Assembly: GCF_001887355.1 (NCBI RefSeq)
Contig: NZ_MPIN01000001.1
Span: 721,932 to 785,931, forward strand
Origin: Cystobacter ferrugineus
GTDB lineage: Bacteria; Myxococcota; Myxococcia; Myxococcales; Myxococcaceae
Reading direction: 5' to 3'
DNA: 64,000 nt
Shown here: in pieces, positions 1 to 64,000 of the stretch
How positions within the stretch are numbered: position 1 is the stretch's first letter
Layout of the letters: the number at the start of each line of letters is the position of its first letter
Made by a program: the position numbers and the translations under genes
The notes under the pieces: generated by a model
What the model saw: only the letters and a program-made list of their open reading frames with translations
The model's database searches: none
Told to the model about the DNA's origin: nothing

Positions 1-53
1 GCTTCCAGCTCCGCGATACGGATGCGGGCGTTTCTGGGGACCACCTCCAGCAT
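1..53 (-). CDS. possible 5' end of a gene downstream of the toxin fragment (partial)
   Basis: An ATG read leftwards opens a frame MLEVVPRNARIRIAELE that runs off the window. It begins 27 bases after the stop of the toxin fragment. Most codons end in G or C, as in real genes of this window, but there is no clear ribosome-binding site and only 17 codons can be seen. In polymorphic toxin loci the next gene is usually the immunity gene, so that is the natural guess; nothing in the visible residues identifies a family. Confidence 0.3.
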   Translation of the reverse strand, partial: MLEVVPRNARIRIAELE

Positions 54-80
54 GGTACTGATACACCACGCCTCACGTCA

Positions 81-631
81 TTACGTCCAGCCCCACTTCC
101 GCGGTCGTCTCCATCCTGTCCACGCCTCAACCCCTCCCACCGCATCCTTCTCCTTGGTCGGCATCAACAACGTCGCGCATCCGACACAGCATACCCGTCC
201 GGACGCATCAACCCGGTGAACGGTTACCCCCGCCATTGGATGACTTGGGGCGCAATTCCGCTTTTCGAGCTTTTCGGTCTTCCTAATGCCCTGTTCGAGT
301 TCGGTCATTGTTGTATCGTGGCCCGGGTCGGGCTTGCCTCCAAAGCATTCTTTCTCAATCTCCCACCGTTTCTCCAGAACTCTTTTCATCGCCTCACGAC
401 GCAGCCGGATCCTGGAGCAAGGCACCTTGTCCAGCTTCTCTACGTTCTTCGATCTAGGCGCTTTCGGATCGTAGGGAGGGACTGACTTCATGAGCAGCTT
501 CTTTTCCGCCTCAAGCTCGTCGAGCCGACTGTTCTTACAGGTCTGCTCCGCGTGGCGGGGGACCCTGTCGTACTCCTCCACGCTGGTGTAGGGCTTACCT
601 GTCGCCGGATTACTCTTCTTCCACCAAGGGG
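81..631 (-). pseudogene. C-terminal fragment of a polymorphic toxin, 5' part lost at IS end
   Basis: The frame is open from the IS terminus to a TAA and continues upstream of the first usable GTG (577-581 region) with residues WWKKSNPATGKPYTSVEEYDRV, so the visible start is not the true start: the gene was cut by the insertion sequence. The residues are charged and helical, with four-plus cysteines and a motif EKECFGGKPDPGHDTT followed by NCAPSHPMA. This cysteine/histidine pattern resembles C-terminal toxin domains found behind PAAR/DUF4150-like or RHS-type proteins in proteobacteria (a 'novel toxin 16'-like domain is my best guess). The missing N-terminal part is not found on the other side of the element, so the locus was also rearranged. 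Family assignment is tentative; the truncation is seen directly. Confidence 0.6.
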
Positions 632-650
632 CAGGCTTGATTCAAAGTCC
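628..650 (+). repeat. left terminal inverted repeat of the IS
   Basis: Starts GGGGCAGGCTTGATTC and pairs with the complement of 2290-2312 with one mismatch (T/C at the fourteenth base). The reading frame of the broken toxin gene enters this repeat and stops inside it. Confidence 0.85.
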
Positions 651-798
651 CACGAGAGAAGTTATCCCACCTGGACCTACGGGCGAGGTAAGGTGCCCAA
701 CCATGGGACGAGGTGGCGCGGGCAGCGGTGGGCTGATCGCGAGGCACGAGTCCGGCACAGGTAGGACGCGGGCCAGGTGAGGCCGTTGGAGAGTCGAC

Positions 799-2112
799 GT
801 GGACGGGGAGAAAAACCGGGGCGGGAGAGCTGGCGGGCCCTCCACACCCCCTGAGAAGCAAACAGGGACGAGGAAGCAACAGGGAGCAAACACCTCGGCC
901 GTGCAGCAGATGCTGACGCGATTGGGACTGACGTTCAAGGAGATAGTGGACCCGCGGGCCAGTCGAGGCAAGAGGCACGGGTTGGGGGCGCTCCTGTCGC
1001 TGCTGGTGGTGGGGATGGCGACGGGAAGAAGAGTGCTGCGACAGGTAGAGGCATTGGGGGAGGACCTGGTGCGCGAAGGGACGGAGCCGAAGGGGTTGAG
1101 GGGAGCGGTGTCGGACACGACGTTGGATAGACTGCTCAGTCAGCTTGGGCCCGAGGGATGGGACGAGGTGTTGCAGCAGTCGGTGCGGACAGCACTCGAG
1201 CAGGGAGTGCTGAGGCAAGACAGGCTGGCGGCGGGAGTGGTGTCGATTGACGGCAAGGCGGGGGAGAGCACGCGAGGACAAGCGCCGTGCGAGCCCTGTC
1301 ACACACTCCGGGATGAGCAAGGGCAGGAGTATTGGTACCCCTTCGCGCTCCGGGCGGCGCTCACCAGCAGCAGGGCGTGCCCGGTGCTCGACCAGATGAT
1401 GCTGGAAGGCAAGCAAGGAGAGGCGACGGCCTTCCCCAAACTGCTTGGGCGAGTGGTGGAGAAGTATGGCGAGCACTTCAAGTACGTGACGGGGGACGCG
1501 GGGCTGACGAGCGCGGCGAACGCGAGGGCGGTGAGAGAGGCGGGCAAGCACTACCTGTTCGCACTCAAGGAGAACTTCAGCCGGTTGCACGACGTGGCGT
1601 GGGTGGCGCTGGCGACGGCGCCGGTGCAGGTGAGAGTGAGAGAGAAGGCACGGGGCGAGTGGGTGGAAAGGGAGTTGAGAGTCACGCCCGTCCCCGAGAC
1701 AGAAGAGTTTCCCGAAGCCCGGCAATGGATATGGGTGCGCAGCACGCGGGAGCGCGAGGGGCGTTTGCCCGAGGTGGAGACGCGACTGTTTCTCACCTCC
1801 ATTCCCAGTGGGGAGTTGTCGGGGGAGCAGATGCTGACAGTAGTGAGAGGGCATTGGGGAATAGAGAACGGGCCGAACTGGACGGCGGACGTGGTGCTGG
1901 AGGAAGACACGGCCTCGGCCAGCCTACGGGGGCAGGCCCCCGTGGTGCTCAGTTGGCTGCGGCTGCTGGCCTACAACCTGTTGGCGTTGGTGCGCACACA
2001 CCTGCCCCCAAAAGACGGCAGGCCCGTGTCCTACGCTCGCACCCAGGAAGTGCTCTACCAAGGCTTGCTGGGCCTGGCGGTGCTCCCGGAGACTCTGGCC
2101 GCACTTGCCTGA
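799..2112 (+). CDS. ISAs1 family DDE transposase
   Basis: A 437-residue transposase. Recognisable family features are the N-terminal DPRASRGKRHGL block, a first catalytic Asp in VVSIDGKAGES (about residue 151), a second in YVTGDAGLTS (about 233) and the Glu in GHWGIENGPNW (about 356), the HWGIEN motif being typical of the ISAs1 group. The GTG at 799 is preceded by TTGGAGAG five bases upstream and is preferred; an internal ATG at 910 would remove part of the N-terminal domain. The gene is full length and has no internal stop, so the element may be functional, although no target-site duplication survives. Transposases of this family cut and paste their element by DDE chemistry. Confidence 0.9.
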   Translation: MDGEKNRGGRAGGPSTPPEKQTGTRKQQGANTSAVQQMLTRLGLTFKEIVDPRASRGKRHGLGALLSLLVVGMATGRRVLRQVEALGEDLVREGTEPKGLRGAVSDTTLDRLLSQLGPEGWDEVLQQSVRTALEQGVLRQDRLAAGVVSIDGKAGESTRGQAPCEPCHTLRDEQGQEYWYPFALRAALTSSRACPVLDQMMLEGKQGEATAFPKLLGRVVEKYGEHFKYVTGDAGLTSAANARAVREAGKHYLFALKENFSRLHDVAWVALATAPVQVRVREKARGEWVERELRVTPVPETEEFPEARQWIWVRSTREREGRLPEVETRLFLTSIPSGELSGEQMLTVVRGHWGIENGPNWTADVVLEEDTASASLRGQAPVVLSWLRLLAYNLLALVRTHLPPKDGRPVSYARTQEVLYQGLLGLAVLPETLAALA

Positions 2113-2447
2113 GCGCCCGCCAGCGCCTGGCTCCGGCCTCCTCTGCGTCCACCTCCTCGGCTTCGCGGGTCCGTCTTCAGCCAGTATCCCTTCCCGGGGG
2201 GCGCCTCTCGCGAGGTCCGTCTGGGAGAACGCCACCTCATTGCCTGATACGGATTGTCTCCCTCCCACCCCTCCTCAAAACCTCCCCCAGGACTTTGGAT
2301 CAAGCCTGCCCCGTAGTCCAGGGTGAGACAGGAGTCGTGCGACCCGGGTACGACTGTCACCCCGTGGATTTTCGACTAGAAGCCCAGACGCGCCATGCAG
2401 CGCTGGCGCTCAACGTTTCCTCCGGGAAGCAGAACCAGGAGCACGTC
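2113..2447. other. IS right end and intergenic sequence
   Basis: Non-coding stretch made of about 180 bases of IS sequence, the right inverted repeat (2290-2312) and 135 bases leading to the next gene. A long plus-strand reading frame crosses it from within the transposase, but it has no start signal and its composition is that of a shadow frame. No promoter could be chosen with confidence. Confidence 0.6.
2290..2312 (-). repeat. right terminal inverted repeat of the IS
   Basis: Complement of this segment matches the left repeat at 22 of 23 positions. The eight bases outside it (CGTAGTCC) are unlike those outside the left repeat. Confidence 0.85.
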
Positions 2448-3113
2448 ATGGTTGCAATGAGGATGCAGTGGATGGCTGGACTGGCCGCGCTACTCGCGGT
2501 GGTGGCTATTGCCGCTCCTGTCCCGGTCGTGGCGCAGCCCCCAAACGGCTCCATCGCCGCCGCTCGCCAACAACCCCTGGGCACCACCGTGACGGTGGTG
2601 GGGGTGGCGACGTCATTCACGGGAGCCTTCTTTCCCAATGACAATGGCTTCGCCATCCAGGAGGAGAAGGTCGGCATCTACATCCTCGACTCGCTCGACG
2701 CGAACATCGAGGTCGGCCAGGTGGTCCGTGTGATGGGCACGCTGACCAACTCCTTCGGGCAGGTGCTCAGCGTGGCACCGACGTCCATCGAGGTGCTGGG
2801 GGATGCGCACGCGCCCCGACCCCATCCCGTGAAGACCGGCGACGTGAGCGAGGAGACCGAGGGCCGCCTCGTCCTCATCAAGGGCACCATCGTTAGTGAT
2901 ATCGAGAATGACCTTCCCTTCGGATACAAGTTCGCGGTGGATGACGGTACCGGTCCCACCTTCGTGTTCGTCAATGCCGGCACGGGCATCGACGTGAGCG
3001 AGCTCGAGGAGGGGCAGCGCGTCGTCATCCAGGGCTTCAGCGGAGAGTTCCTCGGCGAGTACGAAGTGGACCCCGTGTTCCCGGAGGACATCCGCATCCT
3101 CCCTTCATGGTAA
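2448..3113 (+). CDS. secreted OB-fold-like protein
   Basis: A 221-residue protein with a signal peptide (basic start MVAMRMQWM, hydrophobic LAALLAVVAIAAPVPVV, cleavage near VAQ-PP). The mature part carries two similar beta-rich units: TVVGVATSFTG...FAIQEEKVGIYI...GQVVRVMGTLTNSFGQ and VLIKGTIVSDIEN...FAVDDGTGPTFVFV...GQRVVIQGFSGEF. Each has the '(V/I)xGxV ... F.(I/V).D ... G..V.(V/I).G' rhythm of secreted OB-fold domains that bind nucleic acid or calcium in bacteria. AGGAG seven bases before the ATG supports this start. The gene stands just right of the insertion sequence and has no operon partner. Function unknown; extracellular or periplasmic by inference. Confidence 0.7.
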   Translation: MVAMRMQWMAGLAALLAVVAIAAPVPVVAQPPNGSIAAARQQPLGTTVTVVGVATSFTGAFFPNDNGFAIQEEKVGIYILDSLDANIEVGQVVRVMGTLTNSFGQVLSVAPTSIEVLGDAHAPRPHPVKTGDVSEETEGRLVLIKGTIVSDIENDLPFGYKFAVDDGTGPTFVFVNAGTGIDVSELEEGQRVVIQGFSGEFLGEYEVDPVFPEDIRILPSW

Positions 3114-3157
3114 GGGCTTCGCGGAGACACATGCAGCCACGCACCGTGTAGAGTTCC

Positions 3158-3388
3158 GTGCGAGCCTGCTCGTGTGTGGCGAACTCCTCGGTAGTTTTTG
3201 TGGTTCACCGTGGAGAAGTCCGCTCTGAGGGGGTGCGGAATGACACGGAGGACTTCCTGCTCAACCGACTGCGGGAAGTCGTGCCTGAGACGGTGCGACC
3301 CATCGTGCTGGCGGACCGAGGCTTTGGGGACCAGAAGTTCTACGGTCGCGACGGCAGCGGCTTGACGGCCCCACACCCGCCTTCATAA
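3158..3388 (+). pseudogene. IS4-type transposase fragment
   Basis: Only a scrap of transposase remains: within about 3231-3345 the residues DFLLNRLREVVPETVRP followed by IVLADRGFGDQKFY match the block around the second catalytic Asp of IS4-type DDE transposases (ADRGFG). No first Asp, no Glu block and no inverted repeats were found. The surrounding 290 bases hold no other gene. It is evidence that another element once landed immediately in front of the DUF2381 gene. Confidence 0.65.
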
Positions 3389-3400
3389 GTTGCCTGGACA

Positions 3401-4327
3401 ATGCGACTTCCCAGGACGGTTGTCCATCTCATCTTGCTCGTGGTCCTCATGGCGCCGGCGGCCCGGGCGGGTGGGAGTGAGAAGCTCTCTGTTCGCTCCC
3501 TCCTGCTCTCGGAGCACCCGAGCCATCCCACCCATCGCGTCTACGTGAAGGCTCAGGTCGTCACCACGCTCCGGTTCGAGAAGGCCGTGGATCCGGACAA
3601 GACGAAGATGCTCGGCTGGGAGGGCCGGCTCGAGCCTCTGGCGGTGGTTCGCAACAAGGTCATTCTGGAGCCCCTCCACGCACTCGGTTCCGACGAAGCG
3701 ATCCCCTTGGTCGTGACGCTCGTGGACGGGACGGAAGTGGCCTTCCTCCTGAGATCTCGGGACTATCAAGATTGGGCCTTGGCGGACCAACAGATCGACG
3801 TGTTCCAGGACCGTGAGAGCTACGCGGCCATGCACGACGCCTTGATGCGCGCCCTCGATCAGAACGACGCCCTGTCCGAACAGCTCGCGCGCTATCGCCA
3901 GGAGGAGCACTCGGGGGACCACGCCCTGGCTGCACTGCTGACCGCGGGCGCCTTGGAGCAGACGCCGTTCAAGCTCGCGGGTTACGTGACCGGCAAGGAC
4001 GACGCAGCCGACGTCAACGCGACCCTGTACAAGGGAAAGGGTAAGGCGGCGGTCGTCTTCCGCATCAAGAATCTGTCTCCAGAACAGCCTTGGAGCATGA
4101 CGTCGGCACGTGTCCTGAGCGTCGTGACAGGCCAGGAGCGCCCTGTCGCCGCACGATCGCTTCCCTCCAAGATTGGCCCCGGTGAGTCGGGTGTCGTCGC
4201 CATCGTCGCGGACAGGAGCGCCTTCATGGAAGATGGCAAGCTGACCTCGGTCTTCCTTGAAGTCTATCGGAATGGTGGACTTCGGCAGGCCTTCATCCAG
4301 CTAGATCCGGACCTCGTTGCGAAGTAG
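3401..4327 (+). CDS. DUF2381 family secreted protein (myxobacterial TIGR02268-type)
   Basis: A 308-residue protein with a signal peptide (RTVVHLILLVVLMAPAARA). The mature region has the layout of the myxobacterial DUF2381 paralogous family: a beta-rich N-terminal half with 'VYVKAQVVTTLRFEK' and 'LRSRDYQDWALADQQIDVF', a short charged helical linker at about residues 145-175, and a C-terminal beta domain with 'FRIKNLSPEQPW' and 'GVVAIVADRSAF'. Members usually sit next to Ser/Thr kinase genes in myxobacteria; here the upstream neighbour is transposase debris and no kinase gene is present. It is followed ten bases later by a lipoprotein gene, with which it probably forms an operon. The biochemical role of the family is unknown. 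Confidence 0.8.
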   Translation: MRLPRTVVHLILLVVLMAPAARAGGSEKLSVRSLLLSEHPSHPTHRVYVKAQVVTTLRFEKAVDPDKTKMLGWEGRLEPLAVVRNKVILEPLHALGSDEAIPLVVTLVDGTEVAFLLRSRDYQDWALADQQIDVFQDRESYAAMHDALMRALDQNDALSEQLARYRQEEHSGDHALAALLTAGALEQTPFKLAGYVTGKDDAADVNATLYKGKGKAAVVFRIKNLSPEQPWSMTSARVLSVVTGQERPVAARSLPSKIGPGESGVVAIVADRSAFMEDGKLTSVFLEVYRNGGLRQAFIQLDPDLVAK

Positions 4328-4337
4328 GAGCGGAGCC

Positions 4338-4832
4338 ATGATTTCCTCCAAGCTTGTGCGCTCGTGCTGCTCCGTCCTGCTGATGTCGCTGGCCGGATGT
4401 GTGACCCCCGCCGGGGGAGTGGCTCTTCGCCCGGATGGGACCCCAGGACCGGAGGAGTGCTCGGAAGAGGCTCGCAAGGCGATGAGCTACCTGCGCCTGT
4501 TCGTGGGCGAGGCGGCCGTGGTGCAGATCGACGCGAACCAGTCGGCCACCCCCATCACGTTGTACGACGGACCCATCGAGAGCATGCTCGAGAACGATCT
4601 CGGTTTTCTGGATGCGCCATCGCGGCTCTATGGGCGCGTCTGGACCAGTGGTCCACAGGCGGTCATCCGGTACTACGAGGCCCAGCCGATGAATGGCGGC
4701 AACAAGATCCCCCTGTGTGCTGTCGCCCGCATGGGGATGGGTCAGTTGCGCAAGCGGCCCGAATCCCTTCCCGGAACCGCCGTCGTTGATTCCACGACCG
4801 CCGCGGTCTTCATCGTGGATGCATTCCGATAG
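4338..4832 (+). CDS. lipoprotein of unknown function
   Basis: A 164-residue protein beginning MISSKLVRSCCSVLLMSLAGC, where LAGC is a lipobox, so the mature protein should start at the acylated Cys and sit in a membrane facing the periplasm. AGGAG seven bases before the ATG at 4338 supports this start over an earlier in-frame TTG. The rest has no motif I recognise: a helical segment (EEARKAMSYLRLF) and a mixed C-terminal part. It follows the DUF2381 gene by ten bases and is convergent, with three bases between stops, with the broken decarboxylase gene. In myxobacteria small lipoproteins commonly accompany DUF2381 genes; a shared function is inference. Confidence 0.7.
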   Translation: MISSKLVRSCCSVLLMSLAGCVTPAGGVALRPDGTPGPEECSEEARKAMSYLRLFVGEAAVVQIDANQSATPITLYDGPIESMLENDLGFLDAPSRLYGRVWTSGPQAVIRYYEAQPMNGGNKIPLCAVARMGMGQLRKRPESLPGTAVVDSTTAAVFIVDAFR

Positions 4833-4835
4833 CCC

Positions 4836-5355
4836 TCACGCCGCCCGGCGCAGGGCTTCCAGGTCCGCGTCCGTGGTGAGCGGGTTGATGAGCGTGGTGC
4901 GCAGCCACACCCGCCCACCGAGCGTCGTCTGCACGAGGTAGAAGTCCCCGCTTCCCGGCCATCCAGCCGAGCACATTGTGCTCCATGGCGGTGACGATGG
5001 GCCCCATGTCGTACACGGCCATGCCGTTGTTGAGGAACGAGGACACGAAGTCACACAGGGCGGCCAGGGGCAGGGGCGCCGAGACCTGATGACCCACGTA
5101 GTGGGGGTGGTGCAGGTGGTGCGAGCCTTCCACCACGCGGGCGAGCAGGGCCGGGACGTCTCCCGTGGGCTCCTCGGGGAAGTCCGCGGGGAAGTTCGCG
5201 AGGTGGACCTCGGGCGGGGCCCAGGGCAGCACCGGGCCCTCGCGGCGCGTGGTGCGGGCGAGGTGGTCGGCGAGCTGATCCACGAGCTGGTGCCCGAACT
5301 GGCGGAAGTGCTCGGCGTCGTAGTCGGTGGCGAGGGGCGTACGGGGAGAGGCCAT
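4836..5355 (-). pseudogene. PLP-dependent (aromatic amino acid type) decarboxylase with central deletion
   Basis: The first about 130 codons (MASPRTPLATDYDAEHFRQFG ... HPHYVGHQVSAPLPLAALCDF ... AVYDMGPIVTAMEHNVLGWM) are the N-terminal part of a group II pyridoxal-phosphate decarboxylase. Just after GWMAG, near 4945-4960, the frame breaks; another frame then gives SGDFYLVQTTLGGRVWLRTT followed by LINPLTTDADLEALRRAA and a stop, which is the C-terminal end of the same family. About 300 residues of the usual 470-500, including the PLP-binding lysine region, are missing, so the enzyme cannot be active. The ends themselves are well preserved, so the deletion looks recent. Confidence 0.8.
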
Positions 5356-5580
5356 GGGCCGGGTGCATGGCGCCAGCCGGCCCGGGCGTCAATCCTCTGG
5401 AACCCTGTCGCTCGGAGGGGCCCCCGCCACCCGGGGAGGCAGGCTCCTCGCGTGCCTGCTTCCGGGTGGTTGCCCTGTCCGGGTGGCCTGCCTTCGTGAG
5501 GAGCCAGGAAATCGGCGCGGAGGGGGACTCCCCTCCGGACGGCCCCGACCCCACCTTGTCGGGTCCAGGGAGGTGGTGCC

Positions 5581-5889
5581 ATGAACGCGGATTGGTTGAA
5601 TTCCCCCTTCGAGCGGCGCTCGATCCAGCACGCGATGAAGGTGTGGGACGAAGAAGGGAAGCTGCTGGGGCGCGTGAAGGCGATTGGTCAGACGGTGTTG
5701 TTCGTCCATCGGCGCCCCTCGAAGGAACTGTGGGCGGTGCCCCTGTCGCACGTCCAGGGAGTATCGGGGCGGGGCGTGACCGTGTCGGGCAGGGGGCATG
5801 CGGCGCTGGAGCCCGCGGGAGACCGATGGAGTTCGGAGATCGTCACGGCCATCCACCCCCTGTCCGAGTCCTCGAACGCTCCGGCTTGA
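5581..5889 (+). CDS. small soluble protein of unknown function
   Basis: A 102-residue protein with GGGAGG eight bases before its ATG. Residues 18-80 are beta-rich (HAMKVWDEEGKLLGRVKAIG, VLFVHRRPSKELWAVPLSHV, GRGVTVSGRG), which has the look of a PRC-barrel or DUF2171-like domain, small domains used in RNA processing and in photosynthetic or stress proteins. No signal peptide or membrane segment. It lies 49 bases upstream of dapD on the same strand and may be co-transcribed with it. Function unknown. Confidence 0.65.
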   Translation: MNADWLNSPFERRSIQHAMKVWDEEGKLLGRVKAIGQTVLFVHRRPSKELWAVPLSHVQGVSGRGVTVSGRGHAALEPAGDRWSSEIVTAIHPLSESSNAPA

Positions 5890-5938
5890 GGCAGGAGGAT
5901 GGTGCGTCCCTGGGCGTTTCGTGCTTGAAGAAGTGACC

Positions 5939-6763
5939 ATGTCCTCCATCGAAGAGCTGTCCCAGAAGGTGTCCGCGGCATTCGCGGACCGGGCGAAGTT
6001 GAAGGAAGCCGGGTATGCCGAGGCGGTGCGCGAGACGTTGGCGCTGCTGGACTCGGGGGCCCTGCGGGTCGCGGAGAAGGGCGCCGAGGGCTGGAAGGTG
6101 AATGCCTGGGTGAAGGAGGCCATCCTCCTCTTCTTCGGCATTTCCGACATGAAGGTGATGGAGGTGGGTCCCTTCGAGTTCTTCGACAAGATTCCGTTGA
6201 AGAAGGGGCTGGAGGCGGCGGGCGTGCGGGTGGTGCCGCCCGGCGTGGTGCGCTACGGGGCGCACGTGGAGAAGGGCGCGGTGGTGATGCCCGGCTACGT
6301 GAACATCGGCGCGCGCGTGGGCGCGGGGACGATGGTGGATACCTGGGCCACGGTGGGGAGCTGCGCGCAGGTGGGCCGGGACGTGCACCTGTCCGGAGGC
6401 GTGGGACTCGGGGGCGTGCTCGAGCCGCCCACCGCCTCGCCCGTCATCATCGAGGACGGCGCCTTCATCGGCAGCCGCTGCATCGTCGTGGAGGGCGTGG
6501 TGGTGGAAGAGGAGGCGGTGCTCGGGGCCAACGTGGTGCTCACCTCCTCCACGCCCATCATCGACGTCTCCGGCCCCGAGGAGAAGGTCTACAAGGGCCG
6601 CGTGCCGGCGCGCAGCGTGGTCATCCCCGGCATGAAGGAGAAGCAGTTCCCCGCGGGCCGCTACATGGTGCCCTGCGCGCTCATCATCGGGCAGCGCAAG
6701 GAGAGCACCGACAAGAAGACGAGCCTCAACTCGGCGCTGCGCGACTTCGCCGTCTCCGTCTAG
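5939..6763 (+). CDS. dapD: 2,3,4,5-tetrahydropyridine-2,6-dicarboxylate N-succinyltransferase
   Basis: A 274-residue protein, exactly the usual DapD length. It has the helical N-terminal domain (IEELSQKVSAAFADRAKLKE), the KVNAWVKEAILLFF segment and a left-handed parallel beta-helix of hexapeptide repeats (GVVRYGAHVEKGAVVMPGYV, then TMVDTWATVGSCAQVG and VHLSGGVGLGGV). The family-specific GTMVDTWATVGSCAQVG and the C-terminal KTSLNSALRDF are present. The enzyme transfers succinyl from succinyl-CoA to tetrahydrodipicolinate in the succinylase branch of lysine/meso-diaminopimelate synthesis, in the cytoplasm. The matching deacylase dapE is two genes downstream, with a bestrophin gene between them. 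The ATG at 5939 gives the conserved N-terminus. Confidence 0.95.
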   Translation: MSSIEELSQKVSAAFADRAKLKEAGYAEAVRETLALLDSGALRVAEKGAEGWKVNAWVKEAILLFFGISDMKVMEVGPFEFFDKIPLKKGLEAAGVRVVPPGVVRYGAHVEKGAVVMPGYVNIGARVGAGTMVDTWATVGSCAQVGRDVHLSGGVGLGGVLEPPTASPVIIEDGAFIGSRCIVVEGVVVEEEAVLGANVVLTSSTPIIDVSGPEEKVYKGRVPARSVVIPGMKEKQFPAGRYMVPCALIIGQRKESTDKKTSLNSALRDFAVSV

Positions 6764-6819
6764 GCGCCGCCAGCGGAGGGTTTCAGGGGGGTGGCGCGGC
6801 CACCCCGGGAAGGAATGCG

Positions 6820-7962
6820 ATGATTGTTGGCAAGACGCCGTCCTGGCGCATCGTGCTCAAGTACACGGGCCGTCCAGTCGCGGTGCACGTCCTGGTGGCC
6901 ACCGCGGTGGTCATCGCGTACAGCGAGTTCGAGCTCACCTTCCTGGCGGTGCCGGCGCTGCCCGTGACGGTGCTCGCCGCGACCGTCGGCATCCTGCTCA
7001 CCTTCCGCAACAACTCCGCCTATGACCGGTGGTGGGAGGCGCGCACGCTGTGGGGCTCGCTGGTGAACACGTCGCGCACGTTCTCCCGTCAGGTGCTCAC
7101 CTTCCTGCCCGGCTCCCTGTCCAATGAGACCTCCGCCGTCTCCAGCGTGCCGCGGGCCGCGTCGCGCCTCTTGCGCACGGCGGTGGAGACGTCTCCCCAT
7201 GGCGGCACGCTCGGGGTGAGCGATGGTGCCGTGCGCGACCGCTTCGGCAAGGCGCGGGGCGCGTTCATCGCCCCCCACGCGCCCACGAGCGAGGCCGCCC
7301 TCGGCGTGCTCCAGGCCCCGCGGGAAGGACGCGCCGACATCCCGGTGCTCTTCGAGTCCATCACCGCGGACGCGCGCGAGCTGGTGTACGCGCAGATCGG
7401 CTTCGTGAACGCGCTGCGCTGCCACCTGCGGCGCCAGGATCCCTTCCCCTCCATCCAGCCCTTCTTCCACCCGTCCGTGGTGGAGGCGCTGCGCGAGGAG
7501 CAGAACGTGCCCACGGCCATCGTCGTGTGGATGTCGGCGCGGCTGCGCCGCGTACTCAGCGAGGTCCCGGGCGTCGAGTCCATGCTCCGCTTGACCATCC
7601 TCAACAACTCGCTCACCGACCTGATGAACATCCTCGGGGCCTGTGAGCGCATCAAGAACACCCCCATCCCGCGCCAGTACGACGTGCTGCCCCACGCCAT
7701 GGTGCGCGCCTACCTCGTCCTGCTCCCGCTCGGCGTGGTCTCGGATCTCGGCCTGCTCACGCCCTTCGTCACCGCCGTCATCGCCTTCCTCTTCATCGCC
7801 ATGGATGCGGTGGGCCGCGACGTCGAGACCCCCTTCGAGAACAGCTACAGCGACATCCCCATGACGGCGCTCTGCCGCACCATCGAGATCAACCTGCGGC
7901 AGATGCTCGGCGAGACGGAGCTGCCTCCCCCCTTGCAGCCCGAGGATGGACTGCTCTACTGA
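6820..7962 (+). CDS. bestrophin family anion channel
   Basis: A 380-residue membrane protein. N-terminal residues IVGKTPSWRIVLKYTGRPV are followed by hydrophobic segments (LVATAVVIAYSEFELTFLAV, LPVTVLAATVGILLTFRNN) and the family signature FRNNSAYDRWWEARTLWGSL; a C-terminal membrane region (VRAYLVLLPLGVVSDLGLLT, PFVTAVIAFLFIAMDAVG) precedes DVETPFENSYSDIPM, which is also typical. Bestrophins form pentameric anion channels; bacterial members are mostly uncharacterised. The insertion of about 60 residues around 100-170 is longer than in short bacterial members. It lies 56 bases after dapD and 25 before dapE, implying co-transcription. GGAAGGA precedes the ATG. Confidence 0.85.
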   Translation: MIVGKTPSWRIVLKYTGRPVAVHVLVATAVVIAYSEFELTFLAVPALPVTVLAATVGILLTFRNNSAYDRWWEARTLWGSLVNTSRTFSRQVLTFLPGSLSNETSAVSSVPRAASRLLRTAVETSPHGGTLGVSDGAVRDRFGKARGAFIAPHAPTSEAALGVLQAPREGRADIPVLFESITADARELVYAQIGFVNALRCHLRRQDPFPSIQPFFHPSVVEALREEQNVPTAIVVWMSARLRRVLSEVPGVESMLRLTILNNSLTDLMNILGACERIKNTPIPRQYDVLPHAMVRAYLVLLPLGVVSDLGLLTPFVTAVIAFLFIAMDAVGRDVETPFENSYSDIPMTALCRTIEINLRQMLGETELPPPLQPEDGLLY

Positions 7963-7987
7963 CGGTCCTCCGGGAGCCTCCTTGTCC

Positions 7988-9064
7988 ATGACCGACCTCG
8001 CCACCCGCCTCGCGCAGTCCACCCTGGCCCTGTGCCGCATCCCCAGTCCCATTGGTGAGGAGCGGGCACTCGCCGACCACGTGGAGCACTGGGCCCGCGC
8101 GCACCTGCCCGAGCGCGAGGTGTTCCGCCTGGGCCACTCGCTGGTGTTGGGCAACCTCCAGGACGAGCGGCCCACGGTGGCGCTGGTGGGCCACCTGGAC
8201 ACCGTGCCCGCGCACCCGGAGGACCGGCCGGCGCGCATCGAGGGCGAGCGGGTGTTCGGCCTGGGGGCCTCGGACATGAAGGGAGGGCTGGCGGTGATGA
8301 TGGCGCTCGCCGAGGACCTGCCCCGCGAGCGGCTGCCGGTGAACCTGGTGTGGGTGCTCTACGAGCGAGAGGAGGGCCCCTACCTGGAGAGCGGACTGGG
8401 GCCGTTGTTCGACGCGCGCCCGGAGCTCAAGCGGGTGAAGTTCGGCATCGCCATGGAGCCCACGGACGGGGTGGTGCAGGTGGGGTGCGTGGGCACGATG
8501 CACGTGACGTTGCGCTTCAAGGGCCGCAGCGCGCACTCGGCGAGGCCCTGGCAGGGGGAGAACGCCATCCACAAGGCGGGGCCGCTGCTCGCGCACCTGC
8601 TCACCCGGCCCCGGCGCGAGGTGGTGCAGGACGGCTTCACCTTCCACGAGGTGATGAGCATCACCAAGGCGTCGGGCGGGCGCGCGCGCAACGTGGTGCC
8701 GGAGTCCTTCGAGCTCAACCTCAACTACCGCTTCGCGCCGGGCAAGTCGGTGGCCCGGGCGCAGGAGGACGTGCGCGAGCTGGTGGGCGACGCGGCGGAG
8801 CTGGAGTTCATCGATCTGGCGCCGAGCGGCCGGGTGTGCGCGGACAACGTGCTCTTCCAGCGGTTGATGGCGCTCACGGGCCTGCCGGCCGAGTCGAAGC
8901 AGGCGTGGACGGACGTGGCGCGCTTCTCCGAGCTGGGCGTGGACGCGGTGAACTTCGGGCCGGGCGAGACGGCCCAGGCCCACCAGGCCAACGAGAGCGC
9001 CCCCATTCCCGCGCTGGCGGTGGCCTACGAGAAACTGGCGCTGTTCCTGAAGCAGGCGGGCTGA
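7988..9064 (+). CDS. dapE: succinyl-diaminopimelate desuccinylase (M20 family)
   Basis: A 358-residue M20 metallopeptidase-fold enzyme. Zinc ligands are visible in order: VGHLDTVPAH (His and the adjacent catalytic Asp), GASDMKGG (bridging Asp), LYEREEGP (catalytic Glu and Glu ligand), AMEPTD (Glu ligand) and ETAQAHQANE (last His). The dimerisation domain starts near GCVGTMHVTLRFKGRSAHSA. The enzyme hydrolyses N-succinyl-LL-diaminopimelate, the step after the DapD/DapC reactions in lysine and cell-wall precursor synthesis. Its pairing with dapD in the same operon favours the dapE assignment over other M20 deacylases. The chosen ATG at 7988 gives a normal M20 N-terminus; an upstream in-frame TTG is less likely. 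Confidence 0.9.
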   Translation: MTDLATRLAQSTLALCRIPSPIGEERALADHVEHWARAHLPEREVFRLGHSLVLGNLQDERPTVALVGHLDTVPAHPEDRPARIEGERVFGLGASDMKGGLAVMMALAEDLPRERLPVNLVWVLYEREEGPYLESGLGPLFDARPELKRVKFGIAMEPTDGVVQVGCVGTMHVTLRFKGRSAHSARPWQGENAIHKAGPLLAHLLTRPRREVVQDGFTFHEVMSITKASGGRARNVVPESFELNLNYRFAPGKSVARAQEDVRELVGDAAELEFIDLAPSGRVCADNVLFQRLMALTGLPAESKQAWTDVARFSELGVDAVNFGPGETAQAHQANESAPIPALAVAYEKLALFLKQAG

Positions 9065-9093
9065 GATTTCCCCCGGCGGTTGTTGGGAGGCTG

Positions 9094-9372
9094 ATGACTC
9101 CACATCCACTCTTCCAGGAATCCGCGTCCCTGCGGCGCACGGTGGTGATGATGGTGTTGATCGCCATCCTGCTCTTCAACTGGCAGCCGGATCCCCGGCT
9201 GCTCGGTGCTCGCGCGCTCCGGCGGGAGGAGGATCAGCCGCTGCCCGAGGATACCAATGGCGTCGAGACCCACGCGGCCCGGCCCCTGCGCTCCGCCCAT
9301 CTGGAGGAGGCGGGACGGCAGTTGCCCGGAGGCCGCCAGGCCGCGAGGCGCCGTCCGGGCCGCCGGGGTTGA
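9094..9372 (+). CDS. small single-pass membrane protein
   Basis: A 92-residue protein with GGGAGG three bases before its ATG, 29 bases after dapE. One hydrophobic segment (RTVVMMVLIAILLFNW, residues 15-30) is followed by an acidic then very arginine-rich tail (RQAARRRPGRRG). No family recognised. It ends the dapD-bestrophin-dapE run, and its stop faces the alcohol dehydrogenase gene across 60 bases. The Arg-rich tail suggests a cytoplasmic C-terminus. Confidence 0.55.
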   Translation: MTPHPLFQESASLRRTVVMMVLIAILLFNWQPDPRLLGARALRREEDQPLPEDTNGVETHAARPLRSAHLEEAGRQLPGGRQAARRRPGRRG

Positions 9373-9432
9373 GCCCTCGCGTCCGGAAGGGGCTACTCGC
9401 TCAGGGGGTCGAACGTGGCGGACGCGCTCGCG

Positions 9433-10485
9433 CTACGCGCGCTCGAGGCTCGCGATGTCGATGACGAAGCGGTAGCGCACGTCGCCCTTCATCATGCGCT
9501 CGTAGGCCTCGTTGATCTTCTGGATGGGGATGATCTCGATGTCCGACACGATGTTGTGCTTCGCGCAGTAGTCGAGCATCTCCTGCGTCTCGGCGATGCC
9601 GCCGATCATCGACCCGGCCAGGCGCTTGTTCCCGCCGATGAGCGAGAACGCGTGCACGGGCACCGCCTCCGGCGGTACGCCGACCACCACCAGGGTGCCC
9701 TGGGGGCGCAGCATGCCCAGGTACTGGTTGTAGTCATGCGGGGCGGAGATGGTGTCGATGATGAGGTCGAAGCGGCCCGACAGCTTCTTGAAGGTGTCCG
9801 CGTCCTTGGTGACCTCGAAGCCCTGGGCGCCCAGGCGGCGCGCGTCGGCCTCCTTGGTGCGGGACGTGCTGAGCACCGTCACCTCCGCGCCCATGGACGC
9901 GGCGAGCTTCACGGCCATGTGGCCCAGCCCGCCCAGGCCCACCACGCCCACGCGGTCGCCCTTCTTGCAGTTCCACTGGCGCAGCGGCGAGTACGTGGTG
10001 ATGCCGGCGCACAGCAGCGGCGCGGCGGCGGCGGGATCGAGCCCTTCGGGCACCTTCAGCGCGAAGTGCTCGGTGACGACGATGCGGGACGCGTAGCCGC
10101 CGTAGGTCGGCGTCTTCCGGTCCATGTACGTGCTGTTGTAGGTGCCGGCCATCCCCTTCGCGCAGAACTGCTCCAGGTCGCGGCGGCACGTCTGGCAGTC
10201 GCGGCACGAGTCCACCATGCAGCCGACGCCCGCCATGTCGCCCACCTTCAACTTCGTGACGTGCTGGCCCACCTGCTTGACGCGGCCGACGATCTCGTGG
10301 CCCGGCACCATGGGGAAGATGGCGCCGCCCCACTCGTCACGGGCCTGGTGGATGTCGGAGTGGCAGACCCCGCAGTAGAGGATGTCGATGAGCACGTCAT
10401 GGGGGCCGACCTCGCGCTGCTCGAACGAGAAGGGCGCCAGCGGCTTTCCAGCGGCGGGGGCGGCATAGGCAGGAGTCTTCGGCAT
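9433..10485 (-). CDS. NADP-dependent zinc alcohol dehydrogenase (cinnamyl/aldehyde reductase type)
   Basis: A 350-residue medium-chain dehydrogenase. Catalytic zinc ligands lie in YCGVCHSD and PGHEIVG; the structural zinc loop has four cysteines (CMVDSCRDCQTCRRDLEQFC). The dinucleotide fold carries GVVGLGGLGHMAVK and then VLSTSRTK, where Ser/Arg instead of Asp at the end of the second strand points to NADP(H), as in YahK/CAD-type enzymes that reduce a broad set of aldehydes. The ATG at 10485 has GGAG about nine bases upstream and starts the conserved protein; the frame extends further but without support. A LysR regulator gene is divergent, with a 10-bp-arm palindrome between the two. Confidence 0.9.
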   Translation of the reverse strand: MPKTPAYAAPAAGKPLAPFSFEQREVGPHDVLIDILYCGVCHSDIHQARDEWGGAIFPMVPGHEIVGRVKQVGQHVTKLKVGDMAGVGCMVDSCRDCQTCRRDLEQFCAKGMAGTYNSTYMDRKTPTYGGYASRIVVTEHFALKVPEGLDPAAAAPLLCAGITTYSPLRQWNCKKGDRVGVVGLGGLGHMAVKLAASMGAEVTVLSTSRTKEADARRLGAQGFEVTKDADTFKKLSGRFDLIIDTISAPHDYNQYLGMLRPQGTLVVVGVPPEAVPVHAFSLIGGNKRLAGSMIGGIAETQEMLDYCAKHNIVSDIEIIPIQKINEAYERMMKGDVRYRFVIDIASLERA

Positions 10486-10511
10486 GTGGTTCTCCGCGGG
10501 AGTTTTCGTGG

Positions 10512-10534
10512 CCTGGGGGCCACCGGCCCCCAGG
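10512..10534. promoter_or_regulatory. perfect inverted repeat in the alcohol dehydrogenase/LysR divergent region
   Basis: Two perfect 10-base arms, CCTGGGGGCC and GGCCCCCAGG, are separated by ACC. The element lies 27 bases before the dehydrogenase ATG and 67 bases before the lysR ATG. It could be a regulator binding site or an RNA hairpin in the dehydrogenase leader; the sequence cannot tell which. Confidence 0.55.
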
Positions 10535-10600
10535 TATGCGCTCCGGGAACAGCGGGCGATACTGGCGGGATCCACATGGGTCATTTAGAAATACTTCAAG

Positions 10601-11563
10601 ATGGCCTTCACCTCGCTCAATGCCCTGAATGCGTTCCTCGCCGTGGCCCGGAAGCGTGGCTTCACGGCCGCCGCCGCCGAACTCGGCATCTCTCCGTCGG
10701 CGCTGAGCCAGTCCGTCCGCCAGCTTGAGGAGCGGCTTGGCGTCCCCCTGCTCACGCGGACCTCCCGGAGCGTGGCGCTGACGGAGGCGGGGCGGCGCCT
10801 GCTGGAGAACGCCGGGCCGGCGGTGGACCAGGCGCTGGAGGCGCTGAGGACGGCCGCGGTGCAGCCGGGGGAGGTGACGGGCCGGGTGCGGCTGACGGTT
10901 CCCACCATGGCGGTGTCCACCCTCATCGCGCCGCTGCTGCCACGGTTCCTCGCGCGCTACCCGAAGGTGGAGGTGGACGTTCGGGTGGAGGACCGTTTCG
11001 TGGACATCGTGGCCGAGGGGCTGGACGCGGGGATCCGGCTGACGGAGTCCATCGAGCGGGACATGGTGCAGGTCCGGCTGTCGGACGCGTGCCGGTTCGT
11101 GGTGGTGGCCGCGCCCTCGTACCTGGAGCGGAGGGGCACGCCGGAGACGCCGGACGACCTGCTGTCCCATGACTGCATCTGCATCCGCTCCCCCACGACG
11201 TCAGGCATCTACCAGTGGGAGCTGGAGCGCGGGCCGCGGAGCTGGCGCGTGCCGGTGCGGGGGCCCGTCATCACCTCGGACAGCCACCTGCTGTTGCGGA
11301 TGGCGGAGGCCGGGGTGGGGCTCGCCTACGCGTTCGAGTCCATGGTGACGGAGCAACTGCGGCGAGGCACCCTGCGCGTGGTGCTGGAGCCCTACGCGGC
11401 GTTGGTGCCGGGCCTGTTCCTCTACTTCCCCAGCCGCGCGCAGGTATCGCCCGCACTGCGGGCCTTCGTGGACGTGGCCCGCGAGGCGGCGCCCCGGAAG
11501 AAGAGGGAGGCCCCGGAAGGCACACGGGGCCCCGCGAGCCCGCGCCCACCGCGAAAAGCATGA
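10601..11563 (+). CDS. LysR family transcriptional regulator
   Basis: A 320-residue regulator with the N-terminal winged helix-turn-helix (LNAFLAVARKRGFTAAAAEL, GISPSALSQSVRQLEERLGV, LLTRTSRSVALTEAGRRLL) and a C-terminal substrate-binding domain (RVRLTVPTMAVSTLIAPLLP to YFPSRAQVSPALRAFV). The LARxSRSVxLTEAG type and RLTESIERDMVQVRL belong to the large LTTR group that regulates divergent oxidoreductase genes. It faces the zinc alcohol dehydrogenase gene across 115 bases and most likely controls it and itself. The C-terminus carries about 25 extra residues rich in Arg, Pro and Lys, outside the fold. Confidence 0.9.
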   Translation: MAFTSLNALNAFLAVARKRGFTAAAAELGISPSALSQSVRQLEERLGVPLLTRTSRSVALTEAGRRLLENAGPAVDQALEALRTAAVQPGEVTGRVRLTVPTMAVSTLIAPLLPRFLARYPKVEVDVRVEDRFVDIVAEGLDAGIRLTESIERDMVQVRLSDACRFVVVAAPSYLERRGTPETPDDLLSHDCICIRSPTTSGIYQWELERGPRSWRVPVRGPVITSDSHLLLRMAEAGVGLAYAFESMVTEQLRRGTLRVVLEPYAALVPGLFLYFPSRAQVSPALRAFVDVAREAAPRKKREAPEGTRGPASPRPPRKA

Positions 11564-11828
11564 CCCTGGGCCGCGTGCCTGATGGGAGCGAGCCAAGGCG
11601 AAGAACCGTCCAGGGGTTACCAGCGGTTCACAACCCTTGGTAAATACTCAGGCTTCTTCGCAGAGGAAGTCCAACGGTCCCATCCGGTACGTCAGGACAC
11701 CAAGATTTTTGCTGCTAGTTTGCTGCTGGGCCCTACCCCGATGCCGCCAGTGCCGCCGGGGGGGGCTCCTCACCCGTGGCTGCTTGGCCGCTTCATCACC
11801 GCTATACTTGCCACTCACGGTGGTGTCC
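11564..11828. other. intergenic region at the 3' side of the HsdM operon
   Basis: No gene is supported here. A short direct repeat TTTGCTGCT occurs twice with two bases between copies (11708-11716 and 11719-11727). Plus-strand frames cross the region into hsdM antisense but lack start signals and normal codon bias. No HsdR-like residues were found in any frame. Confidence 0.5.
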
Positions 11829-13295
11829 TCAAGAGGCGGAAGGAGAGGAGCGCCTCAGCCTGCTGATAACGGCATCCATGCGCCGTGCGGCCTCGTCGCG
11901 CTGCTGCTCGGCATCCGCGAGCGCGGCAAGCTGCTCGTCCAAATCAAGGTGCTCGCGTTCGTCCTCGCGCTTCACATATCGCTCGACGGTCAGGTTCCAG
12001 TTGAGCTTGGCTATCTCATCGAGGTGAACCGCACGCACCTGGCGCTCGTCACTTCCAAAGCCCTGGAACGCCTTAACGATGGTGCCGATGTTCTCTTGTG
12101 ACAGTGCGCGCCGTCTGCCCTTCTTCACGCCGGCATCGGAAGCATCGATGAACAAGACGCGCTTGTGCCGGCCGGCGGGCTTGCCCTTCCTCAGGACCAG
12201 CACGACAGGCGCGATGGAGACGTCGTAGAGCAGGTTTCCAGGCAGACCGATGATTGCTTCGAACCGATCCTCTTCCAGCAGCTTGCGGCGGATGTCCTCT
12301 TCGACGCCACCGCGGAAGAGCACTCCGCGCGGCAGGAGGAGCGCCGCCCTTCCCCCTTCCGCGAGGCCAGCGAGGCAGTGCTGCACGAATGCGTAATTCG
12401 CGTTGTGCGCGGGCGGTACCGGATTGAACCGGCCAAAGGCATCCTCCCCGGCCCGCTCGGCGCCCCAGCTATCAAGGTTCCACGGCGGATCCGCCAGAAT
12501 CCCGTCGTACTCGTTCAATCGTCCCTGCTCCGTCATCAGGGGTGACCAGAGTGCGTTGCCAAGCTCAATGCGCGCATCGACGATGCCGTGCAACAGGAGG
12601 TTCATCCGGCACAGGGCCCACAGCTCTGCGTTCTTCTCCTGTCCGTGCAGCACGAGCGAGGCCGCCGCGTGGGGCAAGCTCATCGCGGACCGGGACGCGA
12701 CCTGGCGCGCACACTCCACGAGGAATCCACCCACGCCGCAGACCGGGTCATAGAGGCGCATGCCAGCTCGCAGTTCCAGGAGTTCCGCCAGGAGGAGGGC
12801 CACGGATGGCGGCGTGTAGAATTCGCCCCCCGTGCGCCCGCTCGTCTCTGCCAGCCGGAGGAGGAAGCCGTCAGAGATCTCGCCCAGCCTCCCATCCGAT
12901 AACAGCGCTCCACTCAGACGAGGAAGCTCCGAGAGCGTCTGAATCAGGTCCGCCAACAGCGGGTCGCCCAACCTGATGGAACTGAAATCCGCCTGCGTCA
13001 GGAGTCCCCTGAGCAATGGATTCGCCGATTCCAATACTGCGCAGGCATCGTTGACGCGCTCTCCCAGCCCAGAAGAGGCGTGACTTCGCAGCGAGGACCA
13101 GCGGGCCAAGGTGGACACCACGAACCGAGGCACGCCGGAGGTGGGAGGCCCGTCCGTCACGTCGCTCAGGAACTTCAGCACCAGCAGGCGGAAGACGTAG
13201 CCTGCCGCCGAGTCACGCGTAACCGCCCCATTCGAATGGAGGACATCCGTGGCCTTCCACAACAACCCCACCAACTCAGTCATTGCCGGGTTCAT
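11829..13295 (-). CDS. hsdM: type I restriction-modification DNA methyltransferase subunit
   Basis: A 488-residue N6-adenine methyltransferase of the HsdM family. The N-terminal helical domain (NPAMTELVGLLWKATDVLHS) is followed by GEFYTPPSVALLLAELL, the AdoMet motif I DPVCGVGGFL (residues 183-192) and catalytic motif IV DPPW (269-272), where most HsdM proteins have NPPF or NPPY. GGGAGGAACT before the ATG at 13295 marks the start; it overlaps the 3' end of hsdS by 20 bases, so translation is coupled. The C-terminus has a predicted helical dimerisation/specificity-binding segment (DEREHLDLDEQLAALADAEQ). No restriction subunit gene follows. It should methylate adenine in a sequence chosen by the adjacent HsdS. 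Confidence 0.9.
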   Translation of the reverse strand: MNPAMTELVGLLWKATDVLHSNGAVTRDSAAGYVFRLLVLKFLSDVTDGPPTSGVPRFVVSTLARWSSLRSHASSGLGERVNDACAVLESANPLLRGLLTQADFSSIRLGDPLLADLIQTLSELPRLSGALLSDGRLGEISDGFLLRLAETSGRTGGEFYTPPSVALLLAELLELRAGMRLYDPVCGVGGFLVECARQVASRSAMSLPHAAASLVLHGQEKNAELWALCRMNLLLHGIVDARIELGNALWSPLMTEQGRLNEYDGILADPPWNLDSWGAERAGEDAFGRFNPVPPAHNANYAFVQHCLAGLAEGGRAALLLPRGVLFRGGVEEDIRRKLLEEDRFEAIIGLPGNLLYDVSIAPVVLVLRKGKPAGRHKRVLFIDASDAGVKKGRRRALSQENIGTIVKAFQGFGSDERQVRAVHLDEIAKLNWNLTVERYVKREDEREHLDLDEQLAALADAEQQRDEAARRMDAVISRLRRSSPSAS

Positions 13296-13923
13296 GTGGC
13301 AGTTCCTCCCTTCCGGGTGGCAGCAGGATTTCCGAGACCATTCCATCCACCAACGCGCGTCGCAGGTCCGCGGCCCGGAGCGCGGCCTGATGGTGCGCCT
13401 GCTCCGCCTCGATGAGTTCCGCGAGCTCTCGTTGCAGCTCCCGAGGCGGCAGGGGAACGGGCAGGTCCTCCAGGTCCTTGACGGTGAGTTGGACGAGTCC
13501 CGATGAGGACCGGGCGCGAAGCTTCAATCGACCCTGCCACGCGGCGCTCCGGAACAAGGCCAGGAGCACTGCGGGCAGGAGCTTCTCCCCAGGCCGTACC
13601 ACGATGAGATTGGAGCTGACGAGAAGCGAGGCCGCGCTCTCCGGAACGCGCGCCACCTTCTGGAGGGTGCCCCGGCAGGAGACGAGCAGGTCATCCACCT
13701 GGATGCGAAACCGCTCCAGCGACCCCGGGCGCAGCCCTACCGCGACCAACTCCTCGCGAGGAGCGACTCGGCCCGCCTCGATGTCTCCCACGCTGAGCAC
13801 CGGCTCGTGGATGGCCTTCTCACCTTCCTTCGCCTGATGTCGGGACACCGGCAGCCCGACGAAGAGCGTCTCCACCACGGAGCGCAGTGGCAGGACCGGC
13901 CATCGTGTTTCAGAGCGGCTCAT
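13276..13923 (-). CDS. hsdS: half-length type I specificity subunit (single target-recognition domain)
   Basis: A 215-residue protein, about half the length of ordinary HsdS (400 or more). It has one target-recognition domain (WPVLPLRSVVETLFVGLPVS, HEPVLSVGDIEAGRV, FRIQVDDLLVSCRGTLQKVA, SSNLIVVRPG), ending in the DLEDLPVPLPPRELQRELAE helix-entry motif typical of HsdS conserved regions, and one long helix (LAELIEAEQAHHQAALRAAD). Known single-TRD subunits dimerise and recognise palindromic bipartite sites. A perfect GGGAGG seven bases before the ATG at 13923 fixes the start. No second half lies nearby, and the reading frame is intact, so I take the short form as genuine rather than truncated. 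Confidence 0.8.
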   Translation of the reverse strand: MSRSETRWPVLPLRSVVETLFVGLPVSRHQAKEGEKAIHEPVLSVGDIEAGRVAPREELVAVGLRPGSLERFRIQVDDLLVSCRGTLQKVARVPESAASLLVSSNLIVVRPGEKLLPAVLLALFRSAAWQGRLKLRARSSSGLVQLTVKDLEDLPVPLPPRELQRELAELIEAEQAHHQAALRAADLRRALVDGMVSEILLPPGREELPHEPGND

Positions 13924-13959
13924 TGGTCCTCCCGTGGCCGCCACATGTGCGCGCGGCCC

Positions 13960-14646
13960 TCATCGAACGTCCACCTCGAACGCCGTCGAGCCCCTGGCAT
14001 GAACCTCGTTGAAGGTGTGCGCATCCGGAAGGATGCGGCTCAACTCCGGTTCGAACCAGCCGATAGTCTCTCCCAGCTCCGCATACCGCTGGGGGAGGTC
14101 CGGCCAGCGCCAGATGGGCTCGTGGTGGAAGACCCGGTTGCGAAGCTTGCGAACCTGATGCATGCGATCCGCCACGCGCTGGCGCGTCCGCTCCCGCCGG
14201 GGCATGTGGGGGAAGACGGGCTTCAGCAGCCAGGGCCAGATGACCTGCTCGTAGGAGCGGCTCAGCAGGCTGGTCCAGAAACCAAAGCTGAGTTCGGCCA
14301 CCAGACGGCCGGGCTCCAGCGGCATGCCGCGATTTCCCAGCTCCGTCTTCGCGGCCGCGATCGCCCTCTGCTCGCGTGACGACAACCACGCAGGGGTGAG
14401 GTCGTACCAGGTAGGCGTTCCCTTGGATGCCGTGAGCGCCTCGTGGAGGCTGTTGCGAAAGGCCACCTCCAGATAGCCCAGCGGCCCGCACAGCGACATG
14501 CTCAGCGCCACGTTCCACCGGTAGCGCCCGATGAGGACGCGGGGCGTGTCGCTCGGGCTCAAGCGATAAGCCTCCAGTCGAGGGGGCGACAAGACCCTCG
14601 TCAGGGCCACGGCAGAAATGGATTGCACACCCGGAGGGTTCGACAT
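13960..14646 (-). CDS. Abi_2-like protein with HEPN motif (putative abortive-infection RNase)
   Basis: A 228-residue helical protein resembling the Abi_2 (AbiD/AbiF) group: RYRWNVALSMSLCGPLGYLE with FRNSLHEAL near the N-terminus, then WYD, and a late motif KLRNRVFHHEPIW. R169-N-R-V-F-H174 fits the R-X4-H catalytic motif of HEPN ribonucleases. Such proteins in phage-defence loci degrade RNA and stop cell growth when triggered. It is the first gene of an operon with hsdS (36 bases downstream) and hsdM, and takes the place where a restriction subunit would be expected. The upstream RBS is weak. That it senses failure or inhibition of the methyltransferase, as PrrC does with EcoprrI, is inference. 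Confidence 0.75.
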   Translation of the reverse strand: MSNPPGVQSISAVALTRVLSPPRLEAYRLSPSDTPRVLIGRYRWNVALSMSLCGPLGYLEVAFRNSLHEALTASKGTPTWYDLTPAWLSSREQRAIAAAKTELGNRGMPLEPGRLVAELSFGFWTSLLSRSYEQVIWPWLLKPVFPHMPRRERTRQRVADRMHQVRKLRNRVFHHEPIWRWPDLPQRYAELGETIGWFEPELSRILPDAHTFNEVHARGSTAFEVDVR

Positions 14647-15225
14647 AAGTTCGATGCACCGTCCCCGGGTCGTCCTCTCCCAGTGCTCATGCGCTGGTGA
14701 TGACCCCGGGGTTTTTTGTTTCCGACATTCGTCGCCCCCCAGACATCAGGAAGGCTGGAAGCTCAGCTGCTCCAACCCGTTGGCATGTGCCAAGCTCCGC
14801 CACCGCGCCCCCATTCGGGGGTACCCGGCGGGTGCCTAATCCGCGACGAACAACAACGCGGACCACAGTAGGAACTTGGGCGCTCTCCGTCAATGCCTAA
14901 TGCGCGGAGAACGCTCCTGCTTGGTGTGTCAATGTGCGCAAAAGTACGACCTGGGGGAGGACTCCGGGTTACCGCGCCGTGTAGCCCCCGTTGATGACGA
15001 GCTCAGCGCCCGTGACGAAGCGCGACGCGACCGATAACTCCCTGCCGCTCTCCTCAAGCAAGGGAGGCCTGGGCAGCAGTGTGCCCAAGGGGCTGCACCG
15101 CCTCTCCACCAACTCCGTGGGTCCGGGTCGGCAAGAGCCGCGCAGTCCTCGGCATAAGTGGGCTTGCCCCGGTTACGTGGGGCAGGCTTACGCCGCACCT
15201 GCTCTGGCCACGACGCATCGAGGCC
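14647..15225. other. 579-bp gene-poor stretch with relics
   Basis: No intact gene is supported. The segment holds the tail of a dehydrogenase gene (14969-15060, separate entry), a small hairpin CCCCC-ATTC-GGGGG at 14808-14821 and two similar motifs TGCCTAATCCGCG and TGCCTAATGCGCG about 70 bases apart (14834-14910). A minus-strand frame at 14929-15198 is out of frame with the dehydrogenase relic and looks like decay. It marks the upstream edge of the HsdM/HsdS/Abi unit. Confidence 0.5.
14969..15060 (-). pseudogene. C-terminal remnant of a short-chain dehydrogenase
   Basis: Read on the minus strand, the last 30 codons before a TAA are LEESGRELSVASRFVTGAEL then VINGGYTAR. 'SRFVTGAELVINGGYTA' is the standard C-terminal end of classical SDR enzymes (usually '(Y/F)VTGxxLxVDGGxxx'). 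Upstream of it no SDR residues can be read in any frame, so only the tail survives. It sits between the defence-like operon and the outer-membrane protein gene. Confidence 0.6.
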
Positions 15226-16461
15226 CTAGCGCCAGAAGCCCACGGAGATGCCGAAGTCGGAGTAGCGCCGGGAGAAGTCGAACGAGGCCGTCACCGCCCA
15301 GTCGTCCAGGTAGCGGAAGAGGAACAGCTCGAAGCCTCCGGTGAGGTGGGGCCGGGCCGGACGGCCCTCGAAGGGCGAGGGCTCGATGAACGTCCCCATC
15401 CGCAGGCGCAACCGTCCGAGGAAAGGCTCGTACTCCACCCCCGCGCGCGGTTGGATCAGGGCCGAGCCGCCCACGCGCTCGGCGGGGGTGAGCGCCGTGA
15501 AGGAGTGCACCGACACCGCGTTCTCCACCGGGGAGAGCAGGTCCGCCTGCACGCTGAAGAGCCACCGCCCCTCGACGGCCCGGGTGTCGAGCTCGGGGGG
15601 CACCTCCGCGAAGTAGTCGCCCTCCAGCATCTGCTGGCGCGCGGCGGGCGAGAGCCGGTTGTACAGCTCGGCCCCCTCGCCCATGCGCCAGCTCACCCCC
15701 AGGGACACCGTCGAGGGAGACACCACGGCCGAGTAGAGCTGCCGGCCCGCGATGAAGGGCGCCTGCCCCTCCTGGGGCTTCCAGGGTCCCCGCAGCTCCG
15801 GCCGTATCGACAGGCCCAGCCGGTAGGGCCGTCCGAGTGGCCGGTAGAGCAGGTCCAACGCGACGCCCGTGTTGCCGTAGAACCAGTCGCCCTCGCCCTT
15901 GTGATGGAAGATGGCCTGCGCGCTGTAGATGCCGAAGCCGAGGATGAAGTCGTCCCGGCCCAGCGCCACGGCGCCCGCCAGCGAGGCGTGGAGCTGCGAC
16001 ACGCGGATGAGATCGCCCAGGTCGCACGCGGGCGTGTTGCAGTAGCCCACGCTGTAGTTGCGCAGCGAGAAGCCCAGGCCCACGTTGTGGTACTGCAACA
16101 TGACGGCGCCGAAGAGCTGCAACGTCTCCGGGGCGTTGTCGGGCGCGCCGTCATTGTCCAGGTCCTTGCCGCGAGCTTCCGCCAACGGCAGGTCCATCCA
16201 GGACAGGGTGACGCCCACGTCCCATTCCTTGTCCAGGCGGGGGGAGCGGTGCGCGAGCGCCGCCAGGTTGCTCGCGAAGCCCACCGCGCCCTCGGCGATG
16301 CCCACGTAGGCTCCGCCCAGCCCCACCTCTCGCGAGGAGCCCATGAGCACCCCCGAGTTGAGGTACAGCCGCTCGGGCCGGGTGCTCGTGGGCACGTCGT
16401 CCTGGGCCCACGCCCCCGGCGCCGCCAGCACCACCCCCGCGAGGAGCAGTCCCGCGCGCAT
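15226..16461 (-). CDS. outer-membrane beta-barrel protein (FadL/PorV-like features)
   Basis: A 411-residue protein with a signal peptide (MRAGLLLAGVVLAAPGAWAQ). The mature start has LYLNSGVLMGSSREVGLGGAYVG, then EGAVGFASNLAAL, which recalls the 'AxxGxG(G)A..G...D..(A/S).NPA(A/G)L' start of FadL- and PorV/UPF0164-type barrels. The rest alternates polar and hydrophobic residues in strand-length blocks and ends in SDFGISVGFWR, with an aromatic near the C-terminus. A calcium-like loop DLDNDGAPDNAP is present at about residue 100. Its start codon overlaps the stop of the pterin dehydratase gene by one base (TGATG), so it is the last gene of the glpK operon. Ligand unknown. Confidence 0.7.
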   Translation of the reverse strand: MRAGLLLAGVVLAAPGAWAQDDVPTSTRPERLYLNSGVLMGSSREVGLGGAYVGIAEGAVGFASNLAALAHRSPRLDKEWDVGVTLSWMDLPLAEARGKDLDNDGAPDNAPETLQLFGAVMLQYHNVGLGFSLRNYSVGYCNTPACDLGDLIRVSQLHASLAGAVALGRDDFILGFGIYSAQAIFHHKGEGDWFYGNTGVALDLLYRPLGRPYRLGLSIRPELRGPWKPQEGQAPFIAGRQLYSAVVSPSTVSLGVSWRMGEGAELYNRLSPAARQQMLEGDYFAEVPPELDTRAVEGRWLFSVQADLLSPVENAVSVHSFTALTPAERVGGSALIQPRAGVEYEPFLGRLRLRMGTFIEPSPFEGRPARPHLTGGFELFLFRYLDDWAVTASFDFSRRYSDFGISVGFWR

Positions 16462-16772
16462 CAGTTCGCGGACGCCACCTGGGCGAACAGCGTGTCCGCC
16501 TCGGCCGCCAGCTTCGTGTCGCGCCAGGTGAGCCCACCCGCGTCGTGCGTCACCAGCGCCAGCGTCACCTTGCGCCACCGGATGTCGATGTCCGGGTGGT
16601 GGTCGGCCGCCTCGGCCGCCTTCGCCACCCGGTTCACGAACTCGATGCCCGCCAGGAAGCTCGGCGCCTCGTAGGTGCGCCGCAGCATCCCTCCCTCGTG
16701 CTTCCACGCGGTGTGCTCGGCGAGGAAGCGCTCGAGTTCCGCGGCGCTCAACTGCGTCTTGTCGTAGGCCAT
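16461..16772 (-). CDS. 4a-hydroxytetrahydrobiopterin dehydratase (pterin-4a-carbinolamine dehydratase)
   Basis: A 103-residue protein of the usual length for this family. It carries the active-site pattern EAADHHPDIDIRWRKVTLAL followed by THDAGGLTWRDTKLA, where the HHP motif and the later His bind the carbinolamine. The enzyme dehydrates 4a-hydroxytetrahydropterin formed by aromatic amino-acid hydroxylases so the cofactor can be recycled; no hydroxylase gene lies in the window, and some family members act as transcription coactivators or in other pterin pathways. It is 16 bases downstream of glpK and overlaps the barrel gene by one base, so the three are likely co-transcribed, for reasons not evident. 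Confidence 0.9.
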   Translation of the reverse strand: MAYDKTQLSAAELERFLAEHTAWKHEGGMLRRTYEAPSFLAGIEFVNRVAKAAEAADHHPDIDIRWRKVTLALVTHDAGGLTWRDTKLAAEADTLFAQVASAN

Positions 16773-16788
16773 GGTGTGCTCTCTCCTC

Positions 16789-18273
16789 TCAGGCGCGCTC
16801 CACCGCGCGCCGCCACTTGGTCAGGTACTTCTCACGCACCTCGGGCTTCATCTTCGGCTTGAAGACCTTGCCCACCTTCCAGGCCTGGCGGATGGCGTCC
16901 GTGCCGCTCCACACCCCGGCGCCCAGGCCCGCGAGGAACGCCGCCCCGAGCGTCGTCGTCTGCAGGTCCTTCGGGCGCACCACCTCGGTGCCCAGCATGT
17001 CCGCCTGGAACTGCATCATCAGATCGTTGGCCGACGCCCCCCCGTCCACCTTGAAGGCGGGAATCTGCCGGCCACTGTCCTGGCGCATCGCCTCGGCCAG
17101 GTCGTGGATCTGCATCGCCACGCCCTCGAGCGCCGCGCGCGCCAGGTGCGCCACCGTGGTGGAGCGGTCCATGCCCGCGAACAGGCCGCGCGCCTCGGGC
17201 CGCCAGTGCGGCGCCCCCAGCCCCGCGAGCGCCGGGACGAACACCACGTCGCCGCTCTCCTTCACGCTCGCGGCGAGCGCCTCCACGTCCGAGGACTTCT
17301 TGATGACCTTGAGCCCGTCGCGCAGCCACTGCACCGCGGCCCCGGCGATGAAGGAGCTGCCCTCGAGCGCGTACGTCGTCTGAGCTCCGATCTTCCACGC
17401 CACCGTGGTGAGCAGCCCTGCCTTCGACGTCACCGGCGTCTCGCCCGTGTTCATCAGCAGGAAGGCGCCCGTGCCGTAGGTGCACTTGGCCTCACCGGGA
17501 GAGAAGCATGCCTGGCCGAAGAGCGCCGACTGCTGGTCGCCCGCCATGCCGGTGATGGGGATGCCGTCGGGCAGCGAGCGCATGCCGCGCGTGGTGCCAT
17601 AGGACTCGGCCGAACCGCGGATCTCCGGCAGGCACGCGGCCGGCACGCCGAAGAGGTCGCGCAGCGAGTCGTCCCAGGCCAGGCGCTTCACGTCCATGAG
17701 CAGGGTGCGGCTGGCGTTGGTCACATCCGTGACGTGCGACTGGCCCCCGGTCATCTTGTAGACGAGCCAGGTGTCGATGGTGCCAAAGCACGCATCGCCC
17801 TTCTCGGCGCGCTTGCGTGCTCCCTTCACGTGCTCGAGCAGCCAGGACAGCTTGGTGCCGGAGAAGTACGGGTCCAACACCAGGCCCGTCGCCTCGCGCA
17901 CCCGGGGCTCCTCGCCCTTCTCGCGCAGCCGGGCGCAGTGCTCGGACGTGCGCCGGTCCTGCCACACGATGGCGCGCGAGAGGGGCTTGCCGCTCGCGCG
18001 CTCCCACAGGCCCGTCGTTTCCCGCTGGTTGGTGATGCCCACCGCGGCCATCTGCTTGCCCGACAGCTCGGCGTCCTTGAGGGCAGAGCGGATGCACTGC
18101 TCCACCGTGGCCCAGATTTCGTCCAGGTCGTGCTCCACCCACGAGGGCTTGGGGAAGTGCTGGGGGAACTCCCGGTAGGAGCTCCCCACCACCCGGAGTC
18201 GGTCGTCGAGGATGGAGACATGGGTCCCGGTGGTCCCCTGGTCCACTGCCAGCACGTACTTCGCCTTCGCCAT
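16789..18273 (-). CDS. glpK: glycerol kinase
   Basis: A 494-residue FGGY-family kinase. The N-terminal phosphate loop YVLAVDQGTTGTHVSILDD, the glycerol-site GITNQRETTGLWERASGKPL and FDxR-equivalent VWQDRRTSEHCARL, the second domain GTGAFLLMNTG and the C-terminal KVDGGASANDLMMQFQADML are all in place, and the length matches GlpK. It phosphorylates glycerol with ATP to sn-glycerol 3-phosphate in the cytoplasm. CAGGAGAG precedes the ATG at 18273. No glpF or glpD neighbour is visible; instead pterin dehydratase and a barrel protein follow. It is divergent from the FHA-domain gene across about 100 bases. Confidence 0.95.
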   Translation of the reverse strand: MAKAKYVLAVDQGTTGTHVSILDDRLRVVGSSYREFPQHFPKPSWVEHDLDEIWATVEQCIRSALKDAELSGKQMAAVGITNQRETTGLWERASGKPLSRAIVWQDRRTSEHCARLREKGEEPRVREATGLVLDPYFSGTKLSWLLEHVKGARKRAEKGDACFGTIDTWLVYKMTGGQSHVTDVTNASRTLLMDVKRLAWDDSLRDLFGVPAACLPEIRGSAESYGTTRGMRSLPDGIPITGMAGDQQSALFGQACFSPGEAKCTYGTGAFLLMNTGETPVTSKAGLLTTVAWKIGAQTTYALEGSSFIAGAAVQWLRDGLKVIKKSSDVEALAASVKESGDVVFVPALAGLGAPHWRPEARGLFAGMDRSTTVAHLARAALEGVAMQIHDLAEAMRQDSGRQIPAFKVDGGASANDLMMQFQADMLGTEVVRPKDLQTTTLGAAFLAGLGAGVWSGTDAIRQAWKVGKVFKPKMKPEVREKYLTKWRRAVERA

Positions 18274-18372
18274 GAGTGCGCTCTCCTGCGGCTGCCTGGA
18301 GGGTGTGGGGGTGCACCATACCCGAGCCAAGGCTCTTGGCACGCGCGGCGCGCGCGCCTAGCGTGGCGCGCC

Positions 18373-18909
18373 ATGCCCTCGGTGAAGGAATTACGGGCGC
18401 GGGCCCGGGTGGAGGTGGAGACTTTCGTGGCCGAACATGGCCCCGTGGCGCTCATCCAGCAACCGCCCTCGCTCGTGTTCCAGATGGTGGCTCAGCAGAT
18501 GGGCGGCTCGCGCACGGTGTTCATGGCCCACCGCTCGCGGTTGACGGACCGGCTGCTCGCCATGTTGCAGGGCTTCGAGCACCTGCAGGTGCTCTTCCTT
18601 CATCCCAAGAAGGATGGCGAGGTCTTCGCCGTGGGCCGGCTGGAGACGAGCTGCTCCGTCGTGGTGCATGACCCGTCCGTGTCGAAGGTGCACGCCATGT
18701 TGCGCTGGAGCGAGGCGGATGGGGGTTGCACCCTGCGCGACGCGGGCTCGATGAACGGCACCTACGTCAACTCGGTGCAGCTCGGCGGCGAGGAGCAGGC
18801 GCTGCTCGATGGAGACGGGCTGGCCTTCGGGGACGCGCAGTTCCTGTATGTCAGCACCCAGACACTCCACGCGCACCTGAACGCGGCCGTGCCCTCCTCC
18901 GCCCGCTGA
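18373..18909 (+). CDS. FHA domain protein
   Basis: A 178-residue protein. Residues 1-80 are helical (VKELRARARVEVETFVAEHG, VFQMVAQQMGGSRTVFMAHR) without a recognised family. Residues 90-165 form a forkhead-associated domain: FAVGRLETSCSVVVHDPSVS, then SKVHAMLRW, LRDAGSMNGTYVNSVQL and LLDGDGLAFGDAQFLY, matching the GR...S..H...NGT(Y/F)VN pattern that binds phosphothreonine. Myxobacteria combine many FHA proteins with Ser/Thr kinases; the large kinase gene at 19804 is two genes away and could be a partner, which is inference. The short ATG start at 18373 follows the divergent glpK promoter region. Confidence 0.8.
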   Translation: MPSVKELRARARVEVETFVAEHGPVALIQQPPSLVFQMVAQQMGGSRTVFMAHRSRLTDRLLAMLQGFEHLQVLFLHPKKDGEVFAVGRLETSCSVVVHDPSVSKVHAMLRWSEADGGCTLRDAGSMNGTYVNSVQLGGEEQALLDGDGLAFGDAQFLYVSTQTLHAHLNAAVPSSAR

Positions 18910-19031
18910 CGCCCGCCCCGGAGCGTCGACTTCCGGGCGACTGAAGTGGCCGGGCGGCCGCTGGACCTCGCCGGGGCGTGGACCGTGCCTAGCTTGACGC
19001 GGGTACCACTCGCGGCACGACGGGGGTTGGG

Positions 19032-19739
19032 GTGAAGGGGCTCATCTTCGAGGAGCTGAACGGCGGGGCCAGTTGTCGCACGTATCTCATCGCCAGCGCG
19101 TGGACGCGCGAGGCGATCATCGTGGATCCGGTGCTGGAGCTCGTGCCGGGCTATTTGCAGCGGCTGGGCAAGGACCGGCTGCAGTTGATCGCCGTGGTGG
19201 ACACCCACACCCATGCGGACCATCTGTCCGGGGGGCGGGAGCTCGCGCGGATGATGAACGCGGTGCACATGGGGGCGCCCGCGCACGCGGTGCAGCGGCC
19301 GCTCGGCGAGGGAGATGTGCTCGCGGTGGGCGACGTGCGCGTGAAGGTCTGGGCGAGCCCGGGCCACACGGCCGATGGCCTCGTGCTGGTGCTGGACGAC
19401 CGGGTGCTGACGGGCGACACGCTGCTCATCGGCGCCACGGGCCGCACGGACCTGCCCACGGGCGACCCCGAGGCCGAGTACGAGAGCCTGACGCGCCTGC
19501 TGTCGCTGCCCGACAACACGCTCGTGTTCCCCGCGCATGACTACGGCGGGCGCACGTTCAGCACGATTGGCCACGAGCGCGTCACCAACCCGCGCCTGCG
19601 CCTGGACCGCGAGGCCTTCCTCCAGTTGATGAGGGCGCCGCGCACGGAGAAGCCCGAGCGCCTGGTCGAGTCGCTCGCCTACAACTCGCGGCCGCGGGAC
19701 GCGCGCGACGCACCCTCCGAGCAGGTGTTCGCACTGTAG
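19032..19739 (+). CDS. MBL-fold metallo-hydrolase (glyoxalase II / persulfide dioxygenase-like)
   Basis: A 235-residue metallo-beta-lactamase-fold enzyme with the metal motif THTHADHLSG (HxHxDH), a later His in SPGHTADG, Asp in LTGDTLLIG and His in VFPAHDYGG. The GATGRTDLPTGDPEAEYESL segment is close to the 'GxGRTDFQ.GD...LY.S' block of ETHE1-type persulfide dioxygenases, which oxidise glutathione persulfide in mitochondria and bacteria; glyoxalase II-like thioesters remain an alternative. The start is GTG at 19032. It is 64 bases upstream of the large kinase gene on the same strand. Confidence 0.8.
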   Translation: MKGLIFEELNGGASCRTYLIASAWTREAIIVDPVLELVPGYLQRLGKDRLQLIAVVDTHTHADHLSGGRELARMMNAVHMGAPAHAVQRPLGEGDVLAVGDVRVKVWASPGHTADGLVLVLDDRVLTGDTLLIGATGRTDLPTGDPEAEYESLTRLLSLPDNTLVFPAHDYGGRTFSTIGHERVTNPRLRLDREAFLQLMRAPRTEKPERLVESLAYNSRPRDARDAPSEQVFAL

Positions 19740-19803
19740 GTTGTCTTCCGCTTCCATGCACTTGTCGCGGGAAGCGCGCCCAAGGCGCTAGGCTTGCCGT
19801 TGG

Positions 19804-22800
19804 ATGCTGAAGATTCCTGGCTATACCCTGCTCGGGGTGCTCAAGACCACGGGCACGAGCCTCTTGTTCCGCGGGTGGCGTGAGACCGATGGCCTGCGGC
19901 TCATCCTCAAGACGCCGCTGGTTTCAGCCCCTGGCCCCCGGGAGTGCGAGAACTACCTGCGCGAGTTCGGCATGCTGCAGCGGCTCCGGGACGTGCGCGG
20001 CGTCATCCGGGCCCACGCCTGTGAGCAGCTCCAGGGCCGGCCGGTGCTCCTGCTGGAGGACGTGGACGGCACGCCCCTGTCCGAGTCCACCGGCGAGCCG
20101 CTGCCGGTGACGCAGGCCCTGGACCTGGCCATCGCCGTGGCCTCGACGCTCGCGGAGCTGCATCGCCGTGGCATCGTCCACAAGGATCTCAAGCCCTCCA
20201 ACATCATCCTCACGCCCTCGGGCGAGACGCGCCTCATCGACTTCGGCATCGCCAGCCTCCAGCCCGTCGAGCACGTGGACGTGGCTCCCTCCACGCTGAT
20301 CGAAGGCACGCTGGCCTACATGTCCCCGGAGCAGACCGGGCGGATGAACCGCTCGGTGGACTACCGCACGGACCTCTACTCCCTGGGGATCACGCTCTAC
20401 GAGTTGCTGGCGGGCCAGCGCCCCTTCCACGGCCGCGACGCGCTCGAGTGGTTCCACGCCCATATGGCGCAGGCCCCGCAGCCGCTGACGGCACGGGTGG
20501 AGAACCTGCCGCCCGCCCTGTCCGCCATCGTGATGAAGCTGCTGGCCAAGGTCGCCGAGGAGCGCTACCAGAGCGCCGAGGGCCTGAAGGCCGATCTCGA
20601 GCGATGCCGGGAGGGCCTGGGCCGGGGAGTGCTCGAGGACTTCGTGCCGGGCCGGCACGACTATCCCAGCCGCTTCCAGCTCCCCCAACGGCTCTATGGG
20701 CGCGACAGCCACGCGAAGACCCTGCTCCAGGCCTTCGAGCGTGTCGCCGAGTCCGGCCAGCCGGAGCTCGTCCTGGTCAGCGGCTACTCGGGAATTGGCA
20801 AGTCCTCGGTGGTCAACGAGCTGCACAAGCCCGTGGTGCGGCGGCGCTCCTTCCTGCTCAGAGGCAAGTTCGACCAATTCCAGCGGGACATCCCCTACGC
20901 CACCGTGGCGAAGTCCATCCAGGGACTCGTGCGGCAGTTGCTCGGAAGCACCGATGAGGAACTGGCGCGGTGGCGTCAGCGCCTGGGCGACGCCTGGGCG
21001 GATGAGGGCCAGGTCCTGGTGGACCTCGTCCCCCAGCTCGAGCTCGTCGCGGGCGGACAGCCACCCGTCCCGGAGCTGCCGCCCTCCCAGGCCCAGCAGC
21101 GCTTGCATCGGGTGCTCCGCCGGTTTCTCGGCGTCTTCTCCACGCCCGGGCACCCGCTGGTGTTCTTCATGGATGATCTCCAGTGGGCCGATCTGGCCAG
21201 CTTCCAGATGCTCCAGCATCTGATGACCCACCCGGAGACCCCACCGCTCCTGCTGATCGCCGCCTACCGCGACAACGAAATCCATTCCTCCCACCCGCTG
21301 ACGCAGACGCTGGAGCAACTGCGCCAGGCGAGCGCGCGGATGGCCCACGTCCAGCTCGAGCCGCTGAGCCTCGAGGATGTCCGGCAGCTCGTCACGGACG
21401 CGCTCCCCGGCGCGGGCGCGGAGCTCGTCGGGCCGCTGGCGGCGCTGACCCGTGAGAAGACCGGAGGCAATCCCTTCTTCCTCCTGCGCTTCCTGCAGAC
21501 GCTCCACCAGGATGGGCTGCTGGTGCGCACGCCCGAGGGCTCCTGGCGCTGGGATGAGCAGGAGTCCCGGGCGAAGGGCTACTCCGACAACGTCGTCGAC
21601 TTCCTGGTGGCCAGGCTGCGCCAGTTTCCCCCGCGAACGCAGCACCTGCTGCGGCTGGCGGCCTGCGTGGGAAATATCTTCTCGCCGCACACCTTGCTCC
21701 TCATCTCGGGAATGGAGGAGCCGGGCGAGGTGGAACAGGGCCTCGAACTGGCGCTCCAGGAAGGCGTGCTGGCCACCAACGGCCCGGAGCAGTACCGCTT
21801 CCTTCACGATCGCATCCGCCAGGCGGCCCACACCCTCATCCCCGAGGACCAGCGAAAGGCCGTCCACCTGCGCGTGGGCCGCTTGCTGCTGGCGAGCCTG
21901 TCGCCGGAAGAGGTGCACCAGAACCTCTTCGAGGTGGTGGGGCAGCTCAATACCGGGGCGGACCTGCTCACCGAGCCCGAGGAGCGCCACCGCGTCGCGC
22001 GCCTGAACGCCGAGGCCGGCGCGAGGGCCAAGGCGTCCAATGCCCACCGCTCGGCCATCACCTATCTGGCGATGGCCTTCCAGCTCCTTCCTGGAGAGCC
22101 CTGGGAGGTGGATCACGCGCTGGCCTTCAAGCTCCGGCTGGATCACGCGAGCTGCGAGTTCATGAGCGGGAACGCCGCCCAGGCGCGCCGCATGGTGGAG
22201 GAGCTGCGTGGCCGGACGCGCACTCCGGCGGAGATGGCCGCGCTCTACCGGTTGAAGGGCGACCTGCACGTCGCCGCCGGCGAGAACCAGGTGGCCGTCG
22301 ACAGCCTCCTGGAGGGTCTGGCGATGTTGGGGATGCCGCTCCCCCCACACCCCTCGTGGGAGGAGGTGGTGGCCGCCCACGAGGAGGTGGGAAGCCTGCT
22401 CGGGGAGCGCGCCATCTCCAGCCTCGTCGAGCTGCCTCGCCTGAACGATCCGGTCAAGGAGGCGGTGATGGGCCTCCTGGTGGCATTGAATTCACCCGCG
22501 CTCAACACGGACCGGCACTTGTACCTGCTCCACCTGTGCAAGCTGGTCTGCCTCAGCATCCGGCATGGCCTCGCGCCGGCCTCCGTCCATGGGTTCTCCA
22601 CGTATGGGATGGTGCTGGGGCTTGCCTTCAAGCGTTACCCGGAGAGCCTGGCCTTTGGCCAGCTCGCTCGCGCGCTCGCCGAGCGCTACGACGCGGCCGC
22701 GCTCCGGGGCAGGGCGCTCTTCGGCATGGGGATGCTCAGCCACTGGCTCCAGCCCCTCTCCGCCTCACTGGACTACCTGCGCGAGTCCTTCCAGCTCGCG

Positions 22801-25080
22801 CTCCAGGCCAGCGATTTCCAGACCGCCGGCTTCTGCTGCACGCACATCGTCTCGCAGCGGCTCTCGCTGGGGCATGAGCTGCAGGAGGTCTACCAGGAGT
22901 CGGTCGCGCGGCTGGACTTCGCGCGGATGAGCGGCTTCGTGGACGTGCGGGACGTCGTCCACGTCTACCAGCGGCTCATCCAGCAGCTCCGGGGGCGCAC
23001 CGCCTCGTTCCAGTCATTGAATGGAGATGACTTCTCCGAGGAGGCGTTCGAGGCCAGGCTGACCCCGGAGCGCACGAGCATCATCCAGTGCATGTACTGG
23101 GTCCTCAAGACGCAGTCGCGCTTCCTGGGCGGGGCGTACGACGAGGCGCGCGAGGCGGCGGACAGGGCCGCCCGGCTGAGCTGGTCGCTGCTGGGCCGCG
23201 TCCAGCTCCAGCAGTTCCACTTCTTCCATGCCCTGACCCTGGCCGCCTGCTTCGGGAAGATGGCGCCAGAGGAGCGGGGGCCGGCGCTCGAGGTGATTCG
23301 CGGGCACCAGGCTCGGCTCTCGGAGTGGGCGAGCCATTGCCCCGAGAACTTCCGTGCGCTCGAACGCATGGTGTCCGCGGAGCTGGCCCGCCTCCTGGAT
23401 CACGAGGCCGAGGCCCTCCGCGCCTACGAGGAGGCCATCCGGTCCGCCCGTGAGCAGGGACGCATCCATGACCTCGCCCTGGCCAGCGAGCTGGCGGCCC
23501 GCTTCTGGTTCGAGCGCGGAGTGCCCACCATCGCCGAGGCCTACGCCCGCAAGGCCCGGGGCGCCTGGCTGCGCTGGGGCGCCCTGGGCAAGGTCCAGCA
23601 ACTGGATGCCCAATGGGCACACCCCTCCTCCCTCCCGTCCGAGGAGGCGACCAGCACGGACACGAGCTCCACGCACGTGGACGCGCTCACCGTGGTGAAG
23701 GCCCAGCAAGCCATCTCCGGGGAGATGGTCCTGGACAGGCTGGGAGACACGCTGCTGCGGGTGGCCATCGAGAACGCTGGAGCGCAGCGGGGCGCCCTGT
23801 TGCTGCTTCAGGGCGACAAGCTCACGGTGGTGGCCTTCGCGGACTCCGCGCCGGAGGGGACCGCCGGCTCGCGGGAGGAGCGCCTGCCGTGGACCCTCAT
23901 CTCCTTCGTGCGGCGCACCCGGGAGCACGTGCTCATCGGCGATGCCTCCAAGCTCCACTCGTTCTCGGCCGATGCGTGGCTCCAGCGCGGCGGGGCCCGC
24001 TCGGTGCTGTGTCTGCCCCTGGTGCGCCAGGAGGCGTTCCGGGGCGTGCTCTACCTGGAGAACAGCCTGGCCAGTGACGCCTTCACCCCCGCGCGCATCT
24101 CCCTGCTCGGACACCTCGCCGCCCAGGCCACCATCTCCATCGAGAACGCGCGGCTGTACACGGAGCTCCAGAGTGCCGAGGCCGCCCTGCGCCGCGCCAA
24201 CGACGAGCTGGAGAAGCGGGTGGAGGAGCGGACCCGGGAACTCCGGCACGCCCAGGCCCAACTGGTGGACACCGCGCGCGCGGTGGGTATGGCCGAGGTG
24301 GCCACCAACGTGCTGCACAACGTGGGCAATGTCCTCACCAGCGCCATCATCAACGTCCAGGTCCTGACCCAGACGGTGCGCGCCTCGCGCATGCTGCGAG
24401 TGAAGCAGGTCTCCGCGATGTTCGAACAGCACGCGGGCTGCCTGTTGGACTTCCTCACCCGGGATCCCCGCGGCACCCATCTGCCGGACTATCTCTCGAG
24501 CCTCGCCGACGAGCTGCTCCGCGAGCACGAGACGCTCCAGGAGGGACTGGAGGCGATGAACAAGCACATCGAGCACGTGCGGGCCATCGTCCAGGTGCAG
24601 CAGACCTACGCCCGCAGCACGCTCCTCACCGAGGAGTGCGATCTGTCGCGCCTGGTCGAGGACGCCGTGAGCATCCAGCTCCCCGCGCTCAAGAGCCATG
24701 GCGTCAACATCCTCCAGGAGCTGTCCACCTTGCCCACGGTGCGGGTGGACAAGCACAAGGTGTTGCAAATCCTCATCAACCTCATCAGCAACGCCAGGAA
24801 CGCGATGATTCCTGTCCCCAGCCATCAGCGCCGCCTGCACGTGCGGCTCGACGCGGTGGACAACATGGCGCGCATCCAGGTGGTGGACAACGGCACGGGC
24901 ATCGCACCGGAGTTGCGCGAGCGGCTCTTCACCCAGGGCTTCACCACCCGAGAGGGGGGACATGGCCTGGGTCTGCACTCCAGCTCACTGGCGGCGCGGA
25001 TGCTGGGCGGGCAGCTCACGCTGGAGAGCGATGGGCCGGGCAGGGGGGCCACGGCCACACTGACGTTGCCGCTGGCGTAG
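19804..25080 (+). CDS. giant fusion: Ser/Thr kinase, AAA ATPase, GAF and histidine kinase
   Basis: A 1758-residue signalling protein. Residues about 5-275 are a Ser/Thr kinase: Lys36 in LRLILKTP, H126-K-D128 in VHKDLKPSN, D146-F-G, then EGTLAYMSPEQTGRMNRSV. From about 290 there is an AAA ATPase with Walker A GYSGIGKSS (Lys333) and Walker B LVFFMDDLQWAD, followed by a long helical repeat region (about 620-1290). A GAF domain spans about 1320-1455, a coiled coil about 1460-1500, and a histidine kinase ends the protein with His1505 in VLHNVGNVLTS, N-box LINLISNARNAM and DNGTGIAPEL/GHGLGLHSS. The HNVGN phosphoacceptor box is the type seen in this fusion family in myxobacteria and cyanobacteria. 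It is cytoplasmic, with no membrane segment. Stimulus and partners are unknown. Confidence 0.92.
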   Translation: MLKIPGYTLLGVLKTTGTSLLFRGWRETDGLRLILKTPLVSAPGPRECENYLREFGMLQRLRDVRGVIRAHACEQLQGRPVLLLEDVDGTPLSESTGEPLPVTQALDLAIAVASTLAELHRRGIVHKDLKPSNIILTPSGETRLIDFGIASLQPVEHVDVAPSTLIEGTLAYMSPEQTGRMNRSVDYRTDLYSLGITLYELLAGQRPFHGRDALEWFHAHMAQAPQPLTARVENLPPALSAIVMKLLAKVAEERYQSAEGLKADLERCREGLGRGVLEDFVPGRHDYPSRFQLPQRLYGRDSHAKTLLQAFERVAESGQPELVLVSGYSGIGKSSVVNELHKPVVRRRSFLLRGKFDQFQRDIPYATVAKSIQGLVRQLLGSTDEELARWRQRLGDAWADEGQVLVDLVPQLELVAGGQPPVPELPPSQAQQRLHRVLRRFLGVFSTPGHPLVFFMDDLQWADLASFQMLQHLMTHPETPPLLLIAAYRDNEIHSSHPLTQTLEQLRQASARMAHVQLEPLSLEDVRQLVTDALPGAGAELVGPLAALTREKTGGNPFFLLRFLQTLHQDGLLVRTPEGSWRWDEQESRAKGYSDNVVDFLVARLRQFPPRTQHLLRLAACVGNIFSPHTLLLISGMEEPGEVEQGLELALQEGVLATNGPEQYRFLHDRIRQAAHTLIPEDQRKAVHLRVGRLLLASLSPEEVHQNLFEVVGQLNTGADLLTEPEERHRVARLNAEAGARAKASNAHRSAITYLAMAFQLLPGEPWEVDHALAFKLRLDHASCEFMSGNAAQARRMVEELRGRTRTPAEMAALYRLKGDLHVAAGENQVAVDSLLEGLAMLGMPLPPHPSWEEVVAAHEEVGSLLGERAISSLVELPRLNDPVKEAVMGLLVALNSPALNTDRHLYLLHLCKLVCLSIRHGLAPASVHGFSTYGMVLGLAFKRYPESLAFGQLARALAERYDAAALRGRALFGMGMLSHWLQPLSASLDYLRESFQLALQASDFQTAGFCCTHIVSQRLSLGHELQEVYQESVARLDFARMSGFVDVRDVVHVYQRLIQQLRGRTASFQSLNGDDFSEEAFEARLTPERTSIIQCMYWVLKTQSRFLGGAYDEAREAADRAARLSWSLLGRVQLQQFHFFHALTLAACFGKMAPEERGPALEVIRGHQARLSEWASHCPENFRALERMVSAELARLLDHEAEALRAYEEAIRSAREQGRIHDLALASELAARFWFERGVPTIAEAYARKARGAWLRWGALGKVQQLDAQWAHPSSLPSEEATSTDTSSTHVDALTVVKAQQAISGEMVLDRLGDTLLRVAIENAGAQRGALLLLQGDKLTVVAFADSAPEGTAGSREERLPWTLISFVRRTREHVLIGDASKLHSFSADAWLQRGGARSVLCLPLVRQEAFRGVLYLENSLASDAFTPARISLLGHLAAQATISIENARLYTELQSAEAALRRANDELEKRVEERTRELRHAQAQLVDTARAVGMAEVATNVLHNVGNVLTSAIINVQVLTQTVRASRMLRVKQVSAMFEQHAGCLLDFLTRDPRGTHLPDYLSSLADELLREHETLQEGLEAMNKHIEHVRAIVQVQQTYARSTLLTEECDLSRLVEDAVSIQLPALKSHGVNILQELSTLPTVRVDKHKVLQILINLISNARNAMIPVPSHQRRLHVRLDAVDNMARIQVVDNGTGIAPELRERLFTQGFTTREGGHGLGLHSSSLAARMLGGQLTLESDGPGRGATATLTLPLA

Positions 25081-25110
25081 CGCGAACCCCACTCGCCGTG
25101 ACGCGGCTGG

Positions 25111-25285
25111 CTATCCCTTCGCGCCGCGCTTCCTGGCGACGAGGTCCTTAGCCCCGAATACTTGTGCCCCGATGGCCCGCTGGTGGTTTTCGCCCTCGCG
25201 CAAGGAGGTGTTCGAAGGAGGCCGCACGGGACTCGGCGTCCGTACTGTGCAGGTGGGTGAAGTGCCCGCGCGTGGTCTGGTCCAT
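25111..25285 (-). pseudogene. remnant of a HEAT-like repeat protein gene
   Basis: On the minus strand an ATG opens MDQTTRGHFTHLHSTDAESR then AASFEHLLAR; a second frame continues GENHQRAIGAQVFGAKDLVA then RKRGAKG and a stop. The first part recalls the opening of bacterial HEAT-like proteins ('HLRSxDxxxQNxAFxxLLxAT') and the second their 'KDNHQRAIAAQLL' repeat. The two pieces are joined out of frame with most of the protein gone. Assignment rests on short motifs only. Confidence 0.45.
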
Positions 25286-25520
25286 GGGCTGGAATCTTCC
25301 ATGACCCGGCGCGCGGATGGATGAGGAATTTCTGAACGTCTCCGGTGCCGCACGGAGATCAACCGGTTGCGTGTCTGGCCCCTGGGTTGATTGCCAGAAG
25401 CCGCGGGCCAATCCCTCTGTTGAATACGAGGCACATGGCGGGAAGGTGCCGCCAGACCGCCAGCCTTTGGCGAGCCACCCCGCTCGGGTAGCTGCCCCCG
25501 CGACCTCCCTCCGCCTCCCC
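25286..25520. other. intergenic region before the PAS histidine kinase
   Basis: No gene is supported in these 235 bases. The kinase frame is open upstream to 25317 and several alternative starts exist, but codon bias and residues (CVSGPWVDCQKPRANPSV) do not look like coding sequence. No strong ribosome-binding site precedes the ATG at 25521. Confidence 0.4.
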
Positions 25521-27698
25521 ATGTCCCTGCCGTCTCCGCCTGATTTCCAGCTCCTCTTCGAGCAGGGTCCAGGCCTCTATCTGGTCGCCATCCCGGACGC
25601 GGACTTCACCCTCGTGGCGGTGAGCGATGCCTATCTGCGTGCCACCTTGGCGACTCGCGAGGGCATTCTCGGCCGCCCCTTGTTCGAGGTGTTCCCCGAC
25701 AACCAGGTGGACCCGAACGCCACCGGGGTGCGCAACCTGCGCGCCTCGCTCGAGCGGATCGTGGCCACTCGTGCGCCGGACACCATGGCCGTGCAGCAGT
25801 ACGACATCCGGCGTCCCGAGTCCGAGGGGGGTGGTTTCGAGGAGCGGTACTGGAGTCCCATCAACACCCCCGTCCTGTCCCCCGAGGGCGAGGTGCTCTA
25901 CCTCATCCTCCGGGTGGAGGACGTGACGGACTTCGTGCGCCTGTCCCGTCGCCGCGAGGAGGAAAGGGAGCGCACGGCGGCCCTCCAGCGCCGGAACCTG
26001 GAGATGGAGGTGGACCTGCTCCACCGGGGCCAGGAGCTCCAGGCCGCCAACCAGGAACTGCGCGAGGCGGTGCGCGAGCGCGACGAGTCCCTGGCCCTGA
26101 CCGCCCAGGCCCGGGCGCAAGCCGAGCGCCAGTGGGAGTGGCTCCATTCGCTGTTCATGCAGGCGCCCACCGCCATCGCCATCTTCCGAGGCCCCCGCCA
26201 CATCATCGAGCTGGCCAATCCCCTGATGTGCCGCCTCTGGGGTCGCCGCCCCGAGCAGGTACTGGGCAGGCCCCTGTTCGAGGCCCTGCCCGAGGTCGCG
26301 GGTCAGGGCCTCGAGGAGGGGCTGGACGGGGTGCTCGCCACCGGAGTGCCCTACGTCGCGACGGAGCTGCCCATCCGGCTGGCGCGCCTGGGGGACGGAG
26401 CCCTCGATGACGCGTACTTCAACTTCGTCTACGAGCCCGTGCGCGACGCCCAGGGCCAGGTGGAAGCCGTCATCGTCGTCGCCTCGGACGCAACGGAGCT
26501 GGTGCGGGCGCGCCGGCGGATGGAGGCACTCGCCGCCGAGAAGGTGCGCGTCGCCGAGGAGCGGCTCCGCCTGGCGGCGGAGGCCATGGAGCTGGGCATC
26601 TGGGACATGGACCTCACCACGGGCGCGCTGGAGTGGGACGCGCGCTTGCGCGCCATCGTCGGGCAGCCAGCGGATACTCCCGTGGATCAGCTCACCTTCT
26701 TCTCGTGCATACATCCCGAGGACCGTTCCCAGGTGGAGCGCCTCATCCAGGAGGCCCTCGCGCCGGGCGGCACGGGCACCTTCGCCATGGAGTGCCGCAC
26801 CCTTCCCCGGGAGAACCAGAAGGAGCAGTGGGTGAGTTCTCAAGGCCGGGTCTACCGCGATGCTTGGGGGCGTCCCGTCCGCTTCCTGGGCACGCTCCTG
26901 GACATCACCGAACGCAAGCGCGCCGAGGCGGAGCTGCGGCAGGCGGCGGAGTTCCGCGAGCGCTTCATCGGCATCGTCTCCCATGATCTGCGCAATCCGC
27001 TCAACGCCATCCTCCTGTCCGTCAACGCGATGATGCGCTCGGATTGCGTGGTCCAGCAGCACCTGAAGGCCGTGCGCCGTATCGCCATCAGCGCCGAGCG
27101 CATGGGGCGGATGATTGGTGACCTGCTCGACTTCACACGCGGACGGTTGGGCGGCGGCATTCCCATCAGCCCCCGCCCAGCCAATCTCCTCACCATCTGC
27201 CGGCAGGTGATGGAGGAACTCGAGGTCGGCAATCCCCAGCGGCAGATCCGGCTGAGCATGGCGGGAAACTTCCAGGGGGAGTGGGATCCGGATCGGCTCG
27301 CGCAGTTGTTCGGCAACCTCGGCAAGAACGCGCTGGACTACAGCCCCGAGGGACTTCCCGTGGACTTCGTGTTGCGCGACGAGGGAGACCTCGTGTGCGT
27401 GGAGGTTCGCAATGGGGGGCAGCCCATCCCGGTGGACGTGCTCCCGCGCATCTTCGAGCCCTTCCGGAGGGCCACGGACAGCGCGCATCCGACGTCTGGC
27501 CTGGGTCTGGGCCTCTTCATCGTCCAGCAGATCGCCCGCTCCCACGGGGGCCGTGTCGAGGTGCGCTCCACCGAGGCGGAGGGGACCACGTTCACCGTGT
27601 TGCTGCCGCGCTTCGTCTCCTTCCGTGCGGAAGGTGACCGCGGAGGGTATCAGAGGACTCGTCTGGCGCCTCGGCCGGCGCCGGCCCGAATCCTCTGA
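25521..27698 (+). CDS. PAS sensor histidine kinase
   Basis: A 725-residue soluble sensor kinase. A first PAS domain (FQLLFEQGPGLYLVAIPDAD ... LFEVFPDNQ, residues 8-135) is followed by a coiled coil (140-210), a second PAS (LFMQAPTAIAIFRGPRHIIE ... VIVVASDATE, 212-335), a third PAS/PAC of the PAS_3 type (ELGIWDMDLTTGALEWDARL ... GTLLDITERKRAE, 350-475), the phosphoacceptor His488 in GIVSHDLRNPLNAI, and a HATPase with NLGKNALDYSPEG and SGLGLGLFIVQQIA. No membrane segments and no receiver domain, so it senses a cytoplasmic signal and must use a separate response regulator. The exact start is uncertain because no clear Shine-Dalgarno sequence is visible; 25521 is the first ATG that begins PAS-like sequence. 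Confidence 0.85.
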   Translation: MSLPSPPDFQLLFEQGPGLYLVAIPDADFTLVAVSDAYLRATLATREGILGRPLFEVFPDNQVDPNATGVRNLRASLERIVATRAPDTMAVQQYDIRRPESEGGGFEERYWSPINTPVLSPEGEVLYLILRVEDVTDFVRLSRRREEERERTAALQRRNLEMEVDLLHRGQELQAANQELREAVRERDESLALTAQARAQAERQWEWLHSLFMQAPTAIAIFRGPRHIIELANPLMCRLWGRRPEQVLGRPLFEALPEVAGQGLEEGLDGVLATGVPYVATELPIRLARLGDGALDDAYFNFVYEPVRDAQGQVEAVIVVASDATELVRARRRMEALAAEKVRVAEERLRLAAEAMELGIWDMDLTTGALEWDARLRAIVGQPADTPVDQLTFFSCIHPEDRSQVERLIQEALAPGGTGTFAMECRTLPRENQKEQWVSSQGRVYRDAWGRPVRFLGTLLDITERKRAEAELRQAAEFRERFIGIVSHDLRNPLNAILLSVNAMMRSDCVVQQHLKAVRRIAISAERMGRMIGDLLDFTRGRLGGGIPISPRPANLLTICRQVMEELEVGNPQRQIRLSMAGNFQGEWDPDRLAQLFGNLGKNALDYSPEGLPVDFVLRDEGDLVCVEVRNGGQPIPVDVLPRIFEPFRRATDSAHPTSGLGLGLFIVQQIARSHGGRVEVRSTEAEGTTFTVLLPRFVSFRAEGDRGGYQRTRLAPRPAPARIL

Positions 27699-27711
27699 CA
27701 CCCGCGTTGGC

Positions 27712-28437
27712 CTACCTGGCGGTGGCCTTCTTCCTCACGATGATCGAGGCGGCCTTGTCATTCCAGCCCGCGCCCACCAGACAACTGTTGGTGCCAGTGG
27801 TGAGGGAGGCTTGATCGAAACGGCCGCCGTCGAGTGCCCCCGCGGGTGTTCGTAATAGCGCGATCGCCGCATCCATAGGCCACGGCGTTGTATGCCCAGC
27901 GGTTCTTCGTGTAGCACCAGTAGGCCTGGTGCATTTCGTTCGCGAAGGCTTCGGCCTGCTGGATTCTTCCGCCAGCGATCAAGGCGTGGAGCTGAACGCC
28001 CGCGTCCCAGTTGAAGGCGGTCCTGAAGTCCTGCTCTATCTTGGTGAGTTGGAATGCCGCAGGTATCTCCCCGGGTAGTTCTGCGACTCCAGCGAATAGC
28101 AATCCTTGTCGGCCAGGCCGGCCACGACGCGGAAGCTCGAGTCCGCTTTCTCGGTCGCCGAAGTCCCGATGACGTCCGTACGCGCCAGGCTTTCATAATG
28201 CCGCAGGACGCGGTTGGTATGGTTCGGCGTCGTGACACCCAAGGTGTAGTAGACGTTCATCCTCAGCGGTACCCAGGACAAGACGGTGTTGACCGGTGTC
28301 GCGCTCGCGCTGACCGCGGCGGCTTGGTCCGTGTTGTTGCTCGCTGGGTCCGCGTTGTCTGTATCTCGTGCACCGCCGCAGCCCACCATCACGGTGGATG
28401 CAAGCAGCGTGGTGAGTCGCAGCTTTGCTCCCCTCAT
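27712..28437 (-). pseudogene. lipoprotein with AbfB-like domain, two frameshifts
   Basis: The ATG at 28437 (GAGGGGA upstream) opens MRGAKLRLTTLLASTVMVGC, a lipoprotein signal, and later FRVVAGLADKDCYSLESQNY then PGRYLRHSN, the start of an AbfB (arabinose-binding, beta-trefoil) unit. Near 28055 the frame breaks; frame two continues FQLTKIEQDFRTAFNWDAGV then QLHALIAGGRIQQAEAFANE and YGCGDRAITNTRGG. Near 27838, in a GGGGGC run, it breaks again; frame three gives ALDGGRFDQASLTTGTNSCL then VGAGWNDKAASIIVRKKAT and a stop. So one protein of about 240 residues is spread over three frames. Single-base indels at these points explain it; true decay and sequencing error cannot be told apart here. Confidence 0.75.
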
Positions 28438-28473
28438 TCTTTTCCCCTCATGCATCTGCCCAGAGGGTAGGCT

Positions 28474-28501
28474 CGTATAAACTATTAGTTCTTTGAATCA
28501 A
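28474..28501 (-). promoter_or_regulatory. sigma-70-like promoter for the AbfB lipoprotein gene
   Basis: On the minus strand TTGATT (28496-28501) and TATACG (28474-28479) are 16 bases apart, 37 bases upstream of the ATG at 28437. The surrounding 60 bases are conspicuously A/T-rich compared with the rest of the window. No start-site evidence exists. Confidence 0.45.
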
Positions 28502-28738
28502 GTAAATCGAGAAAATCTTGGAGGTGGCTGCCATGGCTGGGGTCCATCGCTGGATGAAGAAAGTTCGGGCGCGGGCGGATTGTTGGTCAGAGGACTCCGC
28601 TCCAGGGAGTTCGGCCCGGGGAGAGCCGTCATCGCCTCGAATCCGTGCATGCGGTCGTTCGGGAGCCGACGCCCTGGGACGGCCCTGCTTCCATCCAGGG
28701 CCGTCCTCCAGGTGTCCTTCCGCCTGAGGGGGCGCACC

Positions 28739-29995
28739 ATGGAGCATTTCAAGATTCTGTCGCTGGATGGAGGCGGCACCTGGGCACTCATCGAGGTCCG
28801 GGCGCTCATCGAGCTCTTCGGTCCCGAGACGCGTGGCCACGAGGTGCTGCGGAGATTCCAACTCGTCGTGGCCAATTCGGGAGGGAGCATCGTCGCCGCG
28901 GGGCTGGCGGCGGACTTCACCCTCGGGCAACTGCTGCAACTCTTCCGCGACGAGACGAAGCGCCGCGGCATCTTCGTCGAGCGGCCGTGGTACCAGCGCA
29001 TGCTGGCGGCCATTCCGCCGCTCCAGGATCTGGAGGCCCGCTACGCGACTCGCAAGAAGCTGGAGGGGCTCGAGCGGGCCTTCTCGGAGTCGAAGCTGGA
29101 GGGCTTCGCCCGGCTGACGATGGAGGAGTGGAAGGCCCGTGCCGGTCAGGGGCTGGCGGACATCGTCATCACCGCGTTCGACTACGACCGCCGGCGTGCC
29201 ATCTTCTTCCGGACCCGGCCACAGAGTCCGTCGGCCTCGCGCTCGCCGTCGAGGAATCCGACCTTCGCCCAGGCGGTGCATGCCTCGAGCAACGCGCCCA
29301 TCACGTTCTTCGATGAGCCCGCCGCCTTCCTGGATCGGCGTTTCTGGGACGGGGCCATGGGCGGCTACAACAACCCCACGATGGCCGGGGTGGTGGAGGC
29401 CTTGAGCCACGCGGGCGATGGCACGGCGCGGGTGGAGCCCTCCTCCCTTCGTGTGCTCAGCCTGGGCACGGGCATGGTGCTGTCCCTCCCGCCCGATGCC
29501 ACCGGAGAGGTGGAGGACAAGCGGCTGTTGCACGTCCCCGAGGAGCCGGGCCTCGTCAGTGACATCCGCAAGGCGGCGCTCTGCATCGTCGATGACCCAC
29601 CCGATGCCGCCAGCTTCGTCGCGCACGTCACCCTGGGGCACCGGTTGCCCCGGGACGCGAGCGATGTCGTCCAGGATGGGCCGGTCATCCGGTTGAGTCC
29701 CGTCCTGAGGCCCGTCAAGCGCAACGGCCGCTGGATGTACCCGGAGAAGGTGGATCCCGGCTTCTACCAGCGCGTTTCGGAACTCGGCATGGATGCCGTG
29801 AAGAAGGAGCACGTGCTGCTCATCGACTCCTTCTGCGACGCGTGGATCCAGGGCCGGATTCCCAACCAGTCCCTGCGCGCCAACCAGGACCTCGAGCCGG
29901 AGGTGGGCCACGCACGCTTCAGCGATGCGCTCACACAACTGCGCACGTGGCTCGACGGCGATCTCCACCCGCCGTCCGTGGCGGCGGCACGTTGA
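28739..29995 (+). CDS. patatin-like phospholipase
   Basis: A 418-residue patatin-fold protein. The oxyanion loop is ILSLDGGGTWALIEVRAL (residues 6-23), the nucleophile elbow is VVANSGGSIVAAG, and the Asp of the dyad lies in FWDGAMGGYNNP (DGA/G motif). The elbow reads A-N-S-G-G rather than G-x-S-x-G, the first glycine being alanine. There is no signal peptide. Patatins hydrolyse phospholipid acyl esters; members with cytoplasmic location act as defence effectors or in lipid turnover, and no defence partner is adjacent here. GAGGGGG precedes the ATG at 28739; the frame is open further upstream without support. It converges on the MpaB-type gene with 28 bases between stops. Confidence 0.85.
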   Translation: MEHFKILSLDGGGTWALIEVRALIELFGPETRGHEVLRRFQLVVANSGGSIVAAGLAADFTLGQLLQLFRDETKRRGIFVERPWYQRMLAAIPPLQDLEARYATRKKLEGLERAFSESKLEGFARLTMEEWKARAGQGLADIVITAFDYDRRRAIFFRTRPQSPSASRSPSRNPTFAQAVHASSNAPITFFDEPAAFLDRRFWDGAMGGYNNPTMAGVVEALSHAGDGTARVEPSSLRVLSLGTGMVLSLPPDATGEVEDKRLLHVPEEPGLVSDIRKAALCIVDDPPDAASFVAHVTLGHRLPRDASDVVQDGPVIRLSPVLRPVKRNGRWMYPEKVDPGFYQRVSELGMDAVKKEHVLLIDSFCDAWIQGRIPNQSLRANQDLEPEVGHARFSDALTQLRTWLDGDLHPPSVAAAR

Positions 29996-30023
29996 ATCTC
30001 CAGGGGGGACGCTCAATCCCCTC

Positions 30024-31199
30024 TCAGCGAGTCGCCGGCGTGTCCAGGCCCCACGCGTCCTGGAGCGATTTGGGGATGTGGAACATGAGCTGCTTGTCGC
30101 CTCGCTCGATGGAATAGAGCCCCTCGAGCAGCTTGCGTGAGACGGTTCCAGAGATCCTGGTCACGATACCGGAGCGGTCCTGCGCCTCGTCCGTCAGGTT
30201 GAAGAACGAGCGCATGGGTCCCAGCAGATGGCGGGCCCAGTCCGGCTCCTCGGTCAGGACGGCCTGGGCGATCGGCTCGTCGCACAGCTCGCGAATCAGC
30301 ACGGCCGGGAGGCCATCGAACATCGTCCCGGGAACGAGCTCCTTCATGTAATTGATGAGCGCGTGGGTCAACGTGCGCCCGGCCTCGGACGGGGCCACCT
30401 GGCGCCGGGTGATGGCATCCCAGAGCTGCTGGCCTTCGTTCGGGTCGCGGGGCAGCAGTGACGCGTCGATGCCCAGGATATGGCCAATCACCCGCCAGCA
30501 ATGGAAGAAGGCGTCCGCCTCCTCCGGGGTGAAGTCGAGCCCGAGCTTCGTCAACGTGCGGGGCAGCAGCGCGAACGTCAGGAGCGTGATGGCTTGATCC
30601 TCTTGATTGATGGGCGTCCCCCACTCGGGCTGCCACTTCGGGTAATGGCGAATGTGGTAGCGGATGGTCGCATGCAGGAGCCGGATCTTCTGGGCCGTGC
30701 GCACTCCGCGGCCTCCCTGCTCCAACCCACCCTCGGCCATCACATCCAAGAGGAACTGAGACGTCTCGATGATCCGGTGGTTCACGTACTTGTCGATGCG
30801 TCCGGTGGACACGAGGACCTGCGCTCCCTTGGCGCACGCGTAGCAACTGGGAAGCGACCAGGTGAAGAGGGCCAACGCCATCTGCATGCCGTAGCGGCCG
30901 AAGAGCCGCTGGCCGATGCGGACCTTCTCTGGATCGGCCCAGGCCGGCCAGTCGTCCGTCTGGTTCAGGTAGTTCTCCACCGCGTCTGGCATCTCCGCCG
31001 GGACGATGTGCTCATTGGCCGCGATGCTCCTGAGCATGCGGGTGACGACCGCGGTCTCGTTGTTGGCGAAGATCGACTCGACCACCGGATCGGCCACGGG
31101 GTCGCCCACGGATCGGAAGGGCTCGAGGAGAGCATCCGTCCAGCGGTGGGGGGTGGATTCGCTCGGTTTTCCGTCGTGAATCAAGGGATTGGCTGACAT
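30024..31199 (-). CDS. DUF2236 / MpaB-type oxygenase family protein
   Basis: A 391-residue, mostly helical protein of the DUF2236 group, which includes latex-clearing protein and fungal MpaB. Family-like stretches are IGQRLFGRYGMQMALALFTW, LVSTGRIDKYVNHRIIETSQ, KIRLLHATIRYHIRH and NQEDQAITLLTFALLPRTL, where the conserved 'R.H..R' and 'NQED..ATL..F' positions surround the haem in Lcp. Characterised members are haem b proteins that cleave double bonds oxidatively; most bacterial ones are unstudied. Start at the ATG 31199, with GGAG upstream. No signal peptide. It is divergent from a secreted hydrolase gene across a hairpin at 31368-31390. Confidence 0.8.
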   Translation of the reverse strand: MSANPLIHDGKPSESTPHRWTDALLEPFRSVGDPVADPVVESIFANNETAVVTRMLRSIAANEHIVPAEMPDAVENYLNQTDDWPAWADPEKVRIGQRLFGRYGMQMALALFTWSLPSCYACAKGAQVLVSTGRIDKYVNHRIIETSQFLLDVMAEGGLEQGGRGVRTAQKIRLLHATIRYHIRHYPKWQPEWGTPINQEDQAITLLTFALLPRTLTKLGLDFTPEEADAFFHCWRVIGHILGIDASLLPRDPNEGQQLWDAITRRQVAPSEAGRTLTHALINYMKELVPGTMFDGLPAVLIRELCDEPIAQAVLTEEPDWARHLLGPMRSFFNLTDEAQDRSGIVTRISGTVSRKLLEGLYSIERGDKQLMFHIPKSLQDAWGLDTPATR

Positions 31200-31367
31200 G
31201 GCTCGCTCCGTGTGTCTCGTTGCCGCGCCACGGGGGATAGCACGCCTCGTGCCCGGGCCCCCTGCCGCACGTCCCAGGGGACGTGCCCCGCGCGAACCCC
31301 GAAGAGGGCCTGATGCTGACATGTTCCTGGCGCGTCAGAAAAGGCCGTGCCGTATCAACTATCGTGT

Positions 31368-31390
31368 CAGCCGGACTCTTGTTCCGGCTG
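31368..31390. promoter_or_regulatory. 8-bp-arm inverted repeat in a divergent intergenic region
   Basis: CAGCCGGA and TCCGGCTG are perfect complements separated by seven bases (CTCTTGT). The element lies between the divergent MpaB-type and S33-like hydrolase genes, about 100 bases before the latter. It may be an operator or the end of a transcript; no T-run follows. Confidence 0.4.
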
Positions 31391-31485
31391 ATGGCGGAAG
31401 TCTCCTCATCACCCTCCCCTTGGTGCTATTGACAGGCTTCGGCGTGCACGTGAGCTGTCGTGGACACCGGCAACGAGGACGCTCC

Positions 31486-33006
31486 ATGAGAAGGGTTGTT
31501 GTCGCACGTGTAACGAAGCTCGTCATTTCCGTGTCCCTGATGGGAAGCGCCGCGACGGCGATGGGGTCGGCACCAGCCCCCGGGGTCGGATCCATCGTCA
31601 GCGAGACCCGCACGCTCACCACCGCTGACGGTGTGAAGGTGAATTACGAGATCGGCACGTTCTACGTGCCGGAGAACCGGCACAAGGCGAAGAGCCGTCC
31701 CATTGGCGTGGGGTTCGCGCGCATCCGCGCGCCGCGACCCACCGGAGCGCCGCCCGTGTTCTGGCTGCCTGGAGGCCCCGGTCTGGCCGTGCTCGGCGCA
31801 TTCGACCCATCCGACAACGCGGGCCGCGGCCGCCTCAAATCGTGGATCAACTTCGGTGCGGTCGCTGACCTGGTGGTGGTCGAGCAGCGTGGCTACACCT
31901 CTCGGGGCGAGATGCTGGAGGTGAAGACGGATGCCTATCCGCTGAACGAGCCCGCCACGATCGCCCGGTCGAAAGCCGGTGCACTGGCGAAGGCACGCAA
32001 GGCGCTGGCCCTGTTTCCGGGCAAGGACCTCGCGGGATACGACATCGGCGCGTATGCCGACGATGTGGACGATCTGCGAAAAGCCCTCGGTTACGACAGC
32101 ATCACGCTGTTCGGCGGCAGCTTCGGCGCCCAGTGGAGTTTCGCGGTGATGAAGCGGCATCCCGGGTCCGTCGCGCGCGCGGTCCTGTCCGGCGTCGAAC
32201 CGCTCGACAATGGCTACGATATGCCGTCCCACGTGTATGCCTCGATGCAGCGGATCGCCTTCGACGCGGACCGTGACCCTGGCCTGAAACCCTATCTGCC
32301 CGAAGGCGGAACGATGGCCGCCCTGCGTGCCGTGCACGATCGGTTCGCCGCCGCGCCAGTCGTCGTTTCCGTCACGGACAAGGCCTCGGGGAAGCCGGTC
32401 GCGGTGACGCTCGGCGTGGGTGATTTCGAGAACGCCCTGGTCGAGCGTGCGGCTGAGGCCAGCGAATGGCCGGCCTTCGTTCTCAGCCTCTATCACCGGC
32501 ACTACGACGACTGGGCGCGCGACACGATCGAGGAGCGCAAGGCGGGCAAGAGCGCGGTCATCGGCCCGCTGGTGGATACGAGCCTCGGCGTCACGCCCGC
32601 TCGCGCGCATCGGCTGCGCACCGACCCGGCGGTCGGGGTGTTGGGCGAATGGAATTTCGCGCCGTATATGGCGGCGGCCGAGGCCTGGCCGACGGCCGAC
32701 ATGGGGGACGCGTTTCGCGGCGTCGTGCCGACGGACACTCCAGTGGTGTTCGTGCACGGCGACTGGGACACGTCGACGCCGATCGAGAACACGCTGGAGG
32801 TGCTGCCTTATTACTCACATGGGCATGCGATCGTCGTGCACCGGGGAGGACACGACGGGACGTTCTATTTGTTGCGCGAGGATGCGAAGGCCAAGGCCGC
32901 TGTCTATGAGTTCATGCGGACAGGCAGCATGGAAGGGCTGCCGTCGAGTGTGACGTTGCCGCTGCCGACGTTCGCGAAGCCGGCGTTCGCCGCGAACGAC
33001 CTGTAG
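31486..33006 (+). CDS. exported alpha/beta hydrolase (S33 aminopeptidase-like)
   Basis: A 506-residue protein with a signal peptide (MRRVVVARVTKLVISVSLMG, cleavage near ATAMGSA). The alpha/beta hydrolase fold shows the oxyanion segment FWLPGGPG, VVVEQRGYTSRG, the nucleophile elbow TLFGGSFGAQWS (Ser about residue 213), the acid in VHGDWDTSTPIENTLEVL and the His in VHRGGHDG. The LPGGPG and EQRG motifs and large size are typical of S33-type proline iminopeptidase/TAP-like exported hydrolases. Substrate unknown; a peptide or ester outside the cytoplasm is likely. CGAGGA precedes the ATG. It is transcribed away from the DUF2236 gene. Confidence 0.85.
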   Translation: MRRVVVARVTKLVISVSLMGSAATAMGSAPAPGVGSIVSETRTLTTADGVKVNYEIGTFYVPENRHKAKSRPIGVGFARIRAPRPTGAPPVFWLPGGPGLAVLGAFDPSDNAGRGRLKSWINFGAVADLVVVEQRGYTSRGEMLEVKTDAYPLNEPATIARSKAGALAKARKALALFPGKDLAGYDIGAYADDVDDLRKALGYDSITLFGGSFGAQWSFAVMKRHPGSVARAVLSGVEPLDNGYDMPSHVYASMQRIAFDADRDPGLKPYLPEGGTMAALRAVHDRFAAAPVVVSVTDKASGKPVAVTLGVGDFENALVERAAEASEWPAFVLSLYHRHYDDWARDTIEERKAGKSAVIGPLVDTSLGVTPARAHRLRTDPAVGVLGEWNFAPYMAAAEAWPTADMGDAFRGVVPTDTPVVFVHGDWDTSTPIENTLEVLPYYSHGHAIVVHRGGHDGTFYLLREDAKAKAAVYEFMRTGSMEGLPSSVTLPLPTFAKPAFAANDL

Positions 33007-33069
33007 AAACACACGGAGTCAGGGAAGGGGACTATCCTGTGGGAGCGGTACGACCAACGGGGGGTTCTC

Positions 33070-34659
33070 ATGTTGCCGTCAACGACTCGCGGGCTCGTTC
33101 CCGGGAGAGGACGTGTCACGAAGGTGGGCCGTCGTGAGGCGCTGCTGGCCCTGGCCGCCGTCGTTCTCCTGGCTGGGTGTGCCACGGGCGCTCCGCGCGG
33201 AAGCCTGACCACCGGCTTTGGCCTCCACTCGCGGGCCTCTTCATTCCACGACAACTCCGCACCTCAGCGGCCCGAGGCCCCACTCATGCTCGGGGAGGCG
33301 GCAGGAGGCTCCGGCGGATTCTTCGAGGGCACGGCGGACTCCTTCCAGGTGGTGCAGGAGGCCAGTGGCCTCGGAGAAGAGGCGCGGCACCCGGCGGGCG
33401 CGGCGCTCTACCTGGGGCAGGCGCGTCAACTGCTGGAGCAATTGACCAGGACGCCCGTGACGCACAGGAACTTCGCTGCGCGCCGGGTGTTGAGCTGGTT
33501 GCTGCGCGAGGTGCTCGCGGGCGGCGAGCGCGTGGAGTACGCCGACTTGAAGTGGCGTGCCGAGCGCTTCGGGTGGTTGGTGATGGTGCGTCCGGATGGC
33601 TCCCTGGTGACCGCGCTCACCGGCACGCCCCTGCAGCGCCTGGGACAGCTCCAACTGGTGGAGGGCCAGTGGCGGGTGGGGCGGCTCGCGGTGGGCGACT
33701 TCTACTTCTCGAGCGGTGGCGTCTTCTACCCGGTGAACGAGGCCTTGTGGCGCGTGGACGTTCCGCCGCTGGCTGAGCTGGGCCTGGGCAGGGACCCGCT
33801 CAACGCCGCGCTCGATGGGGCCCAGATCGCCCTCGGGGAGATGGTGGTGGCGATGGCCCAGTGCCTGCTCCACCCCATCCGCACCGTGGAGGACCTGGCC
33901 CAGCTGCCCACCACGGTGGCGAGCCTCATCGCCTCCTCGCCGGAGTACTTCGGGCGCTACGGGGCCATGTCCCGGGAGGACCAGATTCGCGAGGCGGCGC
34001 GCCTGTCCACGCACGTGCTCATGCTGCTCGGGGGAGGGGAGGCCACCCTGGGGCGCATGGGCGGGCTGGGGGCGGAGCTGTCACTCACGGCCAGGGGAGA
34101 ACTGGTGCTGAGCGGAGTCGCCCTGGAGGGAGGCGCCGCGACGGCCACGGCGGGCATGTCCCTGGGCGACCTCTCCCTCCTGCACATGGCGGGGAAAGGG
34201 CGGGGGAGCACCGGAGGCGCGAGCGGCAAGAAGGGGAAGTCCGCCCAGACGACCGTCACGAAGGGGCCCGGCAAGTGGACGTACAAGAAGCCCACCACCG
34301 AGTCCCAGCGGGCCCGTGAGTACCAGGAGCAGATAACGGGACGGCCCGCGTGGTGGGTCTACATGATTGGAGAAGTGGAGTTCGATGGCATCAGGGGCAA
34401 GGAGCTGCTGGAAGCCAAGGGTCCCGGTTACTGCTCCTTCTTCAATCCGGATGGCACTCCCAAGTACTGGTACAGGAACTCAGGGAAGTACAACCAGATG
34501 ATGGATCAAGCAGAGAAACAGTGGAAGATGGCTCGACGGTTGGGATTGCCGCTGACGTGGCATGTCGCTGATGCCAAAGTCGCTGGATTCCTTCGGAAGG
34601 AATTCATGCGAAGAGGATGGAACAACACCGCCATCCATCATACATCACCTACGCGTTAA
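33070..34659 (+). CDS. lipoprotein polymorphic toxin with Tox-REase-5 domain
   Basis: A 529-residue protein. Lipobox LLAGC puts the acylated Cys at residue 37 (an internal GTG at 33124 would give a more usual signal length). The middle, residues 40-400, has no recognised motif apart from an Ala/Gly-rich stretch. The C-terminal about 130 residues (SQRAREYQEQITGRPAWWVY to FMRRGWN) are a restriction-endonuclease-fold toxin: D439 in EVEFDGIRG and E448-A-K450 in LLEAKGPGY form the D-ExK nuclease centre. This matches Tox-REase-5, and the next gene is its usual partner Imm52. A surface-anchored DNase delivered to rivals is the inferred role; myxobacteria exchange such lipoproteins between cells by contact. 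Confidence 0.85.
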   Translation: MLPSTTRGLVPGRGRVTKVGRREALLALAAVVLLAGCATGAPRGSLTTGFGLHSRASSFHDNSAPQRPEAPLMLGEAAGGSGGFFEGTADSFQVVQEASGLGEEARHPAGAALYLGQARQLLEQLTRTPVTHRNFAARRVLSWLLREVLAGGERVEYADLKWRAERFGWLVMVRPDGSLVTALTGTPLQRLGQLQLVEGQWRVGRLAVGDFYFSSGGVFYPVNEALWRVDVPPLAELGLGRDPLNAALDGAQIALGEMVVAMAQCLLHPIRTVEDLAQLPTTVASLIASSPEYFGRYGAMSREDQIREAARLSTHVLMLLGGGEATLGRMGGLGAELSLTARGELVLSGVALEGGAATATAGMSLGDLSLLHMAGKGRGSTGGASGKKGKSAQTTVTKGPGKWTYKKPTTESQRAREYQEQITGRPAWWVYMIGEVEFDGIRGKELLEAKGPGYCSFFNPDGTPKYWYRNSGKYNQMMDQAEKQWKMARRLGLPLTWHVADAKVAGFLRKEFMRRGWNNTAIHHTSPTR

Positions 34660-34673
34660 GCGGAGGAGCACGC

Positions 34674-35417
34674 ATGACGGAGGACTACTACGTGGGTGCG
34701 TACTGGGGAGTACGTAAGGAGACGGCGCTGGAGTGTGCGCGGCGCGCGGAACTCTTCTTCCACATGCTGGCGCGGTGTGACCCGTCCTTCGTCCAATGGT
34801 ACAGAGCAGGTCGGGGTTTCCCCCGCGAGTTGCCAGGCCATCCGGTCCGCACAGAGGTGGAGGCGCTGGAGAAGTGGCTCCTCCAGGGCAGGAATCGCAC
34901 GGATGTCGGTAAGCATGTCATCGAGGATCTGGGCTTCAGCCAGATGATGTGGAATGCGAAGAAGGAGGCCACGGAAATCAGCATCCACTGTGGTGGATAC
35001 TCTCCCTGGGGCGGCCCCAATTCATGTCTGTTGAAGCCGACCCGGGAAAGCCCGATACGGGAGCGGCTCCTGCGCGTCTCGGTTCTGGCCGAAGTGCTCA
35101 CCTCCATGGCCATCGCGTGGGACCCGGACTTCGCCATGGCCAGCTCATCGGAGATGGTGGAGCTGCTGGAGAAGCAGGGATTCGAGGTGCGGGTGGGTTG
35201 GCTGACGTACCTGTCGCGCCGCCGGGGCCGGTTGCCACCGCTGCCCGCGCCCGTACGCATCGAGCCGGTGGGGGCTTTGGGATGGCTCCTCGTCCTCTCC
35301 CCCGAGCCCATGACGGCGAGCAACCCCGAGCACGTGGCGTTCACCTCCCGCGTGCGTGAGTTGCTCGACCGGGCGGGCCTCATCGCGTGGCCGAGGCCCG
35401 AACCCGCAGGCGAGTAA
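34674..35417 (+). CDS. Imm52-type immunity protein
   Basis: A 247-residue soluble protein 14 bases behind the toxin gene, with GGAGGA before its ATG. YYVGAYWGVRKETALECARR near the N-terminus, RCDPSFVQWYRAG, and GRNRTDVGKHVIEDLGFSQM with MWNAKKE are the conserved blocks of immunity protein family 52, which is found next to Tox-REase-5 domains. It should bind and block the nuclease in the producer and its kin. Being without signal peptide it is cytoplasmic, which fits a toxin acting on DNA inside the recipient. The C-terminal half (RIEPVGALGWLLVLSPEPMT) is also typical. Confidence 0.85.
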   Translation: MTEDYYVGAYWGVRKETALECARRAELFFHMLARCDPSFVQWYRAGRGFPRELPGHPVRTEVEALEKWLLQGRNRTDVGKHVIEDLGFSQMMWNAKKEATEISIHCGGYSPWGGPNSCLLKPTRESPIRERLLRVSVLAEVLTSMAIAWDPDFAMASSSEMVELLEKQGFEVRVGWLTYLSRRRGRLPPLPAPVRIEPVGALGWLLVLSPEPMTASNPEHVAFTSRVRELLDRAGLIAWPRPEPAGE

Positions 35418-35439
35418 GCGAGAGCAAGTATCGAAGCGT

Positions 35440-36624
35440 TCAGCGCTCGCGGGGCGGGGTGTCTCCATAGCCTGTCAGCTCCACGTAGCCCCGTCCCTCC
35501 ACGGGTTGTCCTTCATGGTGGCCCGACAGGCGCACCGCGCCTTCCCAGTAGCGCACGGTCACGGGCAATTCCTGATCGGCGAGCGCGGGCGTCAGTTCCA
35601 GAGAGAGGTCTCGCGAGGGCAACTCGAGTCGCCAGCGCGCGGGGTACTCCACCCCCGTCCGGGGGCTCTTCCACGTGCCGAGCACCTCCAGCCGCGCGTC
35701 CTTCGCGGTCAGGTGCACGGGCTCGCCTCGGGCGGGAACGAGCGTGCCCGCGGTGAAGGGATCCACCGTGCCGTCGCGCCGGCGCAGTTGGTAGTACATG
35801 AGCTCGCTGCCGTCCGAGAGCTGGAGCGAGAACCAATCCCAACCCACCTGCTCCTTGCCGAGCGCGCTCGTGCTCCACTCGCGGTCCATCCAGCTCTCAC
35901 CCGTCACCGCGTAGGCGTGGCCGTCCACCGTCACCTCTCCGCGCGTGGGCATGCGCGGCAGTGAGTAGTAATAGGAGGCATTGCCCGGCTCGGACCCCTT
36001 CTGGCTCAGGCCCCGGTCTCCCTGGAGCACCACGGGCTTGCCCTCCTCCAGCACGAGCGACAGCGACACGTCCCCACTCCGCGCGGTGAGCCGCAGCGGC
36101 AGGGCCGTTCCGCCCACCGCCTCCGCGCTCCAGTCCTCCAGCCACACCCGCAAGGGCTCGGTTCGTGCTCCCGCGAGCCCCAGGGCACTCCGGCTGAAGC
36201 GCTCGAAGGCGTGGAAGCGACCCCCCTGGAGGTCCGAGACCGTGAGGTGTCCCATGTAGATCTGCCGCGCCCCCCATGCGGACGCGCGCTCGGACTCACC
36301 GGGTGCCAGGGAACTGCGGAACAGGGTGAACTGGTAGCCGAACTCGCGCCCGTCCGCCGTGGCGAGGTGGCCCGTCCAGTACCACCACTCGTTGCGGAAG
36401 CCCGGGTGGGGGCCATGGTCCTCGGGGAAGTGGAACTCCCGGGGCTCGAGCGCCCGCTTGTACCCCTCGTCTCCTCCCGTCCTGGCTCCGAGCGCCTCGG
36501 AGACCTTCAGGGTGGTCGTCCGCGCCGGAGGCGGCGCCGCCTCGCGAGACACCCACCCCGCGCCCGCCGCGAGCCCCACGAGCACCACCGTCACGCCGAT
36601 GACCAGTCCACTCGCGCGAGTCAT
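35440..36624 (-). CDS. AttH/CrtC-like lipocalin-fold exported protein
   Basis: A 394-residue protein with one N-terminal membrane or signal segment (GLVIGVTVVLVGLAAGAGWV). The body matches the AttH group, related to hydroxyneurosporene/carotenoid hydratases: FPEDHGPHPGFRNEWWYWTG followed by HLATADGREFGYQFTLFRSS, YMGHLTVSD, and later GESWMDREWSTSALG with GWDWFSLQLSDGSELMYYQL. The two-lipocalin fold binds hydrophobic ligands. It begins one base after the stop of the permease gene and is the last gene of an ATPase-permease-AttH operon, the order known from attE-H of Agrobacterium. The cargo is unknown; lipid or hydrophobic compound handling across the envelope is inference. Confidence 0.85.
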   Translation of the reverse strand: MTRASGLVIGVTVVLVGLAAGAGWVSREAAPPPARTTTLKVSEALGARTGGDEGYKRALEPREFHFPEDHGPHPGFRNEWWYWTGHLATADGREFGYQFTLFRSSLAPGESERASAWGARQIYMGHLTVSDLQGGRFHAFERFSRSALGLAGARTEPLRVWLEDWSAEAVGGTALPLRLTARSGDVSLSLVLEEGKPVVLQGDRGLSQKGSEPGNASYYYSLPRMPTRGEVTVDGHAYAVTGESWMDREWSTSALGKEQVGWDWFSLQLSDGSELMYYQLRRRDGTVDPFTAGTLVPARGEPVHLTAKDARLEVLGTWKSPRTGVEYPARWRLELPSRDLSLELTPALADQELPVTVRYWEGAVRLSGHHEGQPVEGRGYVELTGYGDTPPRER

Positions 36625-36625
36625 C

Positions 36626-39178
36626 TCACTCCTCCCTCAGGGCCCGCGCGGGATTGGCGCGCGACATCTTCCAGGAGGGGTACAGGCCCGCGAGCGCCGC
36701 CGCGAGCAGCGCCAGCCCCAGCGCCTGGAAGAGCACCGGCGGCGCCACCACGAGCTGCAACGTCCACCCGAAGGAGCGCTGGTTGATGACGTGGACGAGC
36801 ACGTACGCGAGCGCCACGCCGAGCGGCAGCGAGAACAACCCCGCGAGTGCTCCGAGCAGCCCCGTCTGCAGCGACACGAGCGCCCAGAGCTGCCGCGGGG
36901 TGAGCCCGGTGGCGCGCAGCACGGCGAACTCCCGGGCGCGCTCGAGCTGCAGCGCCATGAGCGCGCTGAGCACGCCCACGAAGGCCACGCCGATGGCCAG
37001 CAGCCGCAGCACATGGGTAATGGTGAAGGTGCGGTCGAACACCTCCAGGGACGTCTCGCGCAGGGTGCGGTTGGAGCGGATGTCCAGCATCTGCTCGGTG
37101 CCGACGCGCTCGCGCACCCGGGCGACGAGCGCATCCACGTCCTGTTCCGGCGCGGCATAGAGGGCCACGCCGCTCACCGTCTCGTCGCGGAAGTGGTGCA
37201 GCCAGGTGCTCCGCGGCATCATCACCGTGCCCGCGTCCGAGCCATAGTCGAAGTACACGCCCACCACGCGGAAGGACGCGGGGCCCCCGTCCGTCGCCAG
37301 CTCCACGCGCGAGCCCAGGCCCACGCCCCGGTGAGAGGCGAAGGGCTCGGAGACGAGGACGGTGTCGGCCGCCTCCAGCTCCTTCCACACGCGCGCCGCA
37401 TCGCCCTCCTTGAATCGGTAGGGGCGCGTGGGCGTTTCGCCGAAGTCCACCGCGCGCACGTCCGTGGGCACTCCATCCACGCGCACCTGCGCCGTGCGCA
37501 TCGTGCTGCTGCTGGCCACACCCGGCGTGGTGCGCACGCGCTCGGCGAGCCCAGGCTGGAAGGCCGCTCCCCCCCGCCGGGCGACGAGCGAGGGCGGGGA
37601 GACATAGATGTCCGCCACCAGCGACGAGCCGAGCCAGTCCGCCACGGTGCCGCGGAAGCTCGTCACCATCAGTCCCACGCCCACCGTGGTGGCCACCGCC
37701 ACCATCAGCGCCGCGAGCGCCACCGCGGTACGGCTGAGGCTCGCCGTCACCCCCCGCGCCGCCATGCGCCCGAGCAATCCGAAGGCGCCCCCCAGCGGTC
37801 CCGCCGCCCCTTGGGCGAGCAGGGCCGTGAGCCAGGGCACCAGCAGGGACGCGCCGAGCAGCACGGAGAAGAGGCCCGCGTAGGCGGGGAGCAGCTCCCG
37901 CGTGGGCAGGGCGAGCAGCCCCACGCCCGCGGCGAGCACGGCCACTCCCGTCAGCGCGAGCCGCGGCGCCCGGCCATGCGCGACGTCCTCCAGGGTGGAG
38001 CGGCGCAGGGTGAGCGCGGGCGCCGAGCGGGCCGCCTCCCACGCGGGGCGCAGCGCGGCGGCGAGCGTGGCGCCCAGGCCGAGCACCAGCCCCTTGCCCA
38101 GCGTGAAGGGCTCCAGCGCGAGGCCCCGCACGCTCACCGAGAGGTACAGGTCATTGATCGTCCGGGTGACGAGCTCCACCAGGCCCCGCCCGAGCAGGAT
38201 GCCCAGCAGCACGCCGGCCACGGTGCCCACCGCGCCCAGCACGCCCGCCTCGCCGAGCACCAGCGCGAAGAGCTCATTCCGGGTGACGCCCAGCGCGCGC
38301 AGTCGGCCGAGCTGCTCGCGCCGCTGCACCACCGAGAAGGTCATCGTGTTGTAGATGAGGAAGGTGCCCACCACGAGCGCCAGCAGCGACAGCGCGGTGA
38401 GGTTGGTGCGGAACGCCCGTGTCATCTGCGCCACCGCGTTGCCCCGGGCGCGCGGCCGCACCACCTCCACGCCCTCGGGCAGCAGCGGACGCAGGCGCTC
38501 CAGCGAGGCCTCCGCCTGCGCGCCCTCGGGCAGCCGGAGATCGATGCGCGAGAGGCGTCCCTCCTGGTCGAACAGCTCCTGCGCGGTGGCGATGTCGGTG
38601 ACCACGAGCCCCTCCATCGCCCGGGCGCTGCCCTCGTCGCCGGGCGTCAGCACCGCCAGCACGCGCAGCCGCTTCTCCACGCCCTCCACCGCCACCCGCA
38701 GGGCATCTCCCGCCTTCACCTCCAGGGCGCGCGCGGTGCGCTCGGTGAGCAGCGCGGCGCCGGGCTCGGTGAGGAAGGTGCCCATGTCCACCTGGCCTCC
38801 GCCCTGGGGCACATAGGAGCGGAAGGGGCCCTCGGCGAACGGGTCCACCCCGAGCACGGTGAGGGGCCGCTGGTCGCCACTGCGCGCGCGCACGGAGCCC
38901 TCCACCATGGGGGCGGACACGGGTGCGCCGGGCAGCAGGCGCAGGTCGCGGTACACCGTCTCCGGCACCCCCGAGGGCCCGCCCACGAGCTGGTGCGTGG
39001 CGCGGCCCGTCACCGTGTCCGTGGAGCGCTCGAAGGCGCGCAGGGCGCTCGCATTGGCCAGGTCGATGGACACCACCACCGCCACCCCGAGCGCGATTCC
39101 CAGCAGCGACAGCGCGGTGAGCCACGGGTGGCCGCCCAGATGGCGCAGGCTCGCGCGGAAGAGCAGGCGCTGTTTCAC
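36626..39178 (-). CDS. ABC transporter permease, FtsX-like, duplicated
   Basis: An 850-residue permease with a MacB-type N-terminal segment (LTALSLLGIALGVAVVVSID), a large periplasmic domain, and FtsX domains at about residues 260-390 (NLTALSLLALVVGTFLIYNT, FALVLGEAGVLGAVGTVAGV) and 720-850 (VLRLLAIGVAFVGVLSALMA, LGVALAYVLVHVINQ). Two central membrane segments around 410-500 join the halves. It looks like two permeases (AttF and AttG equivalents) fused in one chain. It overlaps the ATPase gene by four bases (ATGA) and is followed after one base by the AttH-like gene. Such LolCDE/MacB relatives move lipids or lipoproteins out of the inner membrane rather than import. Confidence 0.9.
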   Translation of the reverse strand: MKQRLLFRASLRHLGGHPWLTALSLLGIALGVAVVVSIDLANASALRAFERSTDTVTGRATHQLVGGPSGVPETVYRDLRLLPGAPVSAPMVEGSVRARSGDQRPLTVLGVDPFAEGPFRSYVPQGGGQVDMGTFLTEPGAALLTERTARALEVKAGDALRVAVEGVEKRLRVLAVLTPGDEGSARAMEGLVVTDIATAQELFDQEGRLSRIDLRLPEGAQAEASLERLRPLLPEGVEVVRPRARGNAVAQMTRAFRTNLTALSLLALVVGTFLIYNTMTFSVVQRREQLGRLRALGVTRNELFALVLGEAGVLGAVGTVAGVLLGILLGRGLVELVTRTINDLYLSVSVRGLALEPFTLGKGLVLGLGATLAAALRPAWEAARSAPALTLRRSTLEDVAHGRAPRLALTGVAVLAAGVGLLALPTRELLPAYAGLFSVLLGASLLVPWLTALLAQGAAGPLGGAFGLLGRMAARGVTASLSRTAVALAALMVAVATTVGVGLMVTSFRGTVADWLGSSLVADIYVSPPSLVARRGGAAFQPGLAERVRTTPGVASSSTMRTAQVRVDGVPTDVRAVDFGETPTRPYRFKEGDAARVWKELEAADTVLVSEPFASHRGVGLGSRVELATDGGPASFRVVGVYFDYGSDAGTVMMPRSTWLHHFRDETVSGVALYAAPEQDVDALVARVRERVGTEQMLDIRSNRTLRETSLEVFDRTFTITHVLRLLAIGVAFVGVLSALMALQLERAREFAVLRATGLTPRQLWALVSLQTGLLGALAGLFSLPLGVALAYVLVHVINQRSFGWTLQLVVAPPVLFQALGLALLAAALAGLYPSWKMSRANPARALREE

Positions 39179-39870
39179 GGGCGCGCCTCCTCTCGCAGCC
39201 GTCCCGCCTCCAGCCGCAGCACGCGGTGGGCGCGCGCGACCATTCCCGGATCATGCGTGACGATGAGGGCGCAGACGCGCTCGCGGCGCGTGAACTCCTC
39301 GAGCAGATCCAACACCCGCTTTCCCGTCGCCTCGTCGAGGTTGCCCGTGGGCTCGTCCGCGAGCAACAGGGGCGGGGCGTGGGCGAGCGCCCGGGCCACC
39401 GCCACGCGTTGCTGTTCGCCGCCGGAGAGCCGGTCCGGGAAGCTCGCGGCCCGGTTGCCCAGGCCCACCGTGTCGAGCAATTCCCGCACCCGCTCGCGCG
39501 ACGCCGGGCCCGCGCGTCCGGTGAGCTCCAGCGGCAGGAGGATGTTCTCCTCCACCGTGAGCGTGGGCAGCAGGTTGAAGGCCTGGAAGATGAAGCCGAT
39601 GCGCTCGCGGCGCAGCAGGGTGCGCCCGTGCTCGCTCAGGGCACCCAGTTCCTGCCCCGCCACCCGCACCGTGCCCCGCGAGGGCTGGTCGATGCCGCTG
39701 ATGAGGTTGAGCAGCGTGGACTTGCCCGAGCCGCTGCGCCCGAGCAGCACGACGAACTCGCCCGCGTGCAGGGTGAGGCTCGTGCCGGCGAGCACCTCGC
39801 GCACGGCATCGCCCTCGGCGTAGGACTTGGAGACGTCGTTCAGCTCGACCACGGGCGGGGAGGGGGACAT
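39175..39870 (-). CDS. ABC transporter ATP-binding protein (LolD/MacB type)
   Basis: A 231-residue ATPase with all motifs in order: Walker A LLGRSGSGKSTLLN, Q-loop FIFQAFNLLP, signature LSGGEQQRVAVARAL, Walker B LLLADEPTGNLDE and the switch His in VTHD. The ADEPTGNLD form and short length are typical of the LolD/FtsE/MacB class that energises FtsX-like permeases. It is the first gene of the operon and overlaps the permease gene by four bases, so the two are translationally coupled. The operon ends with an AttH-like protein. Confidence 0.95.
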   Translation of the reverse strand: MSPSPPVVELNDVSKSYAEGDAVREVLAGTSLTLHAGEFVVLLGRSGSGKSTLLNLISGIDQPSRGTVRVAGQELGALSEHGRTLLRRERIGFIFQAFNLLPTLTVEENILLPLELTGRAGPASRERVRELLDTVGLGNRAASFPDRLSGGEQQRVAVARALAHAPPLLLADEPTGNLDEATGKRVLDLLEEFTRRERVCALIVTHDPGMVARAHRVLRLEAGRLREEARP

Positions 39871-39954
39871 GCAGGGGAGTGCCTAATGGAAGCGCGCCCC
39901 GCGTGCACGCTCCGAGTGCGGAGTGGTGCCTGTCAGCCCGCTCGGGGCCCTGAG

Positions 39955-40662
39955 TCACCCGTTGCCCGCCACCACCCCGCGCAGCTTCTCCAGGTCGAGG
40001 ATCTCGATCTCCCCGTAGCGCAGCCCCACGATGCCCTGGGCCTCGAGCTGCTTGAGGAGCTGGTTCGTCGTCTGCCGGGAGATGGAGAGCATCATCGCGA
40101 GTTCCTCCTGCCGCACCTCGATGACCCGGCTGCTGTGGCCGTGCAGGTCCCCGTAGTTCTGGGCGATGAGCAGCAGGCGCCGCGCGAGCCGGATGGGCGC
40201 GGCCTCCAGCGCGGTCTCGTCGATGGACAGCAGGGTGAGCCGCATGTGCTGGGCCATGAGCCGGCCGAATTCGCGCCAATAGCCGGGCTGCTCCGCGAGC
40301 AGGGCCTCCAGGGGAGCGTGCGGCACGTGGACGACGAGGGACGGCGCATCGGCGATGGCGTCGTGGGTCAGTGGCAGGCCGTCGAAGAGAGCGATTTCCC
40401 CACACCAGGACGGAGGCTCGAGGAACTTGAGCAGGGCTTCCCGGCCGGACGATCCGAGCGTGCGCAACCGGATGGCGCCATCGACCACACCGTAGATGCC
40501 GGCGGGGAGGTTGCCCCGGGAGAACAGGTGCTGGCCCGTCTTCAGGGAGCGGAGGACGCCGAGCCGCAGCACCCTCTCCTGGAAGTCGGCCGGGGTGGCG
40601 CGAAACCAGCTCCCGGAGCGGAAGAGTTCCAGGTAGTCGAGTGCCGTGCGGTCAGGCTTCAT
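39955..40662 (-). CDS. Crp/Fnr family transcriptional regulator
   Basis: A 235-residue regulator. The N-terminal cyclic-nucleotide-binding fold runs from about residue 20 to 140 (LKTGQHLFSRGNLPAGIYGV, WCGEIALFDGLPLTHDAIAD), though no clear Arg-Ser-Ala phosphate cassette is seen, so cAMP binding is uncertain. No Cys cluster of Fnr type is present. The C-terminal winged helix contains RQEELAMMLSISRQTTNQLL and KQLEAQGIVGLRYGEIEI. It is divergent from the alcohol dehydrogenase-P450 pair, and a perfect 16-bp palindrome lies 51 bases before its ATG. It is the obvious candidate regulator of that cluster. Confidence 0.9.
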   Translation of the reverse strand: MKPDRTALDYLELFRSGSWFRATPADFQERVLRLGVLRSLKTGQHLFSRGNLPAGIYGVVDGAIRLRTLGSSGREALLKFLEPPSWCGEIALFDGLPLTHDAIADAPSLVVHVPHAPLEALLAEQPGYWREFGRLMAQHMRLTLLSIDETALEAAPIRLARRLLLIAQNYGDLHGHSSRVIEVRQEELAMMLSISRQTTNQLLKQLEAQGIVGLRYGEIEILDLEKLRGVVAGNG

Positions 40663-40712
40663 GGTGGGCCACTCCTCTCGGTGCCCCGCGTGGAGGCACT
40701 TTTTCGCGAGTG

Positions 40713-40728
40713 TGTCGCGGTCGCGACA
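40713..40728. promoter_or_regulatory. predicted operator of the Crp/Fnr regulator
   Basis: TGTCGCGGTCGCGACA is a 16-base sequence whose outer seven bases on each side (TGTCGCG, CGCGACA) are perfect complements. TGTCGC...GCGACA is of the half-site form and spacing used by Crp/Fnr-family dimers. It lies between the divergent regulator (50 bases away) and alcohol dehydrogenase (60 bases away) genes. Confidence 0.65.
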
Positions 40729-40788
40729 GAGTTTGGGAGGTGGGGTGCCCATCATTCTCCTCGGATTCGACGCGAGAGGAGAAGCGAG

Positions 40789-41838
40789 ATGGCGACGATG
40801 TTGGCGGGTCGGCTCGACCTCGTGACGGGGAAGTTCGGGATGGAACAGGTGGCCATTCCCGAGCCAGGGCCGGGTGAAGTGCGCATCAAGGTGTTGGCGG
40901 CCGGTATCTGTCTGTCGGACGTGCACCTGATCGATGGTTCCCTGCGGTTGAAGCCGCGCCCGGGGTTCACGGCCGTCACCCTGGGCCATGAGGTCGCGGG
41001 TGTCATCGAGAAGCTCGGCGAGGGCACGGAGACCTGGTGGAAGGTGGGCCAGCGCGTCCTGCTCCAGGCGGGGCAGACGTGTGGAGCGTGCGCCCTGTGT
41101 ATGACGCGGACGGGGTGTCTGCGCCCGCTCACGCGAGGCGTGGACTACGACGGGGGCTGGGCCGAGTACGCGCTCGCCCGTCAGGACACGCTCATCGCCG
41201 TTCCGGACATGCTGCCCATCGAGCAGGCGGCCATTCTGCCGGACGCGGTCTCCACGCCATACGCGGCCATCGTGGAGACGGCGGCGCTGCGGCCCGCGGA
41301 GTCCGTGGGCCTCTGGGGCATTGGAGGACTGGGGGCGCACGGCGTGCAACTGGTGCGCGCGTTCGGCGCGGCGCCCATCATCGCCTTCGATCCCCTGCCG
41401 GAGGCGCGGGAGCGGGCGTTGGCGCTGGGCGCGGACCTGGCGTTGGATCCCCAGCAACCGGACGTGCGCGAGCAAGTGCTGAGCTGGACGGACGGGCGGG
41501 GACTGGACGTGGCGCTGGACCTGGCGGGCGTGGCTCCCGTGCGTGAGCAGGCGCAGTCGGTGCTGGCGCCGCGAGGCCGGCTCGTGTTGGTGGGCCTGAC
41601 GCCCGCGCCCCTGACGATCTCCCAGAGCATCGGCTTCTGCGTGGCGATGCAGCAGGTGAGGGGGCATTACGGCTCGCGGTTCGAGCACCTGCCGCAGCTC
41701 GTGAAGCTCACGCGGCTGGGCCGGCTCGACTTCTCCCGCTCGGTCAGCGCCGTGCTGCCCCTGGCGGACGCGCCACTGGGCGTCGAGCGCCTGATGAAGA
41801 AGCAGGGCAATCCCATCCGCCTCGTCCTCCAACCGTGA
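40789..41838 (+). CDS. zinc-binding alcohol dehydrogenase
   Basis: A 349-residue medium-chain dehydrogenase. It has catalytic zinc positions in AAGICLSDVH and TLGHEVAG, a structural zinc loop with cysteines (CGACALCMTRTGC), and the nucleotide fold VGLWGIGGLGAHGVQLVRAF followed by IIAFDPLPEAR, whose Asp at the end of strand two indicates NAD. It is co-oriented with the P450 gene starting 15 bases after its stop. A plausible sequence is hydroxylation of a fatty acid by the P450 and oxidation of the alcohol here. AGAGGAG stands before the ATG at 40789. Divergent from the Crp/Fnr gene. Confidence 0.9.
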   Translation: MATMLAGRLDLVTGKFGMEQVAIPEPGPGEVRIKVLAAGICLSDVHLIDGSLRLKPRPGFTAVTLGHEVAGVIEKLGEGTETWWKVGQRVLLQAGQTCGACALCMTRTGCLRPLTRGVDYDGGWAEYALARQDTLIAVPDMLPIEQAAILPDAVSTPYAAIVETAALRPAESVGLWGIGGLGAHGVQLVRAFGAAPIIAFDPLPEARERALALGADLALDPQQPDVREQVLSWTDGRGLDVALDLAGVAPVREQAQSVLAPRGRLVLVGLTPAPLTISQSIGFCVAMQQVRGHYGSRFEHLPQLVKLTRLGRLDFSRSVSAVLPLADAPLGVERLMKKQGNPIRLVLQP

Positions 41839-41852
41839 GCCGGAGTCCTTCG

Positions 41853-44800
41853 ATGATGAACAAGTCATCCCATTCGAGCAGCATTCCCCAGCCGCATGTG
41901 CGTCCCCTCGTCGGCAATGTGCCGGACGTCGGGTTCGAGACACCCCTGCAGAACATGATGAAGCTCGCGCGCGAGCTCGGGCCCATCTTCCGGCTGTCGT
42001 TCCCCGGAGGCCGCACCGCCCTGGTGCTCAGCTCTCATGAGCTGGTGGCCGATGTCTGTGACGAGAGCCGCTTCGACAAGCAGGTGAGCGGGGCGCTCAA
42101 GCAGATCCGCGACTTCGCGGGTGACGGCCTCTTCACGGCGATGACGGAGGAGCCCAACTGGGGCAAGGCCCACCGCCTGTTGATGCCCGCGTTCGGTCCC
42201 GCGGCCATGCGCAACTACCACGACGACATGCTCGACGTGGCCGACCAGATGTTCACGCGTTGGGAGCGCTTCGGGCCGGAGGCCGTGCTCGACGTGCCGG
42301 ACAACATGACGCGGCTCACGCTCGACACCATCGCGCTGTGTGGCTTCGGCTACCGCTTCAACTCCTTCTATCAGACGGAGATGCACCCCTTCGTCGAGTC
42401 CATGGTGCGCGCCCTGGCCGAGGCGGGCAATCGCGCCCGGCGTGTCCCGCTCCAGACGCAGCTCATGCTGCGCACCCAGCGCCAGTTCCAGGCGGACATC
42501 GGCTACATGCACGAGGTGACGCGCGAGCTCATCGCGAAGCGCCGCACGCTCACGCCCGAGGAGGCCCCGCGCGACCTGCTCAGCCTCATGCTCGACGCGA
42601 AGGACCCCCTCACGGGCGAGGGGCTCGACGAGGAGAACATCCGCAACCAGATGGTGACCTTCCTCATCGCGGGTCACGAGACGACGAGCGGCCTGTTGTC
42701 CTTCGCCACCTACTTCCTGCTGCGCCACCCCGAGGTGCTCGAGAAGGCCCATGCCGAGGTGGACCGGGTGCTGGGCGACGAGGTGCCGCGCTTCGAGCAG
42801 GTCGGCCAGTTGCACTACATCGATCAGATCCTGCGCGAGTCGCTGCGCCTGTGGCCCACCGCGCCGGCCTTCTCCGTGCACCCCAAGGCGGAGGAGACGC
42901 TGATCGCGGGCACCTACCCCATCCGCCGCGAGGACACCGCGGTGGTGCTCACCACGATGCTGCACCGCGATCCCACGGTGTGGAAGGACCCGGAGCGCTT
43001 CGATCCGGATCGCTTTGCCCCCGAGGTGCGCGACCGCATTCCGCCGCACGCGTGGAAGCCATTTGGCAACGGGCAGCGCTCGTGCATCGGCCGGGCGTTC
43101 GCGCTCCAGGAGGCCACGCTGGTGCTGGCCATGATGCTCCAGCGCTTCCACCTCGTGGAGCCCGCGCCGTACGAGCTCCACGTCCGCGAGACGCTCACGC
43201 TCAAGCCCGAGGGGCTCAAGCTGCGCGTCCGGGTGCGCAAGCCCGTCTCCCGTCCGCTCGCCTCGCGTCCCACGCCCGGTGCCGCCGCGCCCGCTCCGAA
43301 GCAGGAGGGAGTGGCCTCTCATGGCACGCCCCTGCTGCTGCTCTACGGCTCCAACTCGGGGGCCTCCGAGGCGTTCGCCCGGCGCATCGCCAGTGATGGG
43401 CTCGCGCGGGGCTACTCGGCGAAGGTGGCGCCGCTGGACGACTACACCGGGAAGCTGCCCAAGGAGGGCGCCGTCGTCCTCGTGACGGCCTCCTACAACG
43501 GCCAGCCGCCGGACAACGCGCGGGCGTTCCACACGTGGATTTCGAACATTCCCGAGGGCTCGCTGCTGGGCGTGCGCTACGCGGTGTTCGGCTGCGGCAA
43601 CCGGGACTGGGCCGCGACGTACCAGGCCATTCCCAAGCACTTCGACGAGCGGCTGAGCGCCGCGGGAGCCGAGGCGCTCGTCGCGCGGGGCGAGGCGGAT
43701 GCGCGGGGTGACTTCTTCGGGGACTTCGAGCACTGGTACGCGCCCTTCTGGGAGACGGTGGGGGCGGCGCTCGGTGTGTCCTCGCGCGCGGTGTCGTCCG
43801 AGCCGCTCTACACGGTGGAGGTGGTGCCCTCCTCGAGCGCGGAGCTGGTGAAGCAGAACAAGCTCGAGCTGGCCACGCTGGTGGACAACCGCGAGCTCGT
43901 CGACATGACGTCGCCGCTCGGCCGCTCCAAGCGGCACCTCGCCTTCAAGCTGCCCGAGGGCGTGACGTACGCGGCGGGTGACTACCTCGCGGTGCTACCG
44001 GAGAACCACCCGGACCTCGTGGAGCGCGCCGCGCGCCGCTTCGGACTGCGCACGGACGCCGCCGTCGTCCTGCACTCGACCCGGGGCGCCATGGCGTCGT
44101 CGCTGCCCACGGACACGCCGGTGTCGGTGCAGGAATTGCTCGGCCGGCACGTGGAGCTGTCGGCGCCCGCCACGCGCAAGGACCTGGAGCGGCTGGCGGA
44201 GAAGAACCCCTGCCCGCCGCACGCCATGCACCTGGCGGCCCTCGCCCAGGACGCCGAGCGCTACAAGAAGGAGATCCTCGACAAGCGCGTGAGCGTGCTG
44301 GACCTGCTGGAGCAGTACACCTCGTGCATCCTCACCTTCGGAGACTTCCTCGAGCTGCTGCCGGCCATGCGCGTGCGGCAGTACTCGGTGTCGTCCTCGC
44401 CGAGGGCGGACCCCACGGTGTGCACGTTGACGGTGGCGGTGGTGGACGCGGAGGCGTGGAGCGGCCAGGGCCGCTTCCATGGAACGTGCTCGAGCTATCT
44501 GGCGCGGCTGCGTCCGGGCGAGCAGGTGGCGGTGGCGGTACGCACGCCGAACGCGCCCTTCCACCCGCCCGCGTCGAACGCGACGCCCATCATCATGGTG
44601 GGCGCGGGCACGGGACTGGCGCCCTTCCGGGGCTTCATCCAGGAGCGCGCTCTGCGCCACACGCGAGGGGAGGCGGCCGGGCCGGCGTTGTTCTTCTTCG
44701 GGTGTGACCACCCGGAGGTGGACTTCCTCTACCGCGAGGAACTGGCGGCCTGGGAGCGCGAGGGCGTGGTGAAGGTGCTGCCCGCCTTCTTCCGCCAGCC

Positions 44801-45041
44801 CGAGGGCGACGTGATGTTCGTGCAGCACCGGCTGTGGAAGGAGCGCGAGCAGGTGAAGGCGCTGCTGGCCCAGGGGGCCCAATTCTTCATCTGCGGGGAT
44901 GGGCGGCGCATGGCGCCCGCGGTGCGCGAGACGTTGGCGAAGATCCACCAGGAGAGGGTGGGCTGCTCCGAGGCGGAGGCCACGGCGTGGCTGGAGGGAA
45001 TGGAGAAGCAGGGCCGCCTGGTGGCGGACGTCTTCGCCTGA
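41853..45041 (+). CDS. self-sufficient cytochrome P450/P450 reductase (CYP102/BM3 type)
   Basis: A 1062-residue fusion, close to P450 BM3 (1049). The haem domain (1 to about 465) has AGHETTSGLLSFATYFLLRH in the I helix, ESLRLWPTAP (ExxR) and the haem loop FGNGQRSCIGRAFALQEA with Cys411. A linker rich in Ala/Pro leads to an FMN domain (about 490-640, LLLLYGSNSGASEAFA, VLVTASYNG, FGCGNRDW), then an FAD/NADPH reductase (670-1062: MRVRQYSVSSSP, IMVGAGTGLAPFRGFIQERA, FFICGDGRRMAPAVRETLAK). CYP102 enzymes hydroxylate fatty acids near the omega end using NADPH. GGAG eight bases before the ATG at 41853 fixes the start. Partner: the dehydrogenase gene just upstream. Confidence 0.95.
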   Translation: MMNKSSHSSSIPQPHVRPLVGNVPDVGFETPLQNMMKLARELGPIFRLSFPGGRTALVLSSHELVADVCDESRFDKQVSGALKQIRDFAGDGLFTAMTEEPNWGKAHRLLMPAFGPAAMRNYHDDMLDVADQMFTRWERFGPEAVLDVPDNMTRLTLDTIALCGFGYRFNSFYQTEMHPFVESMVRALAEAGNRARRVPLQTQLMLRTQRQFQADIGYMHEVTRELIAKRRTLTPEEAPRDLLSLMLDAKDPLTGEGLDEENIRNQMVTFLIAGHETTSGLLSFATYFLLRHPEVLEKAHAEVDRVLGDEVPRFEQVGQLHYIDQILRESLRLWPTAPAFSVHPKAEETLIAGTYPIRREDTAVVLTTMLHRDPTVWKDPERFDPDRFAPEVRDRIPPHAWKPFGNGQRSCIGRAFALQEATLVLAMMLQRFHLVEPAPYELHVRETLTLKPEGLKLRVRVRKPVSRPLASRPTPGAAAPAPKQEGVASHGTPLLLLYGSNSGASEAFARRIASDGLARGYSAKVAPLDDYTGKLPKEGAVVLVTASYNGQPPDNARAFHTWISNIPEGSLLGVRYAVFGCGNRDWAATYQAIPKHFDERLSAAGAEALVARGEADARGDFFGDFEHWYAPFWETVGAALGVSSRAVSSEPLYTVEVVPSSSAELVKQNKLELATLVDNRELVDMTSPLGRSKRHLAFKLPEGVTYAAGDYLAVLPENHPDLVERAARRFGLRTDAAVVLHSTRGAMASSLPTDTPVSVQELLGRHVELSAPATRKDLERLAEKNPCPPHAMHLAALAQDAERYKKEILDKRVSVLDLLEQYTSCILTFGDFLELLPAMRVRQYSVSSSPRADPTVCTLTVAVVDAEAWSGQGRFHGTCSSYLARLRPGEQVAVAVRTPNAPFHPPASNATPIIMVGAGTGLAPFRGFIQERALRHTRGEAAGPALFFFGCDHPEVDFLYREELAAWEREGVVKVLPAFFRQPEGDVMFVQHRLWKEREQVKALLAQGAQFFICGDGRRMAPAVRETLAKIHQERVGCSEAEATAWLEGMEKQGRLVADVFA

Positions 45042-45068
45042 GGAGTGGAGAGGGGTTCACGAGGTTCT

Positions 45069-45108
45069 TGGAGGGAGAACTGCCCCAGCCAGGGTGGTTG
45101 TCCCTCCA
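45069..45108 (+). terminator. possible stem-loop downstream of the P450 gene
   Basis: TGGAGGGA and TCCCTCCA are perfect 8-base arms with 24 bases between. No T-run follows, so classical rho-independent termination is doubtful. A shortened version (TGGAGGG and CCCTCCA) occurs after the P450 relic at about 49227-49256. Confidence 0.3.
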
Positions 45109-45200
45109 TGGTTTTCACTCCAGGTGTGGTGGGGCGATAGGAGGGACTTTAGAGTGGCTCGAATGACCGGGGCCGGGTCACGGCACCGGGTGGAGCTGAT

Positions 45201-47339
45201 ATGGAACGTGTTCTCGACTCCGATTCGCCACCCGCCGCGTGCGCGGTGGCCGCCCCACTGCCCGACAACGAGCAGGAGCGGCTGGCGGCCCTGCGCAGCT
45301 ATGCGGTGCTCGATACGGAGCCCGAGCTGTCCTTCGACGACGTCACCCACCTGGCCTCGCGGCTCTGTGGCACCCCCATGGCATTGGTGGTCCTGGTGGA
45401 TGAGGCGCGCCAGTGGTTCAAGTCCCGCCAGGGCATGGACATCGAGGAGTGCTCGCGGGAGGAGGGCTTCTGTGCCCACACCATCCTTCAGCGTGAGCCC
45501 CTCGTCATCCAGGACGCCACCGCCGACGCCCGCTTCCGCGGCAACCCGTTCGTCGCGGCGCCCTCGGGCATCCGCTTCTATGCGGGCGCTCCCCTCATCA
45601 ACCCGCAGGGGCATGCGCTGGGGAGCATCTGTGTCCTCGACTACACGCCCCGTCAGCTCACCCCGGAGCAGACCCGCTCGCTCGAGGCCCTGGCCCGGCA
45701 GGTGGTCAGTCTGCTGGAGCTGCGGCGCATGAATTGCGAGCAGCGGCGGCTCATCGCCGAGCTGCGCACCAGCCAGGAGCGCATCGACATCCTCCAGCGC
45801 GCCACCCATGACGCCATCTGGGACTGGGATTTGAAGACCAACCAGCTCACGTGGAACCCGCGCCTCGCCGAGCTGCTCGGCGATGAGTTGGAGCACGCGA
45901 GGAGTGACATCTCCTGGTGGTTCGCTCGCTTCCACCCGGGGGACCGGGCACGTGTGAAGGACAGCCTCGACCGTGCCATCGCCCAGGGCGCCTCGATGTG
46001 GACGGATGAGTACCGCTTCCGCCTCGCCAATGGCACGTGGGCGCGAATGTTCAGCCGGTGCGCCATCCAGCGCGATGCCGAGGGCCATCCGCTGCGCCTG
46101 ATTGGCGTGAGCCTGGACATCAGCGAGCGCGAGGCGCTGCGTGCCCGCGTGGCGTTGGCGGAACGGATGAGCTCGGTGGGCACGCTCGCGGCCGGGGTGG
46201 CGCATGAAATCAACAACCCGCTGGCGTATGTCATGGCCAACCTGAACTACGCGCTGACGGAGGTGCGGGAGGGCCGGGCCGGAGCGCCTGACGCGGACGA
46301 GTTGACCCAGGTGCTCCAGGAGGCGCACGAGGGAGCCGAGCGCATCCGGCGCATCGTGCGCGACCTGAAGACCTTCAGCCGGCCGGCCGATGAGCGCATG
46401 GAGTGGCTGGATCTCCACCACACCATCGACTCGGCGGTGACCCTGGCATGGAACGAGCTCCGCCACCGGGCGCGCCTGGTGAAGCAGTACCAGGAGGTGC
46501 CCCGGGTGTATGCCAACGAGGGGCGTCTGGGGCAGGTGGTCCTCCACCTGCTGATGAACGCGGCGCACGCCATCCCCGAGGGCGCGGCGGACCAGAATGA
46601 GATCCGCATCACCACGCGCGTGGACGCCGAGGGGCGGGTGCTCATCGAGGTGAGCGACACGGGCCGTGGCATTCCCGAGGCCATCCGCTCGCGCATCTTC
46701 GAGCCGTTCTTCACCACCCAGCCGGTGGGCGAGGGCATGGGACTGGGGCTGTCCATCAACCACACGCTCGTCACCCACATGGGAGGGGAGCTTCAGTTCG
46801 AGAGCGAAGTGGACAAGGGCACGGTGTTCCGGGTGGTGCTCCCGCCTCCCGAGCGGCTCGCGCCCGAGAGCGCCCCCCCGCGGGAGCCCGTGCCCCCACC
46901 CGCCGAGGTCGCGGCCACGCGGCGCGGCCGCCTCCTGGTGGTGGACGATGAGGCCCGGGTTCTCTCCTCGCTGGAGCGCACGCTGGGCCGGACGCATGAG
47001 GTCATCACCTTCGAGCGGGCCCAGGCGGCGCTGGCGTGGTTGGAGCAGGGCCAGCCGTGGGACCTGATCCTCTGTGACGTGATGATGCCCGAGATGACGG
47101 GGATGGAGTTCCACGCGGCGCTCGCCCAGCGCATGCCCGAGCGCGTCCGGGACATCATCTTCATCACGGGCGGGGCGTTCACGGCGACGGCCCGCGAGTT
47201 CCTCGCGCGCGTGGACAACGCCCGGCTGGACAAGCCTTTCGACCTCCAGGCGCTGCGGGCCTTGGTGGAGGCGCGGCTGAAGGAGGTCAACCCCGTGCGT
47301 GAGTCTCCGCCCTCGCGGGACGGTGCCGCTCGCGGATGA
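45201..47339 (+). CDS. hybrid sensor histidine kinase with GAF, PAS and receiver domains
   Basis: A 712-residue soluble kinase. A GAF domain occupies about 25-180 (LSFDDVTHLASRLCGTPMAL, SREEGFCAHTIL, GSICVLDYTPRQLTPEQ), a PAS/PAC domain 195-310 (ATHDAIWDWDLKTNQLTWNP ... GVSLDISERE), the HisKA His335 in GVAHEINNPLAYVMANL, the HATPase domain has LLMNAAHAIPEG, DTGRGIPEAI and GMGLGLSINHTL, and a C-terminal receiver domain has LLVVDDEARVLSSLERTLG, Asp626 in LILCDVMMPEMTG and KPFD. The receiver suggests an intramolecular phosphorelay; no output domain or dedicated regulator is near. The 3' end overlaps the convergent lysR gene by 53 bases. Confidence 0.9.
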   Translation: MERVLDSDSPPAACAVAAPLPDNEQERLAALRSYAVLDTEPELSFDDVTHLASRLCGTPMALVVLVDEARQWFKSRQGMDIEECSREEGFCAHTILQREPLVIQDATADARFRGNPFVAAPSGIRFYAGAPLINPQGHALGSICVLDYTPRQLTPEQTRSLEALARQVVSLLELRRMNCEQRRLIAELRTSQERIDILQRATHDAIWDWDLKTNQLTWNPRLAELLGDELEHARSDISWWFARFHPGDRARVKDSLDRAIAQGASMWTDEYRFRLANGTWARMFSRCAIQRDAEGHPLRLIGVSLDISEREALRARVALAERMSSVGTLAAGVAHEINNPLAYVMANLNYALTEVREGRAGAPDADELTQVLQEAHEGAERIRRIVRDLKTFSRPADERMEWLDLHHTIDSAVTLAWNELRHRARLVKQYQEVPRVYANEGRLGQVVLHLLMNAAHAIPEGAADQNEIRITTRVDAEGRVLIEVSDTGRGIPEAIRSRIFEPFFTTQPVGEGMGLGLSINHTLVTHMGGELQFESEVDKGTVFRVVLPPPERLAPESAPPREPVPPPAEVAATRRGRLLVVDDEARVLSSLERTLGRTHEVITFERAQAALAWLEQGQPWDLILCDVMMPEMTGMEFHAALAQRMPERVRDIIFITGGAFTATAREFLARVDNARLDKPFDLQALRALVEARLKEVNPVRESPPSRDGAARG

Positions 47340-48222
47340 GCGCCACGAGCGCGCGGAGGCTGGCCGAGGCGTGGCGATGCGCCGGGTAGTAGAGACACAC
47401 GCCCGGTTCCGGGGGAGTCCAATCTCCGAGCACCTGGACGAGCTGGCCCGCCGCGAGCGCGTCGTCGACATTCCACGCGCTCACGTACGCGAGCCCGGCG
47501 CCACCGAGCGCCGCCGCGACCACGGCCTCATCGTCATCGAGCGTGAGCCGTCCCTTCACGTCCACGGCGAGCTCCTCACCGCTCCGTGAAAGCTCCCACC
47601 GGTAGATCGTGCCGTTGGACATCCGGTAGCGGATGCACTCGTGCTCGACGAGGTCCGCGGGCGTCTGCGGTACGCCGCGAGCGCGCAGATACTTCTTCGA
47701 GCCGACGACGATGAAGCGCGTGTCGCCGCTGCAAGGGACCGCCACCATGTCGCGCGGAATGCTCCCGGCCAGCCGGACACCGGCGTCGAATCCGTCCGCC
47801 ACGATGTCGACGGGTTTGTCCTCGGCCACGAGCTCGACGCGTACGTCCGGATGGCGCCGCAGGTACTCGAGGACGATGGGCATGAGGATCCGCCTCGCCA
47901 CGAGCGCCGAGGCGTTGATGCGCAACGTGCCGGTCGGCGTCTTCTGGTGGGCGTCCACGGACTCCATCGCCTCCGCGAGCGTTGCCAGGGCCGGCTTCAC
48001 CCGAGCGAGGAAGTCTTCGCCCGCGTCCGAGAGCGCGACGCTGCGCGTGGTCCGATGGAAGAGCCGGACGCCCAGGCGTTTCTCGAGCGCGGCGATGGCA
48101 TGGCTCAAGGTGGAAGGAGACAGGCCGAGCTCGCTCGCCGCGGCGCGGAAGTTCTTGTGGGTGGCCACCGCCACCACCGCGTTCAGCTCGGTGAGACCGG
48201 TGCCGTGGAGCCCGTTCTTCAT
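47287..48222 (-). CDS. LysR family transcriptional regulator
   Basis: A 311-residue LTTR: winged helix LTELNAVVAVATHKNFRAAA, GLSPSTLSHAIAALEKRLGV, LFHRTTRSVALSDAGEDFL, then a substrate domain (GTLRINASALVARRILMPIV to YYPAHRHASASLRALVALI). ATG at 48222 with AGGAGA at a good distance. Divergent, 76 bases away, is a short-chain dehydrogenase gene that it probably regulates; a near-palindrome TGCAT-N2-ATGCA lies in between. Its 3' end runs 53 bases into the kinase gene on the other strand, so the two coding ends overlap tail to tail. Confidence 0.9.
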   Translation of the reverse strand: MKNGLHGTGLTELNAVVAVATHKNFRAAASELGLSPSTLSHAIAALEKRLGVRLFHRTTRSVALSDAGEDFLARVKPALATLAEAMESVDAHQKTPTGTLRINASALVARRILMPIVLEYLRRHPDVRVELVAEDKPVDIVADGFDAGVRLAGSIPRDMVAVPCSGDTRFIVVGSKKYLRARGVPQTPADLVEHECIRYRMSNGTIYRWELSRSGEELAVDVKGRLTLDDDEAVVAAALGGAGLAYVSAWNVDDALAAGQLVQVLGDWTPPEPGVCLYYPAHRHASASLRALVALIRERHRPARAETHARG

Positions 48223-48234
48223 TGGTGAATCTCC

Positions 48235-48246
48235 TGCATCAATGCA
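48235..48246. promoter_or_regulatory. short palindrome between LysR and SDR genes
   Basis: TGCATCAATGCA has perfect five-base arms (TGCAT, ATGCA) and a two-base centre. It lies 13 bases before the lysR ATG and 53 before the SDR ATG, where a LysR-type site or its autoregulatory half would be expected. GAATC and its complement GATTC (in ATTCATGCC) flank it. Confidence 0.4.
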
Positions 48247-48298
48247 TCCAGGAATCATCGTATTGTGGCATGAATCGTCGGGTCCTACCTTCTGGCCC

Positions 48299-49144
48299 AT
48301 GAACAAGACCGTTCTCATCACTGGTTGCTCCACGGGCTTCGGACTCGCTTCGGCGAAGCACTTCGCGGCTCGGGGCTGGAATGTCATCGCGACGATGCGC
48401 ACGCCTTCACCGATACCGGAGCTCGCGGCGCTTCCCGGCGTGCTCGTGACCCGGCTCGATGTTCAAGACCGCGCGAGCATCGATTCCGCCTTGCGAGCAG
48501 GCGTCGAGCGATTTGGTGGCCTCGATGTCGTCGTCAACAACGCGGGCTTCGGGCTGCACGGCCTCTTCGAGACGACCCCCCGCGAGAAGATCCTCGAACA
48601 GTTCGAGGTGAACGTCTTTGGCGTGATGGATGTGATTCGCGCGGCACTGCCCTGCTTCGTCCAGCGTGGCGGTGGAACGATCGTGAACGTGAGCTCCGGC
48701 GCGGGCGTCTTCACCCTGCCGATGATCTCCCTGTACTGCGCGAGTAAATTCGCGCTCGAGGGCTTCTCGGAGGCGCTCTCGTACGAGCTCACGTCGCAGA
48801 ACGTGCGCGTGAAGCTCGTCGAGCCCGGCGGGGTCGTGGATACGCGTTTCGTGGCGCGAAGCGCCGAGGAGTCCTCCCAGAGCGCCGTGCCACCGCGTTA
48901 CGAGGCCTTCGTTCGTGCCACGAACGAGGTGTTCGCCCGGATGCGCGAGGACCGCTCCGGAGCGACGTCCGAGGGGGTCGCGGAGGTCATCTACGAGGCC
49001 GCCACGGACCCGAGCGACCGCTTGCGCTACGTGGCGACCGACGGAATCAAGCCGCTCGTGAAGATGCGGCGCGAGACGTCCGAGGAGGCCTACCTCGCGT
49101 TCATGCGCGAGCGGTTCCTCGTCAAGCCCCCGCCCGTCAGATAG
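48299..49144 (+). CDS. short-chain dehydrogenase/reductase
   Basis: A 281-residue classical SDR: NAD(P) loop VLITGCSTGFGLASAKHFA, LDVQDR, NNAGFG, catalytic Ser in VNVSSGAGVF and Tyr/Lys in LYCASKFALEGF, then EPGGVVDTRF. The TGxSTGxG loop with Arg in TMRTP suggests NADP. Substrate unknown. It is divergent from the LysR gene. Ribosome-binding sequence is poor (TCTGGCCC before ATG). Nothing in the neighbourhood tells the pathway. Confidence 0.9.
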   Translation: MNKTVLITGCSTGFGLASAKHFAARGWNVIATMRTPSPIPELAALPGVLVTRLDVQDRASIDSALRAGVERFGGLDVVVNNAGFGLHGLFETTPREKILEQFEVNVFGVMDVIRAALPCFVQRGGGTIVNVSSGAGVFTLPMISLYCASKFALEGFSEALSYELTSQNVRVKLVEPGGVVDTRFVARSAEESSQSAVPPRYEAFVRATNEVFARMREDRSGATSEGVAEVIYEAATDPSDRLRYVATDGIKPLVKMRRETSEEAYLAFMRERFLVKPPPVR

Positions 49145-49159
49145 CTATCAGGCGCACCT

Positions 49160-49209
49160 GGGACCTGGAGTGAGGCAGTGCCGCCCGGGTGGCCGAGGTC
49201 TTCGCTTGA
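49160..49209 (+). pseudogene. relic of the 3' end of a second P450-reductase gene
   Basis: The plus-strand frame reads WDLE, a stop, then GSAARVAEVFA and a stop, next to the end of the CYP102 gene at 45041 (WLEGMEKQGRLVADVFA, stop). The last 35 bases of the two genes are very similar, the following 17 bases (GAAGGGTAGAGTGGGG against GAGGAGTGGAGAGGGG) also resemble each other, and both are followed by a TGGAGGG...CCCTCCA pair. It looks like a leftover of a duplicated P450 gene end. Only about 50 bases are involved, so the assignment is tentative. Confidence 0.4.
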
Positions 49210-49313
49210 AGGGTAGAGTGGGGCATGGAGGGCCAGGCCACAGGGTGTCCCTCCAGACGTAGGTTGGGGGGGAGGGAGCAGTCGACCCCCCAGCTCTCCG
49301 AGAACGGAATCCC

Positions 49314-50198
49314 ATGACTCAAGCTACCCACCGAGATGCTTCACGCGAGAAGGGGCAGCCGACCTTCGTGTTCGTCCACGGAGCCGGCAGTAATTCGTTC
49401 AGCTGGGCTCCGCTGCTTCGCGAGCTCACCCTGCTGGGGCATCGCACGCTCGCCGTTGACTTGCCGGGCCATGGCTTCGACGCGCAGTTCCCCATCTCGT
49501 ACCAGGCCCCCCAGGACCTGGAGGCGTTCGCCAACGAGCCGTCGTCGATGGCACGCTTCACCCTCCAGGACAACGTGGACCATGTCGTCGACATCGTGCG
49601 GCGCGTCGCCGTGCACGGGCCGGTCATCCTGGTCGGTGCCAGCATGGGCGGGGTGACCATCAGCGGGGTCGGCAATGCCGTCCCCGACCTGCTCGCCCGG
49701 CTCGTCTACATCTCCGCCTGGTGCTGCGTCGATCTGCCCAGCATCGCCGAGTACAGTCAGGCGCCGGAGAACAACGAGAGCCTGCTGCCGAGCCTGGCGG
49801 GAGTGGCCGTGGGAAATCCCACGCAGATCGGGGTGGGCCGGGCCAACTACCGCTCGTCCGACCCGTCCTTCCTCGCCAATGCGAAAGCCGCCCTGATGGC
49901 CGAGGCCACCGATGATCAATTCCGGGCGTTCCTCAACACCTTGCAGCCCGACGAGTCGATCTCGGTCATGGTGGCGGATGCTCGGGTCGATGCGCGCACC
50001 TGGGGACGGGTCCCCCACAGCTACATTCGTCTCACCCAGGATCGGTCGATCCCTCTCTCCATGCAGAACAAGATGATCGCCGAGGCCGATGCCCTGACGC
50101 CGAACAACCGGTTCGACGTGAGGACCGTCGAGTCCAGCCACGTCGGCTTCATCCTGAAGGCCCGAGAGGTCGCTGGGATCCTCGCCAGTCTCGTGTAG
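49314..50198 (+). CDS. alpha/beta hydrolase (esterase-like)
   Basis: A 294-residue alpha/beta hydrolase. FVFVHGAGSNSFSWAPLLRE is the oxyanion-hole strand and loop, VAVDLPGHGF follows, VILVGASMGGVTISG contains the nucleophile Ser, and TVESSHVGFILKAREVAGIL carries the terminal His. The lid region (residues 120-200) has no clear resemblance to a named enzyme. The pattern resembles methylesterases and salicylate-ester or pyrethroid esterase-type hydrolases of the same fold, not a specific one. No signal peptide. The gene stands alone, after the P450 relic and 150 bases before the DUF3467 operon. Confidence 0.8.
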   Translation: MTQATHRDASREKGQPTFVFVHGAGSNSFSWAPLLRELTLLGHRTLAVDLPGHGFDAQFPISYQAPQDLEAFANEPSSMARFTLQDNVDHVVDIVRRVAVHGPVILVGASMGGVTISGVGNAVPDLLARLVYISAWCCVDLPSIAEYSQAPENNESLLPSLAGVAVGNPTQIGVGRANYRSSDPSFLANAKAALMAEATDDQFRAFLNTLQPDESISVMVADARVDARTWGRVPHSYIRLTQDRSIPLSMQNKMIAEADALTPNNRFDVRTVESSHVGFILKAREVAGILASLV

Positions 50199-50346
50199 TC
50201 CCCCTGGCGTTCGACGGGCTTCCTCGGGGATGGCCGTCGACGGAGCACGCGGGCGCGGAAGCGGGGCCGTCACCTGGCACCCGTTCTCCGCGCAGCCGCG
50301 GCGAGGAAGTCTGGCCACGAGGGGTTTTGGGCGGTATGCCGCCGTC

Positions 50347-50637
50347 ATGGCGGATGTTCCCAAACCCCCGGATGCCCCGTTGCAGATCCAGCTCGATGAC
50401 GAGGTCGCCAACGGTCAGTACGTGAACATGGCGATGGTCAACCACACGGAGACGGAGTTCACCCTGGACTTCATCTACGTCCAACCGCACCAGGTCCGTG
50501 CGAAGGTGCGCTCGCGAATCATTCTCAACCCCAAACACGTCAAGCGTCTGCTCCTCGTGATGCAGGAAAGTCTTGCCTCCTATGAGGCGCGCTTCGGTCC
50601 CCTCGGCCCTTCGGGCGAGGGCCCGTCCATGAACTGA
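50347..50637 (+). CDS. DUF3467 family protein
   Basis: A 96-residue soluble protein: LQIQLDDEVANGQYVNMAMV, TETEFTLDFIYVQPHQVRAK, RSRIILNPKHVKRLLLVMQE, followed by SLASYEARFG. This is the DUF3467 layout ('DExxxGxYxNxxxV.H...EF.lDF...P....rv.SRvIl.P...K.L...L...i..YE..FG'). Function unknown; found in many bacteria and often next to unrelated housekeeping genes. It is the first gene of the hemF operon, followed after eight bases by the next gene. Upstream frame extension to 50230 is unsupported. Confidence 0.85.
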   Translation: MADVPKPPDAPLQIQLDDEVANGQYVNMAMVNHTETEFTLDFIYVQPHQVRAKVRSRIILNPKHVKRLLLVMQESLASYEARFGPLGPSGEGPSMN

Positions 50638-50645
50638 GGTGGGAC

Positions 50646-51479
50646 ATGTGGGACGGGGAGCGGGAGATTTCGCGACGCTGGCCTCCGACGCCGGGCCAGC
50701 GCAGACTCGGAGGCCTCGTGCGACTCGTCGGCTTGCTGCTCACTCTCTGTTTGTTCGTTCCCTCGGCCCATGCCGCCTGCCCCGCGGATGGCGTGCAACT
50801 GTTTCCCGCGCCGGGCTCGGTGGTTCCCACCAATACGCGCCTCCTGCTCGAAGGAGTGGGGTCCTTGTCCGGCACGGTGGGCGCGCTGCCCGGCCGCATC
50901 CTGCGGATGCAAGCGCAGGGGCACGAGGTGGAGGTGCGCGTCCAGCGCGGCTGGACGAGTACCCTGGGGCGCACCCTCGTCATCCTGCGGCTCTCGAGCC
51001 CGCTCAAGCCGGGGCTCGTCTATACCTTGCGCCTGGACGACGTGCTGCCCGGGGTGAAGGTGCTCAACAGCGCGGGGCACTCGCTGCCCGAGTGGAACAG
51101 CGGGCGGGGACAGGATCTGGCGCGTCCGCGCTGGCTCAAGCGTCCCGTGGTGAGCGAGGGCATCTTCCGCCGCACCCGCGAGGGCAGCGAGCGCTTCGTC
51201 AAGCTGCGCATGTCCCTGTCCGAGGACAGCCCCGCGTACGCGCAGGTGACGCTCAGCCGGGGCAAGGACAAGGACAACATGGCGCCCCAGCACTATGTCA
51301 TCCCGCTGCATGACGGCGTGGCCCTGCTGGGCCATGGCGCCTGCGGAGGGGCATTCGCCCTGGAAGATGGCAAGAGCTACCGGGCGAAGATCGATGTATT
51401 CGATGCGGCAGGCAACCTCGTGCCGGGGACGGCTCCCCTGCAATTCGAGTCACCCGTGGCGACCCAGGAGAACCCATGA
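50646..51479 (+). CDS. exported beta-rich protein of unknown function
   Basis: A 277-residue protein with a late signal segment (GGLVRLVGLLLTLCLFVPSA, cleavage near AHAACPA) after a charged 20-residue leader, so the true start may be internal. The mature part has FPAPGSVVPTNTRLLLEG, PLKPGLVYTLRLDD and VRVQRGWTSTLGRTLVILRL, typical of bacterial Ig-like beta domains that open with 'P..GA.VP....', then a C-terminal domain ending ALEDGKSYRAKIDVFDAAGN. Its last four bases overlap the hemF ATG (ATGA), so expression is coupled with hemF, for which no functional link is apparent. Confidence 0.65.
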   Translation: MWDGEREISRRWPPTPGQRRLGGLVRLVGLLLTLCLFVPSAHAACPADGVQLFPAPGSVVPTNTRLLLEGVGSLSGTVGALPGRILRMQAQGHEVEVRVQRGWTSTLGRTLVILRLSSPLKPGLVYTLRLDDVLPGVKVLNSAGHSLPEWNSGRGQDLARPRWLKRPVVSEGIFRRTREGSERFVKLRMSLSEDSPAYAQVTLSRGKDKDNMAPQHYVIPLHDGVALLGHGACGGAFALEDGKSYRAKIDVFDAAGNLVPGTAPLQFESPVATQENP

Positions 51480-52375
51480 CGGTGGATTTGGAGACGCTCA
51501 AGCAGCAGATGGCGGAGCACATTCACTCCCTCCAGGACGAGATTTGTGGCGCGTTGGAGCGCTTGGATGGAAAGGTCCGCTTTCGCGAGGACCACTGGAA
51601 GCGGCCGGGTGGCGGAGGAGGACGCAGCCGCGTGCTGGAGGAGGGGGCGTTCCTGGAGAAGGGCGGGGTGAGCACCTCGGTGGTGTTCGGCGAGCTGGAG
51701 GCGGCGTTCGCGAGCAAGTTGCAGGGCGAGGGGCGCACCTTCTGGGCGGGAGGCCTGTCGCTGGTGCTCCATCCGCGCAACCCGCATGTGCCCACCGTGC
51801 ACGCCAACTACCGCTTCATCCACCAGGGCTCGAAGGCCTGGTTCGGCGGAGGCGCGGACCTGACGCCGTACTACCTCCAGGAGGAGGACGCGGTGCACTT
51901 CCACCGCGTCCACAAGGAGGCGTGTGACCGGCACGATCCCGCGTACTACCCGCGCTACAAGAAGGCGTGTGATGAGTACTTCTACCTGCGCCACCGGGAA
52001 GAGGCGCGGGGCGTGGGCGGCATCTTCTTCGAGAACACGGGCGTGGAGCTGGAGCGCGAGTTCGCCTTCGTGAAGGACGTGAGCCGGGCCTTCCTGCCCG
52101 CGTACCTGCCCATCGCCGAGCGGCGCAAGGACACGCCCTACACCGAGGAGCAGCGCGCCTGGCAGGAACTGCGGCGCGGGCGGTACGTGGAGTTCAACCT
52201 CGTGTGGGACCGGGGCACCATCTTCGGTCTGGAGACGAAGGGGCGCACCGAGTCCATCCTCATGTCCCTGCCGCCGCGGGTGCGCTGGCGCTACGACTAC
52301 CACCCGGAGCCGGGCACCGAGGAGGCGCGTCTGGTGGAGGTGCTCCGTCGTCCGCGCGATTGGGTGGGCGCCTGA
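51476..52375 (+). CDS. hemF: oxygen-dependent coproporphyrinogen III oxidase
   Basis: A 299-residue enzyme of the HemF family, of normal length. FREDHWKRPGGGGGRSRVLE, then FEKGGV-like FLEKGGVSTSVVFGEL, then RTFWAGGLSLVLHPRNPHVP, VHANYRFIHQ, WFGGGADLTPYYLQEEDAVH, KACDEYFYLRHREEARGVGG and GIFFENTG are family signatures with the conserved His and Asp residues. It oxidatively decarboxylates coproporphyrinogen III to protoporphyrinogen IX with O2, in cytoplasm, for haem synthesis. It overlaps the preceding gene by four bases and is followed by a small membrane-anchored protein starting one base after its stop. Confidence 0.95.
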   Translation: MTVDLETLKQQMAEHIHSLQDEICGALERLDGKVRFREDHWKRPGGGGGRSRVLEEGAFLEKGGVSTSVVFGELEAAFASKLQGEGRTFWAGGLSLVLHPRNPHVPTVHANYRFIHQGSKAWFGGGADLTPYYLQEEDAVHFHRVHKEACDRHDPAYYPRYKKACDEYFYLRHREEARGVGGIFFENTGVELEREFAFVKDVSRAFLPAYLPIAERRKDTPYTEEQRAWQELRRGRYVEFNLVWDRGTIFGLETKGRTESILMSLPPRVRWRYDYHPEPGTEEARLVEVLRRPRDWVGA

Positions 52376-52376
52376 C

Positions 52377-52853
52377 ATGACCCGCAGCGGGAAGATGCTC
52401 GTGGGAGGGGCGGTGTTCGCCGTCCTGGGGCTGGGTGCCCTCGGCGTCTTCGTGTTGCGGTCGCCGGGGCGAGCGGGGGCCGTGGTCGACGCGACGGCCA
52501 TGTCGCAGGAGGCGCGGGTCAACGTGCTGCGCCTGTGCAGTGACGCGCAGGCCTACCGGGATGAGCACGGCGTCTTCCTCCAGGCGGGCCCCGTGCCCGC
52601 GCAGGTGCCCCGGGGCGGAGAGGCGGTGCTTTTCGCACCCGATGAGAACATGCGAAAGCTGGGCTTCGAGCCCAGCGAGCACGTGCGGCACCAGTATCAG
52701 GTGGTGGTGCAGGAGACTCCCCTGGGAGAGCCCGAGGTCACCTGCTACGCGCGAGGTGATCGAGACGGGGACGGACAGGTCTCCGTCTTCCGCGTCACGC
52801 TGGATGTCAACGGGATGACGTCCGAGGTGAAGGCGGAGCGCGAGGAGGAGTGA
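52377..52853 (+). CDS. small membrane-anchored protein of unknown function
   Basis: A 158-residue protein with one N-terminal membrane segment (MLVGGAVFAVLGLGALGVFV, residues 7-26). The following part (RVNVLRLCSDAQAYRDEHGV and FLQAGPVPAQVPRGGEAVLF) resembles a prepilin-like beta-rich pattern, but there is no Gly-Phe methylation site at the membrane segment start, so I do not call it a pilin. The C-terminal part contains acidic DRDGDGQVS, a calcium-loop look-alike. It is the last gene of the hemF operon, and its ATG starts one base after hemF stops. No family assigned. Confidence 0.6.
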   Translation: MTRSGKMLVGGAVFAVLGLGALGVFVLRSPGRAGAVVDATAMSQEARVNVLRLCSDAQAYRDEHGVFLQAGPVPAQVPRGGEAVLFAPDENMRKLGFEPSEHVRHQYQVVVQETPLGEPEVTCYARGDRDGDGQVSVFRVTLDVNGMTSEVKAEREEE

Positions 52854-52916
52854 AGGTTAGAAGGTCGGGCCGCGCCCCCTGGAAACTTGCTCGCCATCCA
52901 GACGACAATCCAGGTG

Positions 52917-54815
52917 ATGAGCCAGGCTGGAAACATCAAGGGGTCTCCGGGGTCCTCGGGCTTCGTGCCTTCTCGCGCTTCCGGCGACGGCTCGCCGGGC
53001 CGAGGAGATCGACCGGGCATGGAGCGGGAGGAGCGCACGCGCATCGGCCGCTCACCGCTGGACACGGGTCGAGGCGATCGGCCGGGCATGGAGCGGGAGG
53101 AGCGCACGCGCATCGGCCGCGCCCCGCTGGACCCGGGGACCACGACGTCGGGAGGGCGCCCCGCCGCGGAGGGCGAGTCCCCCCGAACGGGCGGCCCGCG
53201 TGAGACGAAGGGCGGCGGTATCGACTTCTCCCAGGATGAGTTGATGCCTCGGGAGTCCCCCCGCACCGAGCGCCCGCGGGAAGGCAAGTCCGCGGAAGTC
53301 TTCGAGAGCAGCCCCTCGACGGAGCGGCCCCGGACGCGCGGCCGGACGGAGGAAGGGGGGCGCGGGTCGGATTTCGAGAGTTCCCGCCCCTCGGGAGAGC
53401 GGCCCCAGGTGCCGACCCGGGCGCGGGATGCCGCGGATGCGTCCTCCGGTGAGTTCGATGCACCCCAGGAACTGGGGACTCCGGCGGAGCGGCCCCAGGT
53501 GCCGGCCCGGGCGCGGGATGCCGCGGATGCGTCCTCCGGTGAGTTCGATGTTCCGCATGACGTGGATGATCCCTGGGCGTCGGCGGAGCGGCCCCAGGTG
53601 CCGACCCGGACGCGGGACGCCGCGGAGGCGTCTTCCGGTGGGTTCGACGTCCCTCGCGAGCCGGAGGAGCCCCGGGCTCCGGGAGGGCGGCCGCAGGGGC
53701 CGGGTCAGCCCCGGAGCGCCGAGGACGCGGCGAGCGGGTTCGAGGCTCCCTCGGACCTGGGGTCGCCGGAAGCTCCGCCGCGGGGACCCGGGCGGGGCCG
53801 GGGCGCCGATGGCCAGTCCACGGGAGTGTTCGGGGCTCCGCGTGGAGAGGAGGGGAACCGGACCGTGCGCGGCGAGCGACTCCCCTCCGCTGGCACGCTC
53901 TTCGAGTCCCGACCCTCGACGAGGCCGGGCGGACACCCCTCGCTGCCCGCCTCCGGGCCCGGCTCGCCGGCCGCTTCCACGACGGGACTTCCCGGTGCTC
54001 GGAGCGAGGTGGCGTCCCTGGAGGAGTTGTTGCCGGATCTCTCCGGCATCCTCGACCAGGAGGCGCTCGCCGAGCACTTCGCGGAGAACCTGCTCCTGCT
54101 GCCTCCGAGGCAGTCCCCCGCGAGCCGTTCCCTGCGGCTGTGGGCCATGTTCACCGCCTACGCCGAGGCGAACGCGAAGAATCCCATGGGCCAGACGGCG
54201 GCGGGACGCCAGGCCTTCGCCGAGACGCTCACCGCCAACGGCTTCGCCGCCCTGCGGGATGTCCGCACGGGGCGCGATGGCGTGGAGGTGGCGCTGGAAC
54301 TGCTGGACGCCCCCTCGCTCGAGGAGTTCCACGAGCAGCTCGGCCAGGTCCACATGGAACCCGGTCCCGAGCGGCTCCCCACCGAAGTCTCCCTCCCGGT
54401 GGCCGAGGAGCACCGGACGCCGGAGCAGCCGGAGGCGCGCAAGGAAGCCGCCGCGCGCCAGCCCCAGGGCCAACGGGTGCTGGACGCGAAGGAGAAGGAG
54501 GCGGACCGGTCCCCCGTGCCTGCTGGGCAGGCGGGCGTACAGGCGGCCAGCACGCAGCAGCCCCAGGCGCTCGCCCCGGGGATGCTCGCCCCGCGCGACC
54601 CCCGCCAGGAGTGGGAGGAGGAGAAGAAGGAGCGGGACCGTCGAGGGACGAACAAACGTCTGGGGCCAAACATGCTGTGGAGCGTGCTTCACGAGTTGCG
54701 CGCCTCGCCCGAGGACAGCGCGGTCCTCAAGGAGAAGTGGAGTCAACTGGCGTTTGGGGCCGTCGTCTGCCTGCTGGGGGCCGCTTTGTTGGTGGCCATG
54801 CTCGCGAGCCTCTGA
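52917..54815 (+). CDS. large low-complexity protein with C-terminal membrane anchor
   Basis: A 632-residue protein. The first about 370 residues are disordered, rich in Gly, Pro, Arg, Ser and Glu, and contain a 23-residue tandem pair (RGDRPGMEREERTRIGRSPL followed by DTG/DPG) and three copies of a unit beginning ERPQVPTRARDAADASSGEF. From about 380 the sequence is folded and helical: SLEELLPDLSGILDQEALAE, FAENLLLLPPRQSPASRSLR, MFTAYAEANAKNPMGQTAAG. A single hydrophobic segment at the very end (FGAVVCLLGAALLVAMLASL) would anchor it in the membrane with the long part in the cytoplasm. No family recognised. ATG at 52917 is preferred to an earlier TTG. Its neighbour is the sigma-factor operon. 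Confidence 0.6.
   Translation: MSQAGNIKGSPGSSGFVPSRASGDGSPGRGDRPGMEREERTRIGRSPLDTGRGDRPGMEREERTRIGRAPLDPGTTTSGGRPAAEGESPRTGGPRETKGGGIDFSQDELMPRESPRTERPREGKSAEVFESSPSTERPRTRGRTEEGGRGSDFESSRPSGERPQVPTRARDAADASSGEFDAPQELGTPAERPQVPARARDAADASSGEFDVPHDVDDPWASAERPQVPTRTRDAAEASSGGFDVPREPEEPRAPGGRPQGPGQPRSAEDAASGFEAPSDLGSPEAPPRGPGRGRGADGQSTGVFGAPRGEEGNRTVRGERLPSAGTLFESRPSTRPGGHPSLPASGPGSPAASTTGLPGARSEVASLEELLPDLSGILDQEALAEHFAENLLLLPPRQSPASRSLRLWAMFTAYAEANAKNPMGQTAAGRQAFAETLTANGFAALRDVRTGRDGVEVALELLDAPSLEEFHEQLGQVHMEPGPERLPTEVSLPVAEEHRTPEQPEARKEAAARQPQGQRVLDAKEKEADRSPVPAGQAGVQAASTQQPQALAPGMLAPRDPRQEWEEEKKERDRRGTNKRLGPNMLWSVLHELRASPEDSAVLKEKWSQLAFGAVVCLLGAALLVAMLASL
53001..53138 (+). repeat. two tandem 69-bp units within the low-complexity gene
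   Basis: Unit one is 53001-53069 and unit two 53070-53138. They encode RGDRPGMEREERTRIGRSPL-DTG and RGDRPGMEREERTRIGRAPL-DPG and differ at only a few bases, so the duplication is recent. Confidence 0.85.
53397..53690 (+). repeat. three imperfect 90-99-bp units within the same gene
   Basis: Units begin at 53397, 53487 and 53586, each starting GAGCGGCCCCAGGTGCC and encoding ERPQVP(T/A)RARDAADASSGEF followed by variable residues. The first 65 bases of units one and two are almost identical. Confidence 0.85.
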
Positions 54816-54858
54816 GAATGCTTGGGATGAGGGTGGCCCGTGTTAGGGTGGCGCACCC

Positions 54859-55476
54859 TTGGCCACCGACGACCTCACTCTCGTCAAGCGCGTCCGTGAT
54901 GGAGACCAGCGCGCCTTCAAGCTCCTCGTCGAGCGCTACCAGCGCAAGGTGTACGCCGTCGCGCTGGGCATGCTCAAGGACAAGGACGAGGCGATGGACG
55001 TCTCGCAGGAGGCCTTCGTCAAGGTCTACAAGTACCTGGACCACTTCAAGGGCGACTCGTCCTTCTACACGTGGCTCTACCGCATCACCGTCAACATCTG
55101 CATCGACGTGATGCGTCGTAAGGGCTCCTCGGGCGGGCAGATGGAGGAGTTCGACGAGTCCATCGCCACGGACCTGGGCGAGGCGCGCATCGGCGCCCTG
55201 GGCAGCCGCCTGGGCACCAACCCCCAGAAGAGCGCCCTGCGCCGCGAACTGGCCGAGAAGATTCAAGAGGCCCTGGCCACCGTGCCCGAGAAGCACCGCG
55301 CCATCCTGCTGCTGCGCGAGGTCGAGGGCATGTCGTACGAGGATCTGTCGCGCACGCTGGACATTCCCAAGGGCACGGTGATGAGCCGGCTCTTCCACGC
55401 CCGGGCCAAGGTGCAGAAAATCCTCAGTGAATACCTGGAGTTGGACGAGGCCAAGAGCGGAGTGGGCAGTGAGTGA
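54859..55476 (+). CDS. ECF-type RNA polymerase sigma factor
   Basis: A 205-residue sigma-70 family protein. Region 2 is AFKLLVERYQRKVYAVALGM then KDKDEAMDVSQEAFVKVYKY and FYTWLYRITVNICIDVMRR; a linker of about 45 residues follows; region 4 is REVEGMSYEDLSRTLDIPKG and TVMSRLFHARAKVQK. No region 1 or 3. The best start is TTG at 54859 (MATDDLTLVKRV), giving a normal N-terminus; there is no ATG and the RBS is weak (AGGGTGG). The next gene encodes a zinc-binding anti-sigma factor, so the two form a regulated pair, probably responding to envelope stress or another external signal. It is similar in arrangement to rpoE1-type operons of Myxococcus. Confidence 0.9.
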   Translation: MATDDLTLVKRVRDGDQRAFKLLVERYQRKVYAVALGMLKDKDEAMDVSQEAFVKVYKYLDHFKGDSSFYTWLYRITVNICIDVMRRKGSSGGQMEEFDESIATDLGEARIGALGSRLGTNPQKSALRRELAEKIQEALATVPEKHRAILLLREVEGMSYEDLSRTLDIPKGTVMSRLFHARAKVQKILSEYLELDEAKSGVGSE

Positions 55477-55547
55477 GACGGCTTGGAATATTACTTTTCC
55501 ATTACCGTCCAAGCCGCACGTCCCCTCTTGGAACGGGTAGGAACACC

Positions 55548-56219
55548 ATGGCCCCCGCCAATCCCGCATGTGAGCGTTTCATCCCGTTGTTGTCGCCGTA
55601 CATCGATGGCGAGGTGTCCCCCGCCGAGCGCATCAACGTCGAGCGGCACCTGGGTGCCTGCCGCGACTGCGCCAGCCGGGCCGCCGACCTGAGGGCCGAG
55701 TCCGCGCTCCTGCGCGTGGGCCTGGAGATGGCGGTGGACGAGGTGGACTTCAAGGACTTCACCCAGAAGGTGATGGCCCGGGTGACGCCGGAGCGTCCGC
55801 CGCTGCTCGAGCGCGTGCGCATCTCGCTCTCGGAGATGTTCCTCTACCACCGCACGGCCATGATCTCCTCGCTGGCCACGGCGGCGGTGGTGGTGCTGGT
55901 GGCCGTCCCCATGGCGATGAACCGTCCCTCCGCCCCCATGGGCTATGGCGCCGAGCGCATGAAGGTGCGCGCGGTGCGTGCCTCCGAGGGGGCCACGGTG
56001 GCCCCGGTGGTGCTGGAGTCCGATGATGGTAACACCATCATCTGGGCGGTGGACGAGGACGCGCCTCCGGCGCACGATGCTTCTCCGGCTGGTGGACCCC
56101 GCGGCGTGCCCGGTGATGAATCGGACGAGCTGGAGGGGGAGTCGCTCAAGGACGTACCGGCCCGCCGGCCCGCGAAGCCCGCGGCGCCGGAGCAACCGCC
56201 CAAGGGAGGAGAGCTGTGA
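55548..56219 (+). CDS. membrane anti-sigma factor with zinc-finger (ZAS) domain
   Basis: A 223-residue protein, 71 bases after the sigma gene. The N-terminal ZAS domain has C8ERFIPLLSPYIDGEVSPAE and INVERHLGACRDCASRAADL, the H-x3-C-x2-C metal site that binds ECF sigma factors. A single membrane segment follows at about residues 125-148 (MISSLATAAVVVLVAVPMAM), and the outside part (150-223) is low-complexity, rich in Pro, Glu and Ala. The protein should hold the sigma factor at the membrane and release it upon a signal. The start at 55548 has AGGAA upstream. The 3' end overlaps the next gene's possible GTG start by four bases. Confidence 0.85.
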   Translation: MAPANPACERFIPLLSPYIDGEVSPAERINVERHLGACRDCASRAADLRAESALLRVGLEMAVDEVDFKDFTQKVMARVTPERPPLLERVRISLSEMFLYHRTAMISSLATAAVVVLVAVPMAMNRPSAPMGYGAERMKVRAVRASEGATVAPVVLESDDGNTIIWAVDEDAPPAHDASPAGGPRGVPGDESDELEGESLKDVPARRPAKPAAPEQPPKGGEL

Positions 56220-56221
56220 CG

Positions 56222-56698
56222 ATGACGACGCGCACCCTGGTGGCCCCGCTGATGTTGTCCCTGTCGGGGTTGTTCTTCCTTCCCACCGAGGTGCGCGCCC
56301 AGGCTCCAGCGCCCGCCGCCACCGCCCAGAAGCTCCAGGTCGAGGTGGCCGTGGTGCTCGTCTCCCGGAATGGCTCGGAGGTGAGTCCTCCCGAACTCCA
56401 GAAGATGAAGGAGACCTTCCAGAAGCAGAACTTCAACTTCACCTCCTTCAAGCGTCTGTCGCAGCAGGCCCTGGAGGTGGGCACCCAGGTGCCCGCCGAG
56501 GTGAAGCTGCCCAATGGGGTGACCGCCTCGCTGCGGCTGTTGCGCCTGCAGGGGGATACCGCCACCCTGCGCGTGGACGTGCCCCAGTTGTCCGCCGTGG
56601 ATGTGGAGCTGGGCCGCGAGGGCGCCGTCTACCAGCGCGCCGGCAAGCATGTGGGGGGCGAACTCATCCTCGTGCTCTCCTCGCCCGCCGCGAAGTAG
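56222..56698 (+). CDS. exported protein of unknown function in the sigma operon
   Basis: A 158-residue protein with a signal peptide (MTTRTLVAPLMLSLSGLFFL, cleavage near VRAQAPA). The mature part is beta-rich with a helical segment (PPELQKMKETFQKQNFNFTS) and the pattern KLQVEVAVVLVSRNGSEVSP ... LRLLRLQGDTATLRVDVPQL, reminiscent of a small secretin- or ferredoxin-like domain but not assigned. It follows the anti-sigma gene immediately (an alternative GTG at 56216 overlaps that gene's stop), so it belongs to the sigma/anti-sigma operon and could be its periplasmic sensor or a target; this is inference. Confidence 0.65.
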   Translation: MTTRTLVAPLMLSLSGLFFLPTEVRAQAPAPAATAQKLQVEVAVVLVSRNGSEVSPPELQKMKETFQKQNFNFTSFKRLSQQALEVGTQVPAEVKLPNGVTASLRLLRLQGDTATLRVDVPQLSAVDVELGREGAVYQRAGKHVGGELILVLSSPAAK

Positions 56699-57028
56699 CA
56701 CCCCCTCGTTTCCACTCCCTGCTTTTCCCACTCGGGCCCACTCCGGCCGCCTCCCTGGCGCCGTGTGGGCCCGAGGCCGTTTGAGGGACTCCCGACGCAT
56801 GCATGCCCGCTGGTCTGGCGTCCGGTCATTCGTTCCGGGGGGTGTTCCCCGCCATCCGGTAGAAATGTCAGTCCCTGGCCCGGGTCTTGTGCGCTCGCCT
56901 GGAAGGCTTCATCCCTGATTTCAAGGGGTTAGGCGTGGGCATGCGGGTTGCTAAGAGGTATTCCCGTCGGGCGGCGGTGGGCGGCGGGCAACACGGTGGA
57001 TGAGCGACTCAAAGGGACGGAGCGAACC
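56699..57028. other. 330-bp intergenic region with a sigma-54-like promoter
   Basis: No gene is supported. A plus-strand frame through the region is an extension of a shadow frame. The only feature is the sigma-54-like element listed separately at 56937-56952. A weak GGGGGG-TGTT-CCCC hairpin occurs near 56836-56850. Confidence 0.5.
56937..56952 (+). promoter_or_regulatory. sigma-54-type promoter (-24/-12) for the 79-residue gene
   Basis: GGGCATGCGGGTTGCT has the GG-N10-GC spacing that sigma-54 promoters require, the -12 element TTGCT is perfect, and five of seven bases of the -24 element TGGCACG agree. The expected start point is about 60-65 bases before the ATG at 57029. Myxobacteria use many sigma-54 promoters. 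No enhancer site was identified. Confidence 0.45.
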
Positions 57029-57268
57029 ATGGCGAAGACCCAGCGGAGCGGTGCGGTGATGAACCAGGTGGCGCGTCAGGTGAAGAAGGCGGGCGGGGTG
57101 GTGGCCAAGGCGAAGGCGAGCCGGCCCGTGCGCAAGGTGCAGGTGACGCTGGGGGATTTGATCGCCGCGGCGTTCGACGTGGCGGGTGAGACGAAGGCCG
57201 CCGCGAAGCTGGTGTCCTCGCGCGCCATGTCCCAGGCGACGGGCACGCACATCGTCGTCGTCGCCTGA
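57029..57268 (+). CDS. small basic protein of unknown function
   Basis: A 79-residue protein, lysine- and arginine-rich in its first half (QVARQVKKAGGVVAKAKASR and PVRKVQVTLGD) and ending in DLIAAAFDVAGETKAAAKLV then SSRAMSQATGTHIVVVA. The basic N-terminal half could bind nucleic acid. No hydrophobic segment. GGACGGAG precedes the ATG at 57029. It has a sigma-54-like promoter 75 bases upstream and stands alone. Not a family I recognise. Confidence 0.6.
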   Translation: MAKTQRSGAVMNQVARQVKKAGGVVAKAKASRPVRKVQVTLGDLIAAAFDVAGETKAAAKLVSSRAMSQATGTHIVVVA

Positions 57269-57389
57269 GCGGACTCGTCCGGTCCGGTACTGGACGTCTG
57301 GTCGTTCGCTGTTCAGCGGGACAAGGTGCACTCCTGGCGAGGCCGGAGTTCACGGACGTGTAGCGGAAGGCGGATTAGAGTGACGCGCC

Positions 57390-58718
57390 ATGATTGGTGC
57401 CCTCCTGCTCGCCTCCGCTCTTCAACAGACTCCTCGGGCCTTCGTCGAGAACCCCGCTCCGGCGGAAGAAGGCATCCGCTTCCATGCCTCGCTCGAGGCG
57501 GGAGCACTCGCCCTTTCCTCGGGCCTGGGGGCCAATGGGCTGGATGGTTTCGTGTCCGTGTTTCCCCGCCTGGGCGTCAAGGGCGGCGAGGAGTTCGAGT
57601 TCGAGATGGGGGCGCCGCTGCGCGTGCGGCTGATCGACACGGAGCCCTCGCAGTTGCAAGCGGACCATGCCGGCCGGCTGCGGCGCGAGGACTGGGACGA
57701 GCTCAGTGACTTCGGTCAGCTCGTGCGCGAGCTGCGCATCGGCCGGGATGACGGCATGCTGCAACTGCGCGCGGGGGCGTTCTCCACCTGGACGCTGGGC
57801 GCGGGCTGGCTCGTCAACCGCTACAACAACAACCTGTCCCCGGACTACCACCCCGCGGGGGCCAACTTCGTCGCCTACCTCGGCCCCACCCGGGTGGAGG
57901 TGTTCGCCAGCGACGTGCTGGCCGCGCGGCTCTTCGCGGGTGAGTTCCGCCTGGACCTGGGCCGCGTGCTGAGCGATCAGGACACGGCCTTCGACCGCTT
58001 CCTCTTGTCGGTGGACGTGGCGCATGACTTCGGCCGGGCGGGGGGCACGACGCCCTCCCTGTCCGCGGCGAGCCTCGGGTTGCAGGCGGGCGTGATGCGC
58101 AGCGACACCTTCCAGCTCTGGCTCCAGGCCGCGGCGGGCGCGCGGGCGGACACCCTCATCGAGTCGGTGCCGGACTACGGCGCGACCATCGGCGTCGTCG
58201 TCCGGGGCAAGCCGGATCCGTCGCTGGACATCACCGGCCGTCTCGAGGGCCGGCGCCAGGGAGGCCGCTTCCGCTTCGGCTTCTTCGGCGCGGGCTACGA
58301 GCTGGCGCGCTTCTCCGGGGTGGGCCTGAGCGCGACGCCGCTCGCGGAGGAAGTCCTGCCAGGAACCTTCTCGGGGTATGGCGAGGTGGCGGCGGCGGTG
58401 ATTCCCCTCAACCCGGAGGACCTGGCGCTGAGCGTCAGCGCCTCGGGTGAGTACTTCGTCACCACCGGACGGGTGGACGCGGACGCCGCGCTTCAACTGC
58501 ACCTGCCCGGGGACAAGACGGTGGGCGAGCTGCGCGTCATCCTCACGGACCTCACGGGCCTGCCGCGCTACTCCGTGGCCGCCGAACTGCGCCACCGCTT
58601 CCTGCCCGCGCTCTACGGTGTCCTCATGGGTGGCACGGTGTACTTCCCCCAGGCGGAGGGCCACCTGCTGCAGGGCTTCACCGCGGGTCTGGGCGTGGGG
58701 GTGGACTTCCAGCGCTGA
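57390..58718 (+). CDS. predicted outer-membrane beta-barrel protein
   Basis: A 442-residue protein. A short hydrophobic start (MIGALLLASALQQTPRAF) is a poor signal peptide. The rest alternates hydrophobic and polar residues in strands with aromatic ends (FVSVFPRLGVKGGEEFEFEM, MLQLRAGAFSTWTLGAGWLV, RFGFFGAGYELARFSGVGLS, LPALYGVLMGGTVYFPQAEG) and ends GVGVDFQR, without a C-terminal Phe. The distribution suggests a porin-like or other outer-membrane barrel of about 16-18 strands. ATG at 57390. Next gene: a polytopic membrane protein 48 bases downstream. No family assigned. Confidence 0.6.
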   Translation: MIGALLLASALQQTPRAFVENPAPAEEGIRFHASLEAGALALSSGLGANGLDGFVSVFPRLGVKGGEEFEFEMGAPLRVRLIDTEPSQLQADHAGRLRREDWDELSDFGQLVRELRIGRDDGMLQLRAGAFSTWTLGAGWLVNRYNNNLSPDYHPAGANFVAYLGPTRVEVFASDVLAARLFAGEFRLDLGRVLSDQDTAFDRFLLSVDVAHDFGRAGGTTPSLSAASLGLQAGVMRSDTFQLWLQAAAGARADTLIESVPDYGATIGVVVRGKPDPSLDITGRLEGRRQGGRFRFGFFGAGYELARFSGVGLSATPLAEEVLPGTFSGYGEVAAAVIPLNPEDLALSVSASGEYFVTTGRVDADAALQLHLPGDKTVGELRVILTDLTGLPRYSVAAELRHRFLPALYGVLMGGTVYFPQAEGHLLQGFTAGLGVGVDFQR

Positions 58719-58766
58719 GCGTGCCTCGGGGGGGCGGGGGGGGTGGAGTAGTCTGCTGGTGCTCTG

Positions 58767-60884
58767 ATGCCTTGTCTCTCCGCCCTGTTCGCGCTGCTGC
58801 TGCTGTGTTGCTGCATTGGTGGCGCCTACCTCCTCGCCCTCGAGCTGGGGATTCGCCGCGGAGGGTGGGCCCGGGCTTGCGCCACGCTGGCGCTCGCGTA
58901 TGGCCTGCTCATCGCCGCGTTCGAGCTGCTCCTGGGACTCGGTGTCTTCACCCTGGGGGCCGCCCTGCTGGTCTGGGTGCCGTTCACCGGGTTTCTGCTG
59001 GCTCGCGGGTGGGCGCGGGCGCGGATGGCCCTTCGCTGGGATGTGCGGCGGCTCCGGACGATGGGCCGCGCGATGTGGCGCGAGCAGATGCATGCGCCGC
59101 TGGCGCTGGGAGCGCTGCTCGTCGGCGCCCGGCTCCTGCGCGGGCTCGCCATCCCGCCGCTCGCCTGGGATTCGCTCACCTATCACCTGGTGAAGGCGGG
59201 CCGGTGGGTGCAGAGCGGGCGCGACGAGATCCTGCTCGCCCCCGATGCCTGGAGCTACTACCAGTACTTCCTCCCCTACGGCGACGCCCTGTGGGCCTGG
59301 GCCATGCTGCCCGATCATGGGGATGGGTTCCTCTCGCCGGCTGGTGGGCTCGTCTGGCTGAGCGCGCTGGTCGGCGCGTATGGCACGGCGAGGGGCCTGG
59401 GCGCGCTCTGGCGCATGGCCGTGCCCGCGGCACTGTCGACAGCGTTCATGCCCATCGTGATGGCGACCCTCACCGCCAGCTACGTGGACAACACGATCCT
59501 GGCGCTCTTCCTGTTGGCCATGGCGTTGCTGCTGGCGAGCCTGCGCCCGGGACGGCATGGCGAACGGGTGGCGGCGATGGCGGCCCTGGCGGTGCTCGCG
59601 GGCATCAAGCCCGGCGGCCTGCCCGTGTTCTGCCTCGGCGGCGCGCTGGTCTGCTGGGGCGTGTTCCAGGCATGGCGCTCGCGCCAGGCGCCTCGTTTCC
59701 ACGCGGGGCTGGTGATGTTGGCGCTGCTGCTCGGGGCGCTGCCCTATCTGAGGGCCTGGGTGCTCCACGGCTCCCCATTCTTCCCCTGGCCGTTGACGTT
59801 GGCGGGGATTCGCCTGTCCGAGGGCAGCCCGGCGCTGGCCGGCCTCGAGTCGGGAGCACTGTTGAACACCACGCCCCTCGATGTGTCGGAGTTGGCGATG
59901 GCGCTCCTGTTCTCCCGGTTCCTGGCGGGGACGGATCACCTGGGACTGGGTCACGCGCTGCTGCTGGCGCCCGTGGGCCTGCTGGCCGCGGTGCGGACCT
60001 CGCGCCGGTGGGGTGCACGCTCGTTGCTGGTGCTCGTCTGCGGTGCGAGCACGCTGCTCGGCTCGATGAGCCGGCAGCTCTGGACGGCCTGGGGGTCCAC
60101 CTCGTCCCGCTTCGTGTTGTGCATGCTGGCCACGTGCCTGCTGCTCGCCGCCCTCCTGGAGGAGGAGTGGGTGCGGCTTCTGCTCTGGGGGTGTTTCCTG
60201 CTGGAGCTGGTGCTCGGGCTGCCGTGCGGCTGGGCATGGGTGGATGCGCGCGGGGTGCTCCTGGTGCTACCGGCCGTGCTGGTGACACTGGGCGGCGCCG
60301 CCGCTCTGGTGGCGTGGGGCCTGCGCCGGCACTGGCTCCTCCCCGGCCTGCTCGCGGCGGTCATCCTGCTCGGGGGTGGCTGGGAGGCCATCGCCGCCGT
60401 CCGCGCGGCGCTGCGCTACGAGGTCTATGCCTCCGCTGCGAAGGGGGAGTCCTACGAACTTCACGCGCTCTTCTACCCGGGCCGCACGGCCCTCCCCGTG
60501 TGGAAGGCGCTGGATGGGGAGACGCCCCTGCGGCTCGCGGTCACGGCGGGATGGGAGATCTCCGGACACAACTGGTACTGGTACCCGTTGATGGGCAGCC
60601 GGCTGCAGAACACGCTCACCTACGTGCCCATCTCGCCGGATGGCGTGGTGAGGGACTACGCCTTGAAGGACACGTTCGCCCAGGCGGACTTCCCGGCGTG
60701 GCTGCGGCGGGTGCGCGAGGCGCGGGTGGACTACGTGGTGACGCTGGCCCCCGCGCCCATCGAGGCGCGGTGGATGGCAGAACACCCGGAGCTCTTCCAG
60801 CCCGCCTTCGGCGACGCGAAGCGCGACAACGTGGCCTGGCGCGTACTGCCCGTGGCCGCCGCGGACGGACGCGACGCGCGCTAA
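58767..60884 (+). CDS. polytopic membrane protein, GT-C glycosyltransferase-like
   Basis: A 705-residue protein with at least ten hydrophobic segments (LSALFALLLLCCCIGGAYLL, VTLGGAAALVAWGL and others). The first extracytoplasmic loop contains PPLAWDSLTYHLVKAGRWVQ, resembling the catalytic Asp and His loop of GT-C enzymes such as ArnT-like mannosyl and arabinosyl transferases. The C-terminal 150 residues are soluble (VTAGWEISGHNWYWYPLMGS). Glycan transfer from a lipid donor on the periplasmic side is inference. Upstream RBS is weak (GGAG about 18 bases away). The stop overlaps by four bases the convergent regulator gene on the other strand. Confidence 0.65.
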   Translation: MPCLSALFALLLLCCCIGGAYLLALELGIRRGGWARACATLALAYGLLIAAFELLLGLGVFTLGAALLVWVPFTGFLLARGWARARMALRWDVRRLRTMGRAMWREQMHAPLALGALLVGARLLRGLAIPPLAWDSLTYHLVKAGRWVQSGRDEILLAPDAWSYYQYFLPYGDALWAWAMLPDHGDGFLSPAGGLVWLSALVGAYGTARGLGALWRMAVPAALSTAFMPIVMATLTASYVDNTILALFLLAMALLLASLRPGRHGERVAAMAALAVLAGIKPGGLPVFCLGGALVCWGVFQAWRSRQAPRFHAGLVMLALLLGALPYLRAWVLHGSPFFPWPLTLAGIRLSEGSPALAGLESGALLNTTPLDVSELAMALLFSRFLAGTDHLGLGHALLLAPVGLLAAVRTSRRWGARSLLVLVCGASTLLGSMSRQLWTAWGSTSSRFVLCMLATCLLLAALLEEEWVRLLLWGCFLLELVLGLPCGWAWVDARGVLLVLPAVLVTLGGAAALVAWGLRRHWLLPGLLAAVILLGGGWEAIAAVRAALRYEVYASAAKGESYELHALFYPGRTALPVWKALDGETPLRLAVTAGWEISGHNWYWYPLMGSRLQNTLTYVPISPDGVVRDYALKDTFAQADFPAWLRRVREARVDYVVTLAPAPIEARWMAEHPELFQPAFGDAKRDNVAWRVLPVAAADGRDAR

Positions 60885-62014
60885 CGGCCGAACAGGCCCT
60901 TGCGCTTGCGCGGCGCGAGCTCTTCCTGCGACATGCGCGACAGCCGCTGGCCGAGGATGCGGCTCATCTCCAGGGCGATGACGGGGTTGGCCATCACCAC
61001 GCCGCGGAAGTCCTCGCGGCCCACGCTCGCCAGCTCGCACACGCTGGCCGCCGTGGCATGGGTGGCCCGGGGCTCGCCGGTGAGCAGGGCCAGCTCTCCG
61101 AAGAAGCCCCCGGGCTTCACCACCTCCACGAGCTTGTTGCCCTCGCCCACGAGGTTCACCTGCCCGGAGACGACGACGAAGAAGGTCTCTCCCGCGTCCC
61201 CCTTCTTGAAGATGGGCTCTCCGGCCTCCTTGCGCAGGTACTCGGCGCCGTGCGCCAGCTTGAGCACCTCCTCGGTGCCCAGCGGCGCGAGGAAGTCCAC
61301 CCGGCGCAGCATGTCCGCCAGCGGCGCGTCCAGCGTGTTCTGGGGCTCGAGCGTGAGGCACTCCACCGCGCGGGCCAGCTCGGCGCGGCGCGCCACGAGG
61401 ATGAGGGTGTGGCCCGCGCGCAGCACCGTGTTGCCGTCCGGCAGGGTGATGCGCCCTTCCGGATCCACCATGCCGATGAAGACGCACTCGCGGGGGAAGT
61501 CCGCCTGGGCGCGCACCTGGGCCACCGTGCGCCCGGCCACCACCGCCCGGGTGTTCACCTTGAGCTCGAAGAGGATGGCGTCCCCGGCGGCCAGCGGCAG
61601 CGAGCCCGCCACCTGGGGAAAGTCGATGGCGGTCGCCATCTTCGTGACCACCACCTCGGCCTCCTCCACCAGCTCGCCCACCCCGGAGAGCCGGTAGGCC
61701 TCGCGGTAGCGGCTGTCCAGCATGCGCACCATGACGCGCGCCGGGCTCACCGCGCGCACCAGCGTGGCGAACGCCAGGTTCTCCGAGTCGCGCGCCAGCA
61801 CCCCGGCCGCGATGTCCGCGTTGATGATGCCCGTGGACTCGAGCACCCGCGGATCCGTGGCGTCCCCGCACACCGTCACCACGCCAATGTCCTCGAACAG
61901 GCGGTGACAGGTCGCGGCGTCCCGGTCCACCACCGTCACCTGGTGCTGTTCGTTCACGAGCCGCGCCGCCAGCGCGCCCCCCACCCGGCCTCCCCCCGCG
62001 ATGACCACCTTCAT
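60881..62014 (-). CDS. RCK (TrkA-type) regulator with C-terminal cNMP-binding domain
   Basis: A 377-residue soluble protein. An RCK_N nucleotide-binding domain (MKVVIAGGGRVGGALAARLV, then VTVCGDATDPRVLESTGI, ADIAAGVLARDSENLAFATL) is followed by an RCK_C domain (AIDFPQVAGSLPLAAGDAIL ... NTVLRAGHTLILVARRAEL) and, from about residue 250, a cyclic-nucleotide-binding domain (FKKGDAGETFFVVVSGQVNL, PGGFFGELALLTGEPRATHA). RCK domains bind NAD(H) or c-di-AMP to gate K+ and antiport systems. It overlaps the antiporter gene by four bases (ATGA), with the antiporter first, so the pair works together. This three-part protein is unusual; normal TrkA lacks the cNMP domain. Confidence 0.9.
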   Translation of the reverse strand: MKVVIAGGGRVGGALAARLVNEQHQVTVVDRDAATCHRLFEDIGVVTVCGDATDPRVLESTGIINADIAAGVLARDSENLAFATLVRAVSPARVMVRMLDSRYREAYRLSGVGELVEEAEVVVTKMATAIDFPQVAGSLPLAAGDAILFELKVNTRAVVAGRTVAQVRAQADFPRECVFIGMVDPEGRITLPDGNTVLRAGHTLILVARRAELARAVECLTLEPQNTLDAPLADMLRRVDFLAPLGTEEVLKLAHGAEYLRKEAGEPIFKKGDAGETFFVVVSGQVNLVGEGNKLVEVVKPGGFFGELALLTGEPRATHATAASVCELASVGREDFRGVVMANPVIALEMSRILGQRLSRMSQEELAPRKRKGLFGR

Positions 62015-63603
62015 GACGTCTTCCTCCCACCGCCCGGATGGGTATCGGGCACATCCGACAACACGTGCTCCAGCTCCAGGGTGCGTGCGTCCAGCCGCGC
62101 GAGCTGCGCTTCCGCCGTCGCCTCGGGAATGAGCCCCGCGAGCCGCGCGGACAGCAGCGCCGTGCGCTCGGCATCCACCAGGTGCCGGCGCGTCGTCAAC
62201 ACCAGCCGCGCCGCCTGGGCCAGGTGCTGCTCGCTCAGCCGGCGCAGCTCCCGCTCGGCGTTGGCGATGCCCACCTGGTAGTCGCTGCGCAGGTGCTCGT
62301 AGGCCGAGCGGGGGATGAGCCCCTGGTCATGCAGCCGCTCCAACTCCTGACGCGCGGCGCGGCTGGCGATGAGGCGCGCCTGCTGCTCGCTCACCGCGTG
62401 GTCCACCGGATCCTCGCGGATGAGTCCCAGGCTTCGCAGGAAGCCGGTGAGCGTCAGCCCCTGGACCACGAGCGACAGGAAGGTGACGCCGAAGGCGATG
62501 GACACCATCTCCTCGCGCGCGGGCGTGCCCTCGGGCAGGCCGAGCGCGAGGCCGATGGACAGCGCGCCCTTGATGTTGCCGAAGATGAAGACGTGCTGCC
62601 AGCGCAGGGGGACGGTGGCGGAGGGGCGCAGCCAGCGCAAGAGCAGGAAGGGCCCGTAGATGGCCACCGCGCGCCCGGCGAAGACACACGCCACCGCGAG
62701 CAGGGTGAGCGGCAGGTGGCGCACCAGCGCCCCGGGCTTCGTGGCGAGCCCCACCGACAGGAAGAGGAAGGTGTTCACCCCGAAGGTGACGTACTCCCAG
62801 AAGGTGTGGATGGCCACCTGGCTCTGGGGGGCCACGTGCCGGCGCAGGGTGATGCCCGTCGTCAGTCCGGCCGTCACCGCGGCGATGGCGCCCGACAGGT
62901 GCACCTGCTCGCCAATGGTGTACGCGCTCAGCGCGAGCGCCGTGGTGACCATGATCTCCGCGAGCGGATCCCTCGTGCGGCGGATGATGAAGCCCGCCCC
63001 CGTGCCCAGCGCCAGCCCGATGGCGATTCCCCCGACCGTGGCGAGCACCACCTGGGCGCTCAAGAGCGGCAGGGAGAAGGACGTCTCACCCCGCGTCACC
63101 ACTCTGGCAATGGCCGCGTAGGCCACGAGCGCGGTGCCGTCATTGAAGAGGCTCTCGCCCTGCATGATGCCCGACAGGCGCCGGGGCACGGCCACGCGGC
63201 GGAAGGCGTAGAGGATGGAGACGGTGTCGGTGACGGAGAGCATGGCGCCGAGCAGCAGCGCCGGCCCCCAGTTCAGCCCCAGCGCGTAGTGCAGCGCCGT
63301 GCCGGTGGCGGTGATGGCCAGCACCATGCCCAGGCTCGCCAGCGTGGCGATGGGCACCAGGTTGGCGCGCACGTTGGCCACGTCCGCGGTGATGCCCCCC
63401 TCGAAGAGCAGCAGCGGCAGGCAGATGAGGAAGACGAACTCCGGGTCGAGCGGAGGAAGGCCGGGCAGCAGGCCCGCCACGGAGATGAACAGACCCCCCA
63501 CGACCAGCGCCACGCTGTAGGGGATGCTCACGCGCTTGGCGGCGATCGCGAGGATACTGGCGGCCACCATCAGGCCGATGAGCAGGGACATCTCGAAGTG
63601 CAC
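62011..63603 (-). CDS. CPA1-family Na+(K+)/H+ antiporter (NhaP-like)
   Basis: A 530-residue protein with about twelve membrane segments. FLICLPLLLFEGGITADVAN, then MLSVTDTVSILYAFRRVAVP, GESLFNDGTALVAYAA (Asp of the ND motif in the antiporter core) and FGVNTFLFLSVGLATKPG are typical of CPA1/NhaP. The C-terminal 130 residues are a soluble helical region (ISRAxx-like RLIASRAARQELERLHDQGL). It exports Na+ or K+ in exchange for protons. GTG at 63603 is the listed start; an ATG at 63591 gives a protein four residues shorter. It is the first gene of a pair with the RCK-cNMP regulator. Divergent to the thiolase gene. Confidence 0.9.
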   Translation of the reverse strand: MHFEMSLLIGLMVAASILAIAAKRVSIPYSVALVVGGLFISVAGLLPGLPPLDPEFVFLICLPLLLFEGGITADVANVRANLVPIATLASLGMVLAITATGTALHYALGLNWGPALLLGAMLSVTDTVSILYAFRRVAVPRRLSGIMQGESLFNDGTALVAYAAIARVVTRGETSFSLPLLSAQVVLATVGGIAIGLALGTGAGFIIRRTRDPLAEIMVTTALALSAYTIGEQVHLSGAIAAVTAGLTTGITLRRHVAPQSQVAIHTFWEYVTFGVNTFLFLSVGLATKPGALVRHLPLTLLAVACVFAGRAVAIYGPFLLLRWLRPSATVPLRWQHVFIFGNIKGALSIGLALGLPEGTPAREEMVSIAFGVTFLSLVVQGLTLTGFLRSLGLIREDPVDHAVSEQQARLIASRAARQELERLHDQGLIPRSAYEHLRSDYQVGIANAERELRRLSEQHLAQAARLVLTTRRHLVDAERTALLSARLAGLIPEATAEAQLARLDARTLELEHVLSDVPDTHPGGGRKTS

Positions 63604-63705
63604 GCGGGGGCGAGACTCGCAGATACACCCGGCCCCTGCCTAGACACAGGGTGCACCGCCCGCGGCATTTCCCGTGAATCCGGGTGCCCTCCCCGACGGG
63701 CCGAC

Positions 63706-63734
63706 TTGATTCTCCGGGTGAGGGTAGACATATT
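63706..63734 (+). promoter_or_regulatory. weak sigma-70-like promoter for the thiolase gene
   Basis: TTGATT (63706-63711) and CATATT (63729-63734) are separated by 17 bases; four of six bases in the latter fit the -10 consensus. The hexamer GACATA occurs twice, eleven bases apart (63727-63732 and 63738-63743), possibly a regulator site. Confidence 0.35.
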
Positions 63735-63761
63735 ACGGACATAATCCAAAGGAGCCGGGCC

Positions 63762-64000
63762 ATGACCACCAGCTATGTCATCGACGCCGCACGCACCCCG
63801 CGAGGACGGGGCAAGGCGGGCAAGGGAGCGCTCTCGGGCATCCATCCGCAGGAGTTGTTCGCGCAGGTGTTGAACGCGCTCCAGGGGCGCGGGCGCTTCG
63901 AGGCGCGCGAGGTGGATGACGTGATGGTCGGGTGTGTCTCCCAGGTGGGAGAGCAGGGCGCCAACCTGGCGCGCAACGCGGTGCTCACCGCGGGCTGGCC
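63762..64000 (+). CDS. acetyl-CoA acetyltransferase (thiolase), 5' part
   Basis: The window ends 79 codons into this gene. Visible residues are [60 protein letters not shown] then RNAVLTAGW. 'AARTP(R/F)G..(G)..G.L...(H/P)P..L' followed by '[10 protein letters not shown]...GEQG.N.AR.A.L.AG(W/L)' is the thiolase N-terminal half; the catalytic Cys lies about ten residues beyond the window's edge. Thiolases of this kind act in beta-oxidation or polyhydroxyalkanoate and leucine pathways. AAGGAG eight bases before the ATG supports the start. Confidence 0.9.

Follow-up and report, generated by a model that had tools for sequence, protein, structure and literature searches.

What does a HEPN protein do beside a half-HsdS/HsdM methyltransferase that has no HsdR, and what holds it in check? 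The question arises from a locus of Cystobacter ferrugineus, where abi, an hsdS gene with a single TRD and hsdM are closely packed on the minus strand (positions 11829–14646 of the window, by which we mean the whole stretch of 64,000 nucleotides that was analysed; Table 1). An earlier note on this DNA had described operon-like packing with a gap of 36 bases between abi and hsdS and an overlap of 20 bases between hsdS and hsdM, and both values are exact. It interpreted the genes as a guard-type system, in which the methyltransferase module marks or senses DNA and the HEPN RNase responds. An RNA hairpin upstream of abi and a pair of repeats flanking the promoter were missed.

Table 1. Features of the cassette, in window coordinates.
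Feature	Position	Strand	Basis
Whole cassette (promoter, RNA element, abi, hsdS, hsdM)	11829–14955	–	match to Archangium violaceum L010
HsdM, N6-adenine DNA methyltransferase subunit (motifs DPVCGVGGF and DPPW)	11829–13295	–	profile matches, motifs
Half HsdS (one TRD, one long C-terminal helix)	13276–13923	–	profile matches; low-confidence model
Abi, predicted AbiF-fold HEPN RNase toxin (R169-X4-H174)	13960–14646	–	motif, PADLOC, predicted structure
Conserved structured RNA element, candidate RNA antitoxin	14662–14713	–	folding, covariance model, covariation
Direct repeat / operator-like site 2, GTTCGTCGCGGATTAGGC	14834–14851	–	motif search of genomes
–10-like TACTGT	14865–14870	–	weak consensus match
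–35-like TTGACG	14888–14893	–	inferred; below generic-scan threshold
Direct repeat / operator-like site 1, GTTCTCCGCGCATTAGGC	14895–14912	–	motif search of genomes

Together with their promoter, the three genes form a discrete unit of about 3.1 kb. Positions 11849–14955 are 96.3% identical to a locus of Archangium violaceum (L010; NZ_JPMI01000034.1), and the flanks of the two loci are unrelated. This near-identical copy in unrelated surroundings points to horizontal movement, apparently as an exact, transferable three-gene unit. Judging from the sequence, abi, hsdS and hsdM probably form one operon with a shared promoter. Elsewhere in the window (799–2112), an ORF of 437 aa looks by eye like an IS transposase of ISAs1 type.

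A survey of 145 genomes of the order (Myxococcales) revealed full-length close Abi homologues in four species, which represent two genera. Each of these four intact loci encodes Abi, HsdS and HsdM in the same order and without hsdR, with identities to the window of 96, 73 and 63% for Abi, 98, 73 and 60% for HsdS, and 96, 62 and 50% for HsdM. The three genes are under purifying selection (dN/dS 0.11–0.36). Recurrence of the gene order in four species and selection on every gene argue that the triad is not a product of chance. A third genus carries two Abi remnants without HsdMS, one with an internal deletion (L013) and one a fragment (L014). A further species shows a weak Abi-like match on the minus strand (L015 in G048, ~9470–9752; 32% over 87 aa, E = 6e-4).

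A plasmid search with a joined Abi, HsdS and HsdM query gave none with all three among the matches listed. The four known triads all belong to one bacterial family. The lack of linkage between Abi and HsdMS, which the earlier note named as evidence against its idea, has a mixed outcome: it applies to the distant plasmid and viral relatives examined, which are solo Abi genes, but not to the intact close homologues. No HsdS relatives were found in viral contigs.

The HsdM protein contains an N6_Mtase domain (E = 1.3e-80) and an HsdM_N domain, and methyltransferase motifs I (D-x-x-C-G-x-G-G) and IV ([AS]DPP[WF]) are kept in its homologues; an alternative start of the gene is an upstream ATG at 13346. 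HsdS is 215 aa long with one Methylase_S domain, in agreement with the single TRD noted before. No claims rest on its fold model, which is of low confidence (pLDDT 61.8). The absence of HsdR from the flanks, also noted before, extends genome-wide: the sole HSDR_N match is an orphan protein of ~410–436 aa on another contig (C9, L016:9011–10321), which contains this domain only and has no HsdM or HsdS homologues in the ~20 kb around it. The idea of the earlier note thus withstands its chief refuting condition, an hsdR gene that would complete the locus. Thus, although the cassette shares an HsdM with intact motifs with type I restriction-modification (R-M) systems, it lacks their two-TRD HsdS and their HsdR.

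A half-HsdS and HsdM are expected to assemble as M2S2 and to recognise a symmetric bipartite (palindromic) target. Engineered half-HsdS proteins do dimerise into active methyltransferases with palindromic targets (PMC6158711). The same combination of HsdM and single-TRD HsdS, with the same expected stoichiometry and kind of target, is found in the ‘type one and a half’ enzymes, EcoR124I-NT and the engineered CC398-1 half-S. Whereas half-HsdS methyltransferases pair with a type IIP endonuclease or HsdR, the partner in the cassette is the predicted HEPN toxin. AhdI-like type IIP R-M systems also combine HsdM with a half-HsdS, but the separate endonuclease of those systems has no counterpart among the three genes of the cassette.

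In type I systems it is usually HsdS that varies. The HsdS of the cassette, in contrast, shows about the same conservation as Abi and more than HsdM, which disfavours ordinary type I diversification and suggests that a fixed DNA target matters. This HsdS clade is confined to the four triad genomes. Another myxobacterial half-HsdS/HsdM pair (L030:225–2790) has no visible HsdR in the sequence examined around it, and a small ORF ahead of it gives a sub-threshold GIY-YIG match (18.4 bits). As this case hints, half-S modules may swap effectors.

The Abi protein has 228 aa and an intact HEPN motif reading R169-N-R-V-F-H174, as the R-X4-H assignment of the earlier note required. R169, N170 and H174 are invariant in 20 relatives. 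Calling the protein Abi_2-like held only in part: the Pfam Abi_2 score stays below the gathering cut-off (16.3 versus 25.6 bits), whereas the PADLOC model of PD-T4-5 matches with E = 1.3e-15. PD-T4-5, encoded by a single gene without hsdMS on an E. coli plasmid, is of the same protein family, a distant AbiF/D relative that confers Abi-type defence (PMC9519451). An AlphaFold model (pLDDT 90.9) yielded one credible match in the PDB, the PbAbiF dimer with its ncRNA (8vz6; Foldseek probability 1.00, TMq 0.58), at an E-value of only 8.9e-3, which counts against an AbiF-type reading. On the strength of this model, Abi is predicted to belong to the AbiF fold class, and by analogy it is probably a toxic RNase. 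Plasmid-borne Abi proteins, with around 1,000 matching plasmid records, are a large and mostly unexplained group.

Directly upstream of the abi start codon, ~16 nt away, lies a hairpin (folding z = –2.76). Its outer stem pairs CCCCGGG with CCCGGGG, has a 3′ bulge and is followed by a GUC/GAC stem, an internal loop (CAU..GAGAGG) and an inner CCAG/CUGG stem. At the more remote loci the hairpin is more conserved than the abi coding sequence, with identities of 89% versus 73% in L011 and 83% versus 60% in L013, and L013 retains it although HsdMS is missing there. Both observations indicate that the hairpin belongs to Abi. Hairpins of like plan occupy the same position at solo Abi genes that plasmids of other phyla carry.

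A covariance model built from five sequences was searched over 50 loci (500 kb), and its top 15 matches all lay directly upstream of Abi genes. It found Pseudomonas, Aeromonas, Bosea and Micromonospora loci on which it had not been trained, the Pseudomonas and Aeromonas plasmids with E = 8e-7. A second model added correctly placed but weak matches in Rhizobium, Pseudonocardia and Agrobacterium (E 0.1–0.4). Across the 145 genomes of the order, the RNA model gave five strong copies, one per Abi locus; weak matches (L126–L130) lay inside unrelated coding sequence and were dismissed as chance. Among 16 distinct sequences, 94% of cells were paired and 8 of the 14 base pairs had changed on both sides, in an alignment that was fitted to the model structure and so favours it. 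None of 500 shuffles reached the observed value, and sliding the partners abolished the signal. More independent evidence for the hairpin comes from the loci outside the training set to which the model extends. A generic hairpin descriptor (20 shuffles each) performed less well than the covariance model, being clear in some relatives and not in others.

The hairpin matches no family in Rfam 15, and none scores above chance at the locus. This includes RF03085, the abiF motif, which is absent here, a point against the antitoxin reading, and gives only chance-level matches elsewhere in the genome. The hairpin family was also seen ahead of PD-T4-5-type Abi genes in viral contigs and in members of the Actinomycetota, Alpha- and Gammaproteobacteria (L046–L061, L065, L071–L073). 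Since Rfam 15 lacks it, it may qualify as a new family there. A helix-turn-helix gene recurs directly upstream of the RNA-Abi unit on three plasmids of Hyphomicrobiales (L051:3286–3780, L052:3326–3847, L059:1906–2388).

AbiF systems inhibit their HEPN RNase by means of a cis-encoded RNA that binds to it (PMC12373285; review PMC12737573); AbiF_Cd is toxic and is neutralised by its upstream RNA (PMC12373285). AbiF/AbiFr (PbAbiF, 8VZ6) and AbiF_Cd/RCd22 share with the cassette the AbiF fold, the HEPN RX4H motif and a structured RNA directly upstream, but differ in that the Abi studied here is sub-threshold for Abi_2, its RNA is not RF03085, and hsdS-hsdM follows. By this analogy, the hairpin RNA is likely to be a direct brake on the RNase, and a likelier one than HsdMS alone, since the fold class coincides with a co-varying upstream hairpin common to solo relatives without HsdMS.

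The promoter region contains two direct repeats. The repeat motif GTTCKYCRNNNATTAGGC has two exact matches in the 12-Mb genome, both at this promoter, and each of the four triad genomes contains exactly two copies and none elsewhere. Among genomes that lack the triad, two contain a single chance-level copy each, at another site. In all four loci a TTGAC element stands 19 nt from the start of repeat 1 and is followed by a spacer of 17 nt; a generic scan of the window returned no scored promoter for TTGACG/TACTGT. The repeats are absent upstream of L013, and such promoter-flanking repeats were seen only where HsdMS is present. Linkage of HsdMS to the system is thus indicated by the four of four intact close Abi loci, the triad-only HsdS clade and the two promoter repeats per triad genome. 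HsdMS would be the obvious candidate to bind the repeats, since nothing else in the cassette looks like a sequence-specific DNA-binding protein. Against such binding, the promoters were found to share no palindromic half-site and no palindromic bipartite site of the kind that a half-HsdS dimer would need. Type I-like genes, an embedded toxin-antitoxin pair and promoter direct repeats are also combined in the RptR-controlled type I R-M/DarTG island (PMC12255303), from which the cassette differs in lacking an RptR gene, TAGCTA repeats and hsdR. Nor does the cassette qualify as MADS, which would require mad2 and mad5 equivalogs and further mad genes: the NCBIfam scores lie far below the cut-offs (MAD2, 50 versus 720 bits; MAD5, 31 versus 400 bits), and the cassette has three genes only.

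Taken together, we hypothesise that we are dealing with a self-contained defence cassette that moves horizontally and in which an AbiF-type toxin-antitoxin module is joined to a half-HsdS/HsdM module, a reading to which we assign a probability of roughly 45%. In the first module, the 5′ leader hairpin RNA would be released, bind the Abi HEPN dimer and hold the RNase off. Infection would upset transcription or RNA stability and so free Abi, whereupon RNA would be cleaved and the cell would stop; such release through a lost RNA supply would parallel type III toxin-antitoxin systems. In the second module, the half-HsdS/HsdM adenine methyltransferase of the same apparent operon would replace a complete R-M system. 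It probably couples the toxin to methylation status or methyltransferase integrity, and may do so by controlling the operon promoter through the dedicated repeats or by contacting Abi. A more far-reaching version, which we regard as rather unlikely as a whole, is a composite immunity system of a new kind: a HEPN RNase under the control of an RNA antitoxin would have taken the place of the nuclease of a type I-like M2S2 methyltransferase, which would set the threshold via the promoter operator. The RNA would come from an undescribed antitoxin family found with PD-T4-5-type Abi proteins in several phyla.

The alternative with the greatest claim to attention, unlikely as we consider it, holds that two independent modules share a mobile cassette and a promoter but no mechanism. 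A complete RNA-toxin pair would then serve addiction or abortive infection, and the methyltransferase, an orphan, would shield the incoming element from restriction or alter host methylation. Distant Abi relatives with the same RNA do exist without HsdMS on plasmids and viral contigs, and L013, which lacks it, still has the RNA and a damaged Abi. Such independence fits poorly with the strict co-occurrence and order in all four intact loci, with an HsdS clade exclusive to triads and with operator repeats found only alongside HsdMS. The opposite view, in which HsdMS itself is the partner that keeps the HEPN RNase bound and silent until the methyltransferase is attacked or meets unmodified DNA, the RNA being no antitoxin, comes closest to the guard of the earlier note. 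It can draw on the conserved triad, on general HEPN/R-M linkage (PMC3710099) and on PrrC-EcoprrI, where a HEPN anticodon nuclease sits in a type Ic R-M locus. PrrC, however, carries an ABC-ATPase domain and is accompanied by a complete hsdMSR, whereas the cassette encodes a HEPN-only Abi, no HsdR and an RNA element. Given that the AbiF fold has a known RNA inhibitor and that the conserved RNA also occurs in relatives without HsdMS, a restraining role of the methyltransferase alone is improbable. What survives of the guard idea is a conserved, transferable unit with intact motifs and without HsdR.

It is similarly doubtful that the hairpin is a leader control element (an attenuator, a translational switch or an antisense terminator) rather than an antitoxin that binds Abi. 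A place ~16 nt ahead of the start codon is also compatible with translational control, and RCd22 additionally acts in cis to reduce abiF expression (PMC12373285). On the plus strand, positions 14662–14717 read as a hairpin followed by TTTTTT that resembles an intrinsic terminator, at which antisense transcription starting within abi could stop. The A-run that gives this T tail is missing in some relatives, whereas the internal loop (CAU/AGAGG) and the position of the hairpin are kept across phyla, as befits a protein-bound RNA. A decayed type I system that lost hsdR beside an unrelated abi gene is very improbable. Half-HsdS and HsdM in the order S-M do occur with hsdR on plasmids of Nostoc, Acetobacter and Komagataeibacter, but a remnant would hardly lack hsdR in four of four loci, retain its motifs intact, show purifying selection on every gene and be transferred as an exact three-gene unit. 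Four intact triads at unrelated sites largely refute it.

The association of HEPN proteins with R-M systems is not new as such: in 2013, Abi2/AbiF/AbiD HEPN proteins were already reported to be linked to R-M operons (PMC3710099). To the extent that our tools show, the novel features are the mobile half-HsdS unit without HsdR, the RNA with covariation across phyla and the dedicated repeats; this claim is limited by structural work on AbiF RNAs (Zilberzwige-Tal et al., cited in PMC12373285), which may already cover related RNAs.

RNA-neutralised suicide RNases of this kind belong to the lineage that gave rise to Cas13. If our preferred reading of a toxin-antitoxin module joined to a half-HsdS/HsdM module is true, such an RNase and DNA methylation sensing would be united in one 3-kb unit. 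The large and mostly unexplained plasmid-borne Abi group would gain a candidate antitoxin RNA, which would explain how PD-T4-5-like toxins are silenced.

Follow-up and report, generated by a model that had tools for sequence, protein, structure and literature searches.

A Crp/Fnr-type regulator and its conserved palindrome beside a CYP102 gene of Cystobacter ferrugineus: a candidate local activator in place of TetR control

Introduction

The enzymes of the P450 BM3 group serve as workhorses, and the locus described here raises the question of how one of them could be controlled when the regulator beside it has a different fold from that of the regulators known for this family. In Bacillus, the CYP102 regulators Bm3R1 and FatR are TetR repressors that are displaced by fatty acids (PMC3814354). 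In the window, by which we mean the whole 64,000-nucleotide stretch of Cystobacter ferrugineus DNA analysed, a CYP102 relative lies behind a regulator of the Crp/Fnr fold; other copies in the same genus are flanked by TetR genes, so that two control logics could be compared. Our preferred reading, to which we give a probability of roughly 0.7, is that a dedicated local activator of the Crp/Fnr type has taken the place of a TetR regulator at CYP102. Present in two phyla and marked by a TGTC-N8-GACA site and an Mpo1-like partner, the regulator family offers a small and testable system for finding the signal of a non-standard Crp-fold pocket.

Organisation of the locus

The original prediction described a Crp/Fnr regulator divergent from a dehydrogenase-P450 pair and, in between, a perfect 7+2+7 palindrome (TGTCGCG-GT-CGCGACA). 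Gene positions and Pfam domains agree with the first statement, and the palindrome is an exact match in the window (Table 1).

Table 1. Features of the regulator-CYP102 locus, in coordinates of the window.
Feature	Position	Strand	Basis
Crp/Fnr-type regulator, 235 aa	39955..40662	-	Pfam cNMP_binding and HTH_Crp_2; AF2 model; homologue alignment
Regulator-linked palindrome TGTCGCGGTCGCGACA, family form TGTC-N8-GACA	40713..40728		Exact in window; shared among homologous loci
-10-like hexamer CATCAT, 21 bases past the palindrome	40750..40755	+	Spacing conserved across non-redundant loci
Shine-Dalgarno-like GAGGAGAAG, ahead of the dehydrogenase	40776..40784	+	Read from sequence
Zinc medium-chain alcohol dehydrogenase (ADH), 349 aa	40789..41838	+	Pfam ADH_N and ADH_zinc_N
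CYP102-family P450-reductase fusion, 1062 aa	41853..45041	+	Pfam p450, Flavodoxin_1, FAD_binding_1 and NAD_binding_1

The assignment of the P450 to the CYP102 family is right, since over the heme domain it shares 53.7% identity with the BM3 chain 8dmg (239/445, counted on the printed alignment). The protein thus has both marks of CYP102 membership, a P450 fused to an FMN/FAD reductase and more than 40% identity to BM3. R47, F87 and the FLIAGHETT motif of BM3 are present in the alignment and Y51 is replaced by V. The enzyme is a putative fatty acid hydroxylase. Only 14 bases separate the ADH stop from the P450 start, so the two genes probably form a single operon. In G001, a genome of the same genus, the P450 start is preceded by a similar Shine-Dalgarno-like sequence, GCAGGAGAAGCG.

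ADH orthologues (96-97%) occupy the same position in two further genomes of the genus, G002 and G003, and the gene is not present at the G001 version of the locus. More distant orthologues (76%) occur at other genomic places in G010 and G030. The element upstream of the G030 orthologue (L205 1446-1485) resembles the TATAG element that precedes CYP102 genes of the TetB type. No such element stands before the orthologue in G010 (L204), so that outside support for a link between ADH and CYP102 is weak. On the 3' side of the P450, at 45201-47339, lies a hybrid sensor histidine kinase (GAF, PAS, HisKA, HATPase, receiver), which G002 and G003 also have in this position and which was not found in the G001 locus.

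The regulator family and its usual partner

Homologous regulator loci were taken from relatives and from a scan of named genomes, giving 96 loci with 42-100% identity to the window protein. The scan supplied the best 80 of 482 loci; these are mostly from Pseudomonas, with Burkholderiales, Oxalobacteraceae, marine gammaproteobacteria and myxobacteria as the other groups, and a few loci represent the same genome twice. In the window's phylum, the regulator was detected at E <= 1e-40 in 14 of 195 genomes.

The divergent partner is an Mpo1-like gene, recognised by a match to an Mpo1-like protein, in 88 of the 96 loci, and PF06127 was confirmed for the two such partners that were checked. Judged by the family name and by citations, the bacterial Mpo1-like genes would encode 2-hydroxy fatty acid dioxygenases. 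Relatives of Mpo1, a 2-hydroxy fatty acid dioxygenase (PF06127), are the usual partner of this regulator family, whereas the partner in the window is ADH-CYP102. Pairing with CYP102 was met, among the 96 loci, only in the four genomes compared of the window's genus: ADH stands between regulator and CYP102 in the window, G002 and G003, and CYP102 follows directly in G001. G002 and G003 also have a second copy of the regulator, with an Mpo1-like partner. Four loci (L093, L101, L103, L150) have no divergent Mpo1-like, ADH or CYP102 gene; in the last three an Mpo1-like gene lies near the regulator in a different arrangement. At L093, from the Burkholderiales, regulator and palindrome face a divergent gene for an FAD-binding protein, possibly another exchange of partner.

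These comparisons indicate that the regulator and its site form a wider module whose normal companion is an Mpo1-like gene. In the literature searched, we found no description of a regulator family with a TGTC-N8-GACA site and an Mpo1-like partner, and nothing relevant on an Mpo1/DUF962-regulator pair or on the sequence of the site.

The palindrome and the regulator

The 12.05 Mb genome has a single copy of TGTCGCGNNCGCGACA, and the reversed control gave no match. Its general form, TGTC-N8-GACA, stands upstream of 92 of the 96 homologous regulators, in Myxococcota, Pseudomonas and Burkholderiales, and it recurs among the site-bearing loci while the central bases and most of the flanking sequence vary. 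Removal of near-identical upstream regions left 46 non-redundant site-bearing loci, whose dinucleotide shuffles contain a mean of 0.14 sites (maximum 2); as this set was picked for presence of the site, 92 of 96 is the unselected figure. None of 13 other Crp/Fnr loci (22-30% identity) has the site. The recurrence at 92 of 96 loci, the shuffles and the 0 of 13 together rule out a chance palindrome. By its distribution, the palindrome is to be assigned to the regulator and not to the P450.

These results modify the earlier view of the site. The palindrome described as of Crp half-site form is indeed there, but its half-site is TGTCG, where E. coli CRP has TGTGA. A search for the same palindrome ahead of homologous clusters had been proposed; it recurs at the homologous regulators and is not specific to CYP102, the partner being mostly Mpo1-like. 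Homologous regulators in front of unrelated genes with no such site had been named as a refutation of the idea. The outcome is mixed: another partner gene was found, yet the same palindrome is present there.

The palindrome also fits TGTYN8RAC (PMC4320627), the motif of MrpC, a developmental activator of the Crp family in Myxococcus xanthus, so cross-binding is possible and the operon could be part of the fruiting programme. MrpC resembles the window regulator in family, in its myxobacterial host and in the overlapping DNA motif, but it binds hundreds of developmental promoters, whereas the window family appears single-locus in the genus and occurs beyond the myxobacteria. Against use of the site by MrpC, it accompanies the regulator family into Pseudomonas and Burkholderiales, where, to our knowledge, MrpC is not expected, and it is absent upstream of regulator-less CYP102 copies in the same myxobacteria. 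We regard this explanation as very improbable and continue with the linked regulator as the protein that would bind the palindrome.

A search of the genome for TGTCGN6CGACA returned four matches, against one in the reversed control. The three matches outside the locus lack the CATNAT spacing described below and their contexts share no theme; they are treated as chance, and a genome-wide regulon was rejected. TGTC-N8-GACA was not found in the 3.2-3.4 kb loci around the Mpo1-like genes of the same genome, so that there is no sign of their control in trans. In G002, one locus (L180, G002:C1:9167821) has a TGTCGGTTAGCCGACA palindrome with no matching regulator alongside.

Fold and ligand pocket of the regulator

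An AF2 model built from 51 homologues (pLDDT 86) matches CRP-family structures over nearly its full length, the best matches being GlxR and M. tuberculosis CRP (Z about 23-24; identity 22-24%). PF00027 and PF13545, the Crp/Fnr domain architecture, were found in 51 of 51 aligned members. Recognition-helix residues S195, R196, Q197 and N200 are present in all 96 homologues. The regulator shares with GlxR and M. tuberculosis CRP the overall fold, the Crp domains, a palindromic site with half-sites that begin with TGT and a class II-like position, but differs in the half-site (TGTCG versus TGTGA), in apparently having one local target and in a cAMP pocket that is partly not kept. The recognition helix reads SRQTTNQ in the window family and SRETVNK in M. 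tuberculosis CRP.

The pocket bears on whether the regulator could sense cAMP and so tie the operon to the global carbon state. Its closest solved structures, GlxR and M. tuberculosis CRP, are cAMP receptors, and R98 aligns with the PRT-motif arginine of the latter, a residue that contacts the cAMP phosphate. Of the 96 homologues, 93 have R98 and all have the neighbouring H100. However, R98 is missing from precisely the three regulators linked to ADH-CYP102, where it is L (window), L (G002) or S (G003). E. coli CRP contacts cAMP through T127 and S128 of its C-helix, but in this family T or A mostly occupies the first aligned position and F or L the second. In the alignment, then, the window protein lacks the combination of phosphate-contact arginine and C-helix adenine contacts that would mark a cAMP receptor. 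The composite promoter described below is also confined to the regulator's own locus, unlike the sites of a global CRP. A cAMP receptor at this locus is hardly credible.

The three regulators without R98 are close relatives, so its loss was probably a single event. The C-helix of the four CYP102-linked regulators also differs, with K139 changed to H or Q and F144 to L. The loss of R98 suggests a changed effector and, combined with the altered C-helix, means that the ADH-CYP102 branch may have a different ligand or none. The window regulator has a single cysteine, C87, and not the four cluster-binding cysteines of Fnr, the oxygen-sensing Fe-S regulator, which argues against an FNR-type cluster. 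As a speculative and rather doubtful extension, the family could be a fatty-acid-responsive Crp branch that normally binds a hydroxy fatty acid, a long-chain one or a derivative, each member activating one fatty-acid oxygenase gene, mostly Mpo1-like and here CYP102, with the pocket changing along with the target.

Promoter geometry and proposed mechanism

Aligning the upstream regions by their palindromes brings out a second conserved element 22-28 bases further on, toward the partner gene. The spacer between palindrome and best -10-like hexamer measures 21 bases in 25 loci and 22 bases in 19, together 44 of the 46 non-redundant loci; in shuffles about 13% of best hexamers fall at spacers of 20-22. 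AT-N-AT begins at an offset of 21-25 in 31 of 46 loci, against 0.8 expected. The class II position of E. coli CRP is -41.5. The window hexamer predicts a transcription start near 40762 and places the palindrome centre at -41.5, and 44 of the 46 loci share this class II geometry (site near -41.5, -10 at 21-22 bases) as far as sequence geometry goes.

The composite pattern site-N21-CATNAT matches once in the window's own genome, once in G001 and twice each in G002 and G003, always at regulator genes, with no match elsewhere in these four genomes and none in reversed controls. As the pattern was derived from the same loci, the informative part is the absence of matches elsewhere, and this confinement speaks for an activator that serves a single local target.

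The main competitor is a repressor, in which the Crp fold would do the work of Bm3R1 and block the operon promoter until released by a fatty acid. The known control of CYP102 in Bacillus is of this kind, repression relieved by fatty acids (PMC3814354), the other CYP102 copies, with their TetR neighbours, may well follow this logic too, and the loss of R98 could mean binding to DNA without a ligand. However, the fixed distance of 21-22 bases between site and -10-like element agrees with class II activation, and 17 bases ahead of the hexamer there is nothing recognisable as a -35-like element; a simple repressor site needs no such phase. A fatty-acid-displaced repressor is therefore unlikely, and the promoter geometry suggests activation, unlike the repression exerted by Bm3R1. 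The window locus would then resemble Bm3R1/FatR with Bacillus CYP102 in having a linked regulator adjoining a CYP102 P450-reductase gene, with a probable link to fatty acids, and differ in its Crp/Fnr-fold regulator and activator-like promoter geometry as opposed to TetR repressors.

For the preferred reading, local activation, we propose that a regulator dimer binds the palindrome between the divergent genes and, at -41.5, recruits RNA polymerase as a class II activator would. The promoter has a CATNAT -10 element but no recognisable -35 at the proper distance, and the ADH-CYP102 operon would thereby be switched on. CYP102 would place on a fatty acid a hydroxyl that the dehydrogenase would then oxidise to a ketone. 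The palindrome lies about 58 bases before the regulator's start codon, so the bound regulator may also feed back on its own gene. CATNAT is a weak -10 match with a self-complementary core; as ATNAT reads alike on both strands, a promoter toward the regulator is possible. The sequences themselves show the order of the genes, the tie between site and regulator, the spacing of the -10-like hexamer, the two sorts of neighbouring regulator and their distribution over the genomes; binding, activation versus repression, evolutionary direction and order, effector, substrate and product are what we infer in this scheme.

CYP102 copies with TetR neighbours

Twelve other CYP102 copies, from the same and related genomes, were compared. 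A TetR gene of one of two types is the neighbour of 11 of these, with TetR_N confirmed for one representative of each type, and the palindrome was not found within 1.6 kb upstream of any of them. Neither TetR protein from these loci had a match at the window locus or the three like loci (E <= 1e-5), and no TetR repressor linked to the P450, as in Bm3R1-type control, was found there. The CYP102 proteins of the window type and of the TetA type form one clade (100/100). The suggestion that this cluster represents a different way of controlling a CYP102 enzyme is thus partly sustained by the linked Crp-type regulator and the TetR genes at 11 of 12 other copies, with the reservation that neither regulator nor site is specific to CYP102.

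A change of regulator in the window's lineage is supported by these neighbour facts, and its direction and order would be as follows. The CYP102 gene would have come behind the regulator module in the window's genus, its near paralogues keeping a divergent TetR gene, and ADH may have been added or lost in G001. An ABC ATPase gene flanks the regulator in the genus; in six related genomes the roughly 700 bases examined beside its orthologue contain neither regulator nor CYP102, which fits a later arrival at this position. As the regulator tree gives no branching order for the window clade, the proposal that CYP102 replaced Mpo1 as partner draws on distribution and not on a rooted topology.

The twelfth copy (L040, G014:C494) is a CYP102 gene with neither the palindrome nor a TetR gene of either type. 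Six copies that are 56-62% identical (L033, L036, L037, L038, L039 and L041), each adjoined by a TetR gene, have a conserved element of the CTTATAG...CTATAAG type just before the start, which is likely to be a TetR operator.
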